A stretch of DNA of 64,000 nucleotides from Fischerella sp. PCC 9431 (GTDB taxonomy: Bacteria > Cyanobacteriota > Cyanobacteriia > Cyanobacteriales > Nostocaceae). The first letter of the stretch is position 1. Each line of letters opens with the position of its first letter. The notes beneath the pieces were generated by a model. The model saw nothing but the letters and a program-made list of their open reading frames with translations. It was not told the origin of the DNA and did no database searches. Shown piece after piece: positions 1-64,000 of the stretch. The position numbers and the translations under genes are program-made. Location: contig NZ_KE650771.1 in NCBI RefSeq assembly GCF_000447295.1, positions 126,184 through 190,183 on the forward strand, in the 5' to 3' direction.

Positions 1-42
1 ACTCGACGACGAGTATAAAAGACTCGACGACGAGTATAAAAG
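1..42. repeat. Two perfect 21-bp direct repeats
   Basis: Two head-to-tail copies of a 21-bp unit (1-21 and 22-42). Each contains the inverted pair actcg/cgagt. Related text (actcg, acggagttt) recurs at 45-70 and at the 3' end of the permease gene near 5220-5240, so this is part of a locally dispersed family. Confidence 0.8.
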
Positions 43-60
43 CCTCGTTAACGGAGTTTA

Positions 61-660
61 AACACTCGGTAATAAAGTTTAAATGTAGGGGAACATCGCA
101 TTTTTTCAATATCCGCGCTTGGGTTTAAACCCTTTACTAACAGCAAAAGTCGTCTTAAGACAACTTCATAGAATCAAACAGTCTGCTTCAGCAGACTTTA
201 GCTATGAGACTGCGATTTCAATCGCAGGCGGACGTGTGAAGTATAACTAAATTATCCGAACTTGATATCAAACACTCACTAATAAAGTTTAAATTAGGGA
301 AAAATCCCATTTTTTCAATATCCGCGCTTGGATTAAAACCCTTAGCCAATAGCACAAATCGTCTCAAGACGACTTCATACAATCAAACAGTCTGCTGAAG
401 CACACTTTAGCTATGAGACTGCGATCGCGATCGCAGGCGGACGTGTGAAGTATAACTAAATTATCCAAACTTGATATCAAACACTCACTAATAAAGTTTA
501 AATTAGGGAAAAATCCCATTTTTTCAATATCCGCGCTTGGGTTTAAACCCTTAGCTAATAGCACAAGTCGTCTCAAGACGACTTCATACAATCAAACAGT
601 CTGCTGAAGCACACTTTAGCTATGAGACTGCGATCGCGATCGCAAGCGGATCTGAACTCC
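61..660. repeat. Three tandem 209-210 bp multi-hairpin units
   Basis: Units begin at 61, 271 and 480 with aacactc(g/a)(g/c)taataaag. Each holds a gtttaaac-type hairpin, then (c)taatagc, a gtcgtct/agacgac hairpin, an agtctgct/agcagact-type hairpin, gctatgag, and a final GC-rich hairpin that in units 2 and 3 is made of overlapping gcgatcgc sites. Unit 1 differs more from units 2 and 3 than those do from each other. The same architecture occurs singly at 1005-1119, 5020-5131, 21437-21530 and 39015-39188. The array ends about 30 bases before the NACHT gene and therefore forms its 5' region. No other gene is credible in 1-685. Confidence 0.85.
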
Positions 661-685
661 CAAGTAACCAATTGTTCCACACACC

Positions 686-3600
686 ATGATCAACTGGACT
701 GGCTATTTACAATCACTCTGCGGCGATGATAAGTACGTCCACTGGCAACAACATTATACGGTGACGGATGTAGTGGGACGCCAGCCAGTTGACCAGAAAG
801 CATCACCTTGGCTATTTGACTTGATGGTGCAGACGGTGCAATCTGAAAAAGAAGAATCCGAGGAAGAGCGAGAGAAAACCGAGCGTTTCGGTGTATTGGA
901 GGGGTTACAAAAGTATGCACAAAAACATGTGTTACTAATAGGGCGTCCCGGTTCGGGAAAATCGACGGCTTTGATACGACTGCTGTTGCAGGAAGCCCAA
1001 ACCCGCCTGGAAATAAATTTCCAGGCTAATAGCAAAACTCGTCTAAAGACGACTGAATACCCTGTTAGCAGTCCGTTTCAACGGACTTCAGCTATGAGCC
1101 AGGGAATTAATTCCCTGGCGAACTCACCCATCCCTGTGCTAGTCGAACTCCGCTACTACCAAACCTCGGTAGTCGATTTAATTCGCAGCTTCTTAAAACA
1201 GCATGGCTTACTTCTTGATACAGCCGAGATTGAAAAGCTGTTATTCGAGCAACAATTATTACTCTTATTTGATGGTGTCAATGAATTACCCTCCGAGGTG
1301 GCGAGGCGTGATTTACTCGCCTTTCGCCAAGAAAACATTGCCACACCGATGATTTTCACCACACGAGATTTAGGGGTGGGGGGTGATTTAAATATTACCA
1401 ATAAGCTGGAAATGCAGCCCTTGACAGAACCACAGATGCAGCAGTTTGTGAAAAATTATCTGCCAGGACAGGGCGAGCAGATGTTGCAGCAGTTGGGTGA
1501 TAGGTTGCGGGAGTTTGGAGAAACACCACTGCTGTTGATGATGCTGTGTTCCTTGTTCCAACAAACGCATAACATACCGCCAAATTTGGGGATGGTGTTT
1601 CGCCAGTTCACCCAATTTTGTGAGAATCAGCGCTTAGAGGGTGTGCTAGTTACGGATAATTCGCGGCGGTGGTGGCGACTAATGTTGCAACATTTAGCAT
1701 TGCGGATGACTCAAGGGAAAGAAAAAACAGAGTTGCAAGTTGCCATCTCCAGGGAAGAAGCAGAAGAGATACTAACGGCGTTTCTGCAACAAGAACAATT
1801 TGATCAACCACGCGATCGGGCGATATCCTGGCTAAATGAATTACTGAAATATCATCTCATTCAACTGGCAGCAGAAGACAAAATTGAGTTTCGCCACCAA
1901 CTCATACAGGAATATTACACCGCCGAGAGTCTACTGAAGCAGTTACCAGATTTGCTAAAGAACGAAGATAGACTAAAACGGGAATATTTAAATTACCTCA
2001 AATGGACAGAACCCCTAGTATTGATGTTGGAGTTGGTGGAGGATGAGAAGCAAGCGCTGCAAATCGTGGAGTTAGCTTTAGATGTAGATTTGCGGCTAGG
2101 GGCAAGGTTGGCAGGTGCAGTAAAATCAGAATTTCAAACGCCAGCTGTTGGATTTGTTGCCAAATTAGAAGTTCCACAATTAGTCAAAATTGAGCTTTTG
2201 GGAATCACCCGTTCTGATCAGGCCATTTCCCACATACAGCCAGCCTTGAACCATAAATATTCTGATGTGCGTAATCGGGCTGCTGAAGCATTAGGAAAAA
2301 TCGGGGGTGCAGAGGCTGTTGAGATTTGGAAACTTGCCTTGAACCATAAATATTCTGATGTGCGTAGTCGGGCTACTGAAGCGTTAGGAAAAATCGGGTG
2401 TGCAGAGGCTGTTGAGGTTTTAAAACTTGCCTTGAACCATAAATATTCTGATGTGCGTAGTCGGGCTACTGAAGCGTTAGGAAAAATCGGGGGTGCAGAG
2501 GCTGTTGAGGTTTTAAAACTTGCCTTGAACCATAAATATTCTGATGTGCGTAGTCGGGCTACTGAAGCGTTAGGAAAAATCGGGTGTGCAGAGGCGATTG
2601 AGGTTTTAAAACTTGCCTTGAACGATGAACATTATTATGTGCGTATTCGGGCTGCTGAAGCATTAAGAAAAATCGGGAGTGCAGAGGCTGTTGAGGTTTT
2701 AAAACTTGCCTTGAACGATGAAGATGATTTTGTGCGTATTAGTGCTGCTGAAGCGTTAGGAAAAATCAGGGGTGCAGAGGCGATTGAGGTTTTAAAACTT
2801 GCCTTGAACGATGAACATTATTATGTGCGTATTCGGGCTGCTGAAGCGTTAAGAAAAATCGGGAGTGCAGAGGCTGTTGAGGTTTTAAAACTTGCCTTGA
2901 ACGATGAAGATGATTTTGTGCGTCGGCGGGCTGCTGAAGCGTTAGGAAAAATCGGATGTGCAGAGGCGATTGAGGTTTTAAAACTTGCCTTGAACGATGA
3001 ACATTATTATGTGCGTCGGCGGGCTGCTGAAGCGTTAGGAAAAATCGGGGATGTAGAGGCAGTTGAGGTTTTAAAACTTGCCTTGAACGATGAACATTAT
3101 TATGTGCGTCGGCGGGCTGCTGAAGCGTTAGGAAAAATCGGGGATGTAGAGGCAGTTGAGGTTTTGAAACTTGCCTTGAACGATGAAGATGATTATGTGC
3201 GTCGGCGGGCTGCTGAAGCGTTAGGAAAAATCGGGGATGTAGAGGCAGTTGAGGTTTGGAAACTTGCCTTGAACAATAAATATTCTGATGTGCGTTGGCG
3301 GGCTGCTAATGCGTTAGGAAAAATCGGGGATGCAGAGGATGTTGTGGTTTGGAAACTTGCCTTGAACAATAAATATTCTGATGTGCGTTGGCGGGCTGCT
3401 GAAGCGTTAGGAGAAATCGGGGATGCAAAGGCAGTTGAGGTTTTGAAACTTGCCTTGAACGATGAAGATAATTATGTGCGTATTCGGGCTGCTAATGCGT
3501 TAGGAAAAATTGGGGGTGCAGAGGCAGTTGAGATTTTTAAACTTGCCTTGAAACATGAAGATTTGGATGTGCGTATTAGTGCTGCTAAAGCATTAGGAGA

Positions 3601-4963
3601 AATGGGGGATGCAGAGGCAGTTGAGGTTTGGAAACTTGCCTTGAACCATGAAGATGATTATGTGCGTATTAGTGCTGCTAAAGCATTAGGAGAAATGGGG
3701 GATGCAGAGGCAGTTGAGGTTTTAAAACTTGCCTTGAACAATAAATATTCTGATGTGCGTTGGATGGCTGCCGATGCATTAGGAAAAATCGCTCATCCTC
3801 AACTCATGCCTGAACTAAATGATATTTTAAGAACAAATACAGAAATAGATTTACTATATACAATTGCCGCAATTCAAGAACGTTGTAAGTTCTACAACTA
3901 TACCCTTACTCAACCACCTCTCTCATTAGCAACACCCAACTCTATCTGCATGACGACGTATAACATTCTCCACCTCTCCGACTTACACTTTGGCACTTCT
4001 GAAAACGCCAACAACTGGTATAACCAACTCGCCGAAGATTTATATCAAGAACTCAATTGTTCTCGTCTCGATGTCCTCATCCTTTCCGGTGACATTGCCA
4101 ATAAATCAACCCCAGAAGAATACAACGCCGCCAAACAATTTCTAAACAAAATTAGCGAAGAATTCCACCTGCAACCAGAGCAAATTGTCATCGTTCCCGG
4201 CAACCATGACCTTAACTGGGGTCTAGCAAAAAATGCATATAAATTAATTGATATTGAAGATTTACAAGGTACACCCACCGAAGGTTTTTATATTAAAGAA
4301 AGTGAAAACGTCATCAGAATTCGAGACGAAGAAAAATATCAACAACGCTTTACCCACTTCAGCCAATTCTATCAAGCCATCAAAAACCAACCCTATCCTT
4401 TAGAGTACGAACAGCAAGCCATTCTGCACCACTTCCCAGCCCAAAATCTCTTAATCCTGGGTTTAAATTCAGCTTGGCAATTGGATCACTATTACAAAAC
4501 CCGCGCCAGCATCAAACCCGAAGCAATTAACAAAGCCATTACCGATATCCGCAAAAATCAACAATATCACAACTGCCTAAAAATAGCCGTTTGGCACCAT
4601 CCCCTCACTAGCGCTTTTGAAGACCGAATCACAGATCATGGTTTTATGGAACAATTAGCAAAAGCAGGTTTCCGCTTCGCCCTCCACGGACACATCCACA
4701 AAGCTGAAACCAGCCTCTACAAATATGATCTCAGCGCCGACGGACGCAAACTTGATATTATCTGTGCTGGCACATTTGGCGCACCGATCCGCGAATGGGT
4801 TCCCGGTTATCCCCTGCAATACAACTTGCTGAAGTTTGCAGATGATCAACTAACAGTCCACACTCGCCGCCGCGAAGAATTAAATGGGGCGTGGAAACCC
4901 GATGCGCGTTGGCTGATGGGCGCAGGACAGAACCCGTTACCTTATTATGAAATTGCACTTTGA
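686..4963 (+). CDS. NACHT NTPase with HEAT repeats and C-terminal metallophosphoesterase
   Basis: A 1425-residue STAND-type protein. Residues 1-80 are a helical N-terminus. NACHT follows with Walker [10 protein letters not shown] (86-94), Walker [13 protein letters not shown] (191-202) and a TTRD segment near 225. From about residue 518 there are 17 HEAT-like units of 31 residues, consensus [18 protein letters not shown]. Residues 1089-1425 form a calcineurin-like phosphoesterase with all metal-site motifs: SDLHFG (1098-1103), GDIANKS, GNHDLNW, WHHP and GHIHKA. NACHT-HEAT proteins are usually sensors or switches in stress or phage-defence signalling, and the phosphoesterase could be the effector (inference). 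Residue 1089 is an in-frame Met at a natural domain start, so this looks like a fusion of two genes. Residues about 107-145 are encoded by an inserted hairpin repeat. ATG 686 is the first start after the upstream repeats. Confidence 0.9.
1005..1119 (+). repeat. Hairpin repeat inside the NACHT reading frame
   Basis: Same architecture as the dispersed repeat: hairpin 1005-1026 (gcctgg/ccaggc), taatagc, hairpin 1037-1054, hairpin 1070-1087 (agtccgtt/aacggact), gctatgag, then a perfect 22-bp palindrome at 1098-1119. It is read through in frame and encodes about 39 residues between Walker A and the next NACHT strand. Confidence 0.85.
2240..3800 (+). repeat. 93-bp tandem array coding 31-aa HEAT units
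   Basis: Seventeen in-frame units of 93 bp, the last one degenerate. Neighbouring units differ at only a few bases and the variants (NHKYSD, NDEHYY, NDEDDF) alternate, which suggests recent expansion or conversion between units. Confidence 0.9.
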
Positions 4964-4972
4964 TTAAGGAAA

Positions 4973-5181
4973 CCTACGGTGTACACACAAATCTAGGTTG
5001 AGCGCATCTGTATCGCCTCGGAATAAATTCCTCCTCTCATAGCGCAAGTCCTCTTCAGAGGACTCAAAAAAAAGTTTATTCCAGTCCACTTGAGTGGACT
5101 TTCGCTATGAGCCTGGAACTTTAGTTCTAGGCGGGACATAAGTGCAGCGTGAAAAATATTGACTCGTATGTACACCGTAGG
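4973..5181. repeat. 209-bp element with 13-bp terminal inverted repeats
   Basis: Terminal repeats cctacggtgtaca (4973-4985) and tgtacaccgtagg (5169-5181) are perfect inverses. They enclose a copy of the dispersed repeat: ggaataaattcc (5020-5031), agtcctct/agaggact (5047-5064), agtccact/agtggact (5083-5100), gctatgag, and a ctggaact/agttctag hairpin. It looks like a non-coding MITE-like insertion between the convergent NACHT and permease genes and may act as a terminator for both. Confidence 0.75.
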
Positions 5182-5214
5182 ATCAAGGAAACGGAGAACA
5201 GGCGTGAACTAAGT

Positions 5215-6822
5215 TCAAACACTCGTTGACGGAGTTTTTACCCTACGTCTTTCTTGCCAATCGACATAGAACAAGAGAATCGCCAGCATTATATAGCCAA
5301 TAGCCCAAGGTGTACCAGTTCCAGCGCCTAAATTAACTACTGTATCTGCGACAGTCCAACGATAACTGTGCATCAACCCAACCCAAGAGATAACAGCAGC
5401 AAGCAAAGACCAATAAGCAGCTTGACGAAACTTGCGCTCAATAATGTAAACTGTTATCCCCGCTAAAATCATCGCGGAAAAAATAAACCCCTGTTCCAGA
5501 GCAAAAGCCCCATCAATATAGGTATCGCTCAACTTAAACTGCTCAATTAAGGCTGGTGTCAGAGGTTTCTCTACTGTACCCAAACCTGCTGCTCGGAGGG
5601 CATTTTTGGCAATTAAAGCACCCCAACCAGCAATCCCCGGTAATAGTCCGACAACTACTGCTGGTGCATGGTGCGACGGCGTGGCTGTAAAGCTTTGAGC
5701 GACAATCACAATTCCAATCCACAACACAATTGCCATCCCTGCTTCAATCGGCACAAAGTAAGCCAGCATCGCCACAGTTCCAGTCAAGCAAAGCAAGCCC
5801 ATAATTATGCCATTGAGGATAGAGTAACCAACTCTTGCTCCCAAAGCTTTCCAGCCAGGATGACCAATATAAATAGTAGTCGGAAAACACGAACCACAAA
5901 TAGCAGCAACTAATGTACCAATACCATTTGCTGCCAGACAAGGAGCAGCCGGATAACTATCACCCGCAGCTTCCGCACTTTCTAAATTCTGGAGACTGCC
6001 AACAAGATTAAACAATCCCATTGGTAAAATGATGCTGAAATATTCAACCAAAACTGAACGACTGCTCCACAATTTTCCCAGCCATAATCCAGGCAGATAA
6101 AACCCAATTGGTTGCAAAGTAGCGGCAAACTTAGCCTGATCCCAACTTAGCAAACCTGTTGTCCAAGCAAGGACAATTCCCAAAACAACAGCTAACAATC
6201 CACCGGGTATACCAAATCGCACTCGCCCAAAATAAGTCACCAGAATTACACCAAGAGGTACCAAACCGACTACAGGATTAGCAAAAGTACGAAATAGAAA
6301 ACCAATAGCAATAAAAGTGAGCGCAATACCGCCCAAAGTGGAAAGCAGTGCTGCACGGGGAGCCAGACGGCGCAGTGGTTCTCCTACCCAAGCCCCAGCA
6401 AATTCTATCAAACCCGAACCAAAGCAAGCCACAAGTCCTGCTTGCCAAGCCAATTCAGCAGCTTGTTCGCTAGATGCACCCCCAGAAATTGCCGCTAATC
6501 TTACAGGTAACATCACCAGAAAAATATAGGCAAACAGGCTGACAGTGTTAATTCCATAAGGCAAAGCAGTAATATCGTCTCGTTGCTCACGTTTGCCTTG
6601 CTCTTTAGCTAACCATGCATAATAGAGGTTGCCAACAATCAAACTTAAAGCAACTCCTGGCAAAATCCGCCCATAAACCAACGACGCAGGAAAGCCAAGC
6701 ACTGTTTGACACAAATTAACAATCAATAAAATTTGAATAAAATTATCGAGCGCCAGCCCAAATAAACCATCAATATCTCTGCGAACAAACCAACGGGGTA
6801 CTGTGGTTGTAGCGATTTCCAT
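5215..6822 (-). CDS. NCS2-type (xanthine/uracil permease-like) membrane transporter
   Basis: A 535-residue, very hydrophobic protein with about 12 predicted membrane segments. The ITALPYGINTVSLFAYIF stretch near residue 85 resembles the conserved substrate-site region of NCS2/AzgA-type purine permeases, so a nucleobase or related anion is the likely substrate. This is a family-level assignment. The gene stands alone, convergent with the NACHT gene. Its final residues and stop codon fall in a copy of the local repeat (aactccgt/actcg text also seen near 45-70), so the 3' end has probably been remodelled. SulP-like anion transporters have a similar topology and are the main alternative. Confidence 0.7.
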   Translation of the reverse strand: MEIATTTVPRWFVRRDIDGLFGLALDNFIQILLIVNLCQTVLGFPASLVYGRILPGVALSLIVGNLYYAWLAKEQGKREQRDDITALPYGINTVSLFAYIFLVMLPVRLAAISGGASSEQAAELAWQAGLVACFGSGLIEFAGAWVGEPLRRLAPRAALLSTLGGIALTFIAIGFLFRTFANPVVGLVPLGVILVTYFGRVRFGIPGGLLAVVLGIVLAWTTGLLSWDQAKFAATLQPIGFYLPGLWLGKLWSSRSVLVEYFSIILPMGLFNLVGSLQNLESAEAAGDSYPAAPCLAANGIGTLVAAICGSCFPTTIYIGHPGWKALGARVGYSILNGIIMGLLCLTGTVAMLAYFVPIEAGMAIVLWIGIVIVAQSFTATPSHHAPAVVVGLLPGIAGWGALIAKNALRAAGLGTVEKPLTPALIEQFKLSDTYIDGAFALEQGFIFSAMILAGITVYIIERKFRQAAYWSLLAAVISWVGLMHSYRWTVADTVVNLGAGTGTPWAIGYIMLAILLFYVDWQERRRVKTPSTSV

Positions 6823-6920
6823 CTTTTTACTTTTGCTTTGGTCTTGCCGCTTTCACAATACCAGCAATGGTATTACATGTGATAGAGATTTTTATATCAG
6901 TTATCAGTTACAGCACTTTT

Positions 6921-7920
6921 GAGGTGTATGAGGTACACTAAGTATTAGTGCATCAAGAACTACAATGAAATCATACTCAATCGATTTGCGAGAAAAAATA
7001 GTAAATGCGTATGAAAGAGGTGACACTTCGGTCAGAAAAGTAGCCGTTCAATTTGGTGTAGCGAAAAGCTATGTACAAAAGCTCCTCCAGCTAAAGAGAA
7101 CCCAAGGTCATCTAGAACCTAAAAAGCAAGGTGGGACAATGAAGGGTAAATTGGATGAGTACAGTAGCGAATTAGGCGAAATGGTTAAAAGCTATCCAGA
7201 CGCAACTTTATCAGAATACTGCGAGTATTTTGGAGAAAAATATAACGTTTGGGTATGTGCAAGTGTAATGTGCTGTGCATTACAAAAACAAAAACTAACA
7301 CGAAAAAAAAGACCGTTAGGAGTAGCCAAGCGAAAACAGAAAGAGTCCAAAGGCTGAGAATAGAGTACTGGGAGAAAGTAAAACAAATAGAACCAGAGAA
7401 CCTTGTTTTTATTGATGAAATGGGTGTTTTACTTGGTTTGACCCGAACTCATGCCAGAAGCGACAAGGGCAGTAGGGTGTATGATTTTAAACCATATTAC
7501 CGTGGGACGAAAGTAAGTGTAATCGGGGGAATCAGCCTCAAGAAAGTTTTGGCTGTCATGACTTTAAACGGCTCAATGGATGGAAATGCATATAAAGTCT
7601 TTATCGAACATTGTTTGCTTCCACAATTATGGACTGGTGCAGTAGTTGTGATGGATAATCTTCCTGCACATCAAGTCGAAGAAGTTAAACCCTTAATTGA
7701 AGGAGTTGGTGCAAGTGTTCTCTACCTGTCTCCTTATTCCCCTGAATTTAACCAAGCGCGAACATTGGTGGTCACAGTTAAAAGCGTTCCTGAAACAATT
7801 TTCTCCTAAAACTGCATCTGGAGTCGATGGTTTAATTAAAATAGCACTTGAATTAATTAATCCTGAACATCTCAAAAATTGGTTTACTAATTGCTGCTAC
7901 TGTACCTCATAAACTCCGAA
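6921..7920 (+). mobile_element. IS630-family insertion sequence, about 1.0 kb, probably inactive
   Basis: Imperfect terminal inverted repeats share the 11-bp core tatgaggtaca (6927-6937) and its inverse tgtacctcata (7901-7911). They flank one transposase in three frames. Length and DDE motifs fit IS630. The right end lies directly against the truncated NACHT gene and the left flank shows no NACHT sequence, so the insertion was accompanied by a deletion. Confidence 0.85.
6965..7912 (+). pseudogene. IS630-family transposase, split over three frames
   Basis: 6965-7357 encodes the N-terminal helix-turn-helix (YSIDLREKIVNAYERG, then an RKVAVQFGV helix). The DDE catalytic part continues in the -1 frame (7311-7809) with FIDEMG, VMDNLPAHQ and YLSPYSPEFN. 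The last segment, REHWWSQLKAF to the C-terminus (stop 7910-7912), is in the +1 frame. The first shift falls at an A8 run (7303-7310) and could be programmed -1 frameshifting as in related cyanobacterial IS630 copies. The second, near 7750-7758, looks like a one-base insertion just before the catalytic Glu and should inactivate the protein. Confidence 0.85.
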
Positions 7921-10450
7921 TCTGCTGTATTTGTTAGATAATTGGTTAACTCAAGTTGCGGAGAAAATAGGTAAAGCTGAAACCACTAAGCAACTCAAAG
8001 ATGATTTTGTGGCTTTATTTAAGCAAAAAAATGTGTGGCTGCTGCTAGATGGTTTAGATGAAATGTCCGCATCTTCAGGGAATCCGCTAACAGAAATTGC
8101 CCAACAAATCAGTGAAGGAGGATGTATTTCTCAAGCGCGAATTGTGCTGACTTGTCGAGTGAATCTGTGGGATAACAGCATTAACGCCCTTGATGATTTT
8201 GATACCTATCGCACTTTAAATTTTTCTTATCCGCAAGATGTAGAGAGATTTATTGATAAATGGTTCCATAAAATTGAAATTCCCGAAACTGGAAAGCAGT
8301 TATGCACTGCGTTGCAAGAACCAGGTAAAGAACGAATTCAGGATTTAGTGAAAAATCCTCTGCGTTTGACACTGCTGTGTTTGAATTGGCAATCAGGAGA
8401 TGGCAAATTACCGGATACTCAAGCGGGACTTTATCAGCAATTTGTTGATGACTTCTACAAGTAGAAAAAAGAGGAATTCACTACAACACCCAAGCAACGT
8501 CAGCAACTCAATATCAAGTTGGGGGAATTAGCTAAAGCAGCCATAGATAAAGAAGCAACACGTTTTCGGTTACGGCAAGATTTTGTTACTCAGTTTTTGG
8601 GTGATGCTGATGACGAAAATTCGCTGCTGAAATCGGCACTAAATCGCGGCTGGTTGAATCAGGTAGGAATAGATACAAAGAGAAAACCTGTTTACGCCTT
8701 CTTTCATGCTTCATTTCAAGAGTACTTTGCTGCTAAAGCAATTGATGATTGGCATTTCTTTTTAAAGCACGTTCCCAACAATCCTAGCCAAGGAATTTAT
8801 CGCATCTTTGAACCACAATGGAAGCAAACAATATTACTTTGGTTAGGGCGAGAAGAAGAAAAACTCAAGCAGCAAAAGCAAAAGTTTATCGATGCTTTAG
8901 TGAGTTTCAAAGATGGGTGTGGTGAGTGGAATAGAGAAGATGTGAATAAAGGGTTTTATGAATATCGCGCCTATTTTTTAGCTGTCGCCGGAATTGCAGA
9001 GTTTAGATATCATTGTAGAGCCGATCAAATAGTAGCGCAAATTGTCAAGTTTGGCTTTGGTTATTTCAACACTAAAAAACAGAAGTGGACAGAATTTCTC
9101 AATGTAATTAAAGAGGAAGCTAGGAGAGTAATACTAGAAACGGAGCGTATTAAAGCCGTAACTGCGTTGGTGCAACTGCTTCAATCCAAAGATGTCTCTG
9201 ATCATACTCGGGATCAGGCAGCACAAAGCTTATGGTTAATTGATCATAGTAATCCACAAGCCTATGACGTGCTAGCACAAGTGTTGCTATCAAAAGATAC
9301 GCCTGGCACGGGCAATGAAAAAGTAATTGCAGATTTGATGCATCTGAGTCAGTTAAAGAATGCGGCTAAAAACAGTCGTAATTACATAGCAGAAAGCTTA
9401 TGGCAAATCAACCCTAGCAATCTACAAGAGATTGAAATGTTATTGCAACTGCTGCAATCTCCTGATTTAGGTGACCTCACCCGTAGGGTGGCAGCAGAAA
9501 ACTTAGGGAAAATCGGCACAGGAAATAAAGATGCGATCGCTGCTTTGCTGCAACTGCTGCAATCAAATAATGTGGATGAGGACACCCGTAGGGTGGCAGC
9601 ATCAAGCTTAGGGAAAATCGATCCAGGAAATAAAGATGCGATCGCCGCTTTAGTGCAACTGCTGCAATCAAATAATGTGGATGAGGACACCCGTAGGGTG
9701 GCAGCATCAAGCTTAGGGGAAATCGATCCAGGAAATAAAGATGCGATCGCCGCTTTGCTGCAACTGCTGCAATCAAATAATGTGGATAAGTCTACTCGTG
9801 TACGGGCAGCATATAGCTTAGGGGAAATCGATCCAGGAAATAAAGATGCGATCGCCGCTTTGGTGCAACTCCTGCCATCAAATAATATGGATGAGGACAC
9901 CCGTAGGGTGGCAGCATCAAGCTTAGAGAAAATTGGCACAGGAAATAAAGATGCGACCGCCGCTTTGCTGCAACTGCTGCAATCAAATAATGTGGATGAG
10001 GACACCCGTAGGGTGGCAGCATCAAGCTTAGGGAAAATTGGCACAGGAAATAAAGATGCGATCGCCGCTTTGGTGCAACTGCTGCAATCAAATAATGTGG
10101 ATGAGGACACCCGTTGGCAGGCAGGATCAAGCTTAGGGAAAATTGGCACAGGAAATCAAGATGCGATCACCGCTTTGGTGCAACTCCTGCAATCAAATAA
10201 TGTGGATAAATACATCCGTAGCTGGGTAGCAGAAAGCTTAGGGAGAATCCTACAAAATAATCAGCATCGCTTTGCAGTAGTCAAAACTTTAAGTGGTTAT
10301 TGGCGATTGGATGATAATTGCTACGATCTCTTGTGGAATTGCGCCCAGAATATGCCTTACCCCGATTTCTATCAAGCTTGGCATCAGCATAATATTGTTA
10401 CTCGTACAATGAGAAGCTTAAAAACAATCCTCTTTACAAGAATAATTTAA
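7919..10450 (+). pseudogene. Decayed NACHT-HEAT repeat gene
   Basis: The frame enters directly from the IS end and contains Walker B WLLLDGLDEM, an LTCRVNLW sensor segment and the NACHT helical part. The whole N-terminus with Walker A is missing. TAG at 8462-8464 interrupts the frame; the same frame continues without shift to 10450 through KLGELAKAAIDKE, an FFHASFQEYFAAKAI winged-helix region and about eight near-identical 35-aa HEAT units (9435-10250, consensus ALLQLLQSNNVDEDTRRVAA) with older degenerate units before them. A downstream start near 8519 could give a 643-aa fragment without ATPase motifs. This was a second STAND-type protein with a different HEAT class from the one at 686. Confidence 0.85.
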
Positions 10451-10923
10451 CCAGTTCCGTCTTCCTTGCAGCTGTTTGAGGTAGTAGCAAGACTGCAATT
10501 GTAGCTAGTAGCTTAGTGAAGCAGGCGATCGCATCCCTTGCAAGTAAAACTTGACAAGTAGATTTTATGGGAAGATCGCGATGCCTATAAAATATAGAAA
10601 TAAATTACCTGAAAAGCTTACAGGGCAAAGTTTAGACAAATTTTACAACTTTTTTATTTGTCAATATGACGAATACTTAGTAAATTGTACAACTTTATTT
10701 TTTTACACATGTTGTACAACAATAAAAAAGCCGCAAAACACAAAACAAATGTTTTACGGCTTTTAATGTGGTGTGAGGAGCTTAACTAGATCCCATCATA
10801 ACCATGATTCACCAATTCCAACGCACTCGTAACAGTTTTTGTAACAAGATTTTTGTAATTGATATCTTGCATCAGCTTTTCATCCCGCCAATAAATTGTG
10901 AATTATTTTTGTATGGTTCCCTC
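10451..10923. other. Gene-poor spacer with inverted repeat and hairpin
   Basis: AT-rich spacer holding a HIP1 site (gcgatcgc near 10526), the inverted pair ttgtacaac (10685-10693) / gttgtacaa (10711-10719), and the terminator hairpin at 10726-10764. A 71-codon frame at 10551 crosses these elements and is not convincing. Confidence 0.5.
10726..10764. terminator. Intrinsic terminator between converging transcripts
   Basis: 15-bp stem with one mismatch (aaaagccgcaaaaca / tgttttacggctttt), loop of about nine bases, A-run on the left and T-run on the right, so it can act in both directions. It would end ArsS transcription from the right and any remaining NACHT transcription from the left. Confidence 0.75.
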
Positions 10924-11910
10924 TCACACCAAAGCACCACCACAGCTAGAACCACACCCAGCAGTACAACCGTAGCAATAGGGCGCAGTTTGGATCTCAT
11001 CAATTAAATCCAAGCTACCAGCTGCTAGTAACTTGGCAATTGTCAGATTTTCACCATCACGAGTTTTTGCAGGTAAATTCATCATCTGGTTAAAGTCGCA
11101 ATCATACACATTACCAAGATAATCAACAGAGAGTTGATCACGGCACATCAAATTTTCTACAGTGTGGGGGTTAAAATTTGACTCTAAAAACTGCAAATAA
11201 GGTGCATATAATTTCTTCCGTTCTAAATGTAGTTTCGTTCTGCCTACTGGTAGGTTAGTAATAGTGAAGAGATTGTTAAATTTAATACCAAACTTTTCTT
11301 GTAAAAATACTTTATAATCTTTTTCTAACTTGACTTGCTCTGGAGTCAAGGAAAAGTTTTCACTGGCAGCTAATTGAGGATTATACACTAAATCTAAAAT
11401 TAAATTTGGTTCTTTGCCATAACCAAGTTCATTCAGCCATTGCAGTGCTTTGATAGAACCACCATACACACCATTACCACGCATTTTATCAACATTATCT
11501 GCTAAATAGCAGGGTAAAGAAGCAACTACTCTTACTTGGTGTTGAGCAAAATATTCTGGTAAATCACCAAATCCCTCTTCAAAATAAATAGTTAGATTCG
11601 ACCTAACTATCACCTCTTTGTTTGCTAATTTTGCTGCTTCTACTAATGGCTTAAATCCATAATTCATTTCAGGCGCGCCCCCAGTCAAATCGACTATTTT
11701 AATCTGGGGAAATGTGCGGATGATTTCAATCAATTGTTGGCAAATTTCAGGAGAAAGTTCTTCTGTACGTTTTGGTCCAGCTTCTACATGACAATGGTTA
11801 CAAGTTAGGTTGCAGCGCTTTCCTAAGTTAATTTGTAACACTGTGATGTGTTGCTTGGTTAAAGGTGAAGAAAGTTTATGTTGGAAAGGTGTTATATATG
11901 TTTGAATCAT
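10924..11910 (-). CDS. arsS: Arsenosugar biosynthesis radical SAM protein ArsS
   Basis: A 328-residue radical SAM enzyme with the CxxxCxxC cluster motif CNLTCNHC near residue 32 and a Cys-rich C-terminal auxiliary-cluster region ending CYGCTAGCGSSCGGALV. The family joins a 5'-deoxyadenosyl group to dimethylated arsenic on the way to oxo-arsenosugars. Start ATG 11910 (MIQTYITPF) is preferred over the upstream 11973, whose extra 21 residues match no domain. It lies just downstream of arsM on the same strand with a gap of about 109 bp, consistent with an operon in the order arsM-arsS. Confidence 0.88.
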   Translation of the reverse strand: MIQTYITPFQHKLSSPLTKQHITVLQINLGKRCNLTCNHCHVEAGPKRTEELSPEICQQLIEIIRTFPQIKIVDLTGGAPEMNYGFKPLVEAAKLANKEVIVRSNLTIYFEEGFGDLPEYFAQHQVRVVASLPCYLADNVDKMRGNGVYGGSIKALQWLNELGYGKEPNLILDLVYNPQLAASENFSLTPEQVKLEKDYKVFLQEKFGIKFNNLFTITNLPVGRTKLHLERKKLYAPYLQFLESNFNPHTVENLMCRDQLSVDYLGNVYDCDFNQMMNLPAKTRDGENLTIAKLLAAGSLDLIDEIQTAPYCYGCTAGCGSSCGGALV

Positions 11911-12019
11911 AATTAAATATTTGTCGTGAGGACAATTAGTTATTGGTGGTGCGTTAGGCTGAAGCCGTAACACACCCTACTAATGTGACTATTATCTGTT
12001 CTCTTTTAAAAGCTATTAT

Positions 12020-12988
12020 TTAACAGCAACCACCGCCGTCATAATGCCATGTGGAATCAGTAATAATTATTTCGTCTGGCATAGAAGCAGCAAGTTTAGC
12101 GGCAGTTTTATCACAGACTACAGCTGGCAGACCACATTGTAAAATATGACCTGCACCATCATCAAAAAGTTGTTCTGAGCCTGCATAAATTGCTGTTTTA
12201 CCAGTAAAAATACAAGCCCCATCTTCTGGAATAGGCACTTTAAAAGATACTGAATCAAGACTTTCTAAAAGTAATGGTTCTGACAAATTATAAGTTTGAC
12301 AATCTAGCAAACGATAAGGGCGACGAGTGCGAATTTCTACTTGACCAAAACCAGCATTGATAATGCGTTCAATATATTCTACGTAAGTAAGAGCGCCAGA
12401 TAAACACATCGCCCGTAAACGTTCATCTTGTTGTAAATGTGGTGGTATGGGACGAGTTGCGATCGGGTCACTCATCTGCAAACGTCCACCTGGTTTTAAT
12501 ACCCGATATGCTTCTTGCAAGGCGCGGGTTAAATCTTCTGGTTCAAAAATATTAAAAAGGCAATTTTGGGCGACAACATCTACAGAAGCATCAGCAACAG
12601 GTAAGTTAAAAGCATCACCAGCACGAATGTCTACAAAGCTAGGGTCAAACCAAGTGTTTTCTGTAGCAGCAATTTCCAGATTACGTGTCGCAGCTTGGCG
12701 CATCTCTGCAACCGGATCAACAGCAATCACAGCACCAGAACGCCGAGAAAAGTAGGCAAATTGCAAGGCTTCTAAGCCTCCACCAACACCGACATACAGT
12801 ACAGTCGGCTGATTTGCCAGTTCTTTTGCATGAACGGTTGTACCACAACCATAATTCATTTGCTGCATTGGTTGGGGAATTTTTAAACCAGGTAGTTGTA
12901 GAGGTGTACTTTGCACACAACAAAGTCCTACTTCTGGTGTTTGGGCAACTTGACTGTAAAATTGTGCTGCGGTTTCAAGATAAGTCAT
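12020..12988 (-). CDS. arsM: Arsenite S-adenosylmethionine methyltransferase ArsM, arsenosugar type
   Basis: A 322-residue class I methyltransferase. The SAM loop VLYVGVGGGLEALQ is near residue 65; LKPGGRLQMSDP is the motif IV-V region. Arsenic-binding Cys candidates include LCCVQS near residue 24, a Cys near 160, and the terminal GGGCC. The long C-terminal extension ending in CC is typical of ArsM encoded beside arsS. Start ATG 12988 (MTYLETAAQFY) fits the family better than the upstream 13006. Product: methylated arsenicals used by ArsS. No arsR or arsenate reductase lies nearby. Confidence 0.88.
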   Translation of the reverse strand: MTYLETAAQFYSQVAQTPEVGLCCVQSTPLQLPGLKIPQPMQQMNYGCGTTVHAKELANQPTVLYVGVGGGLEALQFAYFSRRSGAVIAVDPVAEMRQAATRNLEIAATENTWFDPSFVDIRAGDAFNLPVADASVDVVAQNCLFNIFEPEDLTRALQEAYRVLKPGGRLQMSDPIATRPIPPHLQQDERLRAMCLSGALTYVEYIERIINAGFGQVEIRTRRPYRLLDCQTYNLSEPLLLESLDSVSFKVPIPEDGACIFTGKTAIYAGSEQLFDDGAGHILQCGLPAVVCDKTAAKLAASMPDEIIITDSTWHYDGGGCC

Positions 12989-13143
12989 TACGTTGGATGA
13001 TCCCAAGTGTGTGTTAGAGTCTAGACTCAGCTTTGTGATCCTAATATATTTAAAAGTCTATTTGATTTTTTGCTGAAATTAATGTCCGTTGGCGGAACAT
13101 TTTTATTTAAATTTCCGTCATCATTGATTTGTCTTATGCGTTC

Positions 13144-13193
13144 GTAGTCAGCACTTTAGTGCTGAAATAGATTAGGGCTTTAGCCCTAACTAC
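13144..13193. repeat. Nested double-hairpin repeat
   Basis: gtagt/actac outer arms enclose the palindromes cagcactttagtgctg (13149-13164) and agggctttagccct (13174-13187). This is a common Nostocales intergenic repeat form. It occupies the 309-bp space (12989-13297) between the divergent arsM and phosphohexomutase genes; no clear promoter was recognised there. Confidence 0.75.
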
Positions 13194-13297
13194 AAAATTT
13201 CATTTAATTTAACAACACAGTTGATACTTAAATCTTTTTTTACTGAGTTTTTTGTGTAAATGCTACAATCCTCCTAAATTAAAATTGGGATACCTCA

Positions 13298-14734
13298 ATG
13301 CCAGTTGCAGCTAAATCAATTAAGTTTGGTACCGATGGCTGGCGCGGCGTGATTGGCGATGATTTCACTTTTGAACGTCTAGCCCTAGTTGCGCCAGTTG
13401 CCGCCAAAGTACTATTCAATACCTACGGGAAAAAAGTTAGCGATCGCACAATTGTAGTCGGTTATGATCGCCGCTTTATGGCAGAAAACTTCGCCCAAAA
13501 AGTTGCTGATGTTGTCTGTGCAGCAGGGTTTGATGTTTTATTCAGCGAAACCTTTGCACCAACGCCAGCTTTTAGCTGGGCTGCAAAGCAGCACAATGCT
13601 TTGGGGGCGCTAGTGATCACTGCTAGCCACAACCCAGGGCAATATTTGGGATTAAAAGTTAAAAGTGCTTTCGGTGGTTCTGTACCGCCAGAAGTCACCC
13701 AAGAAATAGAAGCACTTTTAGAAGAGGAAGTACCAGTTGCCTCTACTCCCGGTAAGATTAAAAAATTTAATCCCTGGGAAAGCTATTGTCAAGAGCTAGA
13801 AAGCAAGGTTAATATCAGCAAAATTCGGGAAGCCATAGCTTCTGGAAAGCTGACAGTCTTTGCTGATGTCATGCACGGTGCTGCGGCTGGTGGACTAGCA
13901 AAACTACTAGGCGATGCAGTCAAAGAAATCAATAGCGATCGCGATCCGACTTTTGAAGGTGGGGCGCCAGAACCTTTACCTAAATACCTTTCCCGTTTGT
14001 TCGGCGTCATCAAAACCCACCGCGAACACAACCCTACAGGTTTAACAGTAGCGTTGGTATTTGATGGTGACTGCGATCGCATCGCAGCTGTAGACGGTGC
14101 AGGTAATTTTTTGAGTTCGCAAATTCTTATCCCGATCTTAATTGACCACTTGACCCTGCGGCGCAATTTTACAGGAGAAATCGTCAAAACCGTGAGTGGT
14201 TCTGACTTAATTCCCCGTGTCGCAGCACTACACAAACTGTCAGTATTTGAAACACCTGTTGGTTACAAGTACATTGCAGACAGAATGCTAGCAGCCAAAG
14301 TGTTACTAGGTGGCGAAGAATCAGGAGGTATCGGTTACGGTAGCCATATTCCCGAACGTGATGCACTGTTATCTGCTTTGTATGTACTCGAAGCGATCGT
14401 CGAATCTGGCTTAGATTTAAGCGATTATTACCGGCAATTGCAACAACAAACAGGCTTTAGTTCTGCATACGATCGCATTGACTTACCCCTAGCAAGTATG
14501 GAAGTACGGAGCCGCCTTTTGCAACAATTGCAAACAGAACCATTAAAAGAAATTGCTGGCAAAGCAGTCACAAATTGCCAAACAATAGATGGTTATAAAT
14601 TTCGCCTTGCTGATGATAGTTGGTTGATGATTCGTTTTAGTGGTACAGAACCCGTTTTACGCCTCTACTGCGAAGCTTCAACCCTCGAACAAGTACATCA
14701 AACCTTAGCTTGGGCAAAACAGTGGGCAGAATAG
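13298..14734 (+). CDS. Phosphoglucomutase/phosphomannomutase family protein
   Basis: A 478-residue alpha-D-phosphohexomutase. FGTDGWRG (10-17) is the N-terminal substrate loop. TASHNPG carries the phospho-acceptor Ser110. FDGDCDR binds Mg2+ (Asp256, 258, 260). GGEESGGIG is the sugar loop, and IRFSGTEPVLR near the C-terminus is the phosphate-binding loop. All four active-site loops are intact, so it should interconvert hexose 1- and 6-phosphates; glucose versus mannose (or glucosamine) specificity cannot be read from the sequence. It is followed 100 bp later by the ITPase gene on the same strand. Confidence 0.9.
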   Translation: MPVAAKSIKFGTDGWRGVIGDDFTFERLALVAPVAAKVLFNTYGKKVSDRTIVVGYDRRFMAENFAQKVADVVCAAGFDVLFSETFAPTPAFSWAAKQHNALGALVITASHNPGQYLGLKVKSAFGGSVPPEVTQEIEALLEEEVPVASTPGKIKKFNPWESYCQELESKVNISKIREAIASGKLTVFADVMHGAAAGGLAKLLGDAVKEINSDRDPTFEGGAPEPLPKYLSRLFGVIKTHREHNPTGLTVALVFDGDCDRIAAVDGAGNFLSSQILIPILIDHLTLRRNFTGEIVKTVSGSDLIPRVAALHKLSVFETPVGYKYIADRMLAAKVLLGGEESGGIGYGSHIPERDALLSALYVLEAIVESGLDLSDYYRQLQQQTGFSSAYDRIDLPLASMEVRSRLLQQLQTEPLKEIAGKAVTNCQTIDGYKFRLADDSWLMIRFSGTEPVLRLYCEASTLEQVHQTLAWAKQWAE

Positions 14735-14739
14735 TCAAA

Positions 14740-14835
14740 AGTTCATCGTCAAGAGTACAGAAAATTTCAAATTGACCCTTGACAATTGACCATTGACAAT
14801 TGACCATTGGCCCTTGACTAATGACTCATGACCAA
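14740..14835. repeat. Short tandem repeats of the TTGACCA type
   Basis: Degenerate heptamer-based array (ttgacca / ttgacaa / tgactaa) fills the gap between two genes and runs into the start region of the next gene at 14835. Similar text occurs near 42940-42970. Confidence 0.8.
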
Positions 14836-15413
14836 TGACTAAATTACTTGTAGTAGCCACAGGAAACCCAGGTAAATTGCGGGAAATGCAAGCTTACCTA
14901 TCTAATTCTGGTTGGGAATTAAAACTCAAACCAGCAGAATTAGAAATTGAGGAAACAGGTGAGACATTTGCTGAAAACGCCTGTCTGAAAGCATCACAGG
15001 TTGCTAAAGTCACAGGTAACTGGGCGATCGCAGATGATTCTGGTTTAGAAGTAGATGTTCTCAACGGTGTACCAGGTGTGTATTCTGCCCGTTATGGCAA
15101 AACTGATGCTGAACGCATTGCGAGATTATTACGAGAATTAGGCGACGAGGTGCAGCGCCAAGCTCAATTTGTGTGTGCAGTAGCGATCGCTCGTCCTGAT
15201 GGTGCGATCGCTTTACAATCAGAAGGTATTTGTCGTGGTGAAATTCTCTATAGTCCCAGTGGCGATGGTGGTTTCGGCTATGACCCGATTTTTTACGTCC
15301 CTGAAGTGCAAAAAACCTTTGCTGAGATGACACCAGATATGAAGCGTAGTATCAGCCATCGTGGCAAAGCTTTTGCGAGCTTACTTCAAAAATTGACAGA
15401 TTTACAAGAGTAG
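14835..15413 (+). CDS. rdgB: XTP/dITP diphosphatase (Ham1/RdgB family)
   Basis: A 192-residue protein matching the usual family length. Motifs in order: ATGNPGKLREM (8-18) for nucleotide and phosphate binding, ADDSGLEV near 66 with catalytic acids, SPSGDGGFGYDPIF near 140, and SHRGKA near 177. It hydrolyses non-canonical purine triphosphates (ITP, dITP, XTP) to monophosphates and keeps them out of nucleic acids. The start follows directly on a repeat array, so its ribosome-binding sequence is repeat-derived and weak. Confidence 0.92.
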   Translation: MTKLLVVATGNPGKLREMQAYLSNSGWELKLKPAELEIEETGETFAENACLKASQVAKVTGNWAIADDSGLEVDVLNGVPGVYSARYGKTDAERIARLLRELGDEVQRQAQFVCAVAIARPDGAIALQSEGICRGEILYSPSGDGGFGYDPIFYVPEVQKTFAEMTPDMKRSISHRGKAFASLLQKLTDLQE

Positions 15414-15460
15414 CTGCTTGGTGTTAGTTGTTACTTATTAACCGCTAACTACTAATGTAC

Positions 15461-15482
15461 AGACGCGAGGAACATCGCGTCT
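15461..15482. repeat. agacgcga/tcgcgtct hairpin repeat
   Basis: 8-bp perfect stem with a six-base loop between the convergent ITPase and glnB genes. Sister copies are at 17445-17464 and 63041-63060. Confidence 0.85.
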
Positions 15483-15509
15483 CTACCCACTAACCACTAA
15501 CGAACTAAT

Positions 15510-16452
<943 letters not shown>

Positions 16453-16821
16453 ATGAACAGAAAATTAGCACTCTCCTTGCTTTCTAGCCCTGCACTGTTT
16501 GCGTCTATGCTGTCTATGGTGATGATGACCCAACCAGCACGTGCAAATCAAACAGTGAATTCAACAGGAACCCATGTTTCTTGTATAAAGTCTCCTCACT
16601 CTGCAACTCGTCGTCTGGTTTGTACACGGGTAAGTAATACTCCTGCTGCACTACCCCAACCAGAAATGAAGCTGGCTCAAAATAACAATCCCAGTGACAT
16701 CGTTGAAATGAATTTCACTGAAGAAGAAAGCGATACAGCCATAACTTTATTTGGCTGTGATTGCCCATCCTGCATCAATGCTTTACGCCAAATGCGTGGT
16801 CAAACTCCTATGCCAGTGTAG
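16453..16821 (+). CDS. Small secreted protein with C-terminal CxCxxC motif
   Basis: 122 residues. N-terminal signal peptide: NRK, then a hydrophobic stretch with a cleavage-like PARANQ near residue 32. The middle is low complexity. The C-terminus carries an acidic NFTEEESD segment followed by FGCDCPSCINALRQM, a CxCxxC motif that could bind a metal or form disulfides. Two more Cys lie near residues 44 and 57. No family function is recognised. It is convergent with psaK and probably periplasmic. Confidence 0.7.
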   Translation: MNRKLALSLLSSPALFASMLSMVMMTQPARANQTVNSTGTHVSCIKSPHSATRRLVCTRVSNTPAALPQPEMKLAQNNNPSDIVEMNFTEEESDTAITLFGCDCPSCINALRQMRGQTPMPV

Positions 16822-16864
16822 CAAATTCACTGTTGGCAAATAGAGCTTGATCCCAACAAAAAAA

Positions 16865-16890
16865 GAGTCAGAGAGTGAATTCTCTGACTC
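16865..16890 (-). terminator. Intrinsic terminator of psaK
   Basis: Perfect 10-bp stem gagtcagaga / tctctgactc with loop gtgaat. The flanking A-run at about 16858-16864 is a U-run in the leftward transcript, so it fits psaK best, although it lies between convergent genes. Confidence 0.85.
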
Positions 16891-16979
16891 ATAATCGGAG
16901 ACAAAAAATCATCAACCCAGTAAGTAGTTAGCCGTAAAATGAATACGGCCAATCACCTATGTTACTTCTGGTACAAAAA

Positions 16980-17240
16980 TTAGAATCTTCCCAGGTTGTG
17001 TAAACCCAAGATCACACCTGCTCCCAATAAATGACCGAAAGCGGTAGTAGCCAGTAAAGCAGGCGCTCCAAAACCGCCAAAGAACTGGTTTGAAGGCAAA
17101 GCCGGTTCTGCATTGGGGTACTTGATGGTGAATTTACCAAAGAGAATGGCAAGAATATTGCAGAGAATCATGGTCAACCCAACAGCTGGACTCCATTGCA
17201 GAGGTGTGGTTGCAGCCGCTAGTAAAGTAGATGTCAGCAA
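16980..17240 (-). CDS. psaK: Photosystem I subunit PsaK (reaction centre subunit X)
   Basis: 86 residues, normal length. Two membrane helices (about 20-38 and 58-80) are joined by a stromal loop with GKFTIKYPNAEPALP. The FGGFGAPALLATTAFGHLLGAGVILGL region is split by the FGHLLG turn typical of PsaK. It is a peripheral PSI subunit at the PsaA edge involved in antenna coupling. The preceding ctcagttttctcct carries a GGAGAAAA ribosome-binding site on the minus strand. Confidence 0.95.
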   Translation of the reverse strand: MLTSTLLAAATTPLQWSPAVGLTMILCNILAILFGKFTIKYPNAEPALPSNQFFGGFGAPALLATTAFGHLLGAGVILGLHNLGRF

Positions 17241-17639
17241 CTGAGTTTTCTCCTTACAATTGTGATTGCATTAAAAATACCATGTGAACTTCTTACCAAA
17301 AAAAATCAATCCAAAGTTGAAATCTGCATTAATAGTTAACATTTTTTTTAATTACTTCATAGTCTATATATATTTTTCTTGGTACCTTAGTGGTTTGAAA
17401 ATTAATACCGATTTAAAAAATGTTTGCGACACATTCAGAATATGAGACGCGATAAATCGCGTCTGGTACAAGATTCATCTGTCGCATTCTTTTTTCAAAT
17501 TGGTATAACTTTTTAATTAAAAATTAACTTTTTCACCACAAAGTCACCTAGACAGGAAGACGAAAAACCCTAATTTCGGTAAATTTTTGAGGATTTTTAC
17601 CTACCTTGAAAGGTCTAATAATCGATACTTAACCGTTGA
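17241..17639. other. psaK upstream region with hairpin repeat
   Basis: AT-rich region between psaK and the SQR-like gene. It contains the hairpin repeat agacgcgat/atcgcgtct at 17445-17464, related to those at 15461 and 63041. No further gene is seen; light-responsive psaK promoter elements cannot be assigned by eye. Confidence 0.6.
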
Positions 17640-18959
17640 TTATTTTGACATAGTTGCGCTAGTTGGCTGTTTCCACCCTTTTAACTTGAAGACATCACCT
17701 TCAAATTGCTTACCTTTTAACATCCGACTCCAGTACAGCCAGGGTAAAACATGACGCTTAACCAACCACATACTATAACGTTCTTCTCTGGGATCTATGG
17801 GAAAAGTAGATATGGGTTGGTTACTGTAGTCGAACTCTGCCATAATCACTTTGCCGTATCCTGTAATCAAGGGACAGCAAGTGTAACCGTTGTAGCTTCC
17901 TGTGATTGAAGTAGAGTTAATCAATGCTAAGAGATTTTCAACTAAAACAGGAGCTTGGCGGCGAATAGCAGCAGCTGTTTTGGAAGTTGGTAGGGAAGAA
18001 GCATCCCCTAAACTAAAGACATTGGGATATTGATTGTGTTGCAGTGTCTGCTTATCTACATCTACCCAACCTGTACTAGCAGCGAGCTTGCTGTTTTTGA
18101 TAAAGTCTGGAGCGCTCATTGGTGGGGTGACATGGATCATGTCGTAGGGAATCGCTACTTGTTGTGTACCTTCTTCTGTAGTGACATCAAAAACTGCTTC
18201 CTTAGTTACTGCACGAATTGCTCTGAGATTGTGTTTAAATTTGAGCTGAATATGTCGGCGATCGACAACCTTGAGTAACCGTTCTGCATAAGCATGAACA
18301 GGGAAAATTGCACCAACAGCAGAACAAAACATGACATTTGTTTTGTTGCGAACGCCTTGACGTTGAAAAGCATCATCAGCCATGTACATAATTTTTTGAG
18401 GAGCGCCACCACATTTAATCGGTGTTGCTGGGAATGTAAACAAAGCATTCCCTCCCTGAAAATTCCGGATTACTTCCCAGGTATAAGGAGCATATTCAAA
18501 TGCATAATTACTGCACACTCCCCCTTTACCCAGTGCTTCTTGTAAGCCTTCTATTAAATGCCAATCAATTTGGATACCAGGACATAAAATTAAATAATCG
18601 TAGTGAATTTCCTTGCCAGAACGGGTAAAAACTGTATTTTGTTCAGGGTTTAGTTCGCTGGCGTAGTCTTGAATCCAAGTTATTCCTTTAGGAATACAAC
18701 TGCTTTGTGGCTTGACTGTATCGTTTATACTGTATTGACCTCCTCCTACCAAAGTCCAAGCAGGTTGATAATAGTGTTGGTCTTTTGGTTCTAGAATAGC
18801 AATGTCAAGTTTGTCATTTTTGTTACGCAACTGAGATGCTACAGTAATGCCAGCAGTACCACCACCGACAATAAGTATTTGATAATGCAGCGTTTCTTGA
18901 CCAGAAGAGTTAGCAGTACTTGCAGGAGAGCTCGTTTTCGTTGGAATGAATGATGACAT
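17640..18959 (-). CDS. Sulfide:quinone oxidoreductase-like flavoprotein
   Basis: 439 residues. An N-terminal Ser/Thr-rich extension (1-25) is followed by the FAD dinucleotide fold ILIVGGGTAGITVA (28-41), YDYLILCPGIQ near 125, and a second GD motif NVFSLGDASSLPTSKT near 330. Cys residues in IKCGGAPQK (about 190) and YTCCPL (about 368) match the redox pair expected of type II SQR. The C-terminal amphipathic region (WLVKRHVLPWLYW) fits monotopic membrane attachment. The likely role is sulfide or polysulfide oxidation with quinone reduction. A more general NAD(P)/FAD dehydrogenase cannot be excluded. Confidence 0.8.
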   Translation of the reverse strand: MSSFIPTKTSSPASTANSSGQETLHYQILIVGGGTAGITVASQLRNKNDKLDIAILEPKDQHYYQPAWTLVGGGQYSINDTVKPQSSCIPKGITWIQDYASELNPEQNTVFTRSGKEIHYDYLILCPGIQIDWHLIEGLQEALGKGGVCSNYAFEYAPYTWEVIRNFQGGNALFTFPATPIKCGGAPQKIMYMADDAFQRQGVRNKTNVMFCSAVGAIFPVHAYAERLLKVVDRRHIQLKFKHNLRAIRAVTKEAVFDVTTEEGTQQVAIPYDMIHVTPPMSAPDFIKNSKLAASTGWVDVDKQTLQHNQYPNVFSLGDASSLPTSKTAAAIRRQAPVLVENLLALINSTSITGSYNGYTCCPLITGYGKVIMAEFDYSNQPISTFPIDPREERYSMWLVKRHVLPWLYWSRMLKGKQFEGDVFKLKGWKQPTSATMSK

Positions 18960-19328
18960 ATATTTAAGCAGCTATGACAGGCAGCTATCAAAAGAGCTTT
19001 CAGTGACAACTGTCGCAATTTTTGTTTAGTCTATAATTGTGTCTGTTAATGATACCAGTTAGTGAAATGAATTCAAAAATATTTACATTTTATAGATGCT
19101 GATAAATTTGTGTCATCAAATCTAAATAATATAAAGTAATTAGGTAATTTTTTATATTTTGTTTACCTAAAAACGTCATAAGCTTTGGATAAAATATTTA
19201 AGGTTTTTTAAAATATCTTTATTGAGTAATATACAGAAAATCAAAAAGTTGTCTATAAAATTAAATGGTTAATTTTTAATTAGTTATTATGTATTTGAAT
19301 AAATGATATTTATATTAACTATTCGATT
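18960..19328. other. AT-rich spacer between divergent genes
   Basis: Very AT-rich, with no clear repeat or hairpin and no ORF of note. It must hold the promoters for the leftward SQR-like gene and the rightward membrane-protein gene. Confidence 0.6.
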
Positions 19329-19757
19329 ATGAATATTGAACTTTTTAATCAGTTTCCGTTAATTACTCTTGTGTTACACTGGCTGGCTTATGCTTTTTTA
19401 GGATGGTATCTATCTGTTCATCATATTGTTTGGCTTGTAGGTGTATTGGTAGTTGCTTTGGTGTTAGCCTTAGTTGGACGCAGTATCTCTTGGTTAAATC
19501 GTTTATTAGATTATGGCTCTCAAGTCTTAATTGTTACCGTAGTTTTGAGTGCATCGGTTATTATAGTAGCAATTTTGCCACTATTTTTTACTTTTATTGT
19601 GACACCATTAGCAACTACCCTTTTAGCAGAAATAGAACTACGTTTTGCTGGGTTTAGCAAACGAGATGCATTATTGTTTTTAACTGTATTAGCGGCGTTA
19701 GGTTTAGTTGTGGGTGAAACAATTGATTTAGTTTTCCTACCTAGTAGTAGATATTGA
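19329..19757 (+). CDS. Small integral membrane protein, unknown function
   Basis: 142 residues with four likely membrane helices (about 10-30, 33-52, 65-92 and 115-135). A positively charged loop follows helix 3 (RFAGFSKRD). No catalytic motif is visible. It stands alone between the SQR-like gene and the response regulator. Not assignable to a named family from the sequence. Confidence 0.7.
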   Translation: MNIELFNQFPLITLVLHWLAYAFLGWYLSVHHIVWLVGVLVVALVLALVGRSISWLNRLLDYGSQVLIVTVVLSASVIIVAILPLFFTFIVTPLATTLLAEIELRFAGFSKRDALLFLTVLAALGLVVGETIDLVFLPSSRY

Positions 19758-20186
19758 TGAACAATCTGATTTGAAAATTGGGAAAAATAAGATAAAAAAA
19801 CAATTTCTCAAGAAATCGGTGTTTTTGTTATTCACGCATTTTTTAGGAATACTGTATATGTAATTAGGTAGCGATCGCTTCCCTTCTTCCCCTATTTCTC
19901 TGTGATTACTTTATTTTACAAATATTCTCTACAAACAAAATTGTAAAATAATGTTAAAAAATGCGTAATAACTTCATCCTTTGAGAAATATTACTAGGCA
20001 GATTACAACTAGATTTATTTTTAAGGTCTAAATTCATCCTATTGATAGAAATCTAGCCATAATATTTGGTTTTTGAGTTATATTTTATTGTTTGAGTTTT
20101 CACATCATGACATTAATCTAACTTTCTGCCGTGATTTAGCAGAAATCGATTCCATTCTCTAAAATATTGAAACGTGAGAACACAGC
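19758..20186. other. Spacer upstream of response regulator gene
   Basis: AT-rich; one HIP1 site (gcgatcgc near 19873). No convincing terminator or gene was found. Confidence 0.6.
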
Positions 20187-20873
20187 ATGAACAAAGATTT
20201 ATCAGATAATAGACTGAAAATTTTGTTGATAGATGGTCATGAAATGTGTCTGAGTGGAGTATTTCGCTTACTACACTCACAGTACCCACATGCAAAAATT
20301 GTGACAGCTAAAACTGCTGAAAATGTTTTCAATCAAATTTCGCTCCTAGAACCTGACATAGTTGTGATGGATATTCTTTTACCAGAAAAACAAGGAGTAA
20401 TCGCACGCATTAGTACGGGTATCCAATTACTCCAACAGATGCTTAATATGTATCCTAAGCTTAATGTTGTAGTTCAAAGCGAACATGTAAAAAAACTAGT
20501 GCGAATCAAATCTACAATTGACACACACAAAGGAGGTTTTACAATAGCTGATAAAAGTCTTTCTAGTAAAGAAATGCTCATCAGGGTCAGTTGGTCTTTA
20601 CAAGGACTAACCCATATCAAAGATATTCAGTCTATCTACTGCGAATTAGAAATTAAACCAGAATGCTTAAGACTGCTGACTCTAGCTTTTCAAGAAGGGT
20701 TACAAGATAAAGCGATCGCGGAAAATATCTGTGTATCAGAACGTATGGTGCGTCACTACTGGGATAAACTACAAGAAGCTTTAGAAATTGATTGTCATGA
20801 ATTAAAAAACCAAGGCAAAAATATTAGAATAATAACTCAAATTCGGGCAAGGGAAGCTGGCTTAATAGATTGA
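20187..20873 (+). CDS. NarL/FixJ-like response regulator
   Basis: 228 residues. Receiver domain about 11-145, with phosphoacceptor Asp62 in VVMDILLP and the conserved-Lys region ADKSLSSKEM. The usual acidic pair is altered to DG (Asp16, Gly17). The C-terminal helix-turn-helix is DKAIAENICVSERMVRHYW. An insertion between the phosphoacceptor and helix 3 (PEKQGVIARISTG) is shared with the paralogue at 54902-55579, so both belong to one cyanobacterial subfamily. No kinase lies adjacent here. The outer-membrane transporter gene downstream is a possible but unproved target. Confidence 0.85.
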   Translation: MNKDLSDNRLKILLIDGHEMCLSGVFRLLHSQYPHAKIVTAKTAENVFNQISLLEPDIVVMDILLPEKQGVIARISTGIQLLQQMLNMYPKLNVVVQSEHVKKLVRIKSTIDTHKGGFTIADKSLSSKEMLIRVSWSLQGLTHIKDIQSIYCELEIKPECLRLLTLAFQEGLQDKAIAENICVSERMVRHYWDKLQEALEIDCHELKNQGKNIRIITQIRAREAGLID

Positions 20874-21552
20874 AAAATTTTTGAATACTAGTAATTAATA
20901 TATAACTAGCAAAAATCAATTTTTTTGATTGTTCTGCTAATGGTTCTACTGGTTCAAAATCAGGGAACCATTATTTTTTGTTATGATTTTATGACTTATT
21001 TTTCGTAAGTTTAGATACTCAGTAAATAAATTTGTTTGAGCTTAAAACTATTCTCAAACCGGGTTTAGTAAAAAAAATTACGTTTATATATAATTATAAC
21101 GGTAATTTTAGTTACATTTATTTAACAAAATTTTTTGATGTAGTATGCTCTGTAAGTACTTGCAACTATACTCACTTTTAGTTTAAGCTTTGAAGCTAAT
21201 AAATCACTAGTATAAAAGATTATGTTGACTAATCAATTTTTTCTTGATGGCAAATAAGCATACTATCTTAAATAACAAAATTACGTAAATAAACTTAACT
21301 TATTTAGGTTAATGTTACGGTTTGATAAATGTATTTGAGTATAACAAAATAAAAGTAAATTAAGAAAATAATAATGATTATCAAAAGAATTAACACAAAG
21401 CCAACAATACTCGGTTTTTTATTCTAGAAATCACCCGCCCAAAAATAAATTTCTGGGCTAATAGCCAAAGTCCACTGAGAAGTAGACAAAAGATTTTTGG
21501 AGTTGTCTTGCGAAGACAGTAGCTCTAAGCTAAAAATTGTTTCACTCTTACC
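20874..21552. other. Long AT-rich spacer before the TpsB gene
   Basis: About 680 bp, mostly AT-rich, with a hairpin repeat at 21437-21530 immediately before the next start codon. No ORF of note. Any promoter for the transporter lies upstream of, or inside, the repeat. Confidence 0.6.
21437..21530. repeat. Degenerate copy of the dispersed multi-hairpin repeat
   Basis: gccc(a)/gggc hairpin (21437-21458), taatagc, a decayed agtccact/agtagac hairpin, tgtcttgcgaagaca (21505-21519), then gtagctctaagc. Same order of parts as the copies at 61-660, 1005-1119 and 5020-5131. It ends about 22 bases before the ATG of the transporter gene, so it lies in its 5' leader. Confidence 0.7.
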
Positions 21553-23349
21553 ATGTCCAGTAAAATTCAATTCCAATTAAATATGTATAAATACTGGTGT
21601 TGGTTGAGTGTCGTAATAATATTTAGTGCAACCCTAATCCAGCCACTAAAAGCCCAAGTTATTAAAACAACGCAAATACCAAACGACAAAATAGCTCAAG
21701 TTCCAAATACTATACCTGACCCTGGTAAACCTCCCTCAAATCAGCCTTTACCAGAACAGTCACCACTACCACCTCCAGAGGAACTATTACAACCCCCCGA
21801 TACAACAACTCCAACTCCATCACAACCAATCCCAAGCGGTGAAGTTCCTCCAACTATTGTAGTGAGAAAATTTAAAATCACAGGTAGTACGGTTTTTAGT
21901 CCTGAAGATTTTGACAAAATTACTAAACCTTTTACAAATCGCCCAATTACCTTTGCACAATTGTTCGAGCTTCGTTCAGAAATTACTCAACTTTATGTAA
22001 ACAAAGGATACATTACATCTGGGGCTTATATTCCCCCGCAAAAATTGCAGAATGGGGTAGTAGAAATTAAGGTTGTTGAGGGCGAACTAGAAGATATAAA
22101 AGTGACAGGCGCTCAAAAACTTAACCCGAAATATTTGCAAAGTCGTCTGGCTATTGCTACCAAAAAACCATTAAATAGCGATCGCTTATTAGAAGCATTG
22201 CAGGTATTACAACTTAATCCCTTAATTGAAAGCTTATCAGCAGAACTGTCTGCCGGCTCTCGTCCTGGTCAAAGTTTACTGGAAGTAAAAATCACAGAAG
22301 CCAATACTTTTGATGTCGGATTGATTTTGGATAATGGGCGATCGCCAGCTGTTGGCACTTTTCGTCGGCAAATACAAGTAAACGAAGCCAATCTGTTCGG
22401 ATGGGGCGATAGCATTAGTGCTGTTTATGCCAATACAGATGGGAGTAATGCTCTTGACTTAAATTATACACTGCCCATCAACCCCCACAATGGCACTTTG
22501 TCATTTAGCTATGGTTTTTCTGACAATCAAGTTATAGAAAGACCCTTTGATGTCCTTGACATTCAATCCAATTCTAATTATTACGAACTATCACTGCGTC
22601 AGCCCATACTACAAAAACCCACTCAAGAATTTATCTTAGGCATAACAGCAAGTCATCGTCGCAGTAAAGCCACATTTTTGGATGGTGAACTTCCTTTTCC
22701 AGGGACAGGTGCAGACGATGAGGGAAGAACACGAGTCACAGCTGTGCGCTTTTTTCAAGAATGGGTTTCTCGTGATACCCAGCAAGTATTTGCGATGCGT
22801 TCTCAATTAAGTGTCGGACTTGATCTTTTTGACGCTACCATCAATAAAACCTTCCCCGATAGTCGTTTTGTCGCTTGGAGAGGACAAGCACAGTGGGTGC
22901 GTTTATTGGGTCGTAACACTTTGTTAGTGCTACGAGGTGATGTACAACTGGCAGATAGACCACTCGTTCCCTTTGAACAAATTGGGATCGGAGGCTTAGA
23001 TTCCGTGCGCGGCTATCGTCAAGATGCTTTATTGACAGATAACGGTATTTTCGCATCTGCGGAAGTGCGAATTCCCGTGGTTCGCTTCTCAAGACCCAAC
23101 AACTTTTTGCAGGTGACTCCCTTTGTGGATTTTGGTAATGGTTGGAATGATTCTGGTAGATCGGACTTTGAAGTTGACCTCGATAGCAATACCTTGCTAT
23201 CTGTAGGATTAGGACTGCGCCTAGAACTCGAAGACAATCTCACCGCCCGCCTCAATTGGGGTATTCCTTTAATTTCAGTGAGTTCCCAGGATAAAGACTC
23301 TTTGCAAGAAAACGGTTTGTACTTTTCCATCATTGTCAATCCTTTTTGA
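21553..23349 (+). CDS. Two-partner secretion outer-membrane transporter (ShlB/FhaC/TpsB family)
   Basis: 598 residues. Signal peptide to about residue 35, a Pro-rich linker (about 55-98), POTRA domains (VVRKFKITGSTVF from about 101, then FVEGELEDIKVTGA-like text near 176), and a 16-strand-type Omp85 barrel ending in Phe. The VRGYRQ motif at 485-488 is the conserved L6 loop tip. The family exports large TpsA proteins with haemagglutinin-type repeats across the outer membrane. No TpsA gene lies in the window, so the partner must be elsewhere. It follows a NarL-type regulator. Confidence 0.92.
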   Translation: MSSKIQFQLNMYKYWCWLSVVIIFSATLIQPLKAQVIKTTQIPNDKIAQVPNTIPDPGKPPSNQPLPEQSPLPPPEELLQPPDTTTPTPSQPIPSGEVPPTIVVRKFKITGSTVFSPEDFDKITKPFTNRPITFAQLFELRSEITQLYVNKGYITSGAYIPPQKLQNGVVEIKVVEGELEDIKVTGAQKLNPKYLQSRLAIATKKPLNSDRLLEALQVLQLNPLIESLSAELSAGSRPGQSLLEVKITEANTFDVGLILDNGRSPAVGTFRRQIQVNEANLFGWGDSISAVYANTDGSNALDLNYTLPINPHNGTLSFSYGFSDNQVIERPFDVLDIQSNSNYYELSLRQPILQKPTQEFILGITASHRRSKATFLDGELPFPGTGADDEGRTRVTAVRFFQEWVSRDTQQVFAMRSQLSVGLDLFDATINKTFPDSRFVAWRGQAQWVRLLGRNTLLVLRGDVQLADRPLVPFEQIGIGGLDSVRGYRQDALLTDNGIFASAEVRIPVVRFSRPNNFLQVTPFVDFGNGWNDSGRSDFEVDLDSNTLLSVGLGLRLELEDNLTARLNWGIPLISVSSQDKDSLQENGLYFSIIVNPF

Positions 23350-23439
23350 GCATAATGGAAAATTTGGGTGTAAGGGTGTAAGAAAAAACAAGAATTTTTC
23401 TTAAATTTCGTATCCATGAACTATACCTAATATATTCCT

Positions 23440-23520
23440 ATATTGCTACACCCCTACACTCCCATACCCCTATACCCCTACGCCCCTATACCCCTACACG
23501 CCTACACACCTATACTCTAC
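23440..23520. repeat. Tandem CCCCTA(C/T)A-type repeats
   Basis: About eight degenerate 8-9 bp units (cccctacac, cccctata, cgcctaca) fill the space between convergent tpsB and M50-like genes. The array runs into the last codons and stop of the leftward gene. Confidence 0.85.
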
Positions 23521-24259
23521 GATAAGCAAGGCGGAGACTCTGGACAAGAATAATTAAAGATGCGATCGCCATCACAGCTCCCCAAAACCAGTAAGGTAAA
23601 AATAATTGTTGCTGAATTTGGGCAGTATCAGATATCCCTAAAGGCCCTGCACTATAGCTAAATAAATAATCAAGTTGGTGATAGGTACTCACACATGCTT
23701 GTACGCCCAAAAATTGTATAGCAAATCCCTGCATCCAACGTGGTGCTTTGAGACCAATACCGAGAATAATTAAACCTAATAAGGGAATTGCCACTAATCC
23801 AAATAGGGATCTAACCCAAATTGCCGTTGATAATAGTAAAAAGCCACCTAATATTTTTAAACTCCACGAAGCAGTTTTGAAACTACGGGAAGCCAAAATT
23901 AAAGCCGCGCCAGCAATCGGTGGTCCCATTGGCCCAGCTGCTGCAACTAAAGCACGACCAAGAGGCCCTAGTAATAAACTGCCACTGTAGCTATAAGATG
24001 CGACCCCGGAGCCATTGGAAAAAATCAGTAATTGTTGAAAGTTTCCTCCCAAAATTAGAGCCATCAAGCCATGACTCATTTCATGAAACCAAGTCGCTAG
24101 GATCGTAAATGGGTATAAAATATACTCGCCGATTGGGACTTGCCACAGGATGATTGTTGCGATCGCTGCTGTGATCAGCCAGGTAAGCCCCATGCGTTCA
24201 ACCTCTGGTGGAGCTTCGTTAGCTAATAAAGGTTGATGTTGCTTATTTGATTCCCTCAT
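23510..24259 (-). CDS. M50-like membrane zinc metalloprotease
   Basis: 249 residues. The HEMSHGLMALILGG segment near residue 60 holds the HExxH zinc motif inside a membrane helix, as in site-2 protease relatives. Six or more membrane helices follow, with GPLGRALVAAAGPMGPP around 100. The downstream D-x-x-P-G-type third ligand is not obvious; this matches the M50B-like subfamily of small cyanobacterial proteins. No PDZ domain. Substrate unknown. Start 24259 has an AAGGAAAA ribosome-binding site about nine bases upstream. Confidence 0.78.
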   Translation of the reverse strand: MRESNKQHQPLLANEAPPEVERMGLTWLITAAIATIILWQVPIGEYILYPFTILATWFHEMSHGLMALILGGNFQQLLIFSNGSGVASYSYSGSLLLGPLGRALVAAAGPMGPPIAGAALILASRSFKTASWSLKILGGFLLLSTAIWVRSLFGLVAIPLLGLIILGIGLKAPRWMQGFAIQFLGVQACVSTYHQLDYLFSYSAGPLGISDTAQIQQQLFLPYWFWGAVMAIASLIILVQSLRLAYRRV

Positions 24260-24334
24260 GGGTTATTTTCCTTGGGTAGTGATCCCAAAAGCAGAAGTTG
24301 CTTTTTTATCTATCCTAGCTGCTGCGTGGAAGTA

Positions 24335-24470
24335 GGGAATTGGGCATTGGGCATTGGGCATTAGTTATTCTCCCTGCACCCTGCACCCTACTCCCTGCTC
24401 CCTGCTCCCTTGTCCCCCTTGTCTCCTCACTCTTCCTTGTCCCCGATCCCCGATCCCCGATCCCTTACCT
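24335..24470. repeat. G/C-rich short tandem repeats
   Basis: attgggc repeats, then accctgc / ctccctg / cccgatc repeats. This is the same class as the arrays at 27770-27900, 42895-42935, 46447-46609 and 63100-63140. Confidence 0.85.
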
Positions 24471-24815
24471 ACCAACTACTATTTGCGACTGTGTAACTGT
24501 TGCTGTTGTCGATACTTCTAAATGGATTTGAATTTGGGGGCCGGAACTAGCCAAGCGGAGGATAAGCCCATCGGTAACTGGCACTCTTGCAATTGCTTGC
24601 CCATCTACATAAGTTCCATTCGTACCTAAATTGACGATTTCCCAACCATTATCCACTCGTCTGACTTCTATGTGGTGACGAGAAACCACAGCACTATAGA
24701 TAACAACATGATTATCCGCTGCTCGTCCGATAAAAATGGCTGGTTCGTCGTCTGCAAAAGTCCAACTTTGGGTTGGAATGGGTTGTATTGTGTGCAAGAG
24801 TGTAAGCGTAATCAC
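24465..24815 (-). CDS. Single FHA-domain protein
   Basis: 116 residues, essentially one forkhead-associated domain: FIGRAADNHVVI (about 28-39), SRHHIEV (about 45-51) and GTNGTYVDG (about 63-71) are the phosphothreonine-binding loops. It probably reads Ser/Thr phosphorylation and acts as an adaptor. It starts 42 bp after the end of the zinc-ribbon FHA gene on the same strand, so the two are probably co-transcribed. The stop codon adjoins a repeat array. Confidence 0.88.
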   Translation of the reverse strand: MITLTLLHTIQPIPTQSWTFADDEPAIFIGRAADNHVVIYSAVVSRHHIEVRRVDNGWEIVNLGTNGTYVDGQAIARVPVTDGLILRLASSGPQIQIHLEVSTTATVTQSQIVVGR

Positions 24816-24857
24816 GTGCTGGGCTTGTATAAATTAACCTCCACTATAGCTGACCCT

Positions 24858-25802
24858 TTAGGAGATTTGAAAGATGAATGTCACCAGATCTCCTTTGCCT
24901 AAGCTGATGCGATCGCCTGGTCTTAAGCGATGTCTGTTTCCAGGTAACAAGGGCAAATTATTAATGTAAGTGCCATTAGAACTGCCAACATCTTCAATAT
25001 AGTAAGCGTCTCCCTCTACACGAATATCTGAGTGTATCCGTGAAACAATTTCTGAGTTGGGAAAGCCAGAAACATCCACATCAGGTGGAATCCGGTCATT
25101 AGGCTTACCGATATGAATTACAGAAAGGTTTTGTGGTAGTTCAATTTGCCTATCGCTTTGAACGTGGACAAGCCGTGCAGTTACTTGCTGTAATTGCGTT
25201 CTCGAAGCAGCAGGTGGTGATACGGGTTGTGGCGGTGGTGCTGGCACGGGTTGTGGTGCTGGCTCGCTTTCATTTTCGCTCTCGCTCTCACTCTCACTTT
25301 CTATTTCAGGCACTGGACTCTCTTCTTCGGCAACTACTGGTGGTGGGGCTGCAACGGTTGGAGGTGGCACTGAGGCTGGAGGTTCTGGAGGTGCTGGAGG
25401 TGGAGAGGGACTAGTTTCCTCAGCATTAAAAGCAGGAATTGGGGGTGGTGGTGGGCTACTTTCTCCTGAAGGAAATGCTACAGCTGTTGGTGGTAAGGGT
25501 GGGGAGTCAGGCGTAGTGTAGCTAGCAGATCCACTCACTGATGCAGGTTGCGGTTGTACAAGTGGATCAGGTGTAACTAACGGTTCTGCTTCCACAGGAA
25601 TGTCAGGTGCTACAGTTGCTGCTACTGGTGTTGCGTTACCTGTACGCAGGTGATAGCCACACTGTCCACAAAAAGAAGCATCTGCCTGCACGGTTGCCCC
25701 ACAACTAGGACAGTTAGTAGTCGCTGGTAACGGGGTATAGCAAGCTTCACACTGGGTAGCGCCATCAGGGTTGTGGTGATTGCAGTTAGGGCAGACGATC
25801 AT
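24858..25802 (-). CDS. Double zinc-ribbon protein with FHA domain
   Basis: 314 residues. Two zinc ribbons: CPNC..CEAC (Cys4, 7, 18, 21) and CPSC..CGQC (about 33-50). A long Pro/Ala/Val-rich linker with a Ser-Glu run (SESESESENESE) occupies about 55-205. The C-terminal FHA domain (about 211-314) has IHIGKPNDR, SRIHSDI and GSSNGTYIN, so phosphothreonine binding looks intact. It is likely a scaffold in Ser/Thr-kinase signalling. First gene of a two-gene unit with the small FHA protein. Confidence 0.88.
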   Translation of the reverse strand: MIVCPNCNHHNPDGATQCEACYTPLPATTNCPSCGATVQADASFCGQCGYHLRTGNATPVAATVAPDIPVEAEPLVTPDPLVQPQPASVSGSASYTTPDSPPLPPTAVAFPSGESSPPPPPIPAFNAEETSPSPPPAPPEPPASVPPPTVAAPPPVVAEEESPVPEIESESESESENESEPAPQPVPAPPPQPVSPPAASRTQLQQVTARLVHVQSDRQIELPQNLSVIHIGKPNDRIPPDVDVSGFPNSEIVSRIHSDIRVEGDAYYIEDVGSSNGTYINNLPLLPGNRHRLRPGDRISLGKGDLVTFIFQIS

Positions 25803-25889
25803 GGAAATTAAACCTTTGTTTTAGGTCATCGTACAATAGTGCTGGCAAGCAGAGGCACAACTCTCTAGCTTTCGATTTTAACAAGTACT

Positions 25890-25995
25890 TCAATTCAGTT
25901 ATCAGTTATCAGCTATCAGTTATCAGTTATTAGTAACTAGATTATTCTTAATGTTGGTAACTGTTCACTGTTCACTGTTCACTGTTTACTGTTCA
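25890..25995. repeat. AGTTATC / TGTTCAC heptamer arrays
   Basis: Tandem (cagttat) then (tgttcac) heptamers. The second array supplies the stop codon and final residues (Glu-Gln) of the 6-phosphogluconolactonase gene. Confidence 0.85.
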
Positions 25996-26699
25996 CCTGC
26001 TGCTGCATCCAGTAGCCACCACAGTTCTCCTTCCGGTTGAATGAGGCGGGATGGATAAGTAGAATTATCTGCTTCTGGTGCGAAAACTTGAGCAAGGGCT
26101 GATTTTTTGTTTGCACCAGCAACAACGAAAATAACGCATCTGGCTGCATTAATAAATGGATAGGTAAAAGTAATGCGAGGATTACCATCTTTGTTGCCTA
26201 CGGTAATGAGGCGATCGCGTACTTTGAGTGCTTCTGTGTGTGGAAACAAAGAAGCTGTATGTGCATCATCACCCATTCCAAGCAAAATCACATCCAAAGC
26301 CGGAAATTCTCCAGGTGAAGAGTGAAAAAACTCTTGTATTTCCTTTTCGTGTTTAGCCGCAGATACTGCTGGATCACCTTCAGTGGTAGGTACAGCATGA
26401 ATGTTAGCTGCTGGGATGTTGACGCGATCTAACCAAGCACGACGTGCCATACCTTCATTACTATCTGGATGATTGGGCGGAACATAACGCTCATCCCCCC
26501 AAAATACATGAATTTTATCCCAAGGGAGATTTTGAGTGGCGATCGCTTCGTACAACGGCTTGGGTGTACTTCCGCCAGACAAGGCAATGGTAAATTTTCC
26601 TCGCTGTTCAATAGCAGCCTGAATTTGCGAGAGGATCAATTCTTGAGCTCGCGCTATCAAAGCTGTTTGATCTGGTAAAACCTCAATTTTTCTCTTCAT
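25986..26699 (-). CDS. pgl: 6-phosphogluconolactonase
   Basis: 237 residues, family length. IALSGGSTPKPLYEAI (about 38-53) is the phosphate-binding loop. VFWGDERYVPPNHPDSN (about 66-82) is the signature. LLGMGDDAHTASLFPH (about 138-153) contains the catalytic His and Asp region. It hydrolyses 6-phosphogluconolactone in the oxidative pentose phosphate pathway, important at night and in heterocysts. It is not next to zwf or gnd here. Its last two codons and stop lie in a heptamer repeat. Confidence 0.93.
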   Translation of the reverse strand: MKRKIEVLPDQTALIARAQELILSQIQAAIEQRGKFTIALSGGSTPKPLYEAIATQNLPWDKIHVFWGDERYVPPNHPDSNEGMARRAWLDRVNIPAANIHAVPTTEGDPAVSAAKHEKEIQEFFHSSPGEFPALDVILLGMGDDAHTASLFPHTEALKVRDRLITVGNKDGNPRITFTYPFINAARCVIFVVAGANKKSALAQVFAPEADNSTYPSRLIQPEGELWWLLDAAAGEQ

Positions 26700-26884
26700 C
26701 GCTTCCTCATTATATTGGCGACTTCCAGCATTACCATATCGAAATTACTGACTTTGTAAAGCCAAGGTCAAATTACCAAGCTTTGGATTTTGGACTCTGG
26801 ACTTCAGACAGCAGATAACACTTGTTTATTCAAACCAATTACGGCAATTTAATAAAATCTTGCCGAATCTTAATAAAAATCATC

Positions 26885-26950
26885 AGTAACAATGACAGTT
26901 GACAGTTAAGAGTTAACAGTTATCAGTTTTTTACTGTACACTGATCACTG
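26885..26950. repeat. ACAGTTA / TGATCAC heptamer array
   Basis: Degenerate tandem heptamers between pgl and rph; the array reaches the rph stop codon. Confidence 0.75.
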
Positions 26951-27682
26951 ATATATCTGATGCCAATCAGCGATCACTTCTCGTTGACTAGCTAATAAAT
27001 TTTGAATTCCTTTTTCAGCAAAATCTAACAGTTGATTGAGCTGGGTACGGCTAAAACAGCCTTCTTCCGCAGTTCCTTGGACTTCAATGATTCCCAAGTG
27101 CTGATTCATCACCACGTTAAAATCTACTGTGGCAGCAACATCTTCAACATAATTCAAATCTAAAAAAGGCTCTTCCTGTAGTAATCCTACAGAAACAGCT
27201 GCTACTTGTCCCACCAGAGGCGATCGCTCTAAAACTCCCTGCTGCAATAATTTAGAAATAGCATGTGCCAGAGCTACAAACCCACCTGTAATTGCTGTTG
27301 TTCTGGTACCAGCATCTGCTTGCAAAACATCTGCATCTATAGTCAGCGTACGTTCTCCCAACAGTTCTAAATCTACTGCTGCTCGTAAACTACGCCCAAT
27401 TAAACGTTGAATTTCCTGAGTTCGTCCAGACAACTTCAAAAATTCTCGTTCTTGTCTTTGTTGAGTAGCGGTTGGTAACATACGGTACTCAGCAGTCAGC
27501 CAACCTCTGCCAGTACCAGCAAGAAACTTAGGGACTCCTTCAATCACACTGACGGTACATAGGACTTTAGTCTCGCCAGAACTTGCTAGAACAGAACCAT
27601 AGGCAAAGCGAGTAAAATCTTGATAGAAGGTAACAGGACGCAGTTCGTAAGGTTTTCGACCGTCTGGACGCTGCCAAACCAT
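26945..27682 (-). CDS. rph: Ribonuclease PH
   Basis: 245 residues. [13 protein letters not shown] (5-17) is the N-terminal signature. [14 protein letters not shown] (about 59-72) and the arginines around [17 protein letters not shown] (about 85-101) form the phosphate and RNA site. [19 protein letters not shown] (about 118-136) is the core. It performs phosphorolytic trimming of tRNA 3' ends. Standalone, in the same direction as pgl and the adenylate kinase-like gene but separated by repeat arrays, so co-transcription is doubtful. Confidence 0.95.
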
Positions 27683-27769
27683 TGCAGTAGCCTCAAATTT
27701 GATCAGACACTGCCTTCAGAGTATCGTTTTAACTCCCAGTTTCAGGAAATTTAAACAACTATCTAAGGA

Positions 27770-27900
27770 TTGGGGAAAGGGGATCGGGGATTGGGGAGCG
27801 GGGAACGGGGACAAGGGAGCAGGGAGCAGGGAGAATAACCAATGCCCGATGCCCGATGCCCGATCCCCTTTCCCCTTTCCCCTTTCCCCGATCCCTGAAA
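27770..27900. repeat. G-rich then complementary C-rich repeat array
   Basis: ggggatt/ggggaac/gggagca units are followed by cccgatg/cccgatc/cccttt units; the two halves could pair into a long hairpin. It lies between rph and the adenylate kinase-like gene. Confidence 0.85.
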
Positions 27901-28461
27901 TTAACAAACAGAGAGCAGGTTCATGATAGTGTGTAGTACCATCTCTGGGGATTGGTCGCCGTTAATGGTTAGGAGGCGACGGCGACGATCATAATATTCT
28001 AGGATGGGAATGGTGCGATCGTAGAATAATTCAACACGACGTTGGACAATTTCTGGTTGATCATCTGGAAGAGAACGCCCTAAAGCACGACTAACCATAA
28101 CTGCTTGTGGTACTTGTAGATAAATTGCCCAGGTTAATTGTTGCCCTAACTCATCCAACAAAAAATCTAGTTCTTCTGCTTGAAACGCTGTCCGAGGATA
28201 ACCTTCTAACACCCAACCACGGTTAGCATCAGGCTGCTTGAGTTGATTCAAGATGAATTCAATAATCACCTCATCTGGTACTAGTTCCCCTGTTGCTATG
28301 TATGGTTGTGCAAGGCGACCTAAGTTGCTAAAGTTAGCAATTGCTTGACGCAATAGTTCACCTGTGGAAATCAAAGGAATTTCAAGTTGACTACACAGCT
28401 TTTGGGCTTGTGTACTTTTTCCGGCTCCTGAACCTCCTAGAATAACTAATTTTACAACCAT
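27901..28461 (-). CDS. Adenylate kinase-family nucleoside monophosphate kinase, short form
   Basis: 186 residues. Walker A ILGGSGAGKSTQAQ (7-20), the NMP-binding part with ISTGELLRQAI (about 31-41), and the LEGYPRTAFQAEELD region (about 83-97) in place of the usual DGFPR. The LID is short (GRSLPDD), as in short-type kinases. Adk is normally encoded in the ribosomal-protein cluster next to secY, so this may be a second, specialised paralogue. GYPR instead of GFPR is conservative, so activity is plausible. Confidence 0.85.
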   Translation of the reverse strand: MVVKLVILGGSGAGKSTQAQKLCSQLEIPLISTGELLRQAIANFSNLGRLAQPYIATGELVPDEVIIEFILNQLKQPDANRGWVLEGYPRTAFQAEELDFLLDELGQQLTWAIYLQVPQAVMVSRALGRSLPDDQPEIVQRRVELFYDRTIPILEYYDRRRRLLTINGDQSPEMVLHTIMNLLSVC

Positions 28462-28816
28462 AAACTCTTAGTCCTGTCAATTTCACAATTGTCTTAAGTC
28501 TGTTTTGCCGGGTTAAAAAAATTAATATCCGAAGTATTCAGAAGTTTATCGGGATATTTCAGAGATTTTGCCTATTTTTTTCTTTGATTTAAATTGAAAA
28601 ATTAGTGTTTTAATTTTTACTAATAAATTCATAAGCAAAATCATAATTTAAATCTTCATAAACCTTGACTTGAGTACAGAGGTAGTGTTTGACTAAGAAT
28701 GCAACTTGGCAAATGCACTACACATCTTAAAAATAGTTTGATTATACAGGCAGACTTACTAGAATAAACCTCAGCGAAAACTCCTTATTGTATTGTATTT
28801 TTTTTAATACTCAACT
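28462..28816. other. Spacer between divergent genes
   Basis: AT-rich; contains ttgacttgag and ttgactaag boxes near 28660-28700 that could be -35 elements for the rightward gene, but no clear -10 partner. No repeat or ORF recognised. Confidence 0.4.
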
Positions 28817-29353
28817 ATGGTTGCCCAGCTAGAAAACCTCAACGGAAATTTGACACTTGATCTACCATACTCAATAGAGGGACTCGTACAAGTTTTCACG
28901 AGTACCCATCGTACCTTTTTTACTAATGTTATGGCTCAGGCACTGAGAATAGCTGGTCAAGGTACGCCAGTTTTAGTAGTGCAATTTCTCAAAGGAGGCA
29001 TTAATCAAGGGCATGAACGCCCAATCAGGTTGGGACAAAATTTAGATTGGATTCGCTGCGACTTGCCTCGTTGTATCGATACACCACACCTCGACGAAAG
29101 CGAAGCACAAGCCTTACAAAAGTTGTGGCAACATACACAAAACGTTGTATGTGAAGCTAAGTATTCTCTCGTTGTCTTGGATGAGTTAAGTTTAGCGATT
29201 AACTTTAATTTGATTCCTGAAACGGAGGTTTTAGCCTTTTTGGCAAAACGTCCGGCTCATGTCGATATCATTCTCACAGGACCGGATATGCCCAAGTCGA
29301 TTCTAGAGGTAGCAGATCAAATCACAGAAATCCGTCGCAGTCATCAGCCTTGA
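28817..29353 (+). CDS. CobO/BtuR-like protein lacking the P-loop
   Basis: 178 residues. The fold markers of cob(I)yrinic acid a,c-diamide adenosyltransferase are present: ALRIAGQGTPVLVVQFLKGG (about 42-61), SLVVLDELSLAINFNLI (about 117-133) and DIILTGPDMP (about 151-160). The GNGKGKTT Walker A expected before ALRIAG is replaced by FTSTHRTFFTNVMA, so canonical ATP binding looks lost. The Walker B Asp-Glu is kept. Annotation as an adenosyltransferase is therefore doubtful; it may be a regulatory or divergent paralogue. No cobalamin genes adjoin it; cobU is 34 kb away. Confidence 0.75.
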   Translation: MVAQLENLNGNLTLDLPYSIEGLVQVFTSTHRTFFTNVMAQALRIAGQGTPVLVVQFLKGGINQGHERPIRLGQNLDWIRCDLPRCIDTPHLDESEAQALQKLWQHTQNVVCEAKYSLVVLDELSLAINFNLIPETEVLAFLAKRPAHVDIILTGPDMPKSILEVADQITEIRRSHQP

Positions 29354-29600
29354 GGGGATTGAAGCTAAATATCTTCAGTAAATATGGTGTGTTTTTCTGT
29401 TTCTGAAGACGGTTTGCTCGATTATCAGGAGACCTTGAACAGCTGAGAAAATTATTGACAAAGCAAGGCCAGATATTTAGTAACACCAACTAGAGGTGAG
29501 CAAGTAGGTTAGATCAAATTTTAATTAAAGATGGTTGACCTTTTGAAGAAACAGTAATTGCTATATTCTTAAAGTTCGATTCTTACAGCATAGGTCAAGC

Positions 29601-30182
29601 ATGTTGAAAAACGATAAATGGATTATTGAACAAGCTAAATTAGGGATGATTGATCCCTTTGAAAGTTCTCTAGTCCGCCAAATAGATGATAGACGAGTTA
29701 TTAGCTATGGGTTGTCCAGCTACGGATACGACTTGAGACTAGCTCCAACAGATTTTCGTGTTTTTAGACACATTCCAGGTACAGTCGTTAATCCTAAACG
29801 GTTTAACCCTGATAACCTGGAACGTATTCCACTACAAACTGATGAAGATGGATCTTTTTTCATCATTCCAGCAAATTCATATGCATTGGGTGTCTCGTTG
29901 GAGCGACTACGTATTCCTCCTAACATTACAGTTATTTGTATTGGTAAATCTACGATGGCACGTTGTGGAATTATTGCGAACATAACACCTGCCGAAGCCT
30001 CATGGGAAGGCTACTTAACCTTAGAATTTAGTAATGCCTCTAGTGCTGACTGTCGAATTTATGCTAATGAAGGTGTCCTGCAACTTCTTTTCTTTGAAGG
30101 AGAGCCATGTCAAACAACTTACGCTGATCGCTTTGGAAAGTATCAGGATCAACCTCAAACTGTAACCCTTGCCAGGGTTTAA
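29601..30182 (+). CDS. dcd: dCTP deaminase
   Basis: 193 residues, family length. SSYGYDLRLAP (about 40-50), GKSTMARCGI (about 115-124, with the substrate-binding Ser and Arg), AEASWEGYLTLEFSNAS (about 130-146) with the catalytic Glu in TLEF, and a C-terminal RFGKYQDQ tail that closes over the site. It converts dCTP to dUTP for dTMP synthesis. The deaminase-fold pair on the other strand and a ThyX-like gene lie just downstream. Confidence 0.9.
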   Translation: MLKNDKWIIEQAKLGMIDPFESSLVRQIDDRRVISYGLSSYGYDLRLAPTDFRVFRHIPGTVVNPKRFNPDNLERIPLQTDEDGSFFIIPANSYALGVSLERLRIPPNITVICIGKSTMARCGIIANITPAEASWEGYLTLEFSNASSADCRIYANEGVLQLLFFEGEPCQTTYADRFGKYQDQPQTVTLARV

Positions 30183-30387
30183 TAACCTATAACTGGAGAA
30201 GAATCTCTTCGTAATAAACCACGATTAGAGAAATTTATATCAGCTAGCGAAAGGGTGTTAGAAGCACCAAAGCAGCCAAGTTACAAATTCTTCTCCAGAA
30301 GCTCAAGATTTCTTGGAAAGTAAATCTTTGACTATAGATGAGTAATAAATGTCTGGTTCTTCAGTATTAACTAAAAATCTCAAACAA

Positions 30388-30954
30388 TTAGGAATCTTTA
30401 AAATCTTTCCAGATCTTGCTAGAAGTTGGTTTGTTTTGATACTGATACTTGTGATTAGAATTTGGATGACCGTATGGGTTGAGAGCTGGAGAGGACATTA
30501 CCTCAAAGATAATCTGTACAATACGCATCCCAACATATAGCTTTAATGGTATACAAGAAATATTTTTGATTTCTAAAGTGATACTGCCTGAAAAACCTGG
30601 AGATATGTAACCAGCTGATGCTTGAATCATTAATCCAAGGCGACCAAGAGAACTTCGTCCTTCAACTCTTGCAGCTAAATAGCTAGGTAGAGTTATATTT
30701 TCAACTGTCGCTCCAAGTATAAAATCATCTGGGCGTAATAGGAAAGCACCATCCTTTTCTAACTCTACTTCTTTAGAAGGATCTATCCACTCTTTAATAT
30801 CTATATATTCTGTGTTTTGTAAGTCAAATATTCGGATTGTTGAGCATAAAGTAAGATCTATTGACGCTGGTTGTATAAACTCTTGATTTAGAGGTGAGAC
30901 TTGAAGCTCGCCCTTATTAATAGCTGTAATAATATCTTGATCAGAAAGAATCAT
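30388..30954 (-). CDS. Second dCTP deaminase (DCD/dUTPase fold)
   Basis: 188 residues. QPASIDLTL (about 28-36), VEGRSSLGRLGL (about 97-108), SAGYISPGFSGSITLEI (about 113-129) with catalytic Glu128, and the tail KYQYQNKPTSSKIWKDF characteristic of deaminases. The Asp usual in the IDPG turn is Ser118, which argues against added dUTPase activity. Its ATG overlaps the stop of the preceding gene (ATGA, 30951-30954), so the two are translationally coupled. It is clearly different from the canonical dcd at 29601, convergent with it, and likely acquired. Confidence 0.85.
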   Translation of the reverse strand: MILSDQDIITAINKGELQVSPLNQEFIQPASIDLTLCSTIRIFDLQNTEYIDIKEWIDPSKEVELEKDGAFLLRPDDFILGATVENITLPSYLAARVEGRSSLGRLGLMIQASAGYISPGFSGSITLEIKNISCIPLKLYVGMRIVQIIFEVMSSPALNPYGHPNSNHKYQYQNKPTSSKIWKDFKDS

Positions 30955-31652
30955 TTTATTATATGTTCTCTATTTATTTCTTGGGGCATTTTTACTTGTT
31001 GTTTATTTACAAGTTCTCCAAGTTGGATTAGTGCTGTAACTGTGCTGATAACAAGCAGCAAGCCTGTAAGAAATGTTTGATTTGTCTCAATAAAATCTCT
31101 AGCTTTACCAATAAAACCCCTTCTAGAGTTTCCATAAATTCTCTGGTTTCCTTTTTTATAAGGTATAACATCACCTTGGATACTAAGCACATAAAGTGTA
31201 CAAAAAGTTTGTCCTTTTTTAAGGCAAATTGTTCTTTTTCCCAAGTTAAAAACTGTGATAAGAAGTTTTCCTTCGTATCCAGGGTCTATCTTTGATGAAG
31301 TATTTGATAAACCATCCTGTAGAAGAGACACTTTTGGAACTATATGACCAAATCTAGATTTTGGAAACTGAACTGATTCAGCTGTCTCAATAATGATTGC
31401 AGATCCTGGTTGAAGACATATTTTACCGTTATCTAATAAATCAGTTTTACCAGAGTCTCTATGATCTCTGTATTCGTCACCAACCCTTAAGTCATAACTT
31501 GCATTGCTGGATTTTGTATCAAGCATTTGATCACGATCAAGATTTTGTATAAATATTACGTCTCCATCCAAACCACCAGCATCTTCATATTCTTTTCTTG
31601 TCTCCACAATTGTTCTATTGGTAGTACCTAGTATAAAAGGGATAACACTCAT
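30951..31652 (-). CDS. dUTPase-like protein with C-terminal membrane anchor
   Basis: 233 residues. A DCD/dUTPase-fold core has SSNASYDLRVGDEYR (48-62) and KIDPGYEGKLLITVFNLG (121-138), the latter close to the dUTPase motif with catalytic Asp (Asp123). The deaminase Glu position is Thr133, so dUTP rather than dCTP is the more likely substrate. A hydrophobic helix at about 193-212 near the C-terminus suggests membrane attachment, which is unusual for this family. First gene of a two-gene unit with the deaminase. Role unknown: either nucleotide supply or phage-triggered depletion of dCTP/dUTP pools (inference). Confidence 0.75.
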   Translation of the reverse strand: MSVIPFILGTTNRTIVETRKEYEDAGGLDGDVIFIQNLDRDQMLDTKSSNASYDLRVGDEYRDHRDSGKTDLLDNGKICLQPGSAIIIETAESVQFPKSRFGHIVPKVSLLQDGLSNTSSKIDPGYEGKLLITVFNLGKRTICLKKGQTFCTLYVLSIQGDVIPYKKGNQRIYGNSRRGFIGKARDFIETNQTFLTGLLLVISTVTALIQLGELVNKQQVKMPQEINREHIIK

Positions 31653-31908
31653 AGCTATGTTGCTTTTAAAACATTGTTGGGCAATTATATCCTACTGAAT
31701 ACTCTTTATACTGTATTCAGTACTTGTCTATCACCCACAACGAAAAATTAGTAGTCTAAAGCCATCTAAATGGTAGGATAGGTGACTTGAATATTCTGGT
31801 TAGAAAATACATGACTTCTCAAAGTCACGTGATTGTCTAGGTTAAGCGACTGATAGCTGAGGCAAAATAGGCAAGGAGCGATCGCAGCACTAAACTGAGG
31901 TGGTAGAT

Positions 31909-33537
31909 ATGGAAGAATTTTTGGAAGAGTTGCTCACCGAACAGGAGAGCTTGTTGTTACAGCCTTTTATCACAAATTCAGATCGTGCTGTTTTTGGTTT
32001 GCGAAATTTGCCGGAAGTTGTCAAGGGTGCATTGTTCTCGCGCTACAGCCGTAGTGATAAAAGTTTACGCCGTATTTTACTAGATGAATTTATCAAAGCT
32101 CCAGAAGCTAGTTTTGCTCGTATCGTTGGCACAAATTTGGAAAATAACGCTGATCAATTAGTAGCGATTCAACAAGCAGAGGCTTTTTATGATCGCGTCT
32201 TGATCGGTTATGGTGATGACTCAGTAGCAGAATTAGGAGGCGCACACCTTGCTTGTGAAGGAATTAGTAATATTGCAGCTAAAGCTCTAGAGGATAGCCG
32301 TTTAGGAATTTCCCCACTGGAGAAGTCAACCAGATATGTTCCATTTAATCGCAAAATCAACGGACGCTACCGTTATTATCGCGAACCGTCGATTATGGCA
32401 TCAAGTCATGCGGAGCGTTATGAGGCAACATTAGATCATTTATTCGATACGTATACTGAATTAATTCAGCCTCTATTGATTTGGGTACAAACTCGTACTC
32501 CCAGAGATACTACCACTTCTGAGCGAGCATATAACAGTGCCACAAGAGCTAAAACTTTCGACTTGTTGCGTGGTTTACTGCCAATGGCAACTTTGACTAA
32601 TGTTGGGTTGTTTGGCAATGGACGAGCATTTGAGTATTTGCTAGTCAAGCTTGCTGCTTCACCTCATCAAGAAGTGCGTACTCTTGGAGTTTCTATGCAA
32701 CAAGAACTAGATCAAATCATACCTTCATTTGTCAAGCGTGCCAAAACTGAACGGGGCGCTCAATTTACCCATTATTTATCAAGAAATTGGGAACGCACAG
32801 AATTACTTACACAAAAACATTTAGGACAAATTGAGCCAGCATCAAGCTCTACTGTTCAATTAGTTGAGTATGATCCAGATGCAGAAGTTAAGGTTGTTGC
32901 AGCGATTCTTTATCCTCATACTGATTTGACATTTGAGCAAATCAAAGAATACGTGACTGCTTTATCAACTCAAGAACGAGTAGAGATTATCAATACCTAT
33001 GTAGGCGATCGCGACTCACGCTTTCATCGTCCCGGACGTGCTTTTGAAGAAACTTACTACACTTTTGATGTGCTGGCTGATCTTGGTGCGTATCGTGATC
33101 TGCACCGCCATCGTGTTCTCACACAAGAACGTCAACACTACTCTGTTCGTCATAGGTATGTAGTTCCACCAGAACTAGAAGAAGCGAACCTAAGCCAAAC
33201 CTACTGTAAAGCTTTGGAATATGCAGCCGAAACAACCGAGTTGATTAGCCAAGATTTACCAGATGCAGCACAATATGTTGTACCCTTCGCCTATCGAGTG
33301 CGCTGGCGAATAAAGTTGAATTTGCGTGAAGTTTATCATCTGGTTGAATTACGAAGTTCGCGACAAGGACATCCTTCCTACCGCACAGTTGCCCAAGAAA
33401 TATATCGATATATTAATGCTGTTCACCCAGCATTAATGGCTAATATGCATTTCGTAGATCTAAATGACTATGCTTTAGAGCGATTAGCGGCGGAGCAGAG
33501 AATTGATACAAAATTGCAGCAACTAAATCAAAACTAA
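31909..33537 (+). CDS. Double-length ThyX-like FAD-dependent thymidylate synthase
   Basis: 542 residues, about twice a normal ThyX. Two ThyX-like halves: the first (about 70-150) has SVAELGGAHLACEGIS and EKSTRYV but EDSR where RHR is expected; the second (about 380-500) has HRHRVLTQERQHYS (Arg400-His401-Arg402) followed by LREVYHLVELRS..HPSYR. The signature RHRx7S is altered (His where Ser is usual), so catalytic competence is uncertain, although this long form recurs in cyanobacteria. The expected reaction is dUMP to dTMP with FAD, NADPH and methylene-tetrahydrofolate. ATG 31909 with GAGGTGG upstream is preferred over GTG 31900. Confidence 0.75.
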   Translation: MEEFLEELLTEQESLLLQPFITNSDRAVFGLRNLPEVVKGALFSRYSRSDKSLRRILLDEFIKAPEASFARIVGTNLENNADQLVAIQQAEAFYDRVLIGYGDDSVAELGGAHLACEGISNIAAKALEDSRLGISPLEKSTRYVPFNRKINGRYRYYREPSIMASSHAERYEATLDHLFDTYTELIQPLLIWVQTRTPRDTTTSERAYNSATRAKTFDLLRGLLPMATLTNVGLFGNGRAFEYLLVKLAASPHQEVRTLGVSMQQELDQIIPSFVKRAKTERGAQFTHYLSRNWERTELLTQKHLGQIEPASSSTVQLVEYDPDAEVKVVAAILYPHTDLTFEQIKEYVTALSTQERVEIINTYVGDRDSRFHRPGRAFEETYYTFDVLADLGAYRDLHRHRVLTQERQHYSVRHRYVVPPELEEANLSQTYCKALEYAAETTELISQDLPDAAQYVVPFAYRVRWRIKLNLREVYHLVELRSSRQGHPSYRTVAQEIYRYINAVHPALMANMHFVDLNDYALERLAAEQRIDTKLQQLNQN

Positions 33538-33582
33538 GCTTCAAGTAATTAGCTTACCCGTTTTTCTCATGATTATCTGTAA

Positions 33583-33607
33583 CGATCGCGCTCAACATGC
33601 GCGATCG
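33583..33607. other. HIP1-based hairpin downstream of the ThyX-like gene
   Basis: cgatcgcgc / gcgcgatcg perfect 9-bp stem with a seven-base loop, composed of overlapping GCGATCGC-type sites. No T-run follows, so terminator function is uncertain. Confidence 0.5.
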
Positions 33608-33706
33608 CACTTCTTCAGGATCTTATTTTCTTTACATCTTTTAACTTTATTGTTACCATTCTTAACATAAATGCAATTATCCCCTTTATTGATTTAGGAA
33701 ATACTC

Positions 33707-33922
33707 ATGCGTACAAACGGTGCAATCATTGATGATCAAGGAAAAATGAACAACTTTGCAGTCGAGCCAAAGGTGTATGTAGATGAACAAGGCGATCGCA
33801 CTGGGTTCACTCCTTACGCTGAAGTCCTCAACGGTCGTTTAGCTATGATTGGCTTTGTGTCTCTGATTGCATTGGAAGTATTAACAGGACACGGTGTCTT
33901 TGATATATTTGCCAACCTGTAA
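33707..33922 (+). CDS. High-light-inducible protein (one-helix chlorophyll a/b-binding family)
   Basis: 71 residues. A single membrane helix carries the ELIP/HLIP motif EVLNGRLAMIGFVSLIALEVLTG (about 41-63, here split as EVLNGRLAMIGF and SLIALEVLTG) with Glu and Asn as chlorophyll ligands. The N-terminus is polar (1-35). HliPs bind chlorophyll and carotenoid and protect PSII assembly or PSI under excess light. Good AGGAAA ribosome-binding site, its own terminator at 33967, monocistronic. Confidence 0.93.
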   Translation: MRTNGAIIDDQGKMNNFAVEPKVYVDEQGDRTGFTPYAEVLNGRLAMIGFVSLIALEVLTGHGVFDIFANL

Positions 33923-33966
33923 ACAATTAAGCTTTCAAATCACTGACGCTTTTTTTATCTATCTTA

Positions 33967-34007
33967 TGTAGAGATGTAAAATTTTTTATGTCTCTACATT
34001 TTTTTAT
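33967..34007 (+). terminator. Intrinsic terminator of the hliP gene
   Basis: tgtagaga / tctctaca stem followed by a T-rich run. It overlaps the first possible ATG (33988) of the next frame, supporting the later start at 34036 for that gene. Confidence 0.8.
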
Positions 34008-34035
34008 TTATAGTCAGCGAAAGCTTAATAAACTT

Positions 34036-35172
34036 ATGTCATCTACATCTGATTACAGTTCAGCTAACCATCAACCCATCGGCGTTGCAGTTGTCGGTAC
34101 AGGGTTCGGTCAAAAAGTCCACATACCTGCATTTAAAGCTCATCACCGTACCCAAGTGGTTGCTGTTTATCACCGGGATTTGGAAAAAGCCCAAGCTATA
34201 GCCCAATCACAAAACATTCCTTACGCCTGCGATACTATTACAGATATTGTTTCTCTCAGCGAAGTTCAAGCAGTCAGCATCGCGACACCGCCGTTTCTCC
34301 ACTACGAAATGGCTAAGGAAGTTTTGCAAGCAGGAAAACATGTATTACTAGAAAAACCTGTAACTTTAAATGTAGAGGAAGCTAAAGAACTTTATTTTTT
34401 GGCAAAATCAAAAGATGTGATTGCTACTGTAGATTTTGAATTTCGGTTTGTACCTGGATGGCAATTATTTGCTGAACTTTTATCAGAAGGTTATGTAGGT
34501 AATAAACGTTTAATTAAAATTGATTGGTTGGGTTCTTCTCGTGCTGATGCTGGACGTCCTTGGAACTGGTATTCGCAAACAGAGAAAGGTGGTGGTGCGT
34601 TGGGTTCTTTGGGTTCCCACACTTTTGATTATATTAACTGGTTATTTGGGCCTGTACGCAGATTAAGCGCTCATTTGAGTACTGTTATCCCTCAACGACA
34701 AGACGCTAACACAGGTGAATTAAAACCAGTCACCACCGATGACAGCTGCATGTTGATGCTGGAATTAGCAGATGGGACACCTTGTCAAGTTTCCATTAGT
34801 GCGGTTGTACATGCAGCTCGTACGCATTGGTTAGAAGTGTATGGCGATCGCGGTACTTTAGTTTTAGGCAGTGAGAATCAAAAAGATTATATCCACGGTT
34901 TTCGTGTTTGGGCATCTCAGCCTGGTAAACAATTAACGGAAATCGAAGTTCCTAATCGTTTAGTTTTTCCAAAAAATTACGCCGATGGTCGTATTTCTGC
35001 ATTTCTGAGAGTAGTAGATCAATGGGTACAGGGAATTGATCAAGGAAAAGAAATTGTTCCTTCTTTGCGAGAAGGAGTTTATTCTCAGTTATTGATGGAT
35101 TTATCACATGAATCAAATATGAAATCAAACTGGGTTGATGTGCCTAATTTAGAAGATTTTTTAGAAAGATGA
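34036..35172 (+). CDS. Gfo/Idh/MocA-family oxidoreductase
   Basis: 378 residues. Rossmann motif VAVVGTGFGQKVHIPAF (about 17-33), the EKPVTLNVEEA stretch (about 111-121) with the catalytic-region Lys, then a C-terminal substrate domain including GGGALGSLGSHTFD. NAD(P)-dependent oxidation or reduction of a sugar, inositol, biliverdin-like or related substrate; specificity unknown. Start 34036 is chosen because 33988 lies inside the preceding terminator. No operon partner is obvious. Confidence 0.85.
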   Translation: MSSTSDYSSANHQPIGVAVVGTGFGQKVHIPAFKAHHRTQVVAVYHRDLEKAQAIAQSQNIPYACDTITDIVSLSEVQAVSIATPPFLHYEMAKEVLQAGKHVLLEKPVTLNVEEAKELYFLAKSKDVIATVDFEFRFVPGWQLFAELLSEGYVGNKRLIKIDWLGSSRADAGRPWNWYSQTEKGGGALGSLGSHTFDYINWLFGPVRRLSAHLSTVIPQRQDANTGELKPVTTDDSCMLMLELADGTPCQVSISAVVHAARTHWLEVYGDRGTLVLGSENQKDYIHGFRVWASQPGKQLTEIEVPNRLVFPKNYADGRISAFLRVVDQWVQGIDQGKEIVPSLREGVYSQLLMDLSHESNMKSNWVDVPNLEDFLER

Positions 35173-35244
35173 AAAGCTAACTTGGGATAGAAGTACCATC
35201 AGGTGTCAATACTTAAAATTTGACTAGCGTTTGTAATATTTTCT

Positions 35245-35697
35245 ATGTCTTTGTTGCCTAAATTCATTCATCGTCGCAAAGAAACTCTGCGTGGTGTGCT
35301 TGCAGTTGCTATTATCATTGTTGGGATTACACATTTTGTTAGACCTGAGCAATACGCCCGCATTGTTCCACCACCATTTCCACCATTTCCATCTGTTTAT
35401 ATTAGTGGTTTTTTTGAGATTCTTGGTGGTATTGGTTTAATAATTCCATTTGTCAGTGTAGCCGCAGCCTGGGGATTAATTGCCCTATTTATTGCTGTGT
35501 TTCCTGCCAATATTTATATGACTATCCACAATATTAAAATTGAGGGGATTCCTCATAATCAGTTATTTTATATTGCAAGGCTACCTTTTCAAGCAGTGTT
35601 AATTGCTTGGGCATATTGGTATACTCGCAAACCAGAAGCGCAAGTTGGAGCATCGGAAATTGCCAAGGAGTTACAAGATTCTTCTTTGGTTAAGTAA
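35245..35697 (+). CDS. DoxX-like membrane protein
   Basis: 150 residues with four membrane helices (about 15-33, 50-70, 74-94 and 108-127). The THFVRPEQYARIVPPPFP segment after helix 1 and FFEILGGIGLIIP in helix 2 are typical of the DoxX/SURF4-like group. Function is not established for the family. Followed by two TspO-like genes on the same strand. Confidence 0.75.
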   Translation: MSLLPKFIHRRKETLRGVLAVAIIIVGITHFVRPEQYARIVPPPFPPFPSVYISGFFEILGGIGLIIPFVSVAAAWGLIALFIAVFPANIYMTIHNIKIEGIPHNQLFYIARLPFQAVLIAWAYWYTRKPEAQVGASEIAKELQDSSLVK

Positions 35698-35832
35698 AGT
35701 GTTGAAATTATTGTGCATTTTCTCTCTATCGTTAGATTCATATTCGGCAATTGTTCAAACCAAGGATGGATGATTAATAAACGTGCAAATTGCCAAAATC
35801 TGACTAGATCGCAAAGGGTGAGGCAATAATGC

Positions 35833-36306
35833 ATGATTAAATCTTGGATGGTAATTGGTGGGGTTGCTTTCTTAGTTGCTTTAGGTGCAAACTTTATCAC
35901 TCCTGGCGATCGCAAATGGTTTAAACGTCTAGAAAGACCAAGATGGCTAACATTTGAAGCAGCAATTCCTGTGATTTGGACTGTAATATTTGTTTGTGGT
36001 GCTTGGTCTGCTTATATTGTTTGGGAAAAAAATCCAGGAACGACCACAACCTGGTTATTAATGGGGTTATATTTACTTTTAGAAATAGTTACTATCGCCT
36101 ATACTCCTGTCATGTTTAGAACTCGTCATTTGCGAGTAGGTACGATTCTCGGCGGGACAGGTTTTGTGATTGGGGTAATATTAGCGATCGCAGTTTTTCC
36201 GATTTCTGTTTGGGCAACATTATTACTTGTACCTTATTTATTATGGAGTCCCATTGGGACATATACAACTAAAGCAATGGAACGCCTTAATCCCCAAGAT
36301 GTATAA
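35833..36306 (+). CDS. TspO/MBR-family membrane protein, copy 1
   Basis: 157 residues, five likely membrane helices. KWFKRLERPRWLTFEAAIPVIW (split: RLERPRW, then AAIPVIWTVIF) and the C-terminal VPYLLWSPIGTYTT match the TspO pattern (W.P.W...W and LL.PY..W...ATY). TspO proteins bind tetrapyrroles and other ligands and affect stress responses. 68% or so of positions appear shared with the next gene (by-eye comparison), so the pair is a tandem duplication. Confidence 0.8.
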   Translation: MIKSWMVIGGVAFLVALGANFITPGDRKWFKRLERPRWLTFEAAIPVIWTVIFVCGAWSAYIVWEKNPGTTTTWLLMGLYLLLEIVTIAYTPVMFRTRHLRVGTILGGTGFVIGVILAIAVFPISVWATLLLVPYLLWSPIGTYTTKAMERLNPQDV

Positions 36307-36426
36307 GTGTTATTTTTTGTTTGGAACTAATACCAACAATTAACAATATGACTAACGACTGATTAAACTCCTATCCTAAATTGCCAAAATTGCTGTGTAA
36401 AACTCACACACACCAAAGAATAGAAA

Positions 36427-36900
36427 ATGATTCAATCTTGGATGGTAATTGGGGCTGTAACTTTTTTAGTTGCAGTTGGTAGTTTTTTGATCACACCACG
36501 TGATGTAAAATGGTTCGCACAATTAAGTCGTCCGCGTTGGCTAGTTTTTGAACCATTCATACCTCTAATTTGGACTGTGATTTTTATTTGCGGTGCTGCT
36601 TCTGCTAATTTTGTTTGGCAAAAAAATCCAGGTAGTTTAATAACTTGGTTGCTAATGGGTTGTTATCTATTACTGGAAATTATTACTGTCACTTACATAC
36701 CATTGATGTTGAGGTTTCGCAGTCTCAGAACCGGAGAAATTATTGGTTCAGTTGGTCTTGTTTTGGGTATAGTGCTAGCGCTATTTGTTTTACCTATTTC
36801 TCGACTCGCTAGCTTATTGCTTGTTCCTTATTTGGTTTGGAGTCCAATTGGAACTTATACAACTGAAGAATTAATTCAGTTAAATCCTGAAGATGCGTAA
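36427..36900 (+). CDS. TspO/MBR-family membrane protein, copy 2
   Basis: 157 residues, the same length and motif order as the preceding paralogue: WFAQLSRPRWLVFEPFIPLIW-type N-terminal helix (RPRW, PLIWTVIF) and VPYLVWSPIGTYTTEE at the C-terminus. Both start MI(K/Q)SWMVIG. The 120-bp gap lacks a clear terminator, so the two may be co-expressed. It is the downstream copy of a tandem pair that has diverged mainly in loops. Confidence 0.8.
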   Translation: MIQSWMVIGAVTFLVAVGSFLITPRDVKWFAQLSRPRWLVFEPFIPLIWTVIFICGAASANFVWQKNPGSLITWLLMGCYLLLEIITVTYIPLMLRFRSLRTGEIIGSVGLVLGIVLALFVLPISRLASLLLVPYLVWSPIGTYTTEELIQLNPEDA

Positions 36901-37026
36901 GTTTTGTTTTTTCGGTTGTTGGTTGTTTGGAAGGACAAACAATCAACTAGTCAAAATCAACAATATTTACCGGTCAAGCGCATAATAAAGAGATAATATT
37001 TCCAAAGCAGTAATTCTCTATGATCT

Positions 37027-37647
37027 ATGACTCAAAGCATACCCAAGCTAGTGACCTTTGAGGAATTCGTCGATTTGCTACCTGAAAATTCCGGGGTACG
37101 CTACGAATTACACAATGGGAATATTATTGAAATGGCGCAACCAGTAGGAGATCACGAAGAAGTTAAAGGGTTTTTAAGTATTGAAATTCCTTTTGAAATC
37201 AAACGTCTAGGACTCCCCTACATTGTTCCTAATCAAGCTATAGTTAGACCTTTGGAAAAAGATTCTGGTTATTTTCCAGATGTGTTGGTACTAAATCGTG
37301 CCAATCTGGCAAATGAACCATTATGGAAAAAAGAATCTGTTGTCAGTTTAGGTGCATCAATACCTTTGATTATTGAGGTTGTATCAACTAACTGGCGGGA
37401 CGATTACCACTTGAAATATGCTGATTATGAAGAGATGGGTATCCCCGAATACTGGATTATAGACTATGCGGCGTTGGGTGGACGCAATTTTATCGGCAAC
37501 CCCAAACAACCGACAGTCTCTGTCTGTAATTTAGTAGATGGAGAATATCAGATCAGTAAGTTTCGAGATAGCGATCGCATTATCTCCCAAACTTTTCCCG
37601 AATTGAATCTCACCCCAACCCAAATTTTTCAAGCTGGTTTGGTATAG
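37027..37647 (+). CDS. Uma2-family putative restriction endonuclease
   Basis: 206 residues. N-terminal VTFEEFVDLLPE, RYELHNGNIIEM (about 27-38), PDVLVLNR (about 82-89), IPLIIEVVSTNW (about 115-126) and YADYEEMGIPEYWIIDY (about 136-152) are the ordered motifs of the PD-(D/E)xK-like Uma2/DUF820 family, with the Asp and Glu of the nuclease core present. The family is hugely expanded in cyanobacteria and its role is unproved. No methyltransferase lies nearby. Confidence 0.88.
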   Translation: MTQSIPKLVTFEEFVDLLPENSGVRYELHNGNIIEMAQPVGDHEEVKGFLSIEIPFEIKRLGLPYIVPNQAIVRPLEKDSGYFPDVLVLNRANLANEPLWKKESVVSLGASIPLIIEVVSTNWRDDYHLKYADYEEMGIPEYWIIDYAALGGRNFIGNPKQPTVSVCNLVDGEYQISKFRDSDRIISQTFPELNLTPTQIFQAGLV

Positions 37648-37672
37648 TTTTACTTCTTGAGGGTGCAGAGTG

Positions 37673-38380
37673 TCAAATTAATCTAGCGTAGCGTGCTATA
37701 AAATTTTTACTGGGATCGGCTTGATTATGTAACCAAGCCCACATCTGATCACCTATGGAAAAATGCCACCATTCGCGGGGATTACGTTTAAAATCGGCTT
37801 TTTCCATCACATCTCGTAGTAGTAAACGATGAGCGTGATATTGTTGTGCTGGTTGTTGTTCACTATTAGCATAATAATCGGGGAGCGATCGCTCTGACAT
37901 TTCATCAATAGGTGAACCCATATTCACAATCTCGCCATTTTCATCCACCAAAGTGACATCCACAGCAGCACCAGTACTATGAGGTGGTGGTGTGTTCTCA
38001 TCCAAACTAGGTTCAGCCCAAATTTTGTAAACTTCTTGCCAAATTTCTTGACGCTGAGTTACTGATAAATTTGCCTCAACAAGTCCTCTTTCTCGTACCG
38101 CTTCCACAAAACTGTAATCTACCATAAACTGCTGCACAGCAACAGGGCGATAAGCATCAAAAATTTGAATCCGCCAGTCAGGACGCAGCAATTGTAAATG
38201 ATTTTGGGCTGCAATTAAACTTTCAACTACGCTTTGGCGAAGAAAATAAGGCGAATGTTCCCCATAAGGTGCGCCTAATTTTTCATAAGGATGGGGAGAT
38301 TCCACCGCAAACATTTCTAGGGGAATAGCTACTAACGGTTCGCCGCACTCTTGAATGGGAATATGATGATAAGGTCTCAT
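37673..38380 (-). CDS. D-alanyl-D-alanine dipeptidase (M15D, VanX-like)
   Basis: 235 residues. Zinc ligands in PPPHSTGAAVDVTL (His and Asp of SxHxxGxAxD type) and in REWWHFS (Glu-x-x-His), with RIQIFDAYRPVAVQQ as the Arg-bearing substrate motif. It hydrolyses D-Ala-D-Ala, recycling peptidoglycan dipeptide; no vanA/vanH genes are near, so antibiotic resistance is not implied. ATG 38380 (MRPYHHIP) is preferred over 38434. Convergent with the Uma2 gene with a 25-bp gap. Confidence 0.85.
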   Translation of the reverse strand: MRPYHHIPIQECGEPLVAIPLEMFAVESPHPYEKLGAPYGEHSPYFLRQSVVESLIAAQNHLQLLRPDWRIQIFDAYRPVAVQQFMVDYSFVEAVRERGLVEANLSVTQRQEIWQEVYKIWAEPSLDENTPPPHSTGAAVDVTLVDENGEIVNMGSPIDEMSERSLPDYYANSEQQPAQQYHAHRLLLRDVMEKADFKRNPREWWHFSIGDQMWAWLHNQADPSKNFIARYARLI

Positions 38381-38750
38381 GGATTTGTGAGATGAAAATT
38401 TTGTTGCACAAATCTTAACTTGTGGCGTTCTCAATTAGCCCAAAATATCGCCCTCAATTAAAGTTGGGGCTAATAGCTTAAGTCAGCTAGAAGCTGACTG
38501 ATAAAGTTTCCTGAATCATGAGAAGCCAAAGGTGCGATCGCATCAAATGCTCAAGCATCTAGTAATACAGATGCGATCGCTAATCCTAATAATACCAATT
38601 TAATATGAAGACGTATACAAAGACCCCTCCCCAACCCTCTTTCCAGGGTAGGTATTTTGTATTTGGTCAGTTATGGCTTCGCTATCACGCACCAAAAATC
38701 ACCGAATGGTGTGGTGCGTTGCGCTGTGCGACAACACACCCTACAAAACT

Positions 38751-38900
38751 GAGTTTTAGATCAGGTTTCTGAGTTTTAGATCAGGTTTCTGAGTTTTAAA
38801 TCAGGTTTCTGAGTTTTAGATCAGGTTTCTGAGTTTTAGATCAGGTTTCTGAGTTTTAGATCAGGTTTCTGAGTTTTAGATCAGGTTTCTGAGTTTTAAA
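38751..38900. repeat. Seven and a half copies of a 20-bp tandem repeat
   Basis: Unit gagttttagatcaggtttct, with starts at 38751, 38771, 38791, 38811, 38831, 38851 and 38871, then a half unit. Copies are identical apart from one a-for-g change in one full unit. No spacers, so not a CRISPR array. Confidence 0.98.
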
Positions 38901-39014
38901 TTAGCTTCACAGGTGATAAAACAGATTTTACAGGCAAAAAAACGCTTTTAGTTCGTAAATCTCTTACCTGCGTCAAATTAATTAGAGTTGCTGCTGTTTT
39001 AGGCTCAAGCCATA

Positions 39015-39188
39015 GGGAGCATCCCAATTTTTTCAAAATACCGTAAAGCAAAGGGTTTAAACCCTTTGCTAATAGCGCAAGTCGTCTGAAGACAACTTCA
39101 TAAAATCAAACAGTCTGCTGAAGTAGACTTGAACTATGAGACTGCGATTTCAATCACAGGCGTTTTTTTGAGCATTTGGGATGCTCCC
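39015..39188. repeat. Hairpin element with 13-bp terminal inverted repeats
   Basis: gggagcatcccaa (39015-39027) and ttgggatgctccc (39176-39188) are perfect inverses. Inside is the dispersed repeat: gggtttaaaccc, ctaatagc, gtcgtctgaagacaac, agtctgctgaagtagact, actatgag, gcgattt. The interior closely matches the units at 61-660, while the ends differ from the element at 4973-5181. Confidence 0.85.
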
Positions 39189-39227
39189 AAGCCATAACGC
39201 ACCCTACAAAACGCAATTTGGAGTGAT

Positions 39228-40802
39228 TTAATCGCCGCTTTCTAGTCTTTTTTCTTCCTCTTCTTCCACGAGTTCTGCATTTCCCTGTAATGGTCTGACA
39301 ACTCGTGCGATCGCTTCCTGGATAAACGCCTTCATAAATTCATCACGGCGATTCAGTTGAAACTGGCGTTGTACAACTTCTGTCATCCCGCCATCGCCCC
39401 AATCTTGATCATTGCGAAAATATTCAATAAAGCTTTTACCAGCGATCCGTGTTAGATACGCAGCTGTCACACCTTGAATTGCTCTACCAATAATAAAAGT
39501 ACCAACATTGAGCTGCAAAGCCATAGAAAGTAACTCCAACGCACCCTTGACAATCCCTAAACCAGCAATTGTCTTCGCCAGAGACAGCGCCAATTCCCGT
39601 CCCCGTTCCATATTTAATTCACAGCCGTAAACTCTGCCAATTTCTACAACCATTTGGGCGTTGACAGCAGCCGTTGCTAGTAAATCTACCATTGGCAATG
39701 GTGTAACTGATACTACGCCTGCACCAATCCATTGAAACCGTTCTACAATTTTGTCAGCTTGGCGGCGACGCTGTCCATCAATAAGTTTTCGGGCTTCTTC
39801 TCCCAGCCGCAGCGATTGTAAGAGAATATTATCTGCAACTAAATCTTCACCTTCTGCCCGCAAAATTGCTGCCATCCGCCGCATTAAAGGTATAATTTCT
39901 GGTTCTGGTTGGAACATTTCGCCAGTTTCTAGCTGGGCGGGTTGGGGATTAGCAGAAATTGCCACGACGTCGCCAGCAGCAATAAACCCCCGCACTCTTT
40001 GGCGTAATCTGGCGAGAATGGCTTCTTTATCGTCTTCTGTATACAAGTCTGTTTTATTTAATACTAATAAAGAGCGTTTACCAATTTCTGCTAATGCTCG
40101 CAAAGGTTCGTATTCTGAACGTCTGAGGTCATTATCGACGACAAATAAAAGTAAATCTGCTGAGGTTGCGAGTTCTCTAGCTAGTTGTTCTCTCTCCGTA
40201 CCAGCTATCCCCGCTTCTAAAATTCCCGGTGTATCGGTAATTAAAATTTTGCGCTCTAGACCCCTTAAGCGCATACAATAGGTTTCTCCGACTGTGGTAG
40301 TTCCCATCGGTGCATCTACTCTACCCACCATCCGTCCTAAAATCGCATTTACCAAAGAAGTTTTACCAGCGCTACCAGTACCAAACACGACGACTTGAAT
40401 TTCACCTCGTTTGAGGTTCGCTTCAATTTCTCGCGATTTACTTAGCAAAGCTTGGCGTGCAACTTCATCTTGAATTTGGGCTACTTGTTGCTTGACAGCT
40501 TGCAGAGTCGAAGAAGCTGCTTCTGATTTGGCGGCGGGAATTTGCACTCGTTGGCGTTGTCTTTTCGCACGGCGCGATCGCTCTTCGCCAGCCTGAAGCA
40601 CTAGCACATAATAGATAAAGGCAGCGATTAAAGCACCAATTAAGACAATGATCAAAAACAGCAGCAAATTGCCCAAAAAGGGAGAATAGGACAATTGCCA
40701 ATAAAGCCGTGACAGAGAGTCAATCAGCCACAAGCAAAGTCCCAAAATGACGATTAGACCGACAATAAGCGTAACAATACGCGACAGAGGCATGGATGGC
40801 AC
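39228..40802 (-). CDS. Membrane-anchored DUF697-type GTPase
   Basis: 524 residues. Two N-terminal membrane helices (about 8-33 and 42-68), a charged linker, then an Era-like G domain: GTGSAGKTS (G1, about 141-149), TTT switch I, DTPG (G3, about 189), NKTD (G4, about 249) and ISAN (G5). The C-terminal DUF697 region (about 350-480) contains hydrophobic helices. The family is related to YcjF and common in cyanobacteria; suggested roles concern membranes or stress, without proof. The acidic tail is EEEEEKRLESGD. Confidence 0.88.
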   Translation of the reverse strand: MPSMPLSRIVTLIVGLIVILGLCLWLIDSLSRLYWQLSYSPFLGNLLLFLIIVLIGALIAAFIYYVLVLQAGEERSRRAKRQRQRVQIPAAKSEAASSTLQAVKQQVAQIQDEVARQALLSKSREIEANLKRGEIQVVVFGTGSAGKTSLVNAILGRMVGRVDAPMGTTTVGETYCMRLRGLERKILITDTPGILEAGIAGTEREQLARELATSADLLLFVVDNDLRRSEYEPLRALAEIGKRSLLVLNKTDLYTEDDKEAILARLRQRVRGFIAAGDVVAISANPQPAQLETGEMFQPEPEIIPLMRRMAAILRAEGEDLVADNILLQSLRLGEEARKLIDGQRRRQADKIVERFQWIGAGVVSVTPLPMVDLLATAAVNAQMVVEIGRVYGCELNMERGRELALSLAKTIAGLGIVKGALELLSMALQLNVGTFIIGRAIQGVTAAYLTRIAGKSFIEYFRNDQDWGDGGMTEVVQRQFQLNRRDEFMKAFIQEAIARVVRPLQGNAELVEEEEEKRLESGD

Positions 40803-40829
40803 AGGCTAACACAAAAAACAGAAAGCAAA

Positions 40830-40885
40830 TTCAGTTATCAGTTACCAGTGAACAGTTACCAGTTGATCACTGTTCACTGTTGACT
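40830..40885. repeat. AGTTATC / ACAGTTA / TGTTCAC heptamers
   Basis: Same class as the arrays beside pgl and rph. It sits in the divergent region between the GTPase and histidine kinase genes. Confidence 0.8.
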
Positions 40886-41058
40886 GACTTCATCTTGCTT
40901 CTAATATTAATTGTTTCAGTACTTTTCACCAGAGTATAAAGAAGTATGTTTTGATAAATTGAGAAAAATTTTTATATAAAATTATACTTTGCTACTAAAA
41001 ACAGGATCGTTTATACTCGAAACCTGCCAGATGGAAAACTGCAACATCTAATTAACTC

Positions 41059-42768
41059 ATGAGCCGATCATCTGAATTAAAACAGTCATCAGGACGTTAC
41101 TATAACTTGGTTAAACGAGTGTTCCATCGGCTGAGTATTCGACAAAAAATTATTCTTGGATATGGTCTGACCCTGGGAGTCGCAGTTTTAGGAACAACAG
41201 CAGGGTTATTAGTTGGCGCAAATTACTTCCAGAAAGCTAGATATCAAATGATCATAGCGGATGATGAAGGTCATTTATTTAGTAACTTACAAGGAGAACT
41301 ATCAGAAATAAAGTCCTATCAACAAGAGATTCTACCTTTGTTGAATAAAGCACCAATGCTGCTGCAAAAAACTTCTGAGTTCAAAACAAATTTGGCAGAA
41401 GCTGAAAGGTTGTTTTCTCAGTTAGAAGAAGTCAGTAAAAGCACATCACAAATAGAATTACAGGCGTTTCTCAAACAAAATCACGATACGATTAAGCTAT
41501 ATTTTCAGGAATTGCAAACACTTGTCGGTGAGATATTGCCACTTGCTTCTCAGCCACAGTCAGTAGACAAAGCACAGAAATTAATTCAACTATTTGCTCA
41601 AAGTCAAACTGCACTTGATTATTATGAATTTACCTATGAATTAAACAAGTTTGCAAAAACAGTTCGCGAATTCCAAGAAGAAGCTGATCAAGCCCAAAAT
41701 CAAGCGACTGTTTTGCAAGCTCAGATTATTATCAGTAGCATTCTACTGTCAACTGCGATCGCAGTGATTTTGGCGATTTACACAAGCGCTATTATTGTAC
41801 GTCCCTTGCAAACGTTAACTCAAGTTGCTCAACAAGTAACCCAAGAAAGCAATTTTGACTTGCAAGTATCCGTTACAACTAAAGATGAAGTTGGGACTCT
41901 CGCTGATTCTCTCAACCGATTAATTCAACAAGTTAAATATCTTTTAAAAGCACAAAATGCTGAGGCTGAAGAACGACTAATTCAAAGCGAAAAGTTGTCT
42001 AGTTTAGGGAGAATGATTGCTGGTATTGCTCATGAAATTAATAATCCTATAAATTTTATTTATGGCAACTTAGGCAGTGCCAAAACTTATATAAACGACT
42101 TATTTGATTTATTACAAATATATAAAACTGAATTTCCTCATCCTAACGAAGTAATTCGAGCGAAAGAAGAAGAGATTGATTTTGAGTTTATCACTGAAGA
42201 TTTACCAAAACTTCTAAAATCAATGGAATTTGGGGCAGAAAGAACGCGAGAAATCATTAGGAGTTTAAAAGATTTCTCTCGTTTAGATAGCAGTAAATCT
42301 CAGTCTGTGAATTTACATGCTTGCATCGATAGTACACTCTTAATTCTGCAAAATCGCCTGAAAAAAGGTATTCAAGTTGTTTGCAATTATGGAGAGATTC
42401 AACCTGTGACAGGTTACACAGGTTTACTATATCAAGTATTTATGAACCTGTTAATAAATGCCATTGATGCTTTAGAAGATAAAATGGATAAAGATAGACA
42501 ATTTGTACCTGTGATTACTATTAGTACAGAACTCATGAATAGTGATTGGGTAATGGTGCGAATAGCTGATAACGGGCCTGGTATTCCTAAAGAAAATCAA
42601 GATAAAATATTTGAAACTTTCTTCACAACAAAACCACGAGGTATTGGTACTGGTCTGGGATTAGCGATTACTCATCAGATTATTGTCGAAAAACACGGCG
42701 GTAAGCTGACTTGTAATTCTGAACTAAATTCAGGTACAGAATTTGCGATCGCCCTCCCGGTTGGTTAG
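41059..42768 (+). CDS. Membrane sensor histidine kinase (HAMP-HisKA-HATPase)
   Basis: 569 residues. TM1 about 31-55, an extracytoplasmic four-helix-type sensor (about 56-220), TM2 about 224-246, HAMP about 247-300, then HisKA with IAGIAHEINNPINF (His325), N-box FMNLLINAIDALED, G1 ADNGPGIP and G2 GTGLGLAI. All catalytic boxes are intact. The HEINNP form is typical of cyanobacterial kinases of this type. No response regulator adjoins, so it is an orphan kinase here; the signal is unknown. Confidence 0.92.
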   Translation: MSRSSELKQSSGRYYNLVKRVFHRLSIRQKIILGYGLTLGVAVLGTTAGLLVGANYFQKARYQMIIADDEGHLFSNLQGELSEIKSYQQEILPLLNKAPMLLQKTSEFKTNLAEAERLFSQLEEVSKSTSQIELQAFLKQNHDTIKLYFQELQTLVGEILPLASQPQSVDKAQKLIQLFAQSQTALDYYEFTYELNKFAKTVREFQEEADQAQNQATVLQAQIIISSILLSTAIAVILAIYTSAIIVRPLQTLTQVAQQVTQESNFDLQVSVTTKDEVGTLADSLNRLIQQVKYLLKAQNAEAEERLIQSEKLSSLGRMIAGIAHEINNPINFIYGNLGSAKTYINDLFDLLQIYKTEFPHPNEVIRAKEEEIDFEFITEDLPKLLKSMEFGAERTREIIRSLKDFSRLDSSKSQSVNLHACIDSTLLILQNRLKKGIQVVCNYGEIQPVTGYTGLLYQVFMNLLINAIDALEDKMDKDRQFVPVITISTELMNSDWVMVRIADNGPGIPKENQDKIFETFFTTKPRGIGTGLGLAITHQIIVEKHGGKLTCNSELNSGTEFAIALPVG

Positions 42769-42777
42769 AGACAAAAC

Positions 42778-42970
42778 AATTAAAAATTAAAAATTAAAAA
42801 TTAAAAATTGCGAAGAGAAGGGGGACAAGGGAGACAAGGGAGACAAGGGAGACAAATCAAGTCAAAAGTCAAAATTTAAGAACTCATCCCCAATCCCCGC
42901 TCCCCGTTCCCCGTTCCCTGTTCCCTGTTCCCTATCCAATGACTATTGACTATTGACCATTGACCCTTGA
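42778..42970. repeat. Mixed short tandem repeats
   Basis: (aaaaatt)n, then gggagacaag units, then ccccgttcc units, then ttgacta/ttgacca heptamers, in succession between two rightward genes. Confidence 0.85.
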
Positions 42971-43011
42971 AAATTTGGTTTTGTTGTCGTGAGTATCAAG
43001 GAAAAAAGCTT

Positions 43012-43527
43012 ATGGGACTTTTTGACCAGGTTATTAATGCGATCGCTAATCCTAACCAGCAAGGTAGTGCAGGACAATTGGGTGATATTGTTAATACTGT
43101 ACAGCAGCTAAGTAATGCTACTGGTGCAGACCCTTCTACTATGCAATCAGTTGTTGGGATTGTGGGTAATTATGTACGTTCTGCTTTGCAAGAAAAGCAA
43201 GCTAGTGGTGGTACTGAAGAAGCGCAAGCTGTTGTTAATCAATACAGTGGGACTTCTCCCAATCCCCAAGCTGTCAACTCTCTATTTTCGCTAGGAATGC
43301 AACAGCAGGTAGCTGAAGTTGTTTCGCAGCGCACAGGTTTAGATGCTGGGATGATTCAACAACTACTACCAATGTTGGTTCCTATTGTCCTGAATTTCTT
43401 GAAAACTGGTGCAAGTTCCCAAGCTGGTGGAAACTCTGTCTTGAATTCTTTCCTAGATGCTGACAATGATGGTGATGTCGATATTGCTGATGCTATGCAG
43501 ATGGCAACTAGATATTTAGGAAGATAG
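43012..43527 (+). CDS. DUF937-like protein with C-terminal EF-hand loop
   Basis: 171 residues from ATG 43012 (MGLFDQVINAIANPNQQ), chosen because the frame's earlier start at 42967 adds 15 residues derived from the repeat region and lacks a domain match. Gln/Ala/Val-rich helical body with LLPMLVPIVLNFLK typical of DUF937. The C-terminus carries DADNDGDVDIADAM, a canonical Ca2+-binding EF-hand/dockerin-like loop. Function unknown. Its own terminator follows at 43546. Confidence 0.78.
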   Translation: MGLFDQVINAIANPNQQGSAGQLGDIVNTVQQLSNATGADPSTMQSVVGIVGNYVRSALQEKQASGGTEEAQAVVNQYSGTSPNPQAVNSLFSLGMQQQVAEVVSQRTGLDAGMIQQLLPMLVPIVLNFLKTGASSQAGGNSVLNSFLDADNDGDVDIADAMQMATRYLGR

Positions 43528-43545
43528 GTATTTTATTTATCCACA

Positions 43546-43593
43546 ACTCATAAATGATCGTACATAAAAACGATTATTTGTGAGTCTTTTTTA
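43546..43593 (+). terminator. Intrinsic terminator of the DUF937 gene
   Basis: actcataaatgatcgt / acgattatttgtgagt stem (16 bp with two G-U type mismatches), then ctttttta. Confidence 0.85.
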
Positions 43594-44118
43594 TTGGGGT
43601 ATTAAGTAATCAAGCAAACCTGATCTCATATAGGATTCATATTTGATTTTTGAACAAATATGTAGGATGTGTTGTCGCGCAGCGCAACGCATCAAAGCCC
43701 AGAATACTGTGCGTTACACTTCGTGGTAACGCACCCTACATATACTACATATACTTAGATTCTTTCAGAAATCAAATCAGATTCCTATAACTGAGAAAAA
43801 TCAATCAAACCTGATTCTGATATGTACAAGAAATAATAGCTTGGCATATAAATTTAGCCAAGCATATAACATCAATAATTATCAGCTGGGAGATGTAATT
43901 CTTTATTAAGATATAGCCATAAAAGCAGATAATTCTGTTCATTAAGAACAAAATAAGTTAGTCATTTGTCATCATTCACTTATTTTTTGTAAACAATCAA
44001 TGACAAATGACTAATGACTAATGACTAATCATTCCTTGATGGTACAGGATAGAAGATTTATCCGTGGAATAAATCCAAAATCCAAAATCCAAAATCCAAA
44101 ATCAAATGACCTGATATT
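43594..44118. other. Repeat-rich spacer
   Basis: Holds an imperfect inverted structure at about 43660-43745 (tgtaggatgtg..gcgcaacgc and gcgttac..caccctaca), tgactaa heptamers (about 43995-44030) and aatccaaaatccaaa repeats (about 44070-44100) just before the next start. No gene. Confidence 0.75.
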
Positions 44119-45147
44119 ATGAGTCAATCTTCCAAACCAAGCTTTTGGCAAAACTTAAATAACTCGACTCTGCTGCGCTTATTGTTGATTTTTGCCTGTG
44201 GTTGGGCGCTTGTGATCCTAATTAGTTACTTTTATAACGTGATCGCGATTTTTACCACAGCTGCGATTATTGCTGCATTGCTAAATTATCCTGTTCAGTG
44301 GTTATCTCGTTATATTCCTCGCGGATTAGCAATTACTATCACATTCTTAGGCGCTGTTGTTATTTTAATTGCCTTGGTAACTGCTTTGGGGCTAGAGGTG
44401 TTAAATCAAGGACAAAGTTTAGTTGATCGCATCACTCAAGCAGTCAAAACACAAGATCTATTACCCCTCAAAGAATTGATTGGCAACCTGAATCTGGCAA
44501 GGCTTTTACAAACTCTGCAAACTGGTTTAATATCTGGACTAGGAATTGCTCAAAATATATTCTCTAGCATTTTTACATTGATTTTTCTCGCCGTTATCAG
44601 TCTTTATATGCTCATAGATGGCGAAAAAGTTTGGTTGTATAGTTTACAGCTGATTCCCGCTAATTCACGCGATCGCTTTGCTACGACTTTTAAAAGCAGT
44701 TTCTTGGGGTTTCTGCTGGGACAGTTGTTGTTAATATTATTCCTATCAATTGCGAGTTTTATTGTCTTTTTAATCTTGGGAGTCAACTATGCGCTATTTT
44801 TAGCACTGATTGTTGGTATTTTAGATGCCATTCCTGGTATTGGTGCAACACTAGGAGTATTAACTATTACTGTATTAGTTCTTGCATCTCAAGGCTGGGT
44901 AGTTGCAGTTCAAGTTGTCATTGCTTGCATAATTCTTCAACAAATTCAAGATAATTTTATCAGTCCCAAAGTCATGGGTAATACTTTAGAAATTAGTCCA
45001 GTATTACTATTTTTAGCTCTATTTATTGGTGAGCGAGTTGCTGGTTTACTGGGTATATTTCTATCGATTCCCATTGCGGGGATGATTGCTGCTTGGTTAA
45101 GAACAGGAGAAAATGCACAGCAATCTTTACCAGAGCGATCGCCATAA
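44119..45147 (+). CDS. AI-2E/PerM-family transporter
   Basis: 342 residues with seven or eight membrane helices. Family markers: ALLNYPVQWLSR near 55, LGVNYALFLALIVGILDAIPGIGATLG (split: LGVNYALFLAL and LDAIPGIGATLG, about 222-245), and QQIQDNFISPKVMGNTLEISP (NFISPKVMG near 276). The family exports diverse small molecules and in a few cases Na+/H+; substrate is not predictable. The downstream DUF1400 gene starts 29 bp after its stop. Confidence 0.88.
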   Translation: MSQSSKPSFWQNLNNSTLLRLLLIFACGWALVILISYFYNVIAIFTTAAIIAALLNYPVQWLSRYIPRGLAITITFLGAVVILIALVTALGLEVLNQGQSLVDRITQAVKTQDLLPLKELIGNLNLARLLQTLQTGLISGLGIAQNIFSSIFTLIFLAVISLYMLIDGEKVWLYSLQLIPANSRDRFATTFKSSFLGFLLGQLLLILFLSIASFIVFLILGVNYALFLALIVGILDAIPGIGATLGVLTITVLVLASQGWVVAVQVVIACIILQQIQDNFISPKVMGNTLEISPVLLFLALFIGERVAGLLGIFLSIPIAGMIAAWLRTGENAQQSLPERSP

Positions 45148-45176
45148 TTCATACACAAATATCTTTAAAATATATA

Positions 45177-45743
45177 ATGTTACCTGTTAAATTAACTTCT
45201 TACTTAATTTCCACAGTAATTTGTGTTACTTGTAGCACTGTAATCACAGGATTTGACATCAAACCTGCTATTAGTGCAGAAAATATTTATTTACCGATTG
45301 GGTCTACAAATTTACGTCTATCAGTTAAATCTTTAGAAGTTTTTGCCAAACAAGGTCGAATTACCAAAGAATTTGAGTTTTTCGCTCAACAACTCAAACC
45401 CGAAAAACTACAAACTCTTCGCAATCTATTGCTGTATAAATTTAATACTAATCCTGTCGCAATTTCCAAACTAACCTATTCTCCAATTGGAGAAGAATAC
45501 ATACGCCAATATGGTGCTATTATCAAGACACGAACAGGTCAAAATGGTTTTTATGCTATCCGTTCAGCTTTATTAGTAGCAGCAGCAGACCCAGAAGGAT
45601 TAACAGGATTAACTTTTATACGTCACTTTCCTACAGATATTCAAATTAGTGTCAAAGATTTTTTAGAACTGTTGGATGAACTAAGCTATATTACAAGTTC
45701 TCAACAATCACAGCCAATGACAATCTTTCTCGGTGCGTTATAG
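45177..45743 (+). CDS. Secreted DUF1400-domain protein
   Basis: 188 residues from ATG 45177 (MLPVKLTSYLIS), which gives a clean signal peptide ending near PAISAEN; the frame is also open upstream inside the transporter gene. The body matches DUF1400: LRLSVKSLEVFAKQGRI, LRNLLLYKFNTNPVAISKLTYSPIGEEYI, then a GFYAIRSALLVAAADPEG-like helix (here RSALLVAAADPEG). In larger proteins this domain precedes an alpha/beta hydrolase; here the hydrolase part is absent. Probably periplasmic. Confidence 0.75.
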   Translation: MLPVKLTSYLISTVICVTCSTVITGFDIKPAISAENIYLPIGSTNLRLSVKSLEVFAKQGRITKEFEFFAQQLKPEKLQTLRNLLLYKFNTNPVAISKLTYSPIGEEYIRQYGAIIKTRTGQNGFYAIRSALLVAAADPEGLTGLTFIRHFPTDIQISVKDFLELLDELSYITSSQQSQPMTIFLGAL

Positions 45744-45822
45744 CAACGCTTAACGCACCCTACAATTTAAGGTTTACTTTATAAATCAAATCGTCTCTAA
45801 AGTGACAAAAGCGGTTAATCAC

Positions 45823-46446
45823 TTAGCCAACAGCAACTTTACTCCAACTCAAGTACGGTAATTTCGCCGCCGTCGCCTGAATTTGATCTGTGTGGGCTAC
45901 TAATTGACCACAAGCATCCCAAGTACCAGAAACAAACATATTTTTCGCACCTTCTCCAATTGAGATGGGAGCAGAAAAATTACCACATTGTACCTGCATG
46001 GTTTCTAAATTTACTGTCACGGCTGCTTGGGGATTGGCAGCGATAATTTCTTGCAGTTGTTTGACGGTGGTAGAATCAGCAGTAACGCAGGGAATGCCCA
46101 TCGCTACACAGTTACCAAAAAAGATTTCGGCAAAGCTTTCACCTACTAATGCTTGAATACCCCATTTCGCGATCGCTTGGGGTGCGTGTTCTCGTGAGGA
46201 ACCACAACCAAAGTTACGGTTAACGACTAAAACCTTTGCGCCTTGATACTGCGGTTGATCAAAAGCATGTTTTCCTTTGAGTGCAGTGCGATCGTCAGCA
46301 AATACATGTTCGCCCAAACCATCAAAGGTAACACAGCGCAAAAAACGGGCAGGAATGATGCGGTCAGTATCAATGTCATCACCTACCAAAGAAATACCAC
46401 TTCCGGAAACAGCTTTTACTTCGCTTACCATAAAATTCTCACTCAA
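45823..46446 (-). CDS. leuD: 3-isopropylmalate dehydratase small subunit
   Basis: 207 residues. [14 protein letters not shown] (about 23-36) and [13 protein letters not shown] (about 75-87) are the swivel-domain signatures of the LeuD/aconitase family. With LeuC it isomerises 2- to 3-isopropylmalate in leucine synthesis. It lies downstream of leuC on the same strand, separated by 163 bp of G-rich repeats. Confidence 0.95.
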
Positions 46447-46609
46447 TTAAGGGAAAAGGGATTGGGGATGGGGAATCAGGGATTGGGAATCGGGGATTGG
46501 GCATGGGGCATTGGGAAGAGACGTGGTGACGCTGAGAGTAGGAGACGCGGTGAATCAATCAAAAATATTCGACGTGTCCCCGTGTCCCCGTGTCCCCGAT
46601 TCCCGATCA
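46447..46609. repeat. G-rich and C-rich short repeats between leuC and leuD
   Basis: gggattg/gggaatc units, gacgctgagag text, then cgtgtcc/ccgtgtc units. It interrupts an operon-like gene pair. Confidence 0.85.
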
Positions 46610-48013
46610 TTAGAACAACTCGCGCACATCGAAAACTTCGCCTTTCACCGCCGCAGCCGCTACCATTGCTGGACTCATTAACAAAGTGCGACCAGAAGCA
46701 GAACCTTGGCGACCTTTGAAGTTACGGTTAGAAGAAGAGGCGCTGAGTTGCTGTCCTTGGAGTTTGTCGGGGTTCATGGCTAAACACATCGAACATCCCG
46801 CTTCACGCCATTCAAAACCTGCGGCTTGAAAGATTTTATCTAGCCCTTCTGCTTCAGCTTGTTGTTTTACCCGTTCCGAACCAGGGACAACAAAGGCTTT
46901 GACTCCCTCAGCAACTTGACGCCCTTTAGCAACTTTGGCTGCTTCTCGCAAGTCGCTAATTCTACCATTGGTACAGCTACCAATAAAGCAGACATCAACT
47001 TTTGTACCTTGGATAGGTTGACCAGGAGCTAGATCCATGTATGTGTAAGCTTCTTGGGCAATTTGGCGGTCTTCTTCTGCTAATTGTTCGGCGGAGGGTA
47101 CGAACTGGTTAACGCCGATACCTTGACCGGGTGTAATACCCCAAGTCACAGTGGGAGGAATTTCGGCGGCGTCAAATACTACAACGTCATCATACTCAGC
47201 ATCAGCATCACTCTTGATTGATTCCCACCAAGCAATTGCTTTCTCCCAATCTGTGCCTTTGGGAGCAAAGTCTCTACCCTTGAGGTATTCGTAAGTGACT
47301 TGATCTGGATTTATGTAACCGCAACGCGCCCCACCTTCAATGGACATATTACAAACGGTCATCCGTTCTTCCATGTTCATTTGCTCAAAAGTAGTACCTG
47401 CGTATTCGTAGGCGTAGCCCACACCACCTTTGACACCGAGAGTACGAATGATATGGAGGATGACATCTTTGGCGTATACACCTGGTTGGAGAGTACCGTT
47501 AACTTCGATTTTACGGACTTTGAGTTTAGATAAAGCCAGGGTTTGGGAGGCGAGAACGTCGCGGACTTGGCTAGTACCAATACCAAAAGCGATCGCACCA
47601 AATGCACCATGAGTTGAAGTGTGGCTATCTCCACAGGCGATCGTCATTCCTGGCTGGGTAAGTCCTTGTTCTGGTGCAATTACATGCACAATACCCTGAT
47701 TGCCAGAACCGATATTATGGAAGGTGATGCCATTTTCTTGACAGTTATGCTCTAGGGCTTGCATCATTTCTTCTGCTAGCGTATCAGCAAAAGGACGTGC
47801 CTGATTGGTGGTTGGTACAATATGGTCTACCGTTGCGATCGTCCGTTCTGGAAACAATACCTTTAAACCCCGTTCCCTCAACATAGCAAAGGCTTGAGGA
47901 CTAGTAACTTCATGAATCAGGTGTAGTCCTATTAATAGTTGTGTCTGTCCTGAAGGAAGTGTACCAACAGTGTGTAAGTCCCAAACTTTGTCAAAAAGTG
48001 TACCTTTGCTCAT
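46610..48013 (-). CDS. leuC: 3-isopropylmalate dehydratase large subunit
   Basis: 467 residues from ATG 48013 ([14 protein letters not shown]), the family start. [20 protein letters not shown], here cited as [12 protein letters not shown], and the 4Fe-4S cysteines in [14 protein letters not shown] and [12 protein letters not shown] are intact. It forms a heterodimer with LeuD. The residues upstream of 48013 in the frame are in a HIP1-containing leader and are not conserved in the family. Confidence 0.96.
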
Positions 48014-48558
48014 ACTTGAACCTGTTTTAAGCGATCGCATTTTTTAGATGGTATCAAAAATAGTCAATCAATCACCGATAAGCGAAATGCTTATGGCGAG
48101 GGCTTTTTATTACCTTTCTGAAATTTAAAGGCTACAGTTTGATTACGCGTATTACCTTAATCACTACAATAAAGAAGTTAGTTAATAATGTCCAATATAT
48201 TTTAGTCTTATAACTGATACGTAAAAAATATGAAGCTAGGTACACTTTTTTCTTTTCCCTCTTTGTTGTTCTCTCCTCCCGCTCTTCACGAGTAAGTTCA
48301 CCGAATCAAACCGAATTTCCATATATAGTAAATACTCCTGATAACTACTAGTGAAATTTAAGTAGTTACCAGGAGTTATGACTATATTCTGGAGAAAATA
48401 TTTGACAAAGTTGACTGTTGTAACATTCAGTTAATTTACAGCGATCGCACCTACAATTTTCCACAAACTTTGGTGCTGAGAATTTGAAATGATGCAAAAC
48501 AAGATAGCAATATCAACAAAATTGTCAGTCCGTTGTAGCTAGAAAATTGTTTTGTAAT
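48014..48558. other. Spacer with one strong hairpin
   Basis: Between two leftward genes. Contains the leuC promoter region and a 16-bp stem with one mismatch at 48334-48376 (actcctgataactact / agtagttaccaggagt). The hairpin lacks a clear T-run but may end the transcript of the gene at 48559. No ORF. Confidence 0.6.
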
Positions 48559-49029
48559 CTACCATAATGCTCTGATATTACCATTGTTTTGTCTACTTCC
48601 AGTTCCGGGTGTATTAGTAGTGCCATCATTCGTAGTTCCGGGTGTATTAGTAGTGCCATCATTCGTAGTTCCAGGTGTGATAGTAGTGCCATCATTCGGA
48701 GTTCCAGGTGTGATAGTATTACCATCATTCGTAGTTCCAGGTGTGATAGTATTACCATCATTCGTAGTTCCGGGTGTGATAGTAGTGCCATCATTTGTAG
48801 TTCCGGGTGTGATAGTAGTACCATCATTCGTAGTTCCGGGTGTTGTCATAGTCCCGTTATTTTGGGAGTATAACCTGCTATTTGATGGAGAAGCTTTACT
48901 AATTTCTATGCTACGAGAACTGGTGGAATTCGGTATTGCTAATGTTGGGAGACTTAGTAAAATGCTGGTACTAGTTACTCCTACACAACTCATAAACATT
49001 GTGAATAATTTTGTGTTGTTTCCGCTCAT
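48559..49029 (-). CDS. Secreted protein with Thr-Pro-Gly-Asn-Asp 11-aa repeats
   Basis: 156 residues. ATG 49029 is chosen because AGGAG lies six bases upstream, whereas it abuts the alternative ATG 49035. A signal peptide (hydrophobic to about residue 30, LPTLAIPN) is followed by a Ser/Asn-rich stretch. Then come seven full and one partial repeat of TPGTTNDGTTI (33 bp per unit, with I/N and T/P variants) and a short tail ending in RALW. Low complexity, probably cell-surface or matrix; length may vary by repeat slippage. Function unknown. Immediately downstream of an L,D-transpeptidase gene. Confidence 0.75.
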   Translation of the reverse strand: MSGNNTKLFTMFMSCVGVTSTSILLSLPTLAIPNSTSSRSIEISKASPSNSRLYSQNNGTMTTPGTTNDGTTITPGTTNDGTTITPGTTNDGNTITPGTTNDGNTITPGTPNDGTTITPGTTNDGTTNTPGTTNDGTTNTPGTGSRQNNGNIRALW

Positions 49030-49325
49030 TATCATCTCCTGAAATTCGACCTGAACAACTTCTCACTACAGAGTAATTTGCTAGATTTTGAACCAAGTGT
49101 TAAAGAACTTATGATACAGAATGAAATATCGTAGTCATAAGTGTCTAACTTGATTTGAAATTCAACAAATTTATTACTAAAAATTAACTTTGTTAGTTTA
49201 GTCGCTCGTCTGTCTTTAGGTGAATTTAGAATTTGTAAAAGAAAGGAGTTTCGTGAATTTTAACTGTGATCAGAAATACAAAAATATTGAAAATATAGCT
49301 TACTCAATCATTTGTAAACAACAAA

Positions 49326-49354
49326 ATCACCGACTTATTTAATAAGTCGGTGAT
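49326..49354 (-). terminator. Intrinsic terminator of the L,D-transpeptidase gene
   Basis: Perfect 14-bp stem atcaccgacttatt / aataagtcggtgat with a one-base centre, followed on the minus strand by a T-rich tail (ttttgttgttt). Confidence 0.85.
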
Positions 49355-49486
49355 CTGGGCTTTCAAATTTCACAAATTAGATAGAGTTACTTTTTATGTT
49401 CTAATTTTGATTAAAAATGGTTTTTCCCATTGCATATTTGGGTAGCTCTTTGGATAGACATATTATTGAGAATTCGACTACCCAAC

Positions 49487-50035
49487 CTATGGTACTACAG
49501 TTACTGGTGTTCCTATACTTACTTGCTCAAATAATTCTTGTACATCCTTATTATACATACGAATACAACCATGAGAAGCTGCTTTTCCAACTGATTTAGC
49601 ATCGGGAGTACCATGAAAACCAATCCAATTTGTACCATTTGTCCAAAATCCAATCCAGTAGGGACCAAGAGGATTTTTAGGACTTCCCCCTGGAATAGAT
49701 TCGCCTGTGAAAGGATGCATCCAAGCTGGATTTTTTGTCATATTGAGTACTTGAAAATTACCAGTTGGAGTTTCCCAACCTGGACGACCGACTGCAATAG
49801 GATAAGATTTGATTTGAGTTTTCCCTCGATAGAGGATAACTTGACGTCGGCTAATAACAATCTTTAAGTTAATAGGTTGCTCTATAGAATTTGCTGAAGA
49901 TTTTGCTTCAATTTTGGGGTATGGTGTGCTAATAGATGGAACTTCTGTGCAAATATTTAGCAGAACACTGGTACTAGCAATCACAACAACACTAGCAAGC
50001 TTTGACCACAAACTTTTATTGTTGTTTAAGCTCAT
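49487..50035 (-). CDS. L,D-transpeptidase (YkuD family)
   Basis: 182 residues from ATG 50035. Hydrophobic N-terminal signal or anchor (about 10-30). The YkuD domain has IVISRRQVILY (about 58-68), GRPGWETPTGNFQV (about 83-96), and the active-site block GFHGTPDAKSVGKAASHGCIRM, cited as HGTPDAKS and SHGCIRM with catalytic Cys and His. It cross-links or tethers peptidoglycan in the periplasm. Own terminator downstream; no neighbour on the same strand within 300 bp. Confidence 0.93.
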   Translation of the reverse strand: MSLNNNKSLWSKLASVVVIASTSVLLNICTEVPSISTPYPKIEAKSSANSIEQPINLKIVISRRQVILYRGKTQIKSYPIAVGRPGWETPTGNFQVLNMTKNPAWMHPFTGESIPGGSPKNPLGPYWIGFWTNGTNWIGFHGTPDAKSVGKAASHGCIRMYNKDVQELFEQVSIGTPVTVVP

Positions 50036-50559
50036 TTTTTTATCCAAGCTAAAAATATTAGTTGCGAAGAAATTTACAGAAGATTGAATAAATAATTACA
50101 ACATTTGTTTAGGTAAATTAAAAAAATATTATTCAACTTCTGCATCTAAAAAATATTTATCTTGTCTCTTTTATCCCTTGCAACGCCAATATTTATGTTC
50201 CTTGTCCCTTATCTTTCTGTGGAAGTAACTATGTCAGCCAGAATAATTTACTTGATGTGGAACTTTTTTATTATTTATCTCTTTTGATTTGTTGAGCGTC
50301 TGCCTCAAGGATAGTGTCAAATTACATTATGCTGTGATCAAAAAAACAGACTTAATGTTGCATATATCAAAAAAATCAAAACTTGTATCCTGCGATTCAA
50401 GACAAAGTAGCTGAGTATGGGGAGGATGAGAATATGCAATTCCTAGCTATATCTTTGGTTCTTTCCTACAAACAAATATTTCTAAAATTAATTTACACAG
50501 ATAGTGACATAGTGTATTGATATTGGCGTCAACTAAAATCAGAGTTAAAGTAGATATTT
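50036..50559. other. AT-rich divergent spacer
   Basis: No repeats or ORFs of note. Must contain promoters for the leftward transpeptidase and the rightward DUF1802 gene; none can be called with confidence. Confidence 0.5.
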
Positions 50560-51153
50560 ATGGTGACTACAACTTTTCACGCACTCAAAGAATGGGCAAT
50601 TACCGTCAATGCTTTAGAAGCAGGGAAAACAATCATGCTGCTTCGCAAAGGTGGTATTCACGAACGTAATGGACGTTTTCAAGTAGTCCATGACGAGATT
50701 TTGCTTTACCCAACTTACGAACATCAACAACCTTTTCTACTCAAGCCTGAGTATGCTAATCTTGTTTATCCGGTGACACCTGGTTGGCATCCAGAGACAA
50801 TACGGATCGGTAGCTGGGCAAAAATTACCGATATTTTTCCAGTTTGTGATGAATCAATAGTTAATGCTTTGCTTCCCTTTCATATTTGGAACGAGCATTT
50901 TATTAGCGATCGCCTAAAATGGAAAGCGCGCCAGCCATTATATATTTTGCTACTGCGGACATACAATCTACCCCAAGTTCGAGAAATTCCTTATCTACCT
51001 GAGTATGGTGGTTGTAAATCATGGATTGATTTAGACGAAACAATTAATATACAAGATGCAAAACCAGCTTTGTCAGATTCTACTTACTATCAATTAGTGG
51101 CAGAAATTCGTAATATTGTTGGTGACAAGTTTTATGTCCCTACCTTTGAATAA
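50560..51153 (+). CDS. DUF1802-family protein
   Basis: 197 residues, soluble. Begins with ALKEWAITVNALEAGKTIMLLRKGGI (cited as LKEWAITVNALEAGK and LLRKGGIHE), then FLLYPTYEHQ-like text (LLYPTYEHQQPFLLKPEY), WNEHFISDRLKWKARQPL, and LPEYGGCKSWIDL. This motif order matches DUF1802, a family of unknown function found widely in cyanobacteria and some other bacteria. No adjacent gene gives a functional clue. Confidence 0.85.
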   Translation: MVTTTFHALKEWAITVNALEAGKTIMLLRKGGIHERNGRFQVVHDEILLYPTYEHQQPFLLKPEYANLVYPVTPGWHPETIRIGSWAKITDIFPVCDESIVNALLPFHIWNEHFISDRLKWKARQPLYILLLRTYNLPQVREIPYLPEYGGCKSWIDLDETINIQDAKPALSDSTYYQLVAEIRNIVGDKFYVPTFE

Positions 51154-51514
51154 GGCACAACTAAACCGCATGGAAGCATAGATTCCCAATTACTATAAAT
51201 AAAATTGGTGAATCTAGTTAAAAATTTATAACCAAACTAAGTGATTACACTTAAAAAACTTTGATAAACAAAAAACCGTATTTGTCGATACACCAGTTTT
51301 GTTTAACAGCACTTAACATTAGTGGAACACAAGTGTTGTTTATTGCTGTCTGAATATTTATGAAGGTGCGTAATTTTGGCTCAGACTCAAGAAAAAACTA
51401 TATGAGTACACGCATCCGGAAAATTAAGCAAAAAACTACCCCAATAGGGTGATGTTAGACTTGACAAAAGTCTGTCATTATGCATCTAAATATAGAAATA
51501 CAAAGGAGTTCACT
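51154..51514. other. Spacer without recognised features
   Basis: AT-rich. The 22 codons upstream of 51515 in the same frame are open but lack similarity to anything recognised. No repeat or hairpin stands out. Confidence 0.4.
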
Positions 51515-51766
51515 ATGCAGCAAAGAATGTGCTGGCTATCTACTTTTGGTGAGAATGATGCTAAAATTTTACATTTGCAAACCGCACCTCATCAACCGTG
51601 GCGTCCTTATACAGCTTTCCCTCAATATGCAGTACCAGATTATAAAATTCCTGGCGGTTCTAGAGGTTGGGCAACTTATCAGAAACTGTTAAAAGCAGGT
51701 TGGACTTTAGTACCTACCGCGTTAGCTAACGAGTTTTCTGTATCAAAGGCTCCCGTTGAGCTTTAA
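51515..51766 (+). CDS. Small hypothetical protein
   Basis: 83 residues from ATG 51515, selected because AAAGGAG lies eight bases upstream. Trp/Pro/Tyr-rich: MCWLSTFGEND, HQPWRPYTAFPQY, GGSRGWATYQKLLKAGWTLVP. The C-terminal GWATYQKLLKAGWTLV segment is a pattern seen in small cyanobacterial proteins of unknown role. Soluble, no membrane helix. Confidence 0.7.
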   Translation: MQQRMCWLSTFGENDAKILHLQTAPHQPWRPYTAFPQYAVPDYKIPGGSRGWATYQKLLKAGWTLVPTALANEFSVSKAPVEL

Positions 51767-52172
51767 TTTGTAGTTTATAGATTTATAATTCTTTCGTATA
51801 GGCTTTGACTAGATAATCAATCCCCGTGATTGCAGTGCCAACGACTACAGCGTATACTTTTAAATTAATGAAATACCACCTTCACAAATCGCGGGAATCC
51901 TGAAATAGTCTAGCATCTGCGTGAGGAGTTCCCAGTTAGGGAAAGCAAAAATAGTTTGTATTATAACGGTAACTTTTGTGGTCTAATTACTGCTACTGCA
52001 TTAATTCTTGATGCTTGATAATTGATGATGCTGACGCGCGATCGCTATTGTTTATTGCTAATCCCTAATATCTGCTTTGCACACAATATATAGATTTGGG
52101 TATAGTTTGTCACTATATAAATTTTAGTCTAAGTGGTAGATATTGTATTTATTTTCTACCACTTTTTTACAC
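51767..52172. other. Spacer between convergent genes
   Basis: One HIP1-like site (gcgatcgc near 52038) and a possible weak hairpin agtggtaga / tctaccact at about 52132-52165 before the DUF928 gene end, which could terminate that gene leftward. No ORF. Confidence 0.5.
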
Positions 52173-52670
52173 CTAATTTATATTTTGGACAGGTCTATTG
52201 CGTGAAGGATGATTAAAATCACACAAAATTTCTACCTGCAATAAATGGTTTTTATCTAAGGCTAAAGTGGGTAAAGTTTCTGGGACAGATACTTTCATAA
52301 TCCCTGGTGAACTTCGTAACTGAGATTTATGAGCTAGTTTAAGTTGCTTATTACTACTTAACTCATAAGTAGACAACTCTAGCAATACTCTTTGGTGGTC
52401 AGGTATAAACCAAGCGAAGGTGGGATGACTTGAAGTAGTTTGTCCAATGTTTGTAACCGGAGCAAGCAGGGTTAAAGAATCAGCATCACTAGCTTTGCAT
52501 GTTCCTCTGATTCCCGATGATTCTGTATAACCTTTCGGTGGTTTTTGATCCGGGGGGGGTTTATATGCAGCTAAAGTTACCTGAGTAAACGATAAAGGAA
52601 TGCTCAAAGCACAAATTTTTAAAATCTTAACATTAAAAACTTTGTGCAAGAGCCACTGTGTGCAAGTCAT
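52173..52670 (-). CDS. DUF928-family secreted protein, short C-terminus
   Basis: 165 residues from ATG 52670 with GAGGAAAA upstream; the alternative GTG 52694 lacks a good site. Signal peptide to about residue 35 (IPLSFTQVTLAA). DUF928 core: RGTCKASDADSLTLLAPV, GQTTSSHPTFAWFIPD, then the HLLQVEILCDFNHPSRN block. Family members usually continue well beyond this block; here the protein stops soon after, so it may be truncated. Last gene of a leftward signalling set with the CHASE2 kinase; periplasmic, role unknown. Confidence 0.8.
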   Translation of the reverse strand: MTCTQWLLHKVFNVKILKICALSIPLSFTQVTLAAYKPPPDQKPPKGYTESSGIRGTCKASDADSLTLLAPVTNIGQTTSSHPTFAWFIPDHQRVLLELSTYELSSNKQLKLAHKSQLRSSPGIMKVSVPETLPTLALDKNHLLQVEILCDFNHPSRNRPVQNIN

Positions 52671-52955
52671 TATCTTTTCCTCTTGGCATTGCACTAAAAA
52701 AATATACTAATTAGTAGATAGTAGCTGGTTAGTGATTGGTAATTGCTAACTATTAATTGCGATTAACCATAGAGCATTAGCAACTTGTCATACCTCATTA
52801 TTTATTACCATTACTTGCAAGCAAGCATTTTGTTAACCACGCTACAGAATCCTTTTTTATTGTATTACTAGTAAATGACTAAATTCATTTCAGATTTGAG
52901 TAATTTGTATTGCAGAAAAATACATAAAAAATGTTTTGGTTCTTAATAAAAACAT

Positions 52956-54842
52956 TTACCAAAAGCCTAACTTTGGTATAGGCCAAGACAATTCACAAAG
53001 AGTACCGCGAGGAGAAAGAGGCGATCGCGTAAATTTTCCTCTAAGTTGTTTAGCTAAAATTCTAAATTGTTGTGTCCCCCGACCTTCTTTAGAAGAAATG
53101 CTACCTAAGCCATTATCGATAATTTTCAGAGTGTACCATCCTTCATTTTGGGTACAACTGACCTCTAAGCGAGTTACACCTGTGGCGTGTTTACCAACAT
53201 TACACAAAGCTTCTTCTAAAAATCTACACAGTCCCCGTTTTTGCTCAATACTTAAGTGATAGTCATCAATGGGATCAAATGTCACTATTTTAATTCTAAG
53301 TGTATTAAAGTAGGAAAACTCTCGCTGCAATGTATGGTCATACACTTGATAGAGAACTGTATGAATAGGGTCTTGTAAATTTAACAGCAAACCTTTTCCT
53401 AAATAAAGACTTCTATCTTGAGTTAGAGGTTCTCTTTGTAAAAATTCATAGAGGCCCCGTAATTCATAGTTTAATTTTTCTAAATCTTTTTCAAGTATTG
53501 GTAGCAATTCTGCTGATGATAAATCTTGTTCGCGAATTCTCTTTAATGCTTTAGCCAGAGTTTGCAATGGGCCATTGTGAATTGTTTCAAAAGTACGTTC
53601 AATTAGCGCTTGACGGGCTTCAATTCTCGAACGCAATGCTTGATCATATTGATATAAAGCCGTCATTGCAAAACCATTTAAATTTAAAACGAGAATTGCT
53701 GGTATTAGTGGAACCCACAAACCCCAAAACAACAAAAGTAAATAACTAACAACTGTTAGAATGGTGCTAGCAATCACAATAGTAACCAAATTTCGCCACG
53801 GGGACTTAGTAACTCTAGCGAAAGCAATTCCTAAAATCCCCCAGCTAATGATCCATGCATATTCCCAGTAGTCTGTCCAAGTATGCAAAAGTGGTCTAGA
53901 ATCTAGGACAGCACTAATGATTGCAGAACTTGCATGTGCTTGAAGTTCCACGCCATAAATGCGTCCCTCTGCTGGTTGTATGGATGTGACAGCAGAAGTA
54001 GTGATAAAGTCTTTGACACTAGGGGCTGTAATACCAATAATAACAATGCGATCGCGTATCCACTGCGGCTGATATTTCCCGTTTTTAATATCATTAAGAG
54101 ATAAAATTCTAAATCTTTTTGAACCACTACGAAAATTAAGCAAAATTTGTAATCCACCTGCATCGGTTCTGATATATCCCCCAGAATTTGGCAAAAATCG
54201 GGGTAATTCAATATTTCCGAATCTCATAGTTTCAGGATCACGAATACCATTTTCTAAGGTATAAGCTTTCTTAGCTAAATAAATTTTTGCTAAACAAACA
54301 GATAAAGAAAACTTGTATTCTTTATTAGTTGGTGTTGCCAATAAACTACGTCGTAATTTACCATCAGCATCAATAATTTGATCTGCAAAACCAACTTGTT
54401 CTGGAGATAAGGTTGGTGGAGGAGAAAATATTTCGGGTAATACTTTTTCAATCGCAACTAAATTTTTAATATCTCTATATGTACTTATTAGTTCTGCATG
54501 ACCAGGTTCAACAGGTAAATCTTTGACTATATCAAGACCAATGACTCTAGGTGCAAGAGAATTTAGTTTTCTCAATAGTTCTGCAATTTCTTTGTCTGGT
54601 ATGGGATATGTTCCAATACTGTGGATATCTTTTTCATTAATTCCGACAATGATAATACGTTCGTCAATCGCTTCAGCAGGACGTATACGCAGAAAATTAT
54701 CAAAGGCTAACCACTCTAGAGATTGCATATAACCACTTAAACGAGTAATTATTACCAGTAATATGACTATTATTCCTGGTAATAAACCTACACGCCAAAT
54801 GATTATTTGTTCTTTAATAATTCTCCACAGTCCAGGCTGCAT
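52956..54842 (-). CDS. CHASE2-domain sensor histidine kinase (NarL-partner type)
   Basis: 628 residues. TM1 about 17-36; extracytoplasmic CHASE2 domain (about 40-320) with IIIVGINEKDIHSIG and RIVIIGITAPSVKDF; three closely spaced membrane helices (about 328-400). Then a dimerisation helix with FETIHNGPLQTL (His422) and an ATPase domain with EEALCNVGKHATG (N-box), DNGLGS and GRGTQQF. These features fit kinases that phosphorylate NarL/LuxR-type regulators. The cognate regulator is encoded 59 bp upstream on the same strand. Confidence 0.9.
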   Translation of the reverse strand: MQPGLWRIIKEQIIIWRVGLLPGIIVILLVIITRLSGYMQSLEWLAFDNFLRIRPAEAIDERIIIVGINEKDIHSIGTYPIPDKEIAELLRKLNSLAPRVIGLDIVKDLPVEPGHAELISTYRDIKNLVAIEKVLPEIFSPPPTLSPEQVGFADQIIDADGKLRRSLLATPTNKEYKFSLSVCLAKIYLAKKAYTLENGIRDPETMRFGNIELPRFLPNSGGYIRTDAGGLQILLNFRSGSKRFRILSLNDIKNGKYQPQWIRDRIVIIGITAPSVKDFITTSAVTSIQPAEGRIYGVELQAHASSAIISAVLDSRPLLHTWTDYWEYAWIISWGILGIAFARVTKSPWRNLVTIVIASTILTVVSYLLLLFWGLWVPLIPAILVLNLNGFAMTALYQYDQALRSRIEARQALIERTFETIHNGPLQTLAKALKRIREQDLSSAELLPILEKDLEKLNYELRGLYEFLQREPLTQDRSLYLGKGLLLNLQDPIHTVLYQVYDHTLQREFSYFNTLRIKIVTFDPIDDYHLSIEQKRGLCRFLEEALCNVGKHATGVTRLEVSCTQNEGWYTLKIIDNGLGSISSKEGRGTQQFRILAKQLRGKFTRSPLSPRGTLCELSWPIPKLGFW

Positions 54843-54901
54843 TGATGATTATTATTTGTTATATTTATTGTTGGCTTCTAATTCCAATTCCCAAACCCCT
54901 A

Positions 54902-55579
54902 TTAATCAATTAATCCTTCTTCTCTAGCTCGCATTTCTGTTTGAATTCGCATATTTTTTCCATCTTCGGGATAAACATCTAAAGCATCTTGCAGCTTACT
55001 CCAATAATGACGTACCATGCGTTCGCCCACACACATTCGCTCCGCGATCGTCTTATCTGTTAATCCTTCTTCAAATGCGAGATTTAACACCTTTAACCAT
55101 TCTGGTTTTACTTCTAATCCATAATGAACACCTTTAATATCTTTTGTATGAGTTAATCCCTGTAATGCCCAATCTACTCTAGTTAACATTTCTTGGCTAG
55201 AAAGACTTTTATCTGCGACTGTAAAACCTCCTTTATGAATATCAATATCAGGTCTGATTCGGACTAATGTTCTGACATGAGCGCTTTGGACTACTATGTT
55301 TAAATTCGTATGGTTTTTCATTAAGTTTCTCAGTAATTGTACACCTGTATCTGGTCGTGCCATTTTTCCTAGACTCTCTGGTAGAGAAAGATCCATAACG
55401 ACTAGATCAGGTTGCAGATTCGCTACTTGAGAAAGTGCTTCTTGAACTGTGGCGGCTGTGATAAACTCAGCATCGACATATTTTTTCTGCAATACTTCTA
55501 TAGTTCCACTTAATACTGATTCATGGTCATCTATTACTAATATTTTTAGTAATGCTTGTTTTGTTAACGCTTGTGTCAT
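54902..55579 (-). CDS. NarL/FixJ-like response regulator
   Basis: 225 residues. Receiver with the intact acidic pair Asp17-Asp18, phosphoacceptor Asp63 (VVMDLSLPE) and ADKSLSSQEM region. Helix-turn-helix DKTIAERMCVGERMVRHYW. It shares the inserted segment after the phosphoacceptor and the C-terminal RAREEGLID with the protein at 20187. Upstream gene of the CHASE2 kinase, so the pair forms a two-component system; the targets may include secretion genes of the TpsB type (inference from the paralogue's context). Confidence 0.9.
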   Translation of the reverse strand: MTQALTKQALLKILVIDDHESVLSGTIEVLQKKYVDAEFITAATVQEALSQVANLQPDLVVMDLSLPESLGKMARPDTGVQLLRNLMKNHTNLNIVVQSAHVRTLVRIRPDIDIHKGGFTVADKSLSSQEMLTRVDWALQGLTHTKDIKGVHYGLEVKPEWLKVLNLAFEEGLTDKTIAERMCVGERMVRHYWSKLQDALDVYPEDGKNMRIQTEMRAREEGLID

Positions 55580-55842
55580 AATTCACACCCTGACAATTGA
55601 TAAGAGAACTATTACGGCTAACTGAGAAGTTAAAATTTCAGTAGAGATGGGATGTTTTTCGCATTTATAAAAATAGTTAAAAAATTTATACTTCCAAGAG
55701 TGCGTATATTTTTGCCGTAATTTGGTAAGTGTCTGATTTATAGTATACCCAAGCAAATAATTTATCTTTTAACTATTAAAGATAATAAATTTTAATTTAT
55801 TTATGCATAGCACTAGGATAAACTAAATCAAGTAATTTTTAT
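55580..55842. other. Short spacer
   Basis: AT-rich gap between the pseudokinase and regulator genes; no terminator seen, so read-through is possible. Confidence 0.4.
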
Positions 55843-56550
55843 TTACCAAAATAAGTAGTAAACTAGACTGAGGTTATTACTCAAACAAATACATTTACCT
55901 GATGTTAAAAATCTAAAAGTTTTACAAATGTATTCTTGCTCAGGTAAATTTTTGTAAAATATAAGAGTAGAAATATCAGGATAAGTAATTTGTAGTACAA
56001 GCTTACCGACATTTTCTTGTTGTTGTAGACACATATAAATAGAAATTTGTATCAAAACATCAGGCAAACTAATTCTAAGCAACTCTTCTATAGTCTTTAA
56101 AATAATTAGGCTACGATCTGCTGATTCATATCGCCAAGAATGAGGCATATCAAGATGAAAAGATATGTGAGAATGAGATCTAAACCACGGTTCTAATAGA
56201 TACTGAATTGCTAAAGGTAAATTATCTTGAATGTATACTGGAAATAAGCGATCGCTCAATTGCGCTAAAGATTGATGAAAATTGTTAATTTTTTTTAAAA
56301 TTTCTTGAGTTTGACCTGTTGATAGCCCTAAATCACCTTCTGCTAATATTTCTAAACTACGACGGATAATAAAAGATTCTTGTAAGATATCATCGCGAAT
56401 TTTCTCTGCTTCTAATAACATTTTTAGTGATTGTCTACAAGACCACCATTGCAATGCTTGTTGAGTTTTATAATAATTTTTCACTAACATAGTTAGTGTC
56501 ATAATATAAAAAAATAAAACTGAAATCTGTACAGCAAATGGGTAATTCAC
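55843..56550 (-). CDS. Histidine kinase-like protein without phosphoacceptor His
   Basis: 235 residues. One N-terminal membrane helix (about 5-24), then a helical segment EAEKIRDDILQESFIIRRSLE that aligns with the HisKA_3 dimerisation helix but has Gln where His is expected. The remainder (FHQSLAQLSDRLFP, PLAIQYLLEPWF, TIEELLRISLPD) resembles a small cyanobacterial kinase-related family. N-box and glycine-rich ATP motifs are not visible. It may be an inactive partner or regulator of the adjacent CHASE2 kinase system. First gene in the leftward set. Confidence 0.7.
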   Translation of the reverse strand: MNYPFAVQISVLFFYIMTLTMLVKNYYKTQQALQWWSCRQSLKMLLEAEKIRDDILQESFIIRRSLEILAEGDLGLSTGQTQEILKKINNFHQSLAQLSDRLFPVYIQDNLPLAIQYLLEPWFRSHSHISFHLDMPHSWRYESADRSLIILKTIEELLRISLPDVLIQISIYMCLQQQENVGKLVLQITYPDISTLIFYKNLPEQEYICKTFRFLTSGKCICLSNNLSLVYYLFW

Positions 56551-56864
56551 AGCACATATTGTTATTATAATTTTCCTAATTAAATATAGGAATAATATAT
56601 AGCATATGCTATTATTTAGCTAAAAAATTGCTGAAATTAGACAATATTGTTGTCCAAAAGCGCTGTATGTATTACCTAAAACTGCATTTTGTTAACATAT
56701 AATTTGAGCTTGAATTAATTCAAAAGTTATTGAACAATAATGATTAATTAATAATGAGATGAGAAATCCCCGAATTTTGCCTTACCCTACTCTATCTTTT
56801 GGGAATCTTCTCTTTGGGTGTCTACAATAAATCGGGGATCTTGTTATTTCCGAAAAAATTAAAA
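56551..56864. other. Spacer with possible long hairpin
   Basis: aaatccccga (about 56764-56773) and tcggggatc (about 56832-56840) can pair across a long loop; this may terminate the leftward export transcript ending at 56865. A tagcatatgct palindrome is near 56601. No ORF. Confidence 0.4.
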
Positions 56865-58274
56865 TTATAAATCAGTGATTAACCTAGTCTTTCTCAATAA
56901 GAATTGCAGAGCTGTTTCTTGTTTAGAAATAATATCAGCAGAAGTATTCATTCCAACTTGTAGATTACAGGTATTTTTCTGATTTCCAAAACTGTAACTA
57001 TCAGGTTGAATAGTTGCTTCAAAAGATCCAGCACTAGGATTTGTACTAGTTGCTGCGATCGCATCTGAATTATTTACTGGTGCGATCGTATCTGGAGAAA
57101 CAGCAGTTACAACACCTTGAAGAGTACCATAATCAGGATATGGACAAGCATCAACTCGCATCTGCACTTTTTGACCGATTTCCACCTTTTTAATTTCAGC
57201 CCCAGGAATTATGGCTTTTACGATTAAAGGCGTGTGATGTGGGACAATCTCTGCAACAGGTTCTGAGGGACTTACTACCTGACCAGGATTGCGTAAATTA
57301 AGCTTGAGAATTACACCATCGCTAGTAGCACGAATCACACTATTTTGTATTTGAATTATATTTTTTTGCAGTTCCTGTTGATATTGTTTGATTTGATTTA
57401 CAAGTTCAATTTGTCGTTGAATTAAACTGTTTTTTTCTCTAACTAAACCAGCAATGCTAGATTGACCTTTCGCCTTTTCTTGCGCGACACGTTCCTGAGC
57501 AATTTGCACGTTTGCTTCACTAGGATTAAGAGCAGCTTTCGCTGTTTGAAGGGTTGCTTTAGCTATATCTATAGCTCTTTTTTCAGCATCTACTGCTAAT
57601 TGTGCTTGCTCAACAGCTAATTTTCTCTGCTCATAATCACGTTTTCCGATTGCTCCATACTGTGCTAGTTCTCTATAGCGGTCTCGATCCTGTTTAGCAA
57701 ATTTCAAATCAGCATTGGCTTTTTTTAAATTCGTCTCAGCTTTTTGTAGATTTGCTTCTGCTGATAGTAATTCGCTTTGAGTTTTGATTTGCTCGTTTAG
57801 ATAATCTCGTTTATTATTTTCTAAGTCTGCTTTTGCAGAAATAATTGTTCTAGCTATAATTTCTTTTTCAGCATCGATTTGAATATCTAAAGCTTGAATT
57901 TGGGCTTTAATTTGAGTTAGTTGTAATCTACTTTCTTCAATACTATTTTCTAATTGGCTATTTTTGATATGTAATTCTATATCATCAAGTTTAGCAATGA
58001 TATCTCCTTGTTTAACTATCTGATTTTCCTTAACAAAAATATTTTTAACAGTTCCTTCTATTTCTGGTTGTACAATCCGCACATCTCCCGTAGGACGTAC
58101 AGTTGCAGAAGTCTTGACACTAACATTGTATTTAATATATGAAGCCAGAGCGATCGCTGTACCAAAATTAACAACCAAAAATATCCCCGCCAAAGTTGTC
58201 CAACGACTAACCGGCGGTAGAAACTCATCAGTATTAACCGAAGGAATAAATTTTTGATTATGAGTGTAGAGCAT
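56865..58274 (-). CDS. HlyD-family membrane fusion protein
   Basis: 469 residues. One N-terminal membrane helix (about 26-47), a lipoyl-like half motif VKNIFVKENQIVKQGDIIAKLDD (cited as VKNIFVKENQIVKQGD, about 75-90), a long coiled-coil (about 105-320, rich in Ala, Glu, Lys and Gln), the second lipoyl half VIRATSDGVILKLN, and a C-terminal beta domain. It connects an inner-membrane ABC exporter to an outer-membrane channel. It lies 214 bp downstream of the C39 ABC exporter gene on the same strand and is its probable partner. No TolC-like gene in the window. Confidence 0.92.
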   Translation of the reverse strand: MLYTHNQKFIPSVNTDEFLPPVSRWTTLAGIFLVVNFGTAIALASYIKYNVSVKTSATVRPTGDVRIVQPEIEGTVKNIFVKENQIVKQGDIIAKLDDIELHIKNSQLENSIEESRLQLTQIKAQIQALDIQIDAEKEIIARTIISAKADLENNKRDYLNEQIKTQSELLSAEANLQKAETNLKKANADLKFAKQDRDRYRELAQYGAIGKRDYEQRKLAVEQAQLAVDAEKRAIDIAKATLQTAKAALNPSEANVQIAQERVAQEKAKGQSSIAGLVREKNSLIQRQIELVNQIKQYQQELQKNIIQIQNSVIRATSDGVILKLNLRNPGQVVSPSEPVAEIVPHHTPLIVKAIIPGAEIKKVEIGQKVQMRVDACPYPDYGTLQGVVTAVSPDTIAPVNNSDAIAATSTNPSAGSFEATIQPDSYSFGNQKNTCNLQVGMNTSADIISKQETALQFLLRKTRLITDL

Positions 58275-58340
58275 AATTTTTGATAGTTATTTTATCTTAG
58301 TGTTTAGTTGTATATGATCATTAAAATTTTTATTGGTTAG

Positions 58341-58460
58341 TGATTTAGTCCGCGCAGGTGGTGAGGGGGTCGCAGTCTTGGCGGTTCCCGTCGATTGCGA
58401 ACCCCCGAAACCGGAGGGACTTGGTTTGTGTAGTAGCGAATTATATTCGCCCAAAACTTT
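58341..58460. repeat. GC-rich intergenic repeat with hairpin
   Basis: A GC-rich block in an AT-rich locus between the exporter and adaptor genes. gggggtcgcagtc (58365-58377) pairs with gattgcgaaccccc (58393-58406). The text (gcagtcttgg, gaacccccgaa, gggacttggtttgtgt) looks like a dispersed cyanobacterial repeat. Confidence 0.65.
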
Positions 58461-58488
58461 TCAAACATGCTCTTAAGCAATAACTAAT

Positions 58489-60639
58489 TCAAGGAGTTAA
58501 AAAATCTAAATGTTCTCCTGGAATAGAACTTAACTCTTCTACAGAACCCTGTAGTTTTAACCTACCTTGTTCTAAAAAAACAATCAAATCAGCACGATTA
58601 ATAACTCGCGGACGATGACTAATCAAAATTGTTGTTTTTCCTCGACGATGCTGCAATAAGTTATCTAAAACCTCTGCTTCACTTACAGGGTCTAGTCCAG
58701 CAGTAGACTCGTCTAAAATTAAGATTGATGGGTCGTTGATAATAGCACGTGCTATTGCTAATCTTTGCCGTTGACCACCAGAAATATTTGCACCAAATTC
58801 TCCTAAAACAGTTTGATATTTCTCAGGAAGTTTGCTGATAAATTCATCAGCTTCTGCTATTTGGCAACATTTAACAATCTGCTCAAATGTAACATGAGGC
58901 GCTCCTAAATGGAAATTTTCAACAATAGAACGACTCCAAAAGTGAGCATCTTGCGGAACTAAAACTATCTGATGACGTAAACAATCAAGAGCAAGGTCAT
59001 TTAAGTTATAAATTCCAATACTGATATTGCCAGATTGTAATGGATATAAGCCTGCAATCAATTTAGCAAGAGTGCTTTTACCACAACCAGATTTTCCAAT
59101 AAAAGCAATGACTTTACCACCTGGAATTGTTAAGGAAAAATTTTCTAATAAATCTATCCTACCAGCGTAGTGAAAGTTGACATTAGTACAAGTAATGTCA
59201 GCATCTCCAGGTATTCTAACAAACTGCTTTTTCGCATCTTTATCATCTTCTGGAGTAGCATCAATAACTTCCGTCAGACGTTGAACAGCAGTCTTTGCAC
59301 GAGTATATTCATCTACAAAACCAATAACACTACCAATTAAACCCAGGAAATTACCATTCATAGCATTAAAAGCTAATAGTTGCCCAATACTAAGATGTTC
59401 CTGTGGTTTAATCACCAAATTACCACCAAACCACAACAAAACCACACTGCCAATAGCAGCGACAAAACCTGAAAATGTACTATTGATAATGGCAATTTGA
59501 ATTGTATTTAAAGTCAAGGTTGTCAGGCGGCTAAATCGGCTTTGAAATTCATCCCAAAATTGTGGTGATGCAGTAGTAGTTTTTAGAGTAAGCGCACCTT
59601 TAAAAGTCTCTACTAAAACGCCTTGATTTTCTGCTTCTTGAACTAATAACTCACGAGTTTTATTTCGTAAACTCGGTTGAAATATAACTGTAGAAATTGT
59701 CATTGCTAGAGCAATCACTACAGCCACTGCTGTCAGCTTCCAGCTATAAAATAGCATGAAGCCAAAAGAAATGATAGCAATAAAAAACTGGCTGGGTAAA
59801 CCAACAATAACTTGAGCTACTAATTGATTAATCTGATCTATATCTCGTAAACGACTGACAATTTCTCCGCTACGACGAGCTTCATAGTAAGAAAGAGGTA
59901 AGCGCAGAATTTGTCGCCCAAACTCTAATACTAAACCTAATTGCAAACGCTGGGCAAAATGAGCAATTAAATTAGACTGGACAAATGAAAGACTTGTAGA
60001 AACAAAATGCATCACAACCACAGCGATCGCAACAGTTGTGAGCAACTTTGTATCTCCTCTGACCAACACATCATCAGTTAAAATTTGTAGCAAAAATGGT
60101 GAAGCTAAAGATAGCAGTCCCAAAACTAAGTTTAAAGGTAACGCTTGCGCCAGTATGCCGCGAAAAGCCCAAACACGCCGTAAAAAACGCCAAAAGCCAC
60201 TAATCTCATCGTCTTGTTGAGCAAAAAAGCGAATTTTATCCGGCTGTAATAACAACATCAACCAATCTGTCCAATTATCTACGATATCCTTTTTAGACAG
60301 ATAACGAATGCCTACAGCCGGGTCAGCAATTACATATTTTTGACCCTGCTTGCCATACAAAACAACCCAATGATTTCCTTGCCAGTGAATAATTGCTGGT
60401 AGAGGAGATTCGTTTATTCGGTTTAAAAGTTCTGGTGAAGTTTTAACTGGACGAGCATTAAACCCCAGTGCTTCTGCACCCCGCTTTAAGCCTAATAAAG
60501 TAGTTCCAAATTGTCCAGTACCCACCATTTCACGGATGTGATTGAGAGTAAAATTACGTCCATAATGCCTAGAAATGGTAGCTAAACAAGCGGCTCCACA
60601 GTCTTCTTCACTATGCTGTTTAACAAACTTGTATTTCAT
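58489..60639 (-). CDS. Peptidase-containing ABC exporter (C39 protease-TMD-NBD)
   Basis: 716 residues from ATG 60639; TTG 60654 is a weaker alternative. The C39 peptidase has Cys14 (EEDCGAACL), His90 (GNHWVVL) and Asp106 (ADPAVG). A six-helix membrane domain (about 155-440) follows, then the ATPase with Walker A GKSGCGKST (about 515-523), signature ISGGQRQRLAIARA (about 618) and Walker B ILILDEST (about 640). Such exporters cut double-glycine leaders and export the mature peptide. Four such precursors lie directly upstream on the same strand, and the HlyD adaptor lies downstream. Confidence 0.95.
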   Translation of the reverse strand: MKYKFVKQHSEEDCGAACLATISRHYGRNFTLNHIREMVGTGQFGTTLLGLKRGAEALGFNARPVKTSPELLNRINESPLPAIIHWQGNHWVVLYGKQGQKYVIADPAVGIRYLSKKDIVDNWTDWLMLLLQPDKIRFFAQQDDEISGFWRFLRRVWAFRGILAQALPLNLVLGLLSLASPFLLQILTDDVLVRGDTKLLTTVAIAVVVMHFVSTSLSFVQSNLIAHFAQRLQLGLVLEFGRQILRLPLSYYEARRSGEIVSRLRDIDQINQLVAQVIVGLPSQFFIAIISFGFMLFYSWKLTAVAVVIALAMTISTVIFQPSLRNKTRELLVQEAENQGVLVETFKGALTLKTTTASPQFWDEFQSRFSRLTTLTLNTIQIAIINSTFSGFVAAIGSVVLLWFGGNLVIKPQEHLSIGQLLAFNAMNGNFLGLIGSVIGFVDEYTRAKTAVQRLTEVIDATPEDDKDAKKQFVRIPGDADITCTNVNFHYAGRIDLLENFSLTIPGGKVIAFIGKSGCGKSTLAKLIAGLYPLQSGNISIGIYNLNDLALDCLRHQIVLVPQDAHFWSRSIVENFHLGAPHVTFEQIVKCCQIAEADEFISKLPEKYQTVLGEFGANISGGQRQRLAIARAIINDPSILILDESTAGLDPVSEAEVLDNLLQHRRGKTTILISHRPRVINRADLIVFLEQGRLKLQGSVEELSSIPGEHLDFLTP

Positions 60640-60731
60640 CTGTAGTCCATCCAAAAGATTGAGAACCAGAAGGTTAAATCAATCTGTTTGCTTGTTCATG
60701 AAGTGACTTAGCACTGATGATCATTTACTCG

Positions 60732-61028
60732 TTAAGTAAAGAGATACAAAATCAATCGACGTAGCAGTTCCAGCCCACTTAAACCATACTTACGTCCACG
60801 TAGTGCTTTAAAATTAAAGCCAAAGGTAACTTCTGAAAGTGCATATCCAGTTTGTTGTTTAGATGAAATGTTGTTTCCACCATCTGAGAAATTATTTTCA
60901 TTATTTGCAAAAGTAACAATATCTGTCTTTTTGATCACAAAATCATATAATGAAGATGAACGGCCTCCAGTTGCAATTTCCTGTTCTTTTTCAGATAAAT
61001 CCACTAACAAATCTGAGAAGGGAATCAT
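60732..61028 (-). CDS. Double-glycine leader peptide precursor A
   Basis: 98 residues from ATG 61028, with GAGG upstream. Leader DLLVDLSEKEQEIATGG ends at residue 22. The predicted mature part is 76 residues, starting RSSSLYDF, with a Gly/Asn stretch, FGFNFKALRGRKYG and a hydrophobic C-terminal tail (LELLRRLILYLF). No Cys in the mature part, so no lanthionine or disulfide. Nearest precursor to the C39 exporter (93 bp). A bacteriocin-like or signalling peptide is plausible; activity unknown. Confidence 0.75.
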   Translation of the reverse strand: MIPFSDLLVDLSEKEQEIATGGRSSSLYDFVIKKTDIVTFANNENNFSDGGNNISSKQQTGYALSEVTFGFNFKALRGRKYGLSGLELLRRLILYLFT

Positions 61029-61170
61029 TGATACCTCAAAATTAGTGTCACTGAATTGTTGGAGATGATTGAATAGTCGCCTAATGATAATTTGCAATAA
61101 ACTATGTTTAAATTAATCCTACTAAAACAACCCTTTTTGCTTTCAAAAATTTAAAGCTTGTCTTCTATCC

Positions 61171-61422
61171 CTAGAATAAAATCTTGATAGTTTTAGCCAA
61201 AGCTTCAGTCCCCTGTATTGAATTGCTTGCCTGCTGAAGGTTTTCTTCAGTACTCTCTGTGTCATCTCCTGTATTCGAGCCTCTTAAATATTTATCGAAG
61301 GGGGATCTATAACCATTGTCTGCTGATGTCTGGAGATCGAATATCCCAAAACCCCCCGATATAGTAGCAGCAGTTTCATCTGTTAATTCTTCCAATGTCA
61401 GAGGAATATGTTGTAAACTCAT
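61171..61422 (-). CDS. Double-glycine leader peptide precursor B
   Basis: 83 residues from ATG 61422 (MSLQHIPL), preferred over TTG 61437; GCAGGAC lies upstream. Leader TLEELTDETAATISGG ends at residue 24; the mature part is about 59 residues beginning FGIFDLQTSADNGYRSPFD, acidic in the middle (GDDTESTEENL) and without Cys. The leader retains the hydrophobic and Glu positions expected for C39 recognition. Unrelated core to precursors A, C and D. Confidence 0.75.
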   Translation of the reverse strand: MSLQHIPLTLEELTDETAATISGGFGIFDLQTSADNGYRSPFDKYLRGSNTGDDTESTEENLQQASNSIQGTEALAKTIKILF

Positions 61423-61477
61423 CTTTTTGTCCTGCAAGACTAATAAATACGCTTACTATGGGAAAACTCCAGAGACT

Positions 61478-61985
61478 TACTCCCTTATAGGGATGCTCTA
61501 GAATTTATTGAGTACCAATTTATATTGTTGGTTAAGTTAGTTAACCAACCTTAAAACTCTGCCTAAAAGTAGCGAAGTTTACTCAAAATCCGCATTGAGA
61601 AATTCGTAAGCAGAGGTGTCGATATATTTATTTGTCAAGTCCTTACTGATTACGGAGCCATAAGGACCTGAATGCATTGTCTTACTAAGATTAAAATTTT
61701 GAAACTCAAAATTGGTGTTGTCATACTCAAAAAGATCTACGAGTTGACCACCACCAGATGTAATTTCTTGTTGCTGTTCAGATATCTCTAAAAACAATCC
61801 AATTTCCACTGCCTCAACCTCATTGATAGAGTTTATAAAATTAAAAAATTAGCTAGGGAGGAAAGGAGTTTAGAGACTTACTCCCTTATAGGGATGCTCT
61901 AAAATCTATTTGCTACGGATTTATATTTTTGGTTAAGTTAGTTAACCAACCTTAAAACTCTGCCTAAAAGTGGCGAAGTTTACTC
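61478..61985. repeat. Tandem duplication unit of about 401 bp
   Basis: Text at about 61475-61809 is repeated at about 61867-62225: acttactcccttatagggat, gttaagttagttaac, ctctgcctaaaagt, then the precursor gene itself. Each copy has the hairpin ttggttaa/ttaaccaa downstream of its gene (61533-61553 and 61934-61954). Gene cores are nearly identical and leaders diverge. Confidence 0.9.
61579..61809 (-). CDS. Double-glycine leader peptide precursor C
   Basis: 76 residues if started at GTG 61809; no in-frame ATG lies upstream before a stop, so start choice is uncertain. Leader GLFLEISEQQQEITSGG ends at residue 20. The 56-residue core begins GQLVDLFEYDNTNFEF and ends YEFLNADFE, acidic and aromatic-rich, without Cys. 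It is a tandem duplicate of precursor D, whose core has the same length and only a handful of substitutions. Confidence 0.75.
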   Translation of the reverse strand: MEIGLFLEISEQQQEITSGGGQLVDLFEYDNTNFEFQNFNLSKTMHSGPYGSVISKDLTNKYIDTSAYEFLNADFE

Positions 61986-62225
61986 AAAATCCGCATCGAG
62001 AAATTCGTAAGCAGAGTTAGCGACATATTTATTCGTCAAGTCCTTACTGATTACAGAGCCATAAAGACCTGAAGACATTGTCTTGCTAAGATTAAAATTT
62101 TGGAACTCAAAATTAGTGTTGTCATACTCAAAAAGATCTACGAGTTGACCACCACCAGATGTAATTTCTTGCTGATATTCGGCTACTTCGCTAAACAAAT
62201 TAGATACAAAAATTTCGTGAGACAT
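61980..62225 (-). CDS. Double-glycine leader peptide precursor D
   Basis: 81 residues from ATG 62225, with AAGGAG about 11 bases upstream, the best ribosome-binding site of the four. Leader NLFSEVAEYQQEITSGG ends at residue 25; 56-residue core GQLVDLFEYDNTNF...YEFLDADFE. First gene of the leftward series D-C-B-A-exporter-HlyD, so it probably sits nearest the promoter. The core is strongly acidic at the C-terminus (DADFE), unlike cationic pore-forming bacteriocins. Confidence 0.8.
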   Translation of the reverse strand: MSHEIFVSNLFSEVAEYQQEITSGGGQLVDLFEYDNTNFEFQNFNLSKTMSSGLYGSVISKDLTNKYVANSAYEFLDADFE

Positions 62226-62536
62226 AGTTGCAAAACTCCTTGCTTGTAGTGTTGTTGTACTTGATTGAGAGAATTGAAGTTGATTAGCTTTTTATTAGCT
62301 GAACTTCTTGTTTATTACGATATACGCCTGCTAACATGTCAGTCACTTACACTTTCTGTAAACTTATTTACCTGCTTGAGAAGCATGAATAGCAGAATTA
62401 TACGAGCGCGATTTCTGAAAAGTACATACCGATCAATCAAAGCAAAAACCCAGTTTATGGAAAAACTGGGTTCATTAGAATTAAAAACATTGAAATAAAT
62501 TGGAAAATATTTAAACTAAATCAACTCATTCAAAAA
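62226..62536. other. Promoter-side spacer of the precursor/exporter locus
   Basis: AT-rich; a short inverted repeat aacccagttt/aaactgggtt (about 62449-62472: acccagtttatgg..aaaaactgggt) may terminate the leftward gene at 62537. The plus-strand frame here is a shadow. Confidence 0.5.
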
Positions 62537-62977
62537 TTAACTATTAGAATGATGAGAAAGTTCATTCGTTTTTGCAATGCGATCGCGAATTCCTTTTAAC
62601 TGTACCTGACTGTTAACAGGATCTCTGGGAAGAGGAACTTCTGTATTGGGCCAGCCAGATAGATCATTGCATGGACAGGAATCAGCAGGCATACCCATAT
62701 TTCGCACAGGTATGGGCATTGTACAGCGTGAACAGGGATACATTTCCCAAGCGGATGTTAGCAGTTCACCAATAGTTTCATTTGTACCTTCAAGATAGCA
62801 ATCACCTGCTTCTTCAGAAATAATTTTCTGCCAGCATTCTTCAAACTCATCACTATAGCGATCGCCTGTAATCACAGACTTGGGTAACAAAGTTTCTTCG
62901 CCATTATTGATAATGACTTTTTTGCCTAACTGAAGCCAGTAAGCTAGATATTTTTTAACTTCATTTTGAGATGCCAT
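62537..62977 (-). CDS. Cys-containing hypothetical protein
   Basis: 146 residues, soluble. LAYWLQLGKKVIINNG near the N-terminus; EMYPCSRCTMPIPV and DSCPCNDL contribute two Cys pairs (CxxC and CxC), a plausible zinc site. No known family recognised beyond likely cyanobacterial orthologues. It lies upstream of the peptide cluster on the same strand but with a likely terminator between, so a shared role is not established. Confidence 0.7.
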   Translation of the reverse strand: MASQNEVKKYLAYWLQLGKKVIINNGEETLLPKSVITGDRYSDEFEECWQKIISEEAGDCYLEGTNETIGELLTSAWEMYPCSRCTMPIPVRNMGMPADSCPCNDLSGWPNTEVPLPRDPVNSQVQLKGIRDRIAKTNELSHHSNS

Positions 62978-63040
62978 ACTTTAATTTTATTGAAATTTTT
63001 GATACTCAATTTGGAATAAATTCTTAAGAAGAGTCATTAG

Positions 63041-63060
63041 AGACGCGATTCATCGCGTCT
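63041..63060. repeat. agacgcgat/atcgcgtct hairpin repeat
   Basis: Perfect 9-bp stem with a two-base centre; third copy of the family at 15461 and 17445. Followed by attggtgattggtcattgg heptamer-like repeats up to about 63095. Confidence 0.85.
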
Positions 63061-63083
63061 GTACAATGGTGATTGGTGATTGG

Positions 63084-63677
63084 TCATTGGTCATCGTAGT
63101 TATTTCCCTTTCCCCTTTCCCCTTTCCCCAATCCCCGATCTACAGACAACGGGGAACCAAGCAAACTAAGGTTGAGAACATGACCACCAGTAACTAGATA
63201 AACAGGTTCACAGATTGTGCCTAAGTGTCGCACTAATCTACCTAAGCGATCGCGAAAAGTTCGACCCATTGGATAAGCAGGTATCACACCCCATCCCGTT
63301 TCTTCAGCGACAAAAATCATATCGGCTGCTACTAGTTGCACCGTCTCTAAAAACTCTTCCACAGTCTTTTCCCACATTGCTTCTTCCTCAGAGAGTAGAT
63401 TAGCTACCCAAGTTCCCAGAGAATCAACTAAAACGCAGGTATTTGGTGGCATTTGGGCAAGAGTATCAGACAATTGCTCTGATACTTCCAATGTCACCCA
63501 ATCTGGGGGGCGTCGTTGCTGATGTTGTTGAATACGTTGTAACCACTCTTGATCAGCAGGATCGCGACTTGCAGTTGCTATATAAACTACTAATTTGTCT
63601 GATTGTATTGCTAAAGCTTCTGCCCACTCACTTTTACCAGAACGCGCAGGTCCAGTCACCAGAACGATTTGATTCAT
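63084..63677 (-). CDS. cobU: Adenosylcobinamide kinase/guanylyltransferase CobU
   Basis: 197 residues from ATG 63677 (MNQIVLVTGPARSGKS), the family start; the 63719 start adds unmatched residues. Walker A GPARSGKS (9-16), the YIATAS segment, VLVDSLGTWVANLL, EETGWGVIP and GRTFRDRLGRLVRHL are all present. It phosphorylates adenosylcobinamide and transfers GMP in cobalamin nucleotide-loop assembly. The last 15 or so residues (GLGKGERGKGNNYDDQ) come from a G-rich repeat array and are probably not functional. No cobalamin riboswitch was seen upstream. Confidence 0.93.
   Translation of the reverse strand: MNQIVLVTGPARSGKSEWAEALAIQSDKLVVYIATASRDPADQEWLQRIQQHQQRRPPDWVTLEVSEQLSDTLAQMPPNTCVLVDSLGTWVANLLSEEEAMWEKTVEEFLETVQLVAADMIFVAEETGWGVIPAYPMGRTFRDRLGRLVRHLGTICEPVYLVTGGHVLNLSLLGSPLSVDRGLGKGERGKGNNYDDQ
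63100..63140. repeat. CCCCTTT-type tandem repeats at the cobU 3' end
   Basis: tcccctt units supply the C-terminal codons of cobU on the minus strand. Confidence 0.85.
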
Positions 63678-63808
63678 TTTTAGCTCAATAAACCCAAATA
63701 TAAAAATCTCATAACACAAGGTTAAAAATAAAATGAGAAAAGGGGAATTATAAATTAAAACAGAAAAATAACCATTGCCCTTACCTCATAACTGATCCCC
63801 AATTCTCT

Positions 63809-63982
63809 ATGCTCAATGATCTCAAATGCTACAAGGAGGAAAACCCTGCAAAACCTAGCTTCCGAATACTCGTAATTATTGGCTTTATTCTCAGCCGTTT
63901 CCTGAATATCTGGAAGAAGCTAGGAATTGAACCCTTTACCATAATTTTTCACTTTGGGGATGAGATTGTTGACCCCAAATAA
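63809..63982 (+). CDS. Possible 57-residue small protein
   Basis: ATG 63809 to TAA 63980-63982: starts MLNDLKCYKEENPAKPSF, has one hydrophobic helix (RILVIIGFILSRFLNIW) and ends GDEIVDPK. It is not repeat-derived, but the ribosome-binding site is unclear. It could be a real small membrane protein or the remnant of a longer gene. Unrecognised. Confidence 0.35.
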   Translation: MLNDLKCYKEENPAKPSFRILVIIGFILSRFLNIWKKLGIEPFTIIFHFGDEIVDPK

Positions 63983-64000
63983 CTTTTAAGAGATAAAATT

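Follow-up and report, generated by a model that had tools for sequence, protein, structure and literature searches.

A double-glycine peptide export locus beside two-component genes in Fischerella sp. PCC 9431, with a conserved promoter-like element and exchangeable cargo

Clusters that encode short double-glycine (GG) precursors beside a C39 exporter are common in cyanobacteria. In the parts of the literature considered here, 145 such clusters are given for 43 strains and the "group III" type is defined by Wang et al. 2011 (PMC3140520), and group III clusters of Fischerella are counted by Micallef et al. 2015 (PMC4558948). Within the same literature, only EbfG1-4 have a tested function: they are secreted by way of GG leaders and are associated with biofilm matrix and amyloid (PMC4997328, PMC9981879), and the mature proteins reportedly lack homologues among other cyanobacterial proteins (PMC4997328).

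We analyzed a 64,000-nucleotide stretch of the Fischerella sp. PCC 9431 genome, referred to as the window. Its peptide locus has the gene make-up of the group III bacteriocin cluster of Wang et al., and is of a kind already known. Six genes, all on the minus strand (56865-62225), encode precursors D, C, B and A, a C39 exporter and an HlyD adaptor (Table 1), in the order given by the original prediction. Its description of the parts also holds. Each of the four leaders is short and carries a net charge of -4, all four cores are free of Cys, and the ORF list contains no modification enzyme from the precursors through HlyD. The exporter is complete, with intact catalytic residues (Cys14, His90, and Asp106), a Walker A motif at 515, ISGGQ at 619, and Walker B at 639. 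Its Pfam domains are Peptidase_C39, ABC_membrane, and ABC_tran, with no further domain over its cut-off; CAP_ED is absent, as in the group III short type. No LanM, SurA, S8 peptidase or second ABC protein was found in the cluster (ORFs of 54.9-64 kb, with Pfam scans of the main ones), and the best OEP gene of the genome is unlinked to the locus. The CTB family NF038167, the two-component neighbors, the promoter-like element, the D/C duplication and the cationic nature of A lie beyond what had been predicted.

Table 1. Coordinates of the peptide locus and flanking features in the window.
Feature	Position	Strand	Description
Precursor D	61980..62225	-	81 aa; leader MSHEIFVSNLFSEVAEYQQEITSGG; acidic 56-aa core; NF038167 49.0 bits (cut-off 32)
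Precursor C	61579..61809	-	76 aa; starts with GTG; tandem copy of D; NF038167 55.8 bits
Precursor B	61171..61422	-	83 aa; ATG at 61422; other leader type (...LTLEELTDETAATISGG); acidic core
Precursor A	60732..61028	-	98 aa; nearest the exporter; core +4; C-terminal tail basic and hydrophobic
Short-type C39 peptidase ABC exporter	58489..60639	-	716 aa; ATG at 60639; orthologues 96-76% identical
HlyD-type adaptor	56865..58274	-	469 aa; Pfam PF13437
Conserved 235-aa protein (label HK235)	55843..56550	-	no recognised domains
Response regulator RR225	54902..55579	-	receiver domain PF00072
CHASE2 sensor histidine kinase	52956..54842	-	628 aa; PF05226 over cut-off
DUF928 protein	52173..52670	-	165 aa; Pfam PF06051
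Promoter-like element	62344..62429	-	~88 bp, conserved; upstream of D; scores 71.4 bits with the profile, which had the window among its 14 seeds
17-bp box	62411..62427	-	ATGTACTTTTCAGAAAT; heads the element; TATAAT 8 nt downstream
Second box	52909..52925	-	ATGTATTTTTCTGCAAT; between the CHASE2 kinase and DUF928 genes
Terminator-like hairpin	62446..62473	-	between the 146-aa gene and D; six such sites regionally, shuffle mean 4.5

The precursors fall into three types. D and C match the CTB bacteriocin family NF038167 over the 32-bit cut-off along both leader and core; unlike them, A stays below it (24.5 bits) and B has no family match in Pfam or NCBIfam scans. D and C form a tandem duplication, with a 300-nt direct repeat (93%) and cores that are 89% identical. 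B, searched with a sequence starting at 61419, one codon inside its ATG, has relatives at L107 (83%), L109 (38%), L172 (45%), and G174 (35%). The A family has its own conserved sequence pattern and is the cationic partner of the CTB peptides. A phage origin of D, B, and A was considered and dropped, as a PHROGs search gave zero matches. The cores had been described as acidic, unlike cationic bacteriocins; with net charges of -6 for D, -6 for C, and -4 for B, this fits the named C and D as well as B, but not A, which is cationic at +4. The gaps among the precursor genes measure 142-170 nt (156 nt between C and B), which is too little space for an immunity gene of the usual kind.

Across relatives, exporter and precursors travel together. 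The expectation that such peptides occur beside such exporters elsewhere stood up: of the 44 loci whose exporter is at least 76% identical (window counted), 41 have GG-leader ORFs ahead of it. CTB-type cores are present in 19 loci, and A-type cores in 18 by clustering or 21 after three were assigned by hand. These family counts come from 131 exporter-strand ORFs with a leader score of at least 5, upstream of exporters at least 74% identical; B-type precursors are outside the 131, because the leader profile misses their leader type. Two of the 131 lacked a called cleavage site and were unclustered: the A peptide of L107 was restored by hand, and one ORF of L129 was left out. The A-type peptides of L121 and L137 were moved by hand out of families of their own. 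At a leader score of at least 8 bits, 154 exporter-strand ORFs were recovered against none on the opposite strand (3,897 ORFs, 81 loci), a contrast that is partly by construction, as the profile was seeded with 59 exporter-strand ORFs. At one conserved chassis the cargo is swapped: loci carry either CTB plus A peptides or unrelated "FDLN" peptides.

This turnover beneath a conserved exporter would suit a bacteriocin locus, in which the cores, singly or as an acidic and cationic pair, would inhibit cyanobacterial relatives and the exchange of cargo would mirror an arms race. The CTB family name and the group III cluster type point the same way, and a Nodularia CTB cluster is induced under phosphate limitation, with allelopathy discussed in the part of that study considered (PMC9846622). 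Against it stand the acidic D, C, and B cores and the narrow precursor gaps, which leave immunity genes no room. Moreover, the names come from genome mining, and the literature on the CTB family, in the parts considered, yielded no demonstrated activity. We consider a bacteriocin role possible but unlikely.

The CTB cores share an S-G-P-x-G-S-type motif, found in 49 of 54 (shuffle mean 1.1, maximum 5) and centered at 0.40-0.56 of core length. Structure modeling predicted beta-hairpins for D and A. The D core model reached a pLDDT of 89.7, with strands at 4-28 and 31-55 (five D models span 67.5-89.7); the A model was weaker, at 73.5. As C is a near copy of D, its core is likewise predicted to be a beta-hairpin. 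AlphaFold may have a tendency toward long hairpins. Comparison with solved structures gave no significant match, the best E values being 7e-2 for A and 4e-3 for D; the top rows for the hairpin models were mostly long-hairpin proteins. The EbfG amyloid hotspot, A-Phi-N-I-Pi, occurred in 0 of 54 CTB cores and 0 of 21 A cores. Its loosest form occurred in 5 of 54 CTB cores (shuffle mean 2.4, maximum 7) and 5 of 21 A cores (mean 1.2, maximum 6). Two-residue hydrophobic alternation was not found in the CTB cores.

Downstream of HlyD lie the genes for the 235-aa protein, RR225, and the CHASE2 kinase. The C-terminus of RR225 is HTH-like in our reading. The HATPase_c match of the kinase is under cut-off (E 0.019); among its orthologues longer than 500 aa, an IHNGP H-box is present in 29 of 29 and the N-box pattern in 28 of 29, while a strict DNGxG G-box occurs in just 5 of 29. 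By eye, the 235-aa protein looks like a kinase dimerisation helix. We dropped the idea of a degenerate histidine kinase: Pfam and NCBIfam were empty at E <= 1, and profile comparison with the CHASE2 kinase core gave a probability of 0.1% or less.

The response regulator and a CHASE2-kinase match, partial in several cases, follow HlyD in the same order in 34 of 81 loci (window included), here called module loci, and in 33 of these the 235-aa gene is present as well. RR225 orthologues are 65-94% identical across the 33 loci besides the window. All 34 regulator-bearing loci sit in one 45-row exporter group (SH-aLRT 100) of a tree covering 76 of the 81 loci, exporters under 65% being omitted. Synteny extends to CobU and to the 146-aa gene upstream, so part of this linkage is inherited neighborhood.

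The promoter-like element shows a similar distribution. At 15 bits or more, all 33 module loci that have DNA on the upstream side carry it ahead of the exporter (13 of them were among the 14 profile seeds), against 0 of 26 non-module loci; 17 of the 76 tree rows had flanks of insufficient length and are not in this table. Among the 33, the scores of L139 (15.7) and L112 (19.3) are weak. Its best match begins 190-207 nt ahead of the first precursor ORF in 25 of the 33, and it precedes both cargo kinds, A/CTB in 25 loci and FDLN in 9. The link between element and module comprises just 1-3 independent phylogenetic pairs, so the co-occurrence is not significant after relatedness is counted. There are also three exceptions: in G246, cargo, exporter and element occur with no regulator next to them; in G017, the 235-aa gene and the regulator are present, but exporter and element are missing there; and G094 has the element, the regulator and a CHASE2-kinase-like ORF, with no exporter and no recognisable precursors there. 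A sigma-70 scan listed no promoter at the element and box site. A structured RNA was rejected, the consensus fold of 16 sequences reaching -1.39 kcal/mol with one of six pairs changed on both sides. Given this poor fold and zero Rfam matches across 52-64 kb, we handled the element as DNA.

The 17-bp box that heads the element gave 41 exact matches in 217 family genomes, against one for the reversed control. A GG-leader ORF lies 95-231 nt downstream in 22 of 30 examined matches; these comprise 28 of the 41 exact matches and two from another scan, and are only partly blind because profile strains are included. Four of the other eight are the same orthologous site, lying antisense next to a different ABC gene; these four and the L258 box look like chance matches. 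The L275 box is cut by a contig end, L267 has a full element with no precursor, and L257 a partial element. With up to three mismatches, 9 of 29 loci have a further copy of the box ahead of the 235-aa gene (shuffle expectation 0.22), and 9 of 28 have one past the CHASE2 kinase (shuffle expectation 0.28), in related and non-independent loci; the two remaining module gaps gave 0 of 32 and 0 of 29. In the window locus, no box was found ahead of the 235-aa gene at this tolerance. A wide regulon was rejected, as the window genome has six sites against three for the control (up to one mismatch, looser pattern). The only two zero-mismatch sites of that looser pattern in this genome both fall within the peptide locus. 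From these data, we infer a link between RR225/CHASE2 and the box.

One form of such a link is peptide signaling, in which the CHASE2 kinase would sense a mature core and RR225 would act on the peptide promoter as a feedback circuit. It is favored by the kinase and regulator genes that neighbor the exporter gene at 34 of the 81 loci, and by the box common to the peptide promoter and the regulator-gene vicinity. However, CHASE2 is, to our knowledge, not among the known peptide receptor types, and RR225 persists in G017 and G094 without an adjacent exporter. Unrelated peptides replace the cargo while RR225 remains 65-94% identical, which is hard to reconcile with a specific peptide receptor. We regard signaling as distinctly unlikely, and kin recognition, also raised in the original prediction, found no specific support, while its dedicated secreted-peptide system stood. 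That regulator and export genes are mere neighbors by ancestry, the element being an ordinary promoter for another regulator, is improbable too: the few independent pairs, the three exceptions and the synteny of CobU and the 146-aa gene speak for it, but the box recurs in two other local gaps above shuffle expectation, and its exact form far exceeds the control and, in most of the matches examined, precedes a GG-leader ORF.

Taking together the observed gene content, conservation, element and cargo exchange, we favor a locus for peptide export under two-component control, and we take its products to be surface or matrix peptides more probably than cationic bacteriocins. Put generally, as a regulated Nostocales chassis for secreted peptides with surface or matrix products, this reading has in our view an even chance of being right. 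A promoter with the conserved element would drive transcription of D, C, B, and A. The C39 domain, judging from its intact catalytic residues and family knowledge, would bind the acidic leaders and cut after GG, and the cores would exit through the exporter, through HlyD and then through a TolC-type channel whose gene lies elsewhere. The CHASE2 kinase and RR225 most likely toggle the peptide promoter via the 17-bp box. The D core may fold as the predicted beta-hairpin, turning at the conserved S-G-P-x-G-S motif. By analogy with EbfG1-4, acidic D, C, and B and cationic A probably cooperate extracellularly as surface or matrix peptides. A bolder version, which we hold to be doubtful, is a self-contained circuit across Nostocales in which exporter, CHASE2/RR225 switch and box are kept, peptides are swapped wholesale, and the products may feed back via the CHASE2 kinase; any peptide behind the element would then fall under the same control.

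A dedicated switch and promoter box would offer a handle on when the peptides are made. As exporter, switch genes and promoter stay the same while the peptides change, the control and purpose of these poorly understood secretions become testable: comparing CTB and FDLN strains could part a shared role (surface, matrix) from a cargo-specific one (killing, signaling).

Among known systems, class II bacteriocins are marked by a cationic core and an adjacent immunity gene; here three of the four cores are acidic and the precursor gaps are tight. Peptide-pheromone systems likewise have an adjacent kinase and regulator, but they use a polytopic AgrC/ComD-type receptor, whereas the sensor domain here is CHASE2. 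A second CTB cluster in the same genome (L229, ~6.474 Mb) has seven NF038167 matches, six over cut-off, near a C39 exporter and HlyD; its exporter is distantly similar to that of the locus (25-37% in pieces), CAP_ED-like proteins were seen by eye, and the 88-bp element was not found. EbfG1-4/PteB of Synechococcus elongatus, in the sections considered, likewise combines four small GG proteins without known domains and a C39 transporter. The EbfG hotspot motif is missing from the CTB and A cores here. The group III clusters of Wang et al. share with this locus the short-type C39 exporter, HlyD and several short GG precursors, and likewise lack LanM, SurA and a second ABC protein. As published, in the parts considered, they are described without a conserved element or cargo exchange at one chassis (PMC3140520, PMC4558948); the main text of Wang et al. 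2011 there makes no mention of two-component, histidine kinase or regulator (PMC3140520), and that of Micallef et al. 2015 none of response regulator (PMC4558948). Within the searches made, the succession of response regulator and CHASE2 kinase, the ~88-bp element and the exchange of cargo at one chassis are new to clusters of this kind.

The four precursors with double-glycine (GG) leaders, D, C, B and A, the C39 exporter and the HlyD protein are all present in the window as the original prediction described them. The exporter carries Cys14, His90 and Asp106 and has complete ATPase motifs. As was also claimed, the precursor cores lack Cys and the C and D cores are acidic; the B core is acidic as well, and the A core is cationic. 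Precursors D and C form a tandem duplication. Both are members of the CTB family (NCBIfam NF038167); A scores under its cut-off and B lies outside the family. The window's genome is related to Fischerella: its exporter shares 96% identity with the one in F. muscicola SAG 1427-1, 94% with the one in Pelatocladus and 92% with the one in F. thermalis PCC 7521. The exporter-HlyD gap of 214 nt contains a GC-rich stretch (CCGGTTTCGGGGGTTCGCAATCGACGGGAACCGCC...) resembling a small dispersed repeat, and orthologous gaps range from about 10 to 650 nt.

Features of the window with their coordinates
Feature	Position	Strand	Remark
Box 1	62411-62427		
Box 2	52909-52925		ahead of DUF928 gene
B, start	61422		
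Exporter, start	60639		
GC-rich stretch	58280-58480	-	exporter-HlyD gap
Second RR225-family response regulator	20187-20873	+	58% identical
ShlB-type transporter	21553-23349		resemblance by eye

D, B and A were each used as a single query against 243 genomes of the order; counting the window's own genome every time, matches came from 7 genomes for D, 2 for B and 15 for A. For a wider comparison, the best 80 of 173 loci from an exporter genome scan were kept, giving 81 with the window. Among 3,897 short ORFs at these loci, a leader profile scored at least 8 bits in 154 on the exporter strand and in 0 on the opposite strand, with the qualification that its 59 seeds are all exporter-strand ORFs and that B-type leaders escape detection. 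At 5 bits or more, an upstream GG-leader ORF was found in 41 of the 44 loci, window counted, whose exporter is at least 76% identical.

From loci with an exporter at 74% or above we collected 131 precursor ORFs. CTB cores account for 54 peptides at 19 loci, and an unrelated family, FDLN, for 19 peptides at 10 loci. A cores occur at 18 loci, or 21 once L107, L121 and L137 are assigned by hand. A Brasilonema family contributes 8 peptides at 3 loci, the remaining cores being smaller families and singletons. No locus has both A and FDLN. On a quick exporter tree with SH-aLRT as its only support measure, the distribution of A/CTB and FDLN loci requires at least two changes, and that of all cargo types five. 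Between the window and Pelatocladus, A is 76% identical and the best CTB matches reach just 39-41%. A second cluster of the window's genome (L229, G000:C1:6462000-6481000) has seven NF038167 matches, six over the cut-off. It encodes HlyD and a C39 exporter that differs from the window's, as well as proteins that resemble CAP_ED by eye; the promoter-like element described below was not found there.

Downstream of HlyD, 34 of the 81 loci (33 others and the window) carry a response regulator, RR225, and a match to a CHASE2 histidine kinase, and 33 of these 34 also have a 235-aa gene, in constant order. A search of 59 relatives' genomes located the 235-aa gene in 18, and by coordinates it lies near the exporter on one contig in 16 of the 18; in G128 it is on a different contig, near contig ends, and in G017 it is not near an exporter. 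Part of this linkage reflects common descent of the neighbourhood, since an upstream 146-aa gene and CobU are syntenic in some loci. Genomes G017 and G094 keep the regulator at a place without an exporter; in G246 the regulator is missing from a locus that retains the exporter, the cargo and the element. The window also encodes a second RR225-family regulator, upstream of an apparent two-partner-secretion outer-membrane transporter.

DNA alignment revealed a conserved block upstream of the first precursor, with ATGTAYTTTTCRGAAAT at its head. A profile of 14 sequences of about 88 bp matched this element at 15 bits or more upstream of the exporter in 33/33 module loci with enough upstream DNA (13 of them profile seeds) versus 0/26 loci without the module. 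The weakest scores were 15.7 bits at L139 and 19.3 bits at L112, where no precursor was recognised. L107 (F. muscicola 1427) was excluded because its contig is cut; L079, its other contig end, has the element. The best hit begins 190-207 nt ahead of the first precursor ORF in 25/33 loci; in the other 8 either its position differs or the choice of first ORF is in doubt. Because related loci share the element by descent, leaving 1-3 independent pairs, its association with the module is not significant alone. The element precedes 25 A/CTB loci and 9 FDLN loci, and is absent at 1 FDLN locus and 3 Brasilonema-type loci.

Several further occurrences were noted. In G094 the element persists at L223 (C32), where no exporter or precursor was recognised, and a second full copy, at L267 (C47), is followed at a distance of about 0.9 kb by a membrane-like protein of 208 aa that has no GG leader. 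At L283 (G386) the same parts are arranged in another way: an FDLN-type precursor lies behind the element, and at about 1.1 kb from the box there follows a DUF928 gene that shares 50% identity with the one in the window. On a Coleofasciculus contig (L163, position ~532, minus strand), where the exporter is just 71% identical, the profile scored 21.9 bits on the opposite strand.

The 17-bp box at the start of the element has 41 exact matches, in 39 of 217 family genomes, compared with one for a reversed control. A GG-leader ORF lies 95-231 nt downstream in 22 of the 30 exact matches inspected, a partly blind count that includes strains used to build the profile. At up to 3 mismatches, the box recurs before the 235-aa gene (9/29 loci, 0.22 expected) and after the CHASE2 kinase (9/28 loci, 0.28 expected), and in neither of two other gaps searched; the window has none before its own 235-aa gene. 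A sigma-70 scan listed no promoter at the window's element, and neither RNA structure nor an Rfam family was found for it. Conservation before both cargo types, the excess of exact boxes and their position before GG-leader ORFs, and the recurrence in two gaps together argue that the element is functional. Position and recurrence make RR225 the candidate protein for binding the box.

An S-G-P-x-G-S-like motif is present in 49 of 54 CTB cores, at 0.40-0.56 of core length (shuffles expect 1.1/54). Structure prediction folds the D core into a single hairpin (strands 4-28 and 31-55) that turns at this motif, with mean pLDDT 89.7 (67.5-83.3 for the other models); A is predicted, at a lower confidence of 73.5, as a hairpin with a C-terminal helix. 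Neither the D nor the A model significantly matched a solved structure. The opposite mean core charges, -4.4 for distal CTB and +3.3 for A, suggest that CTB and A cores may act together. An amyloid reading is weakened because the published hotspot of the EbfG peptides is absent from the cores and CTB cores show no two-residue alternation. The window's genome has a TolC-type candidate unlinked to the locus, with the best PF02321 matches at 3.611 Mb.

The cluster type is group III of Wang et al. (PMC3140520). Micallef et al. counted group III clusters in Fischerella and noted that clusters of this kind hold numerous short peptides without an assignment (PMC4558948). Searches of the open-licence literature turned up no earlier description of the cargo exchange, the element or the two regulator genes. 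EbfG1-4, the GG-secreted peptides of S. elongatus, are the sole functional precedent we found (PMC4997328, PMC9981879). We rate the parts of the locus as ordinary and place its interest in the combination of a conserved switch with exchangeable cargo.
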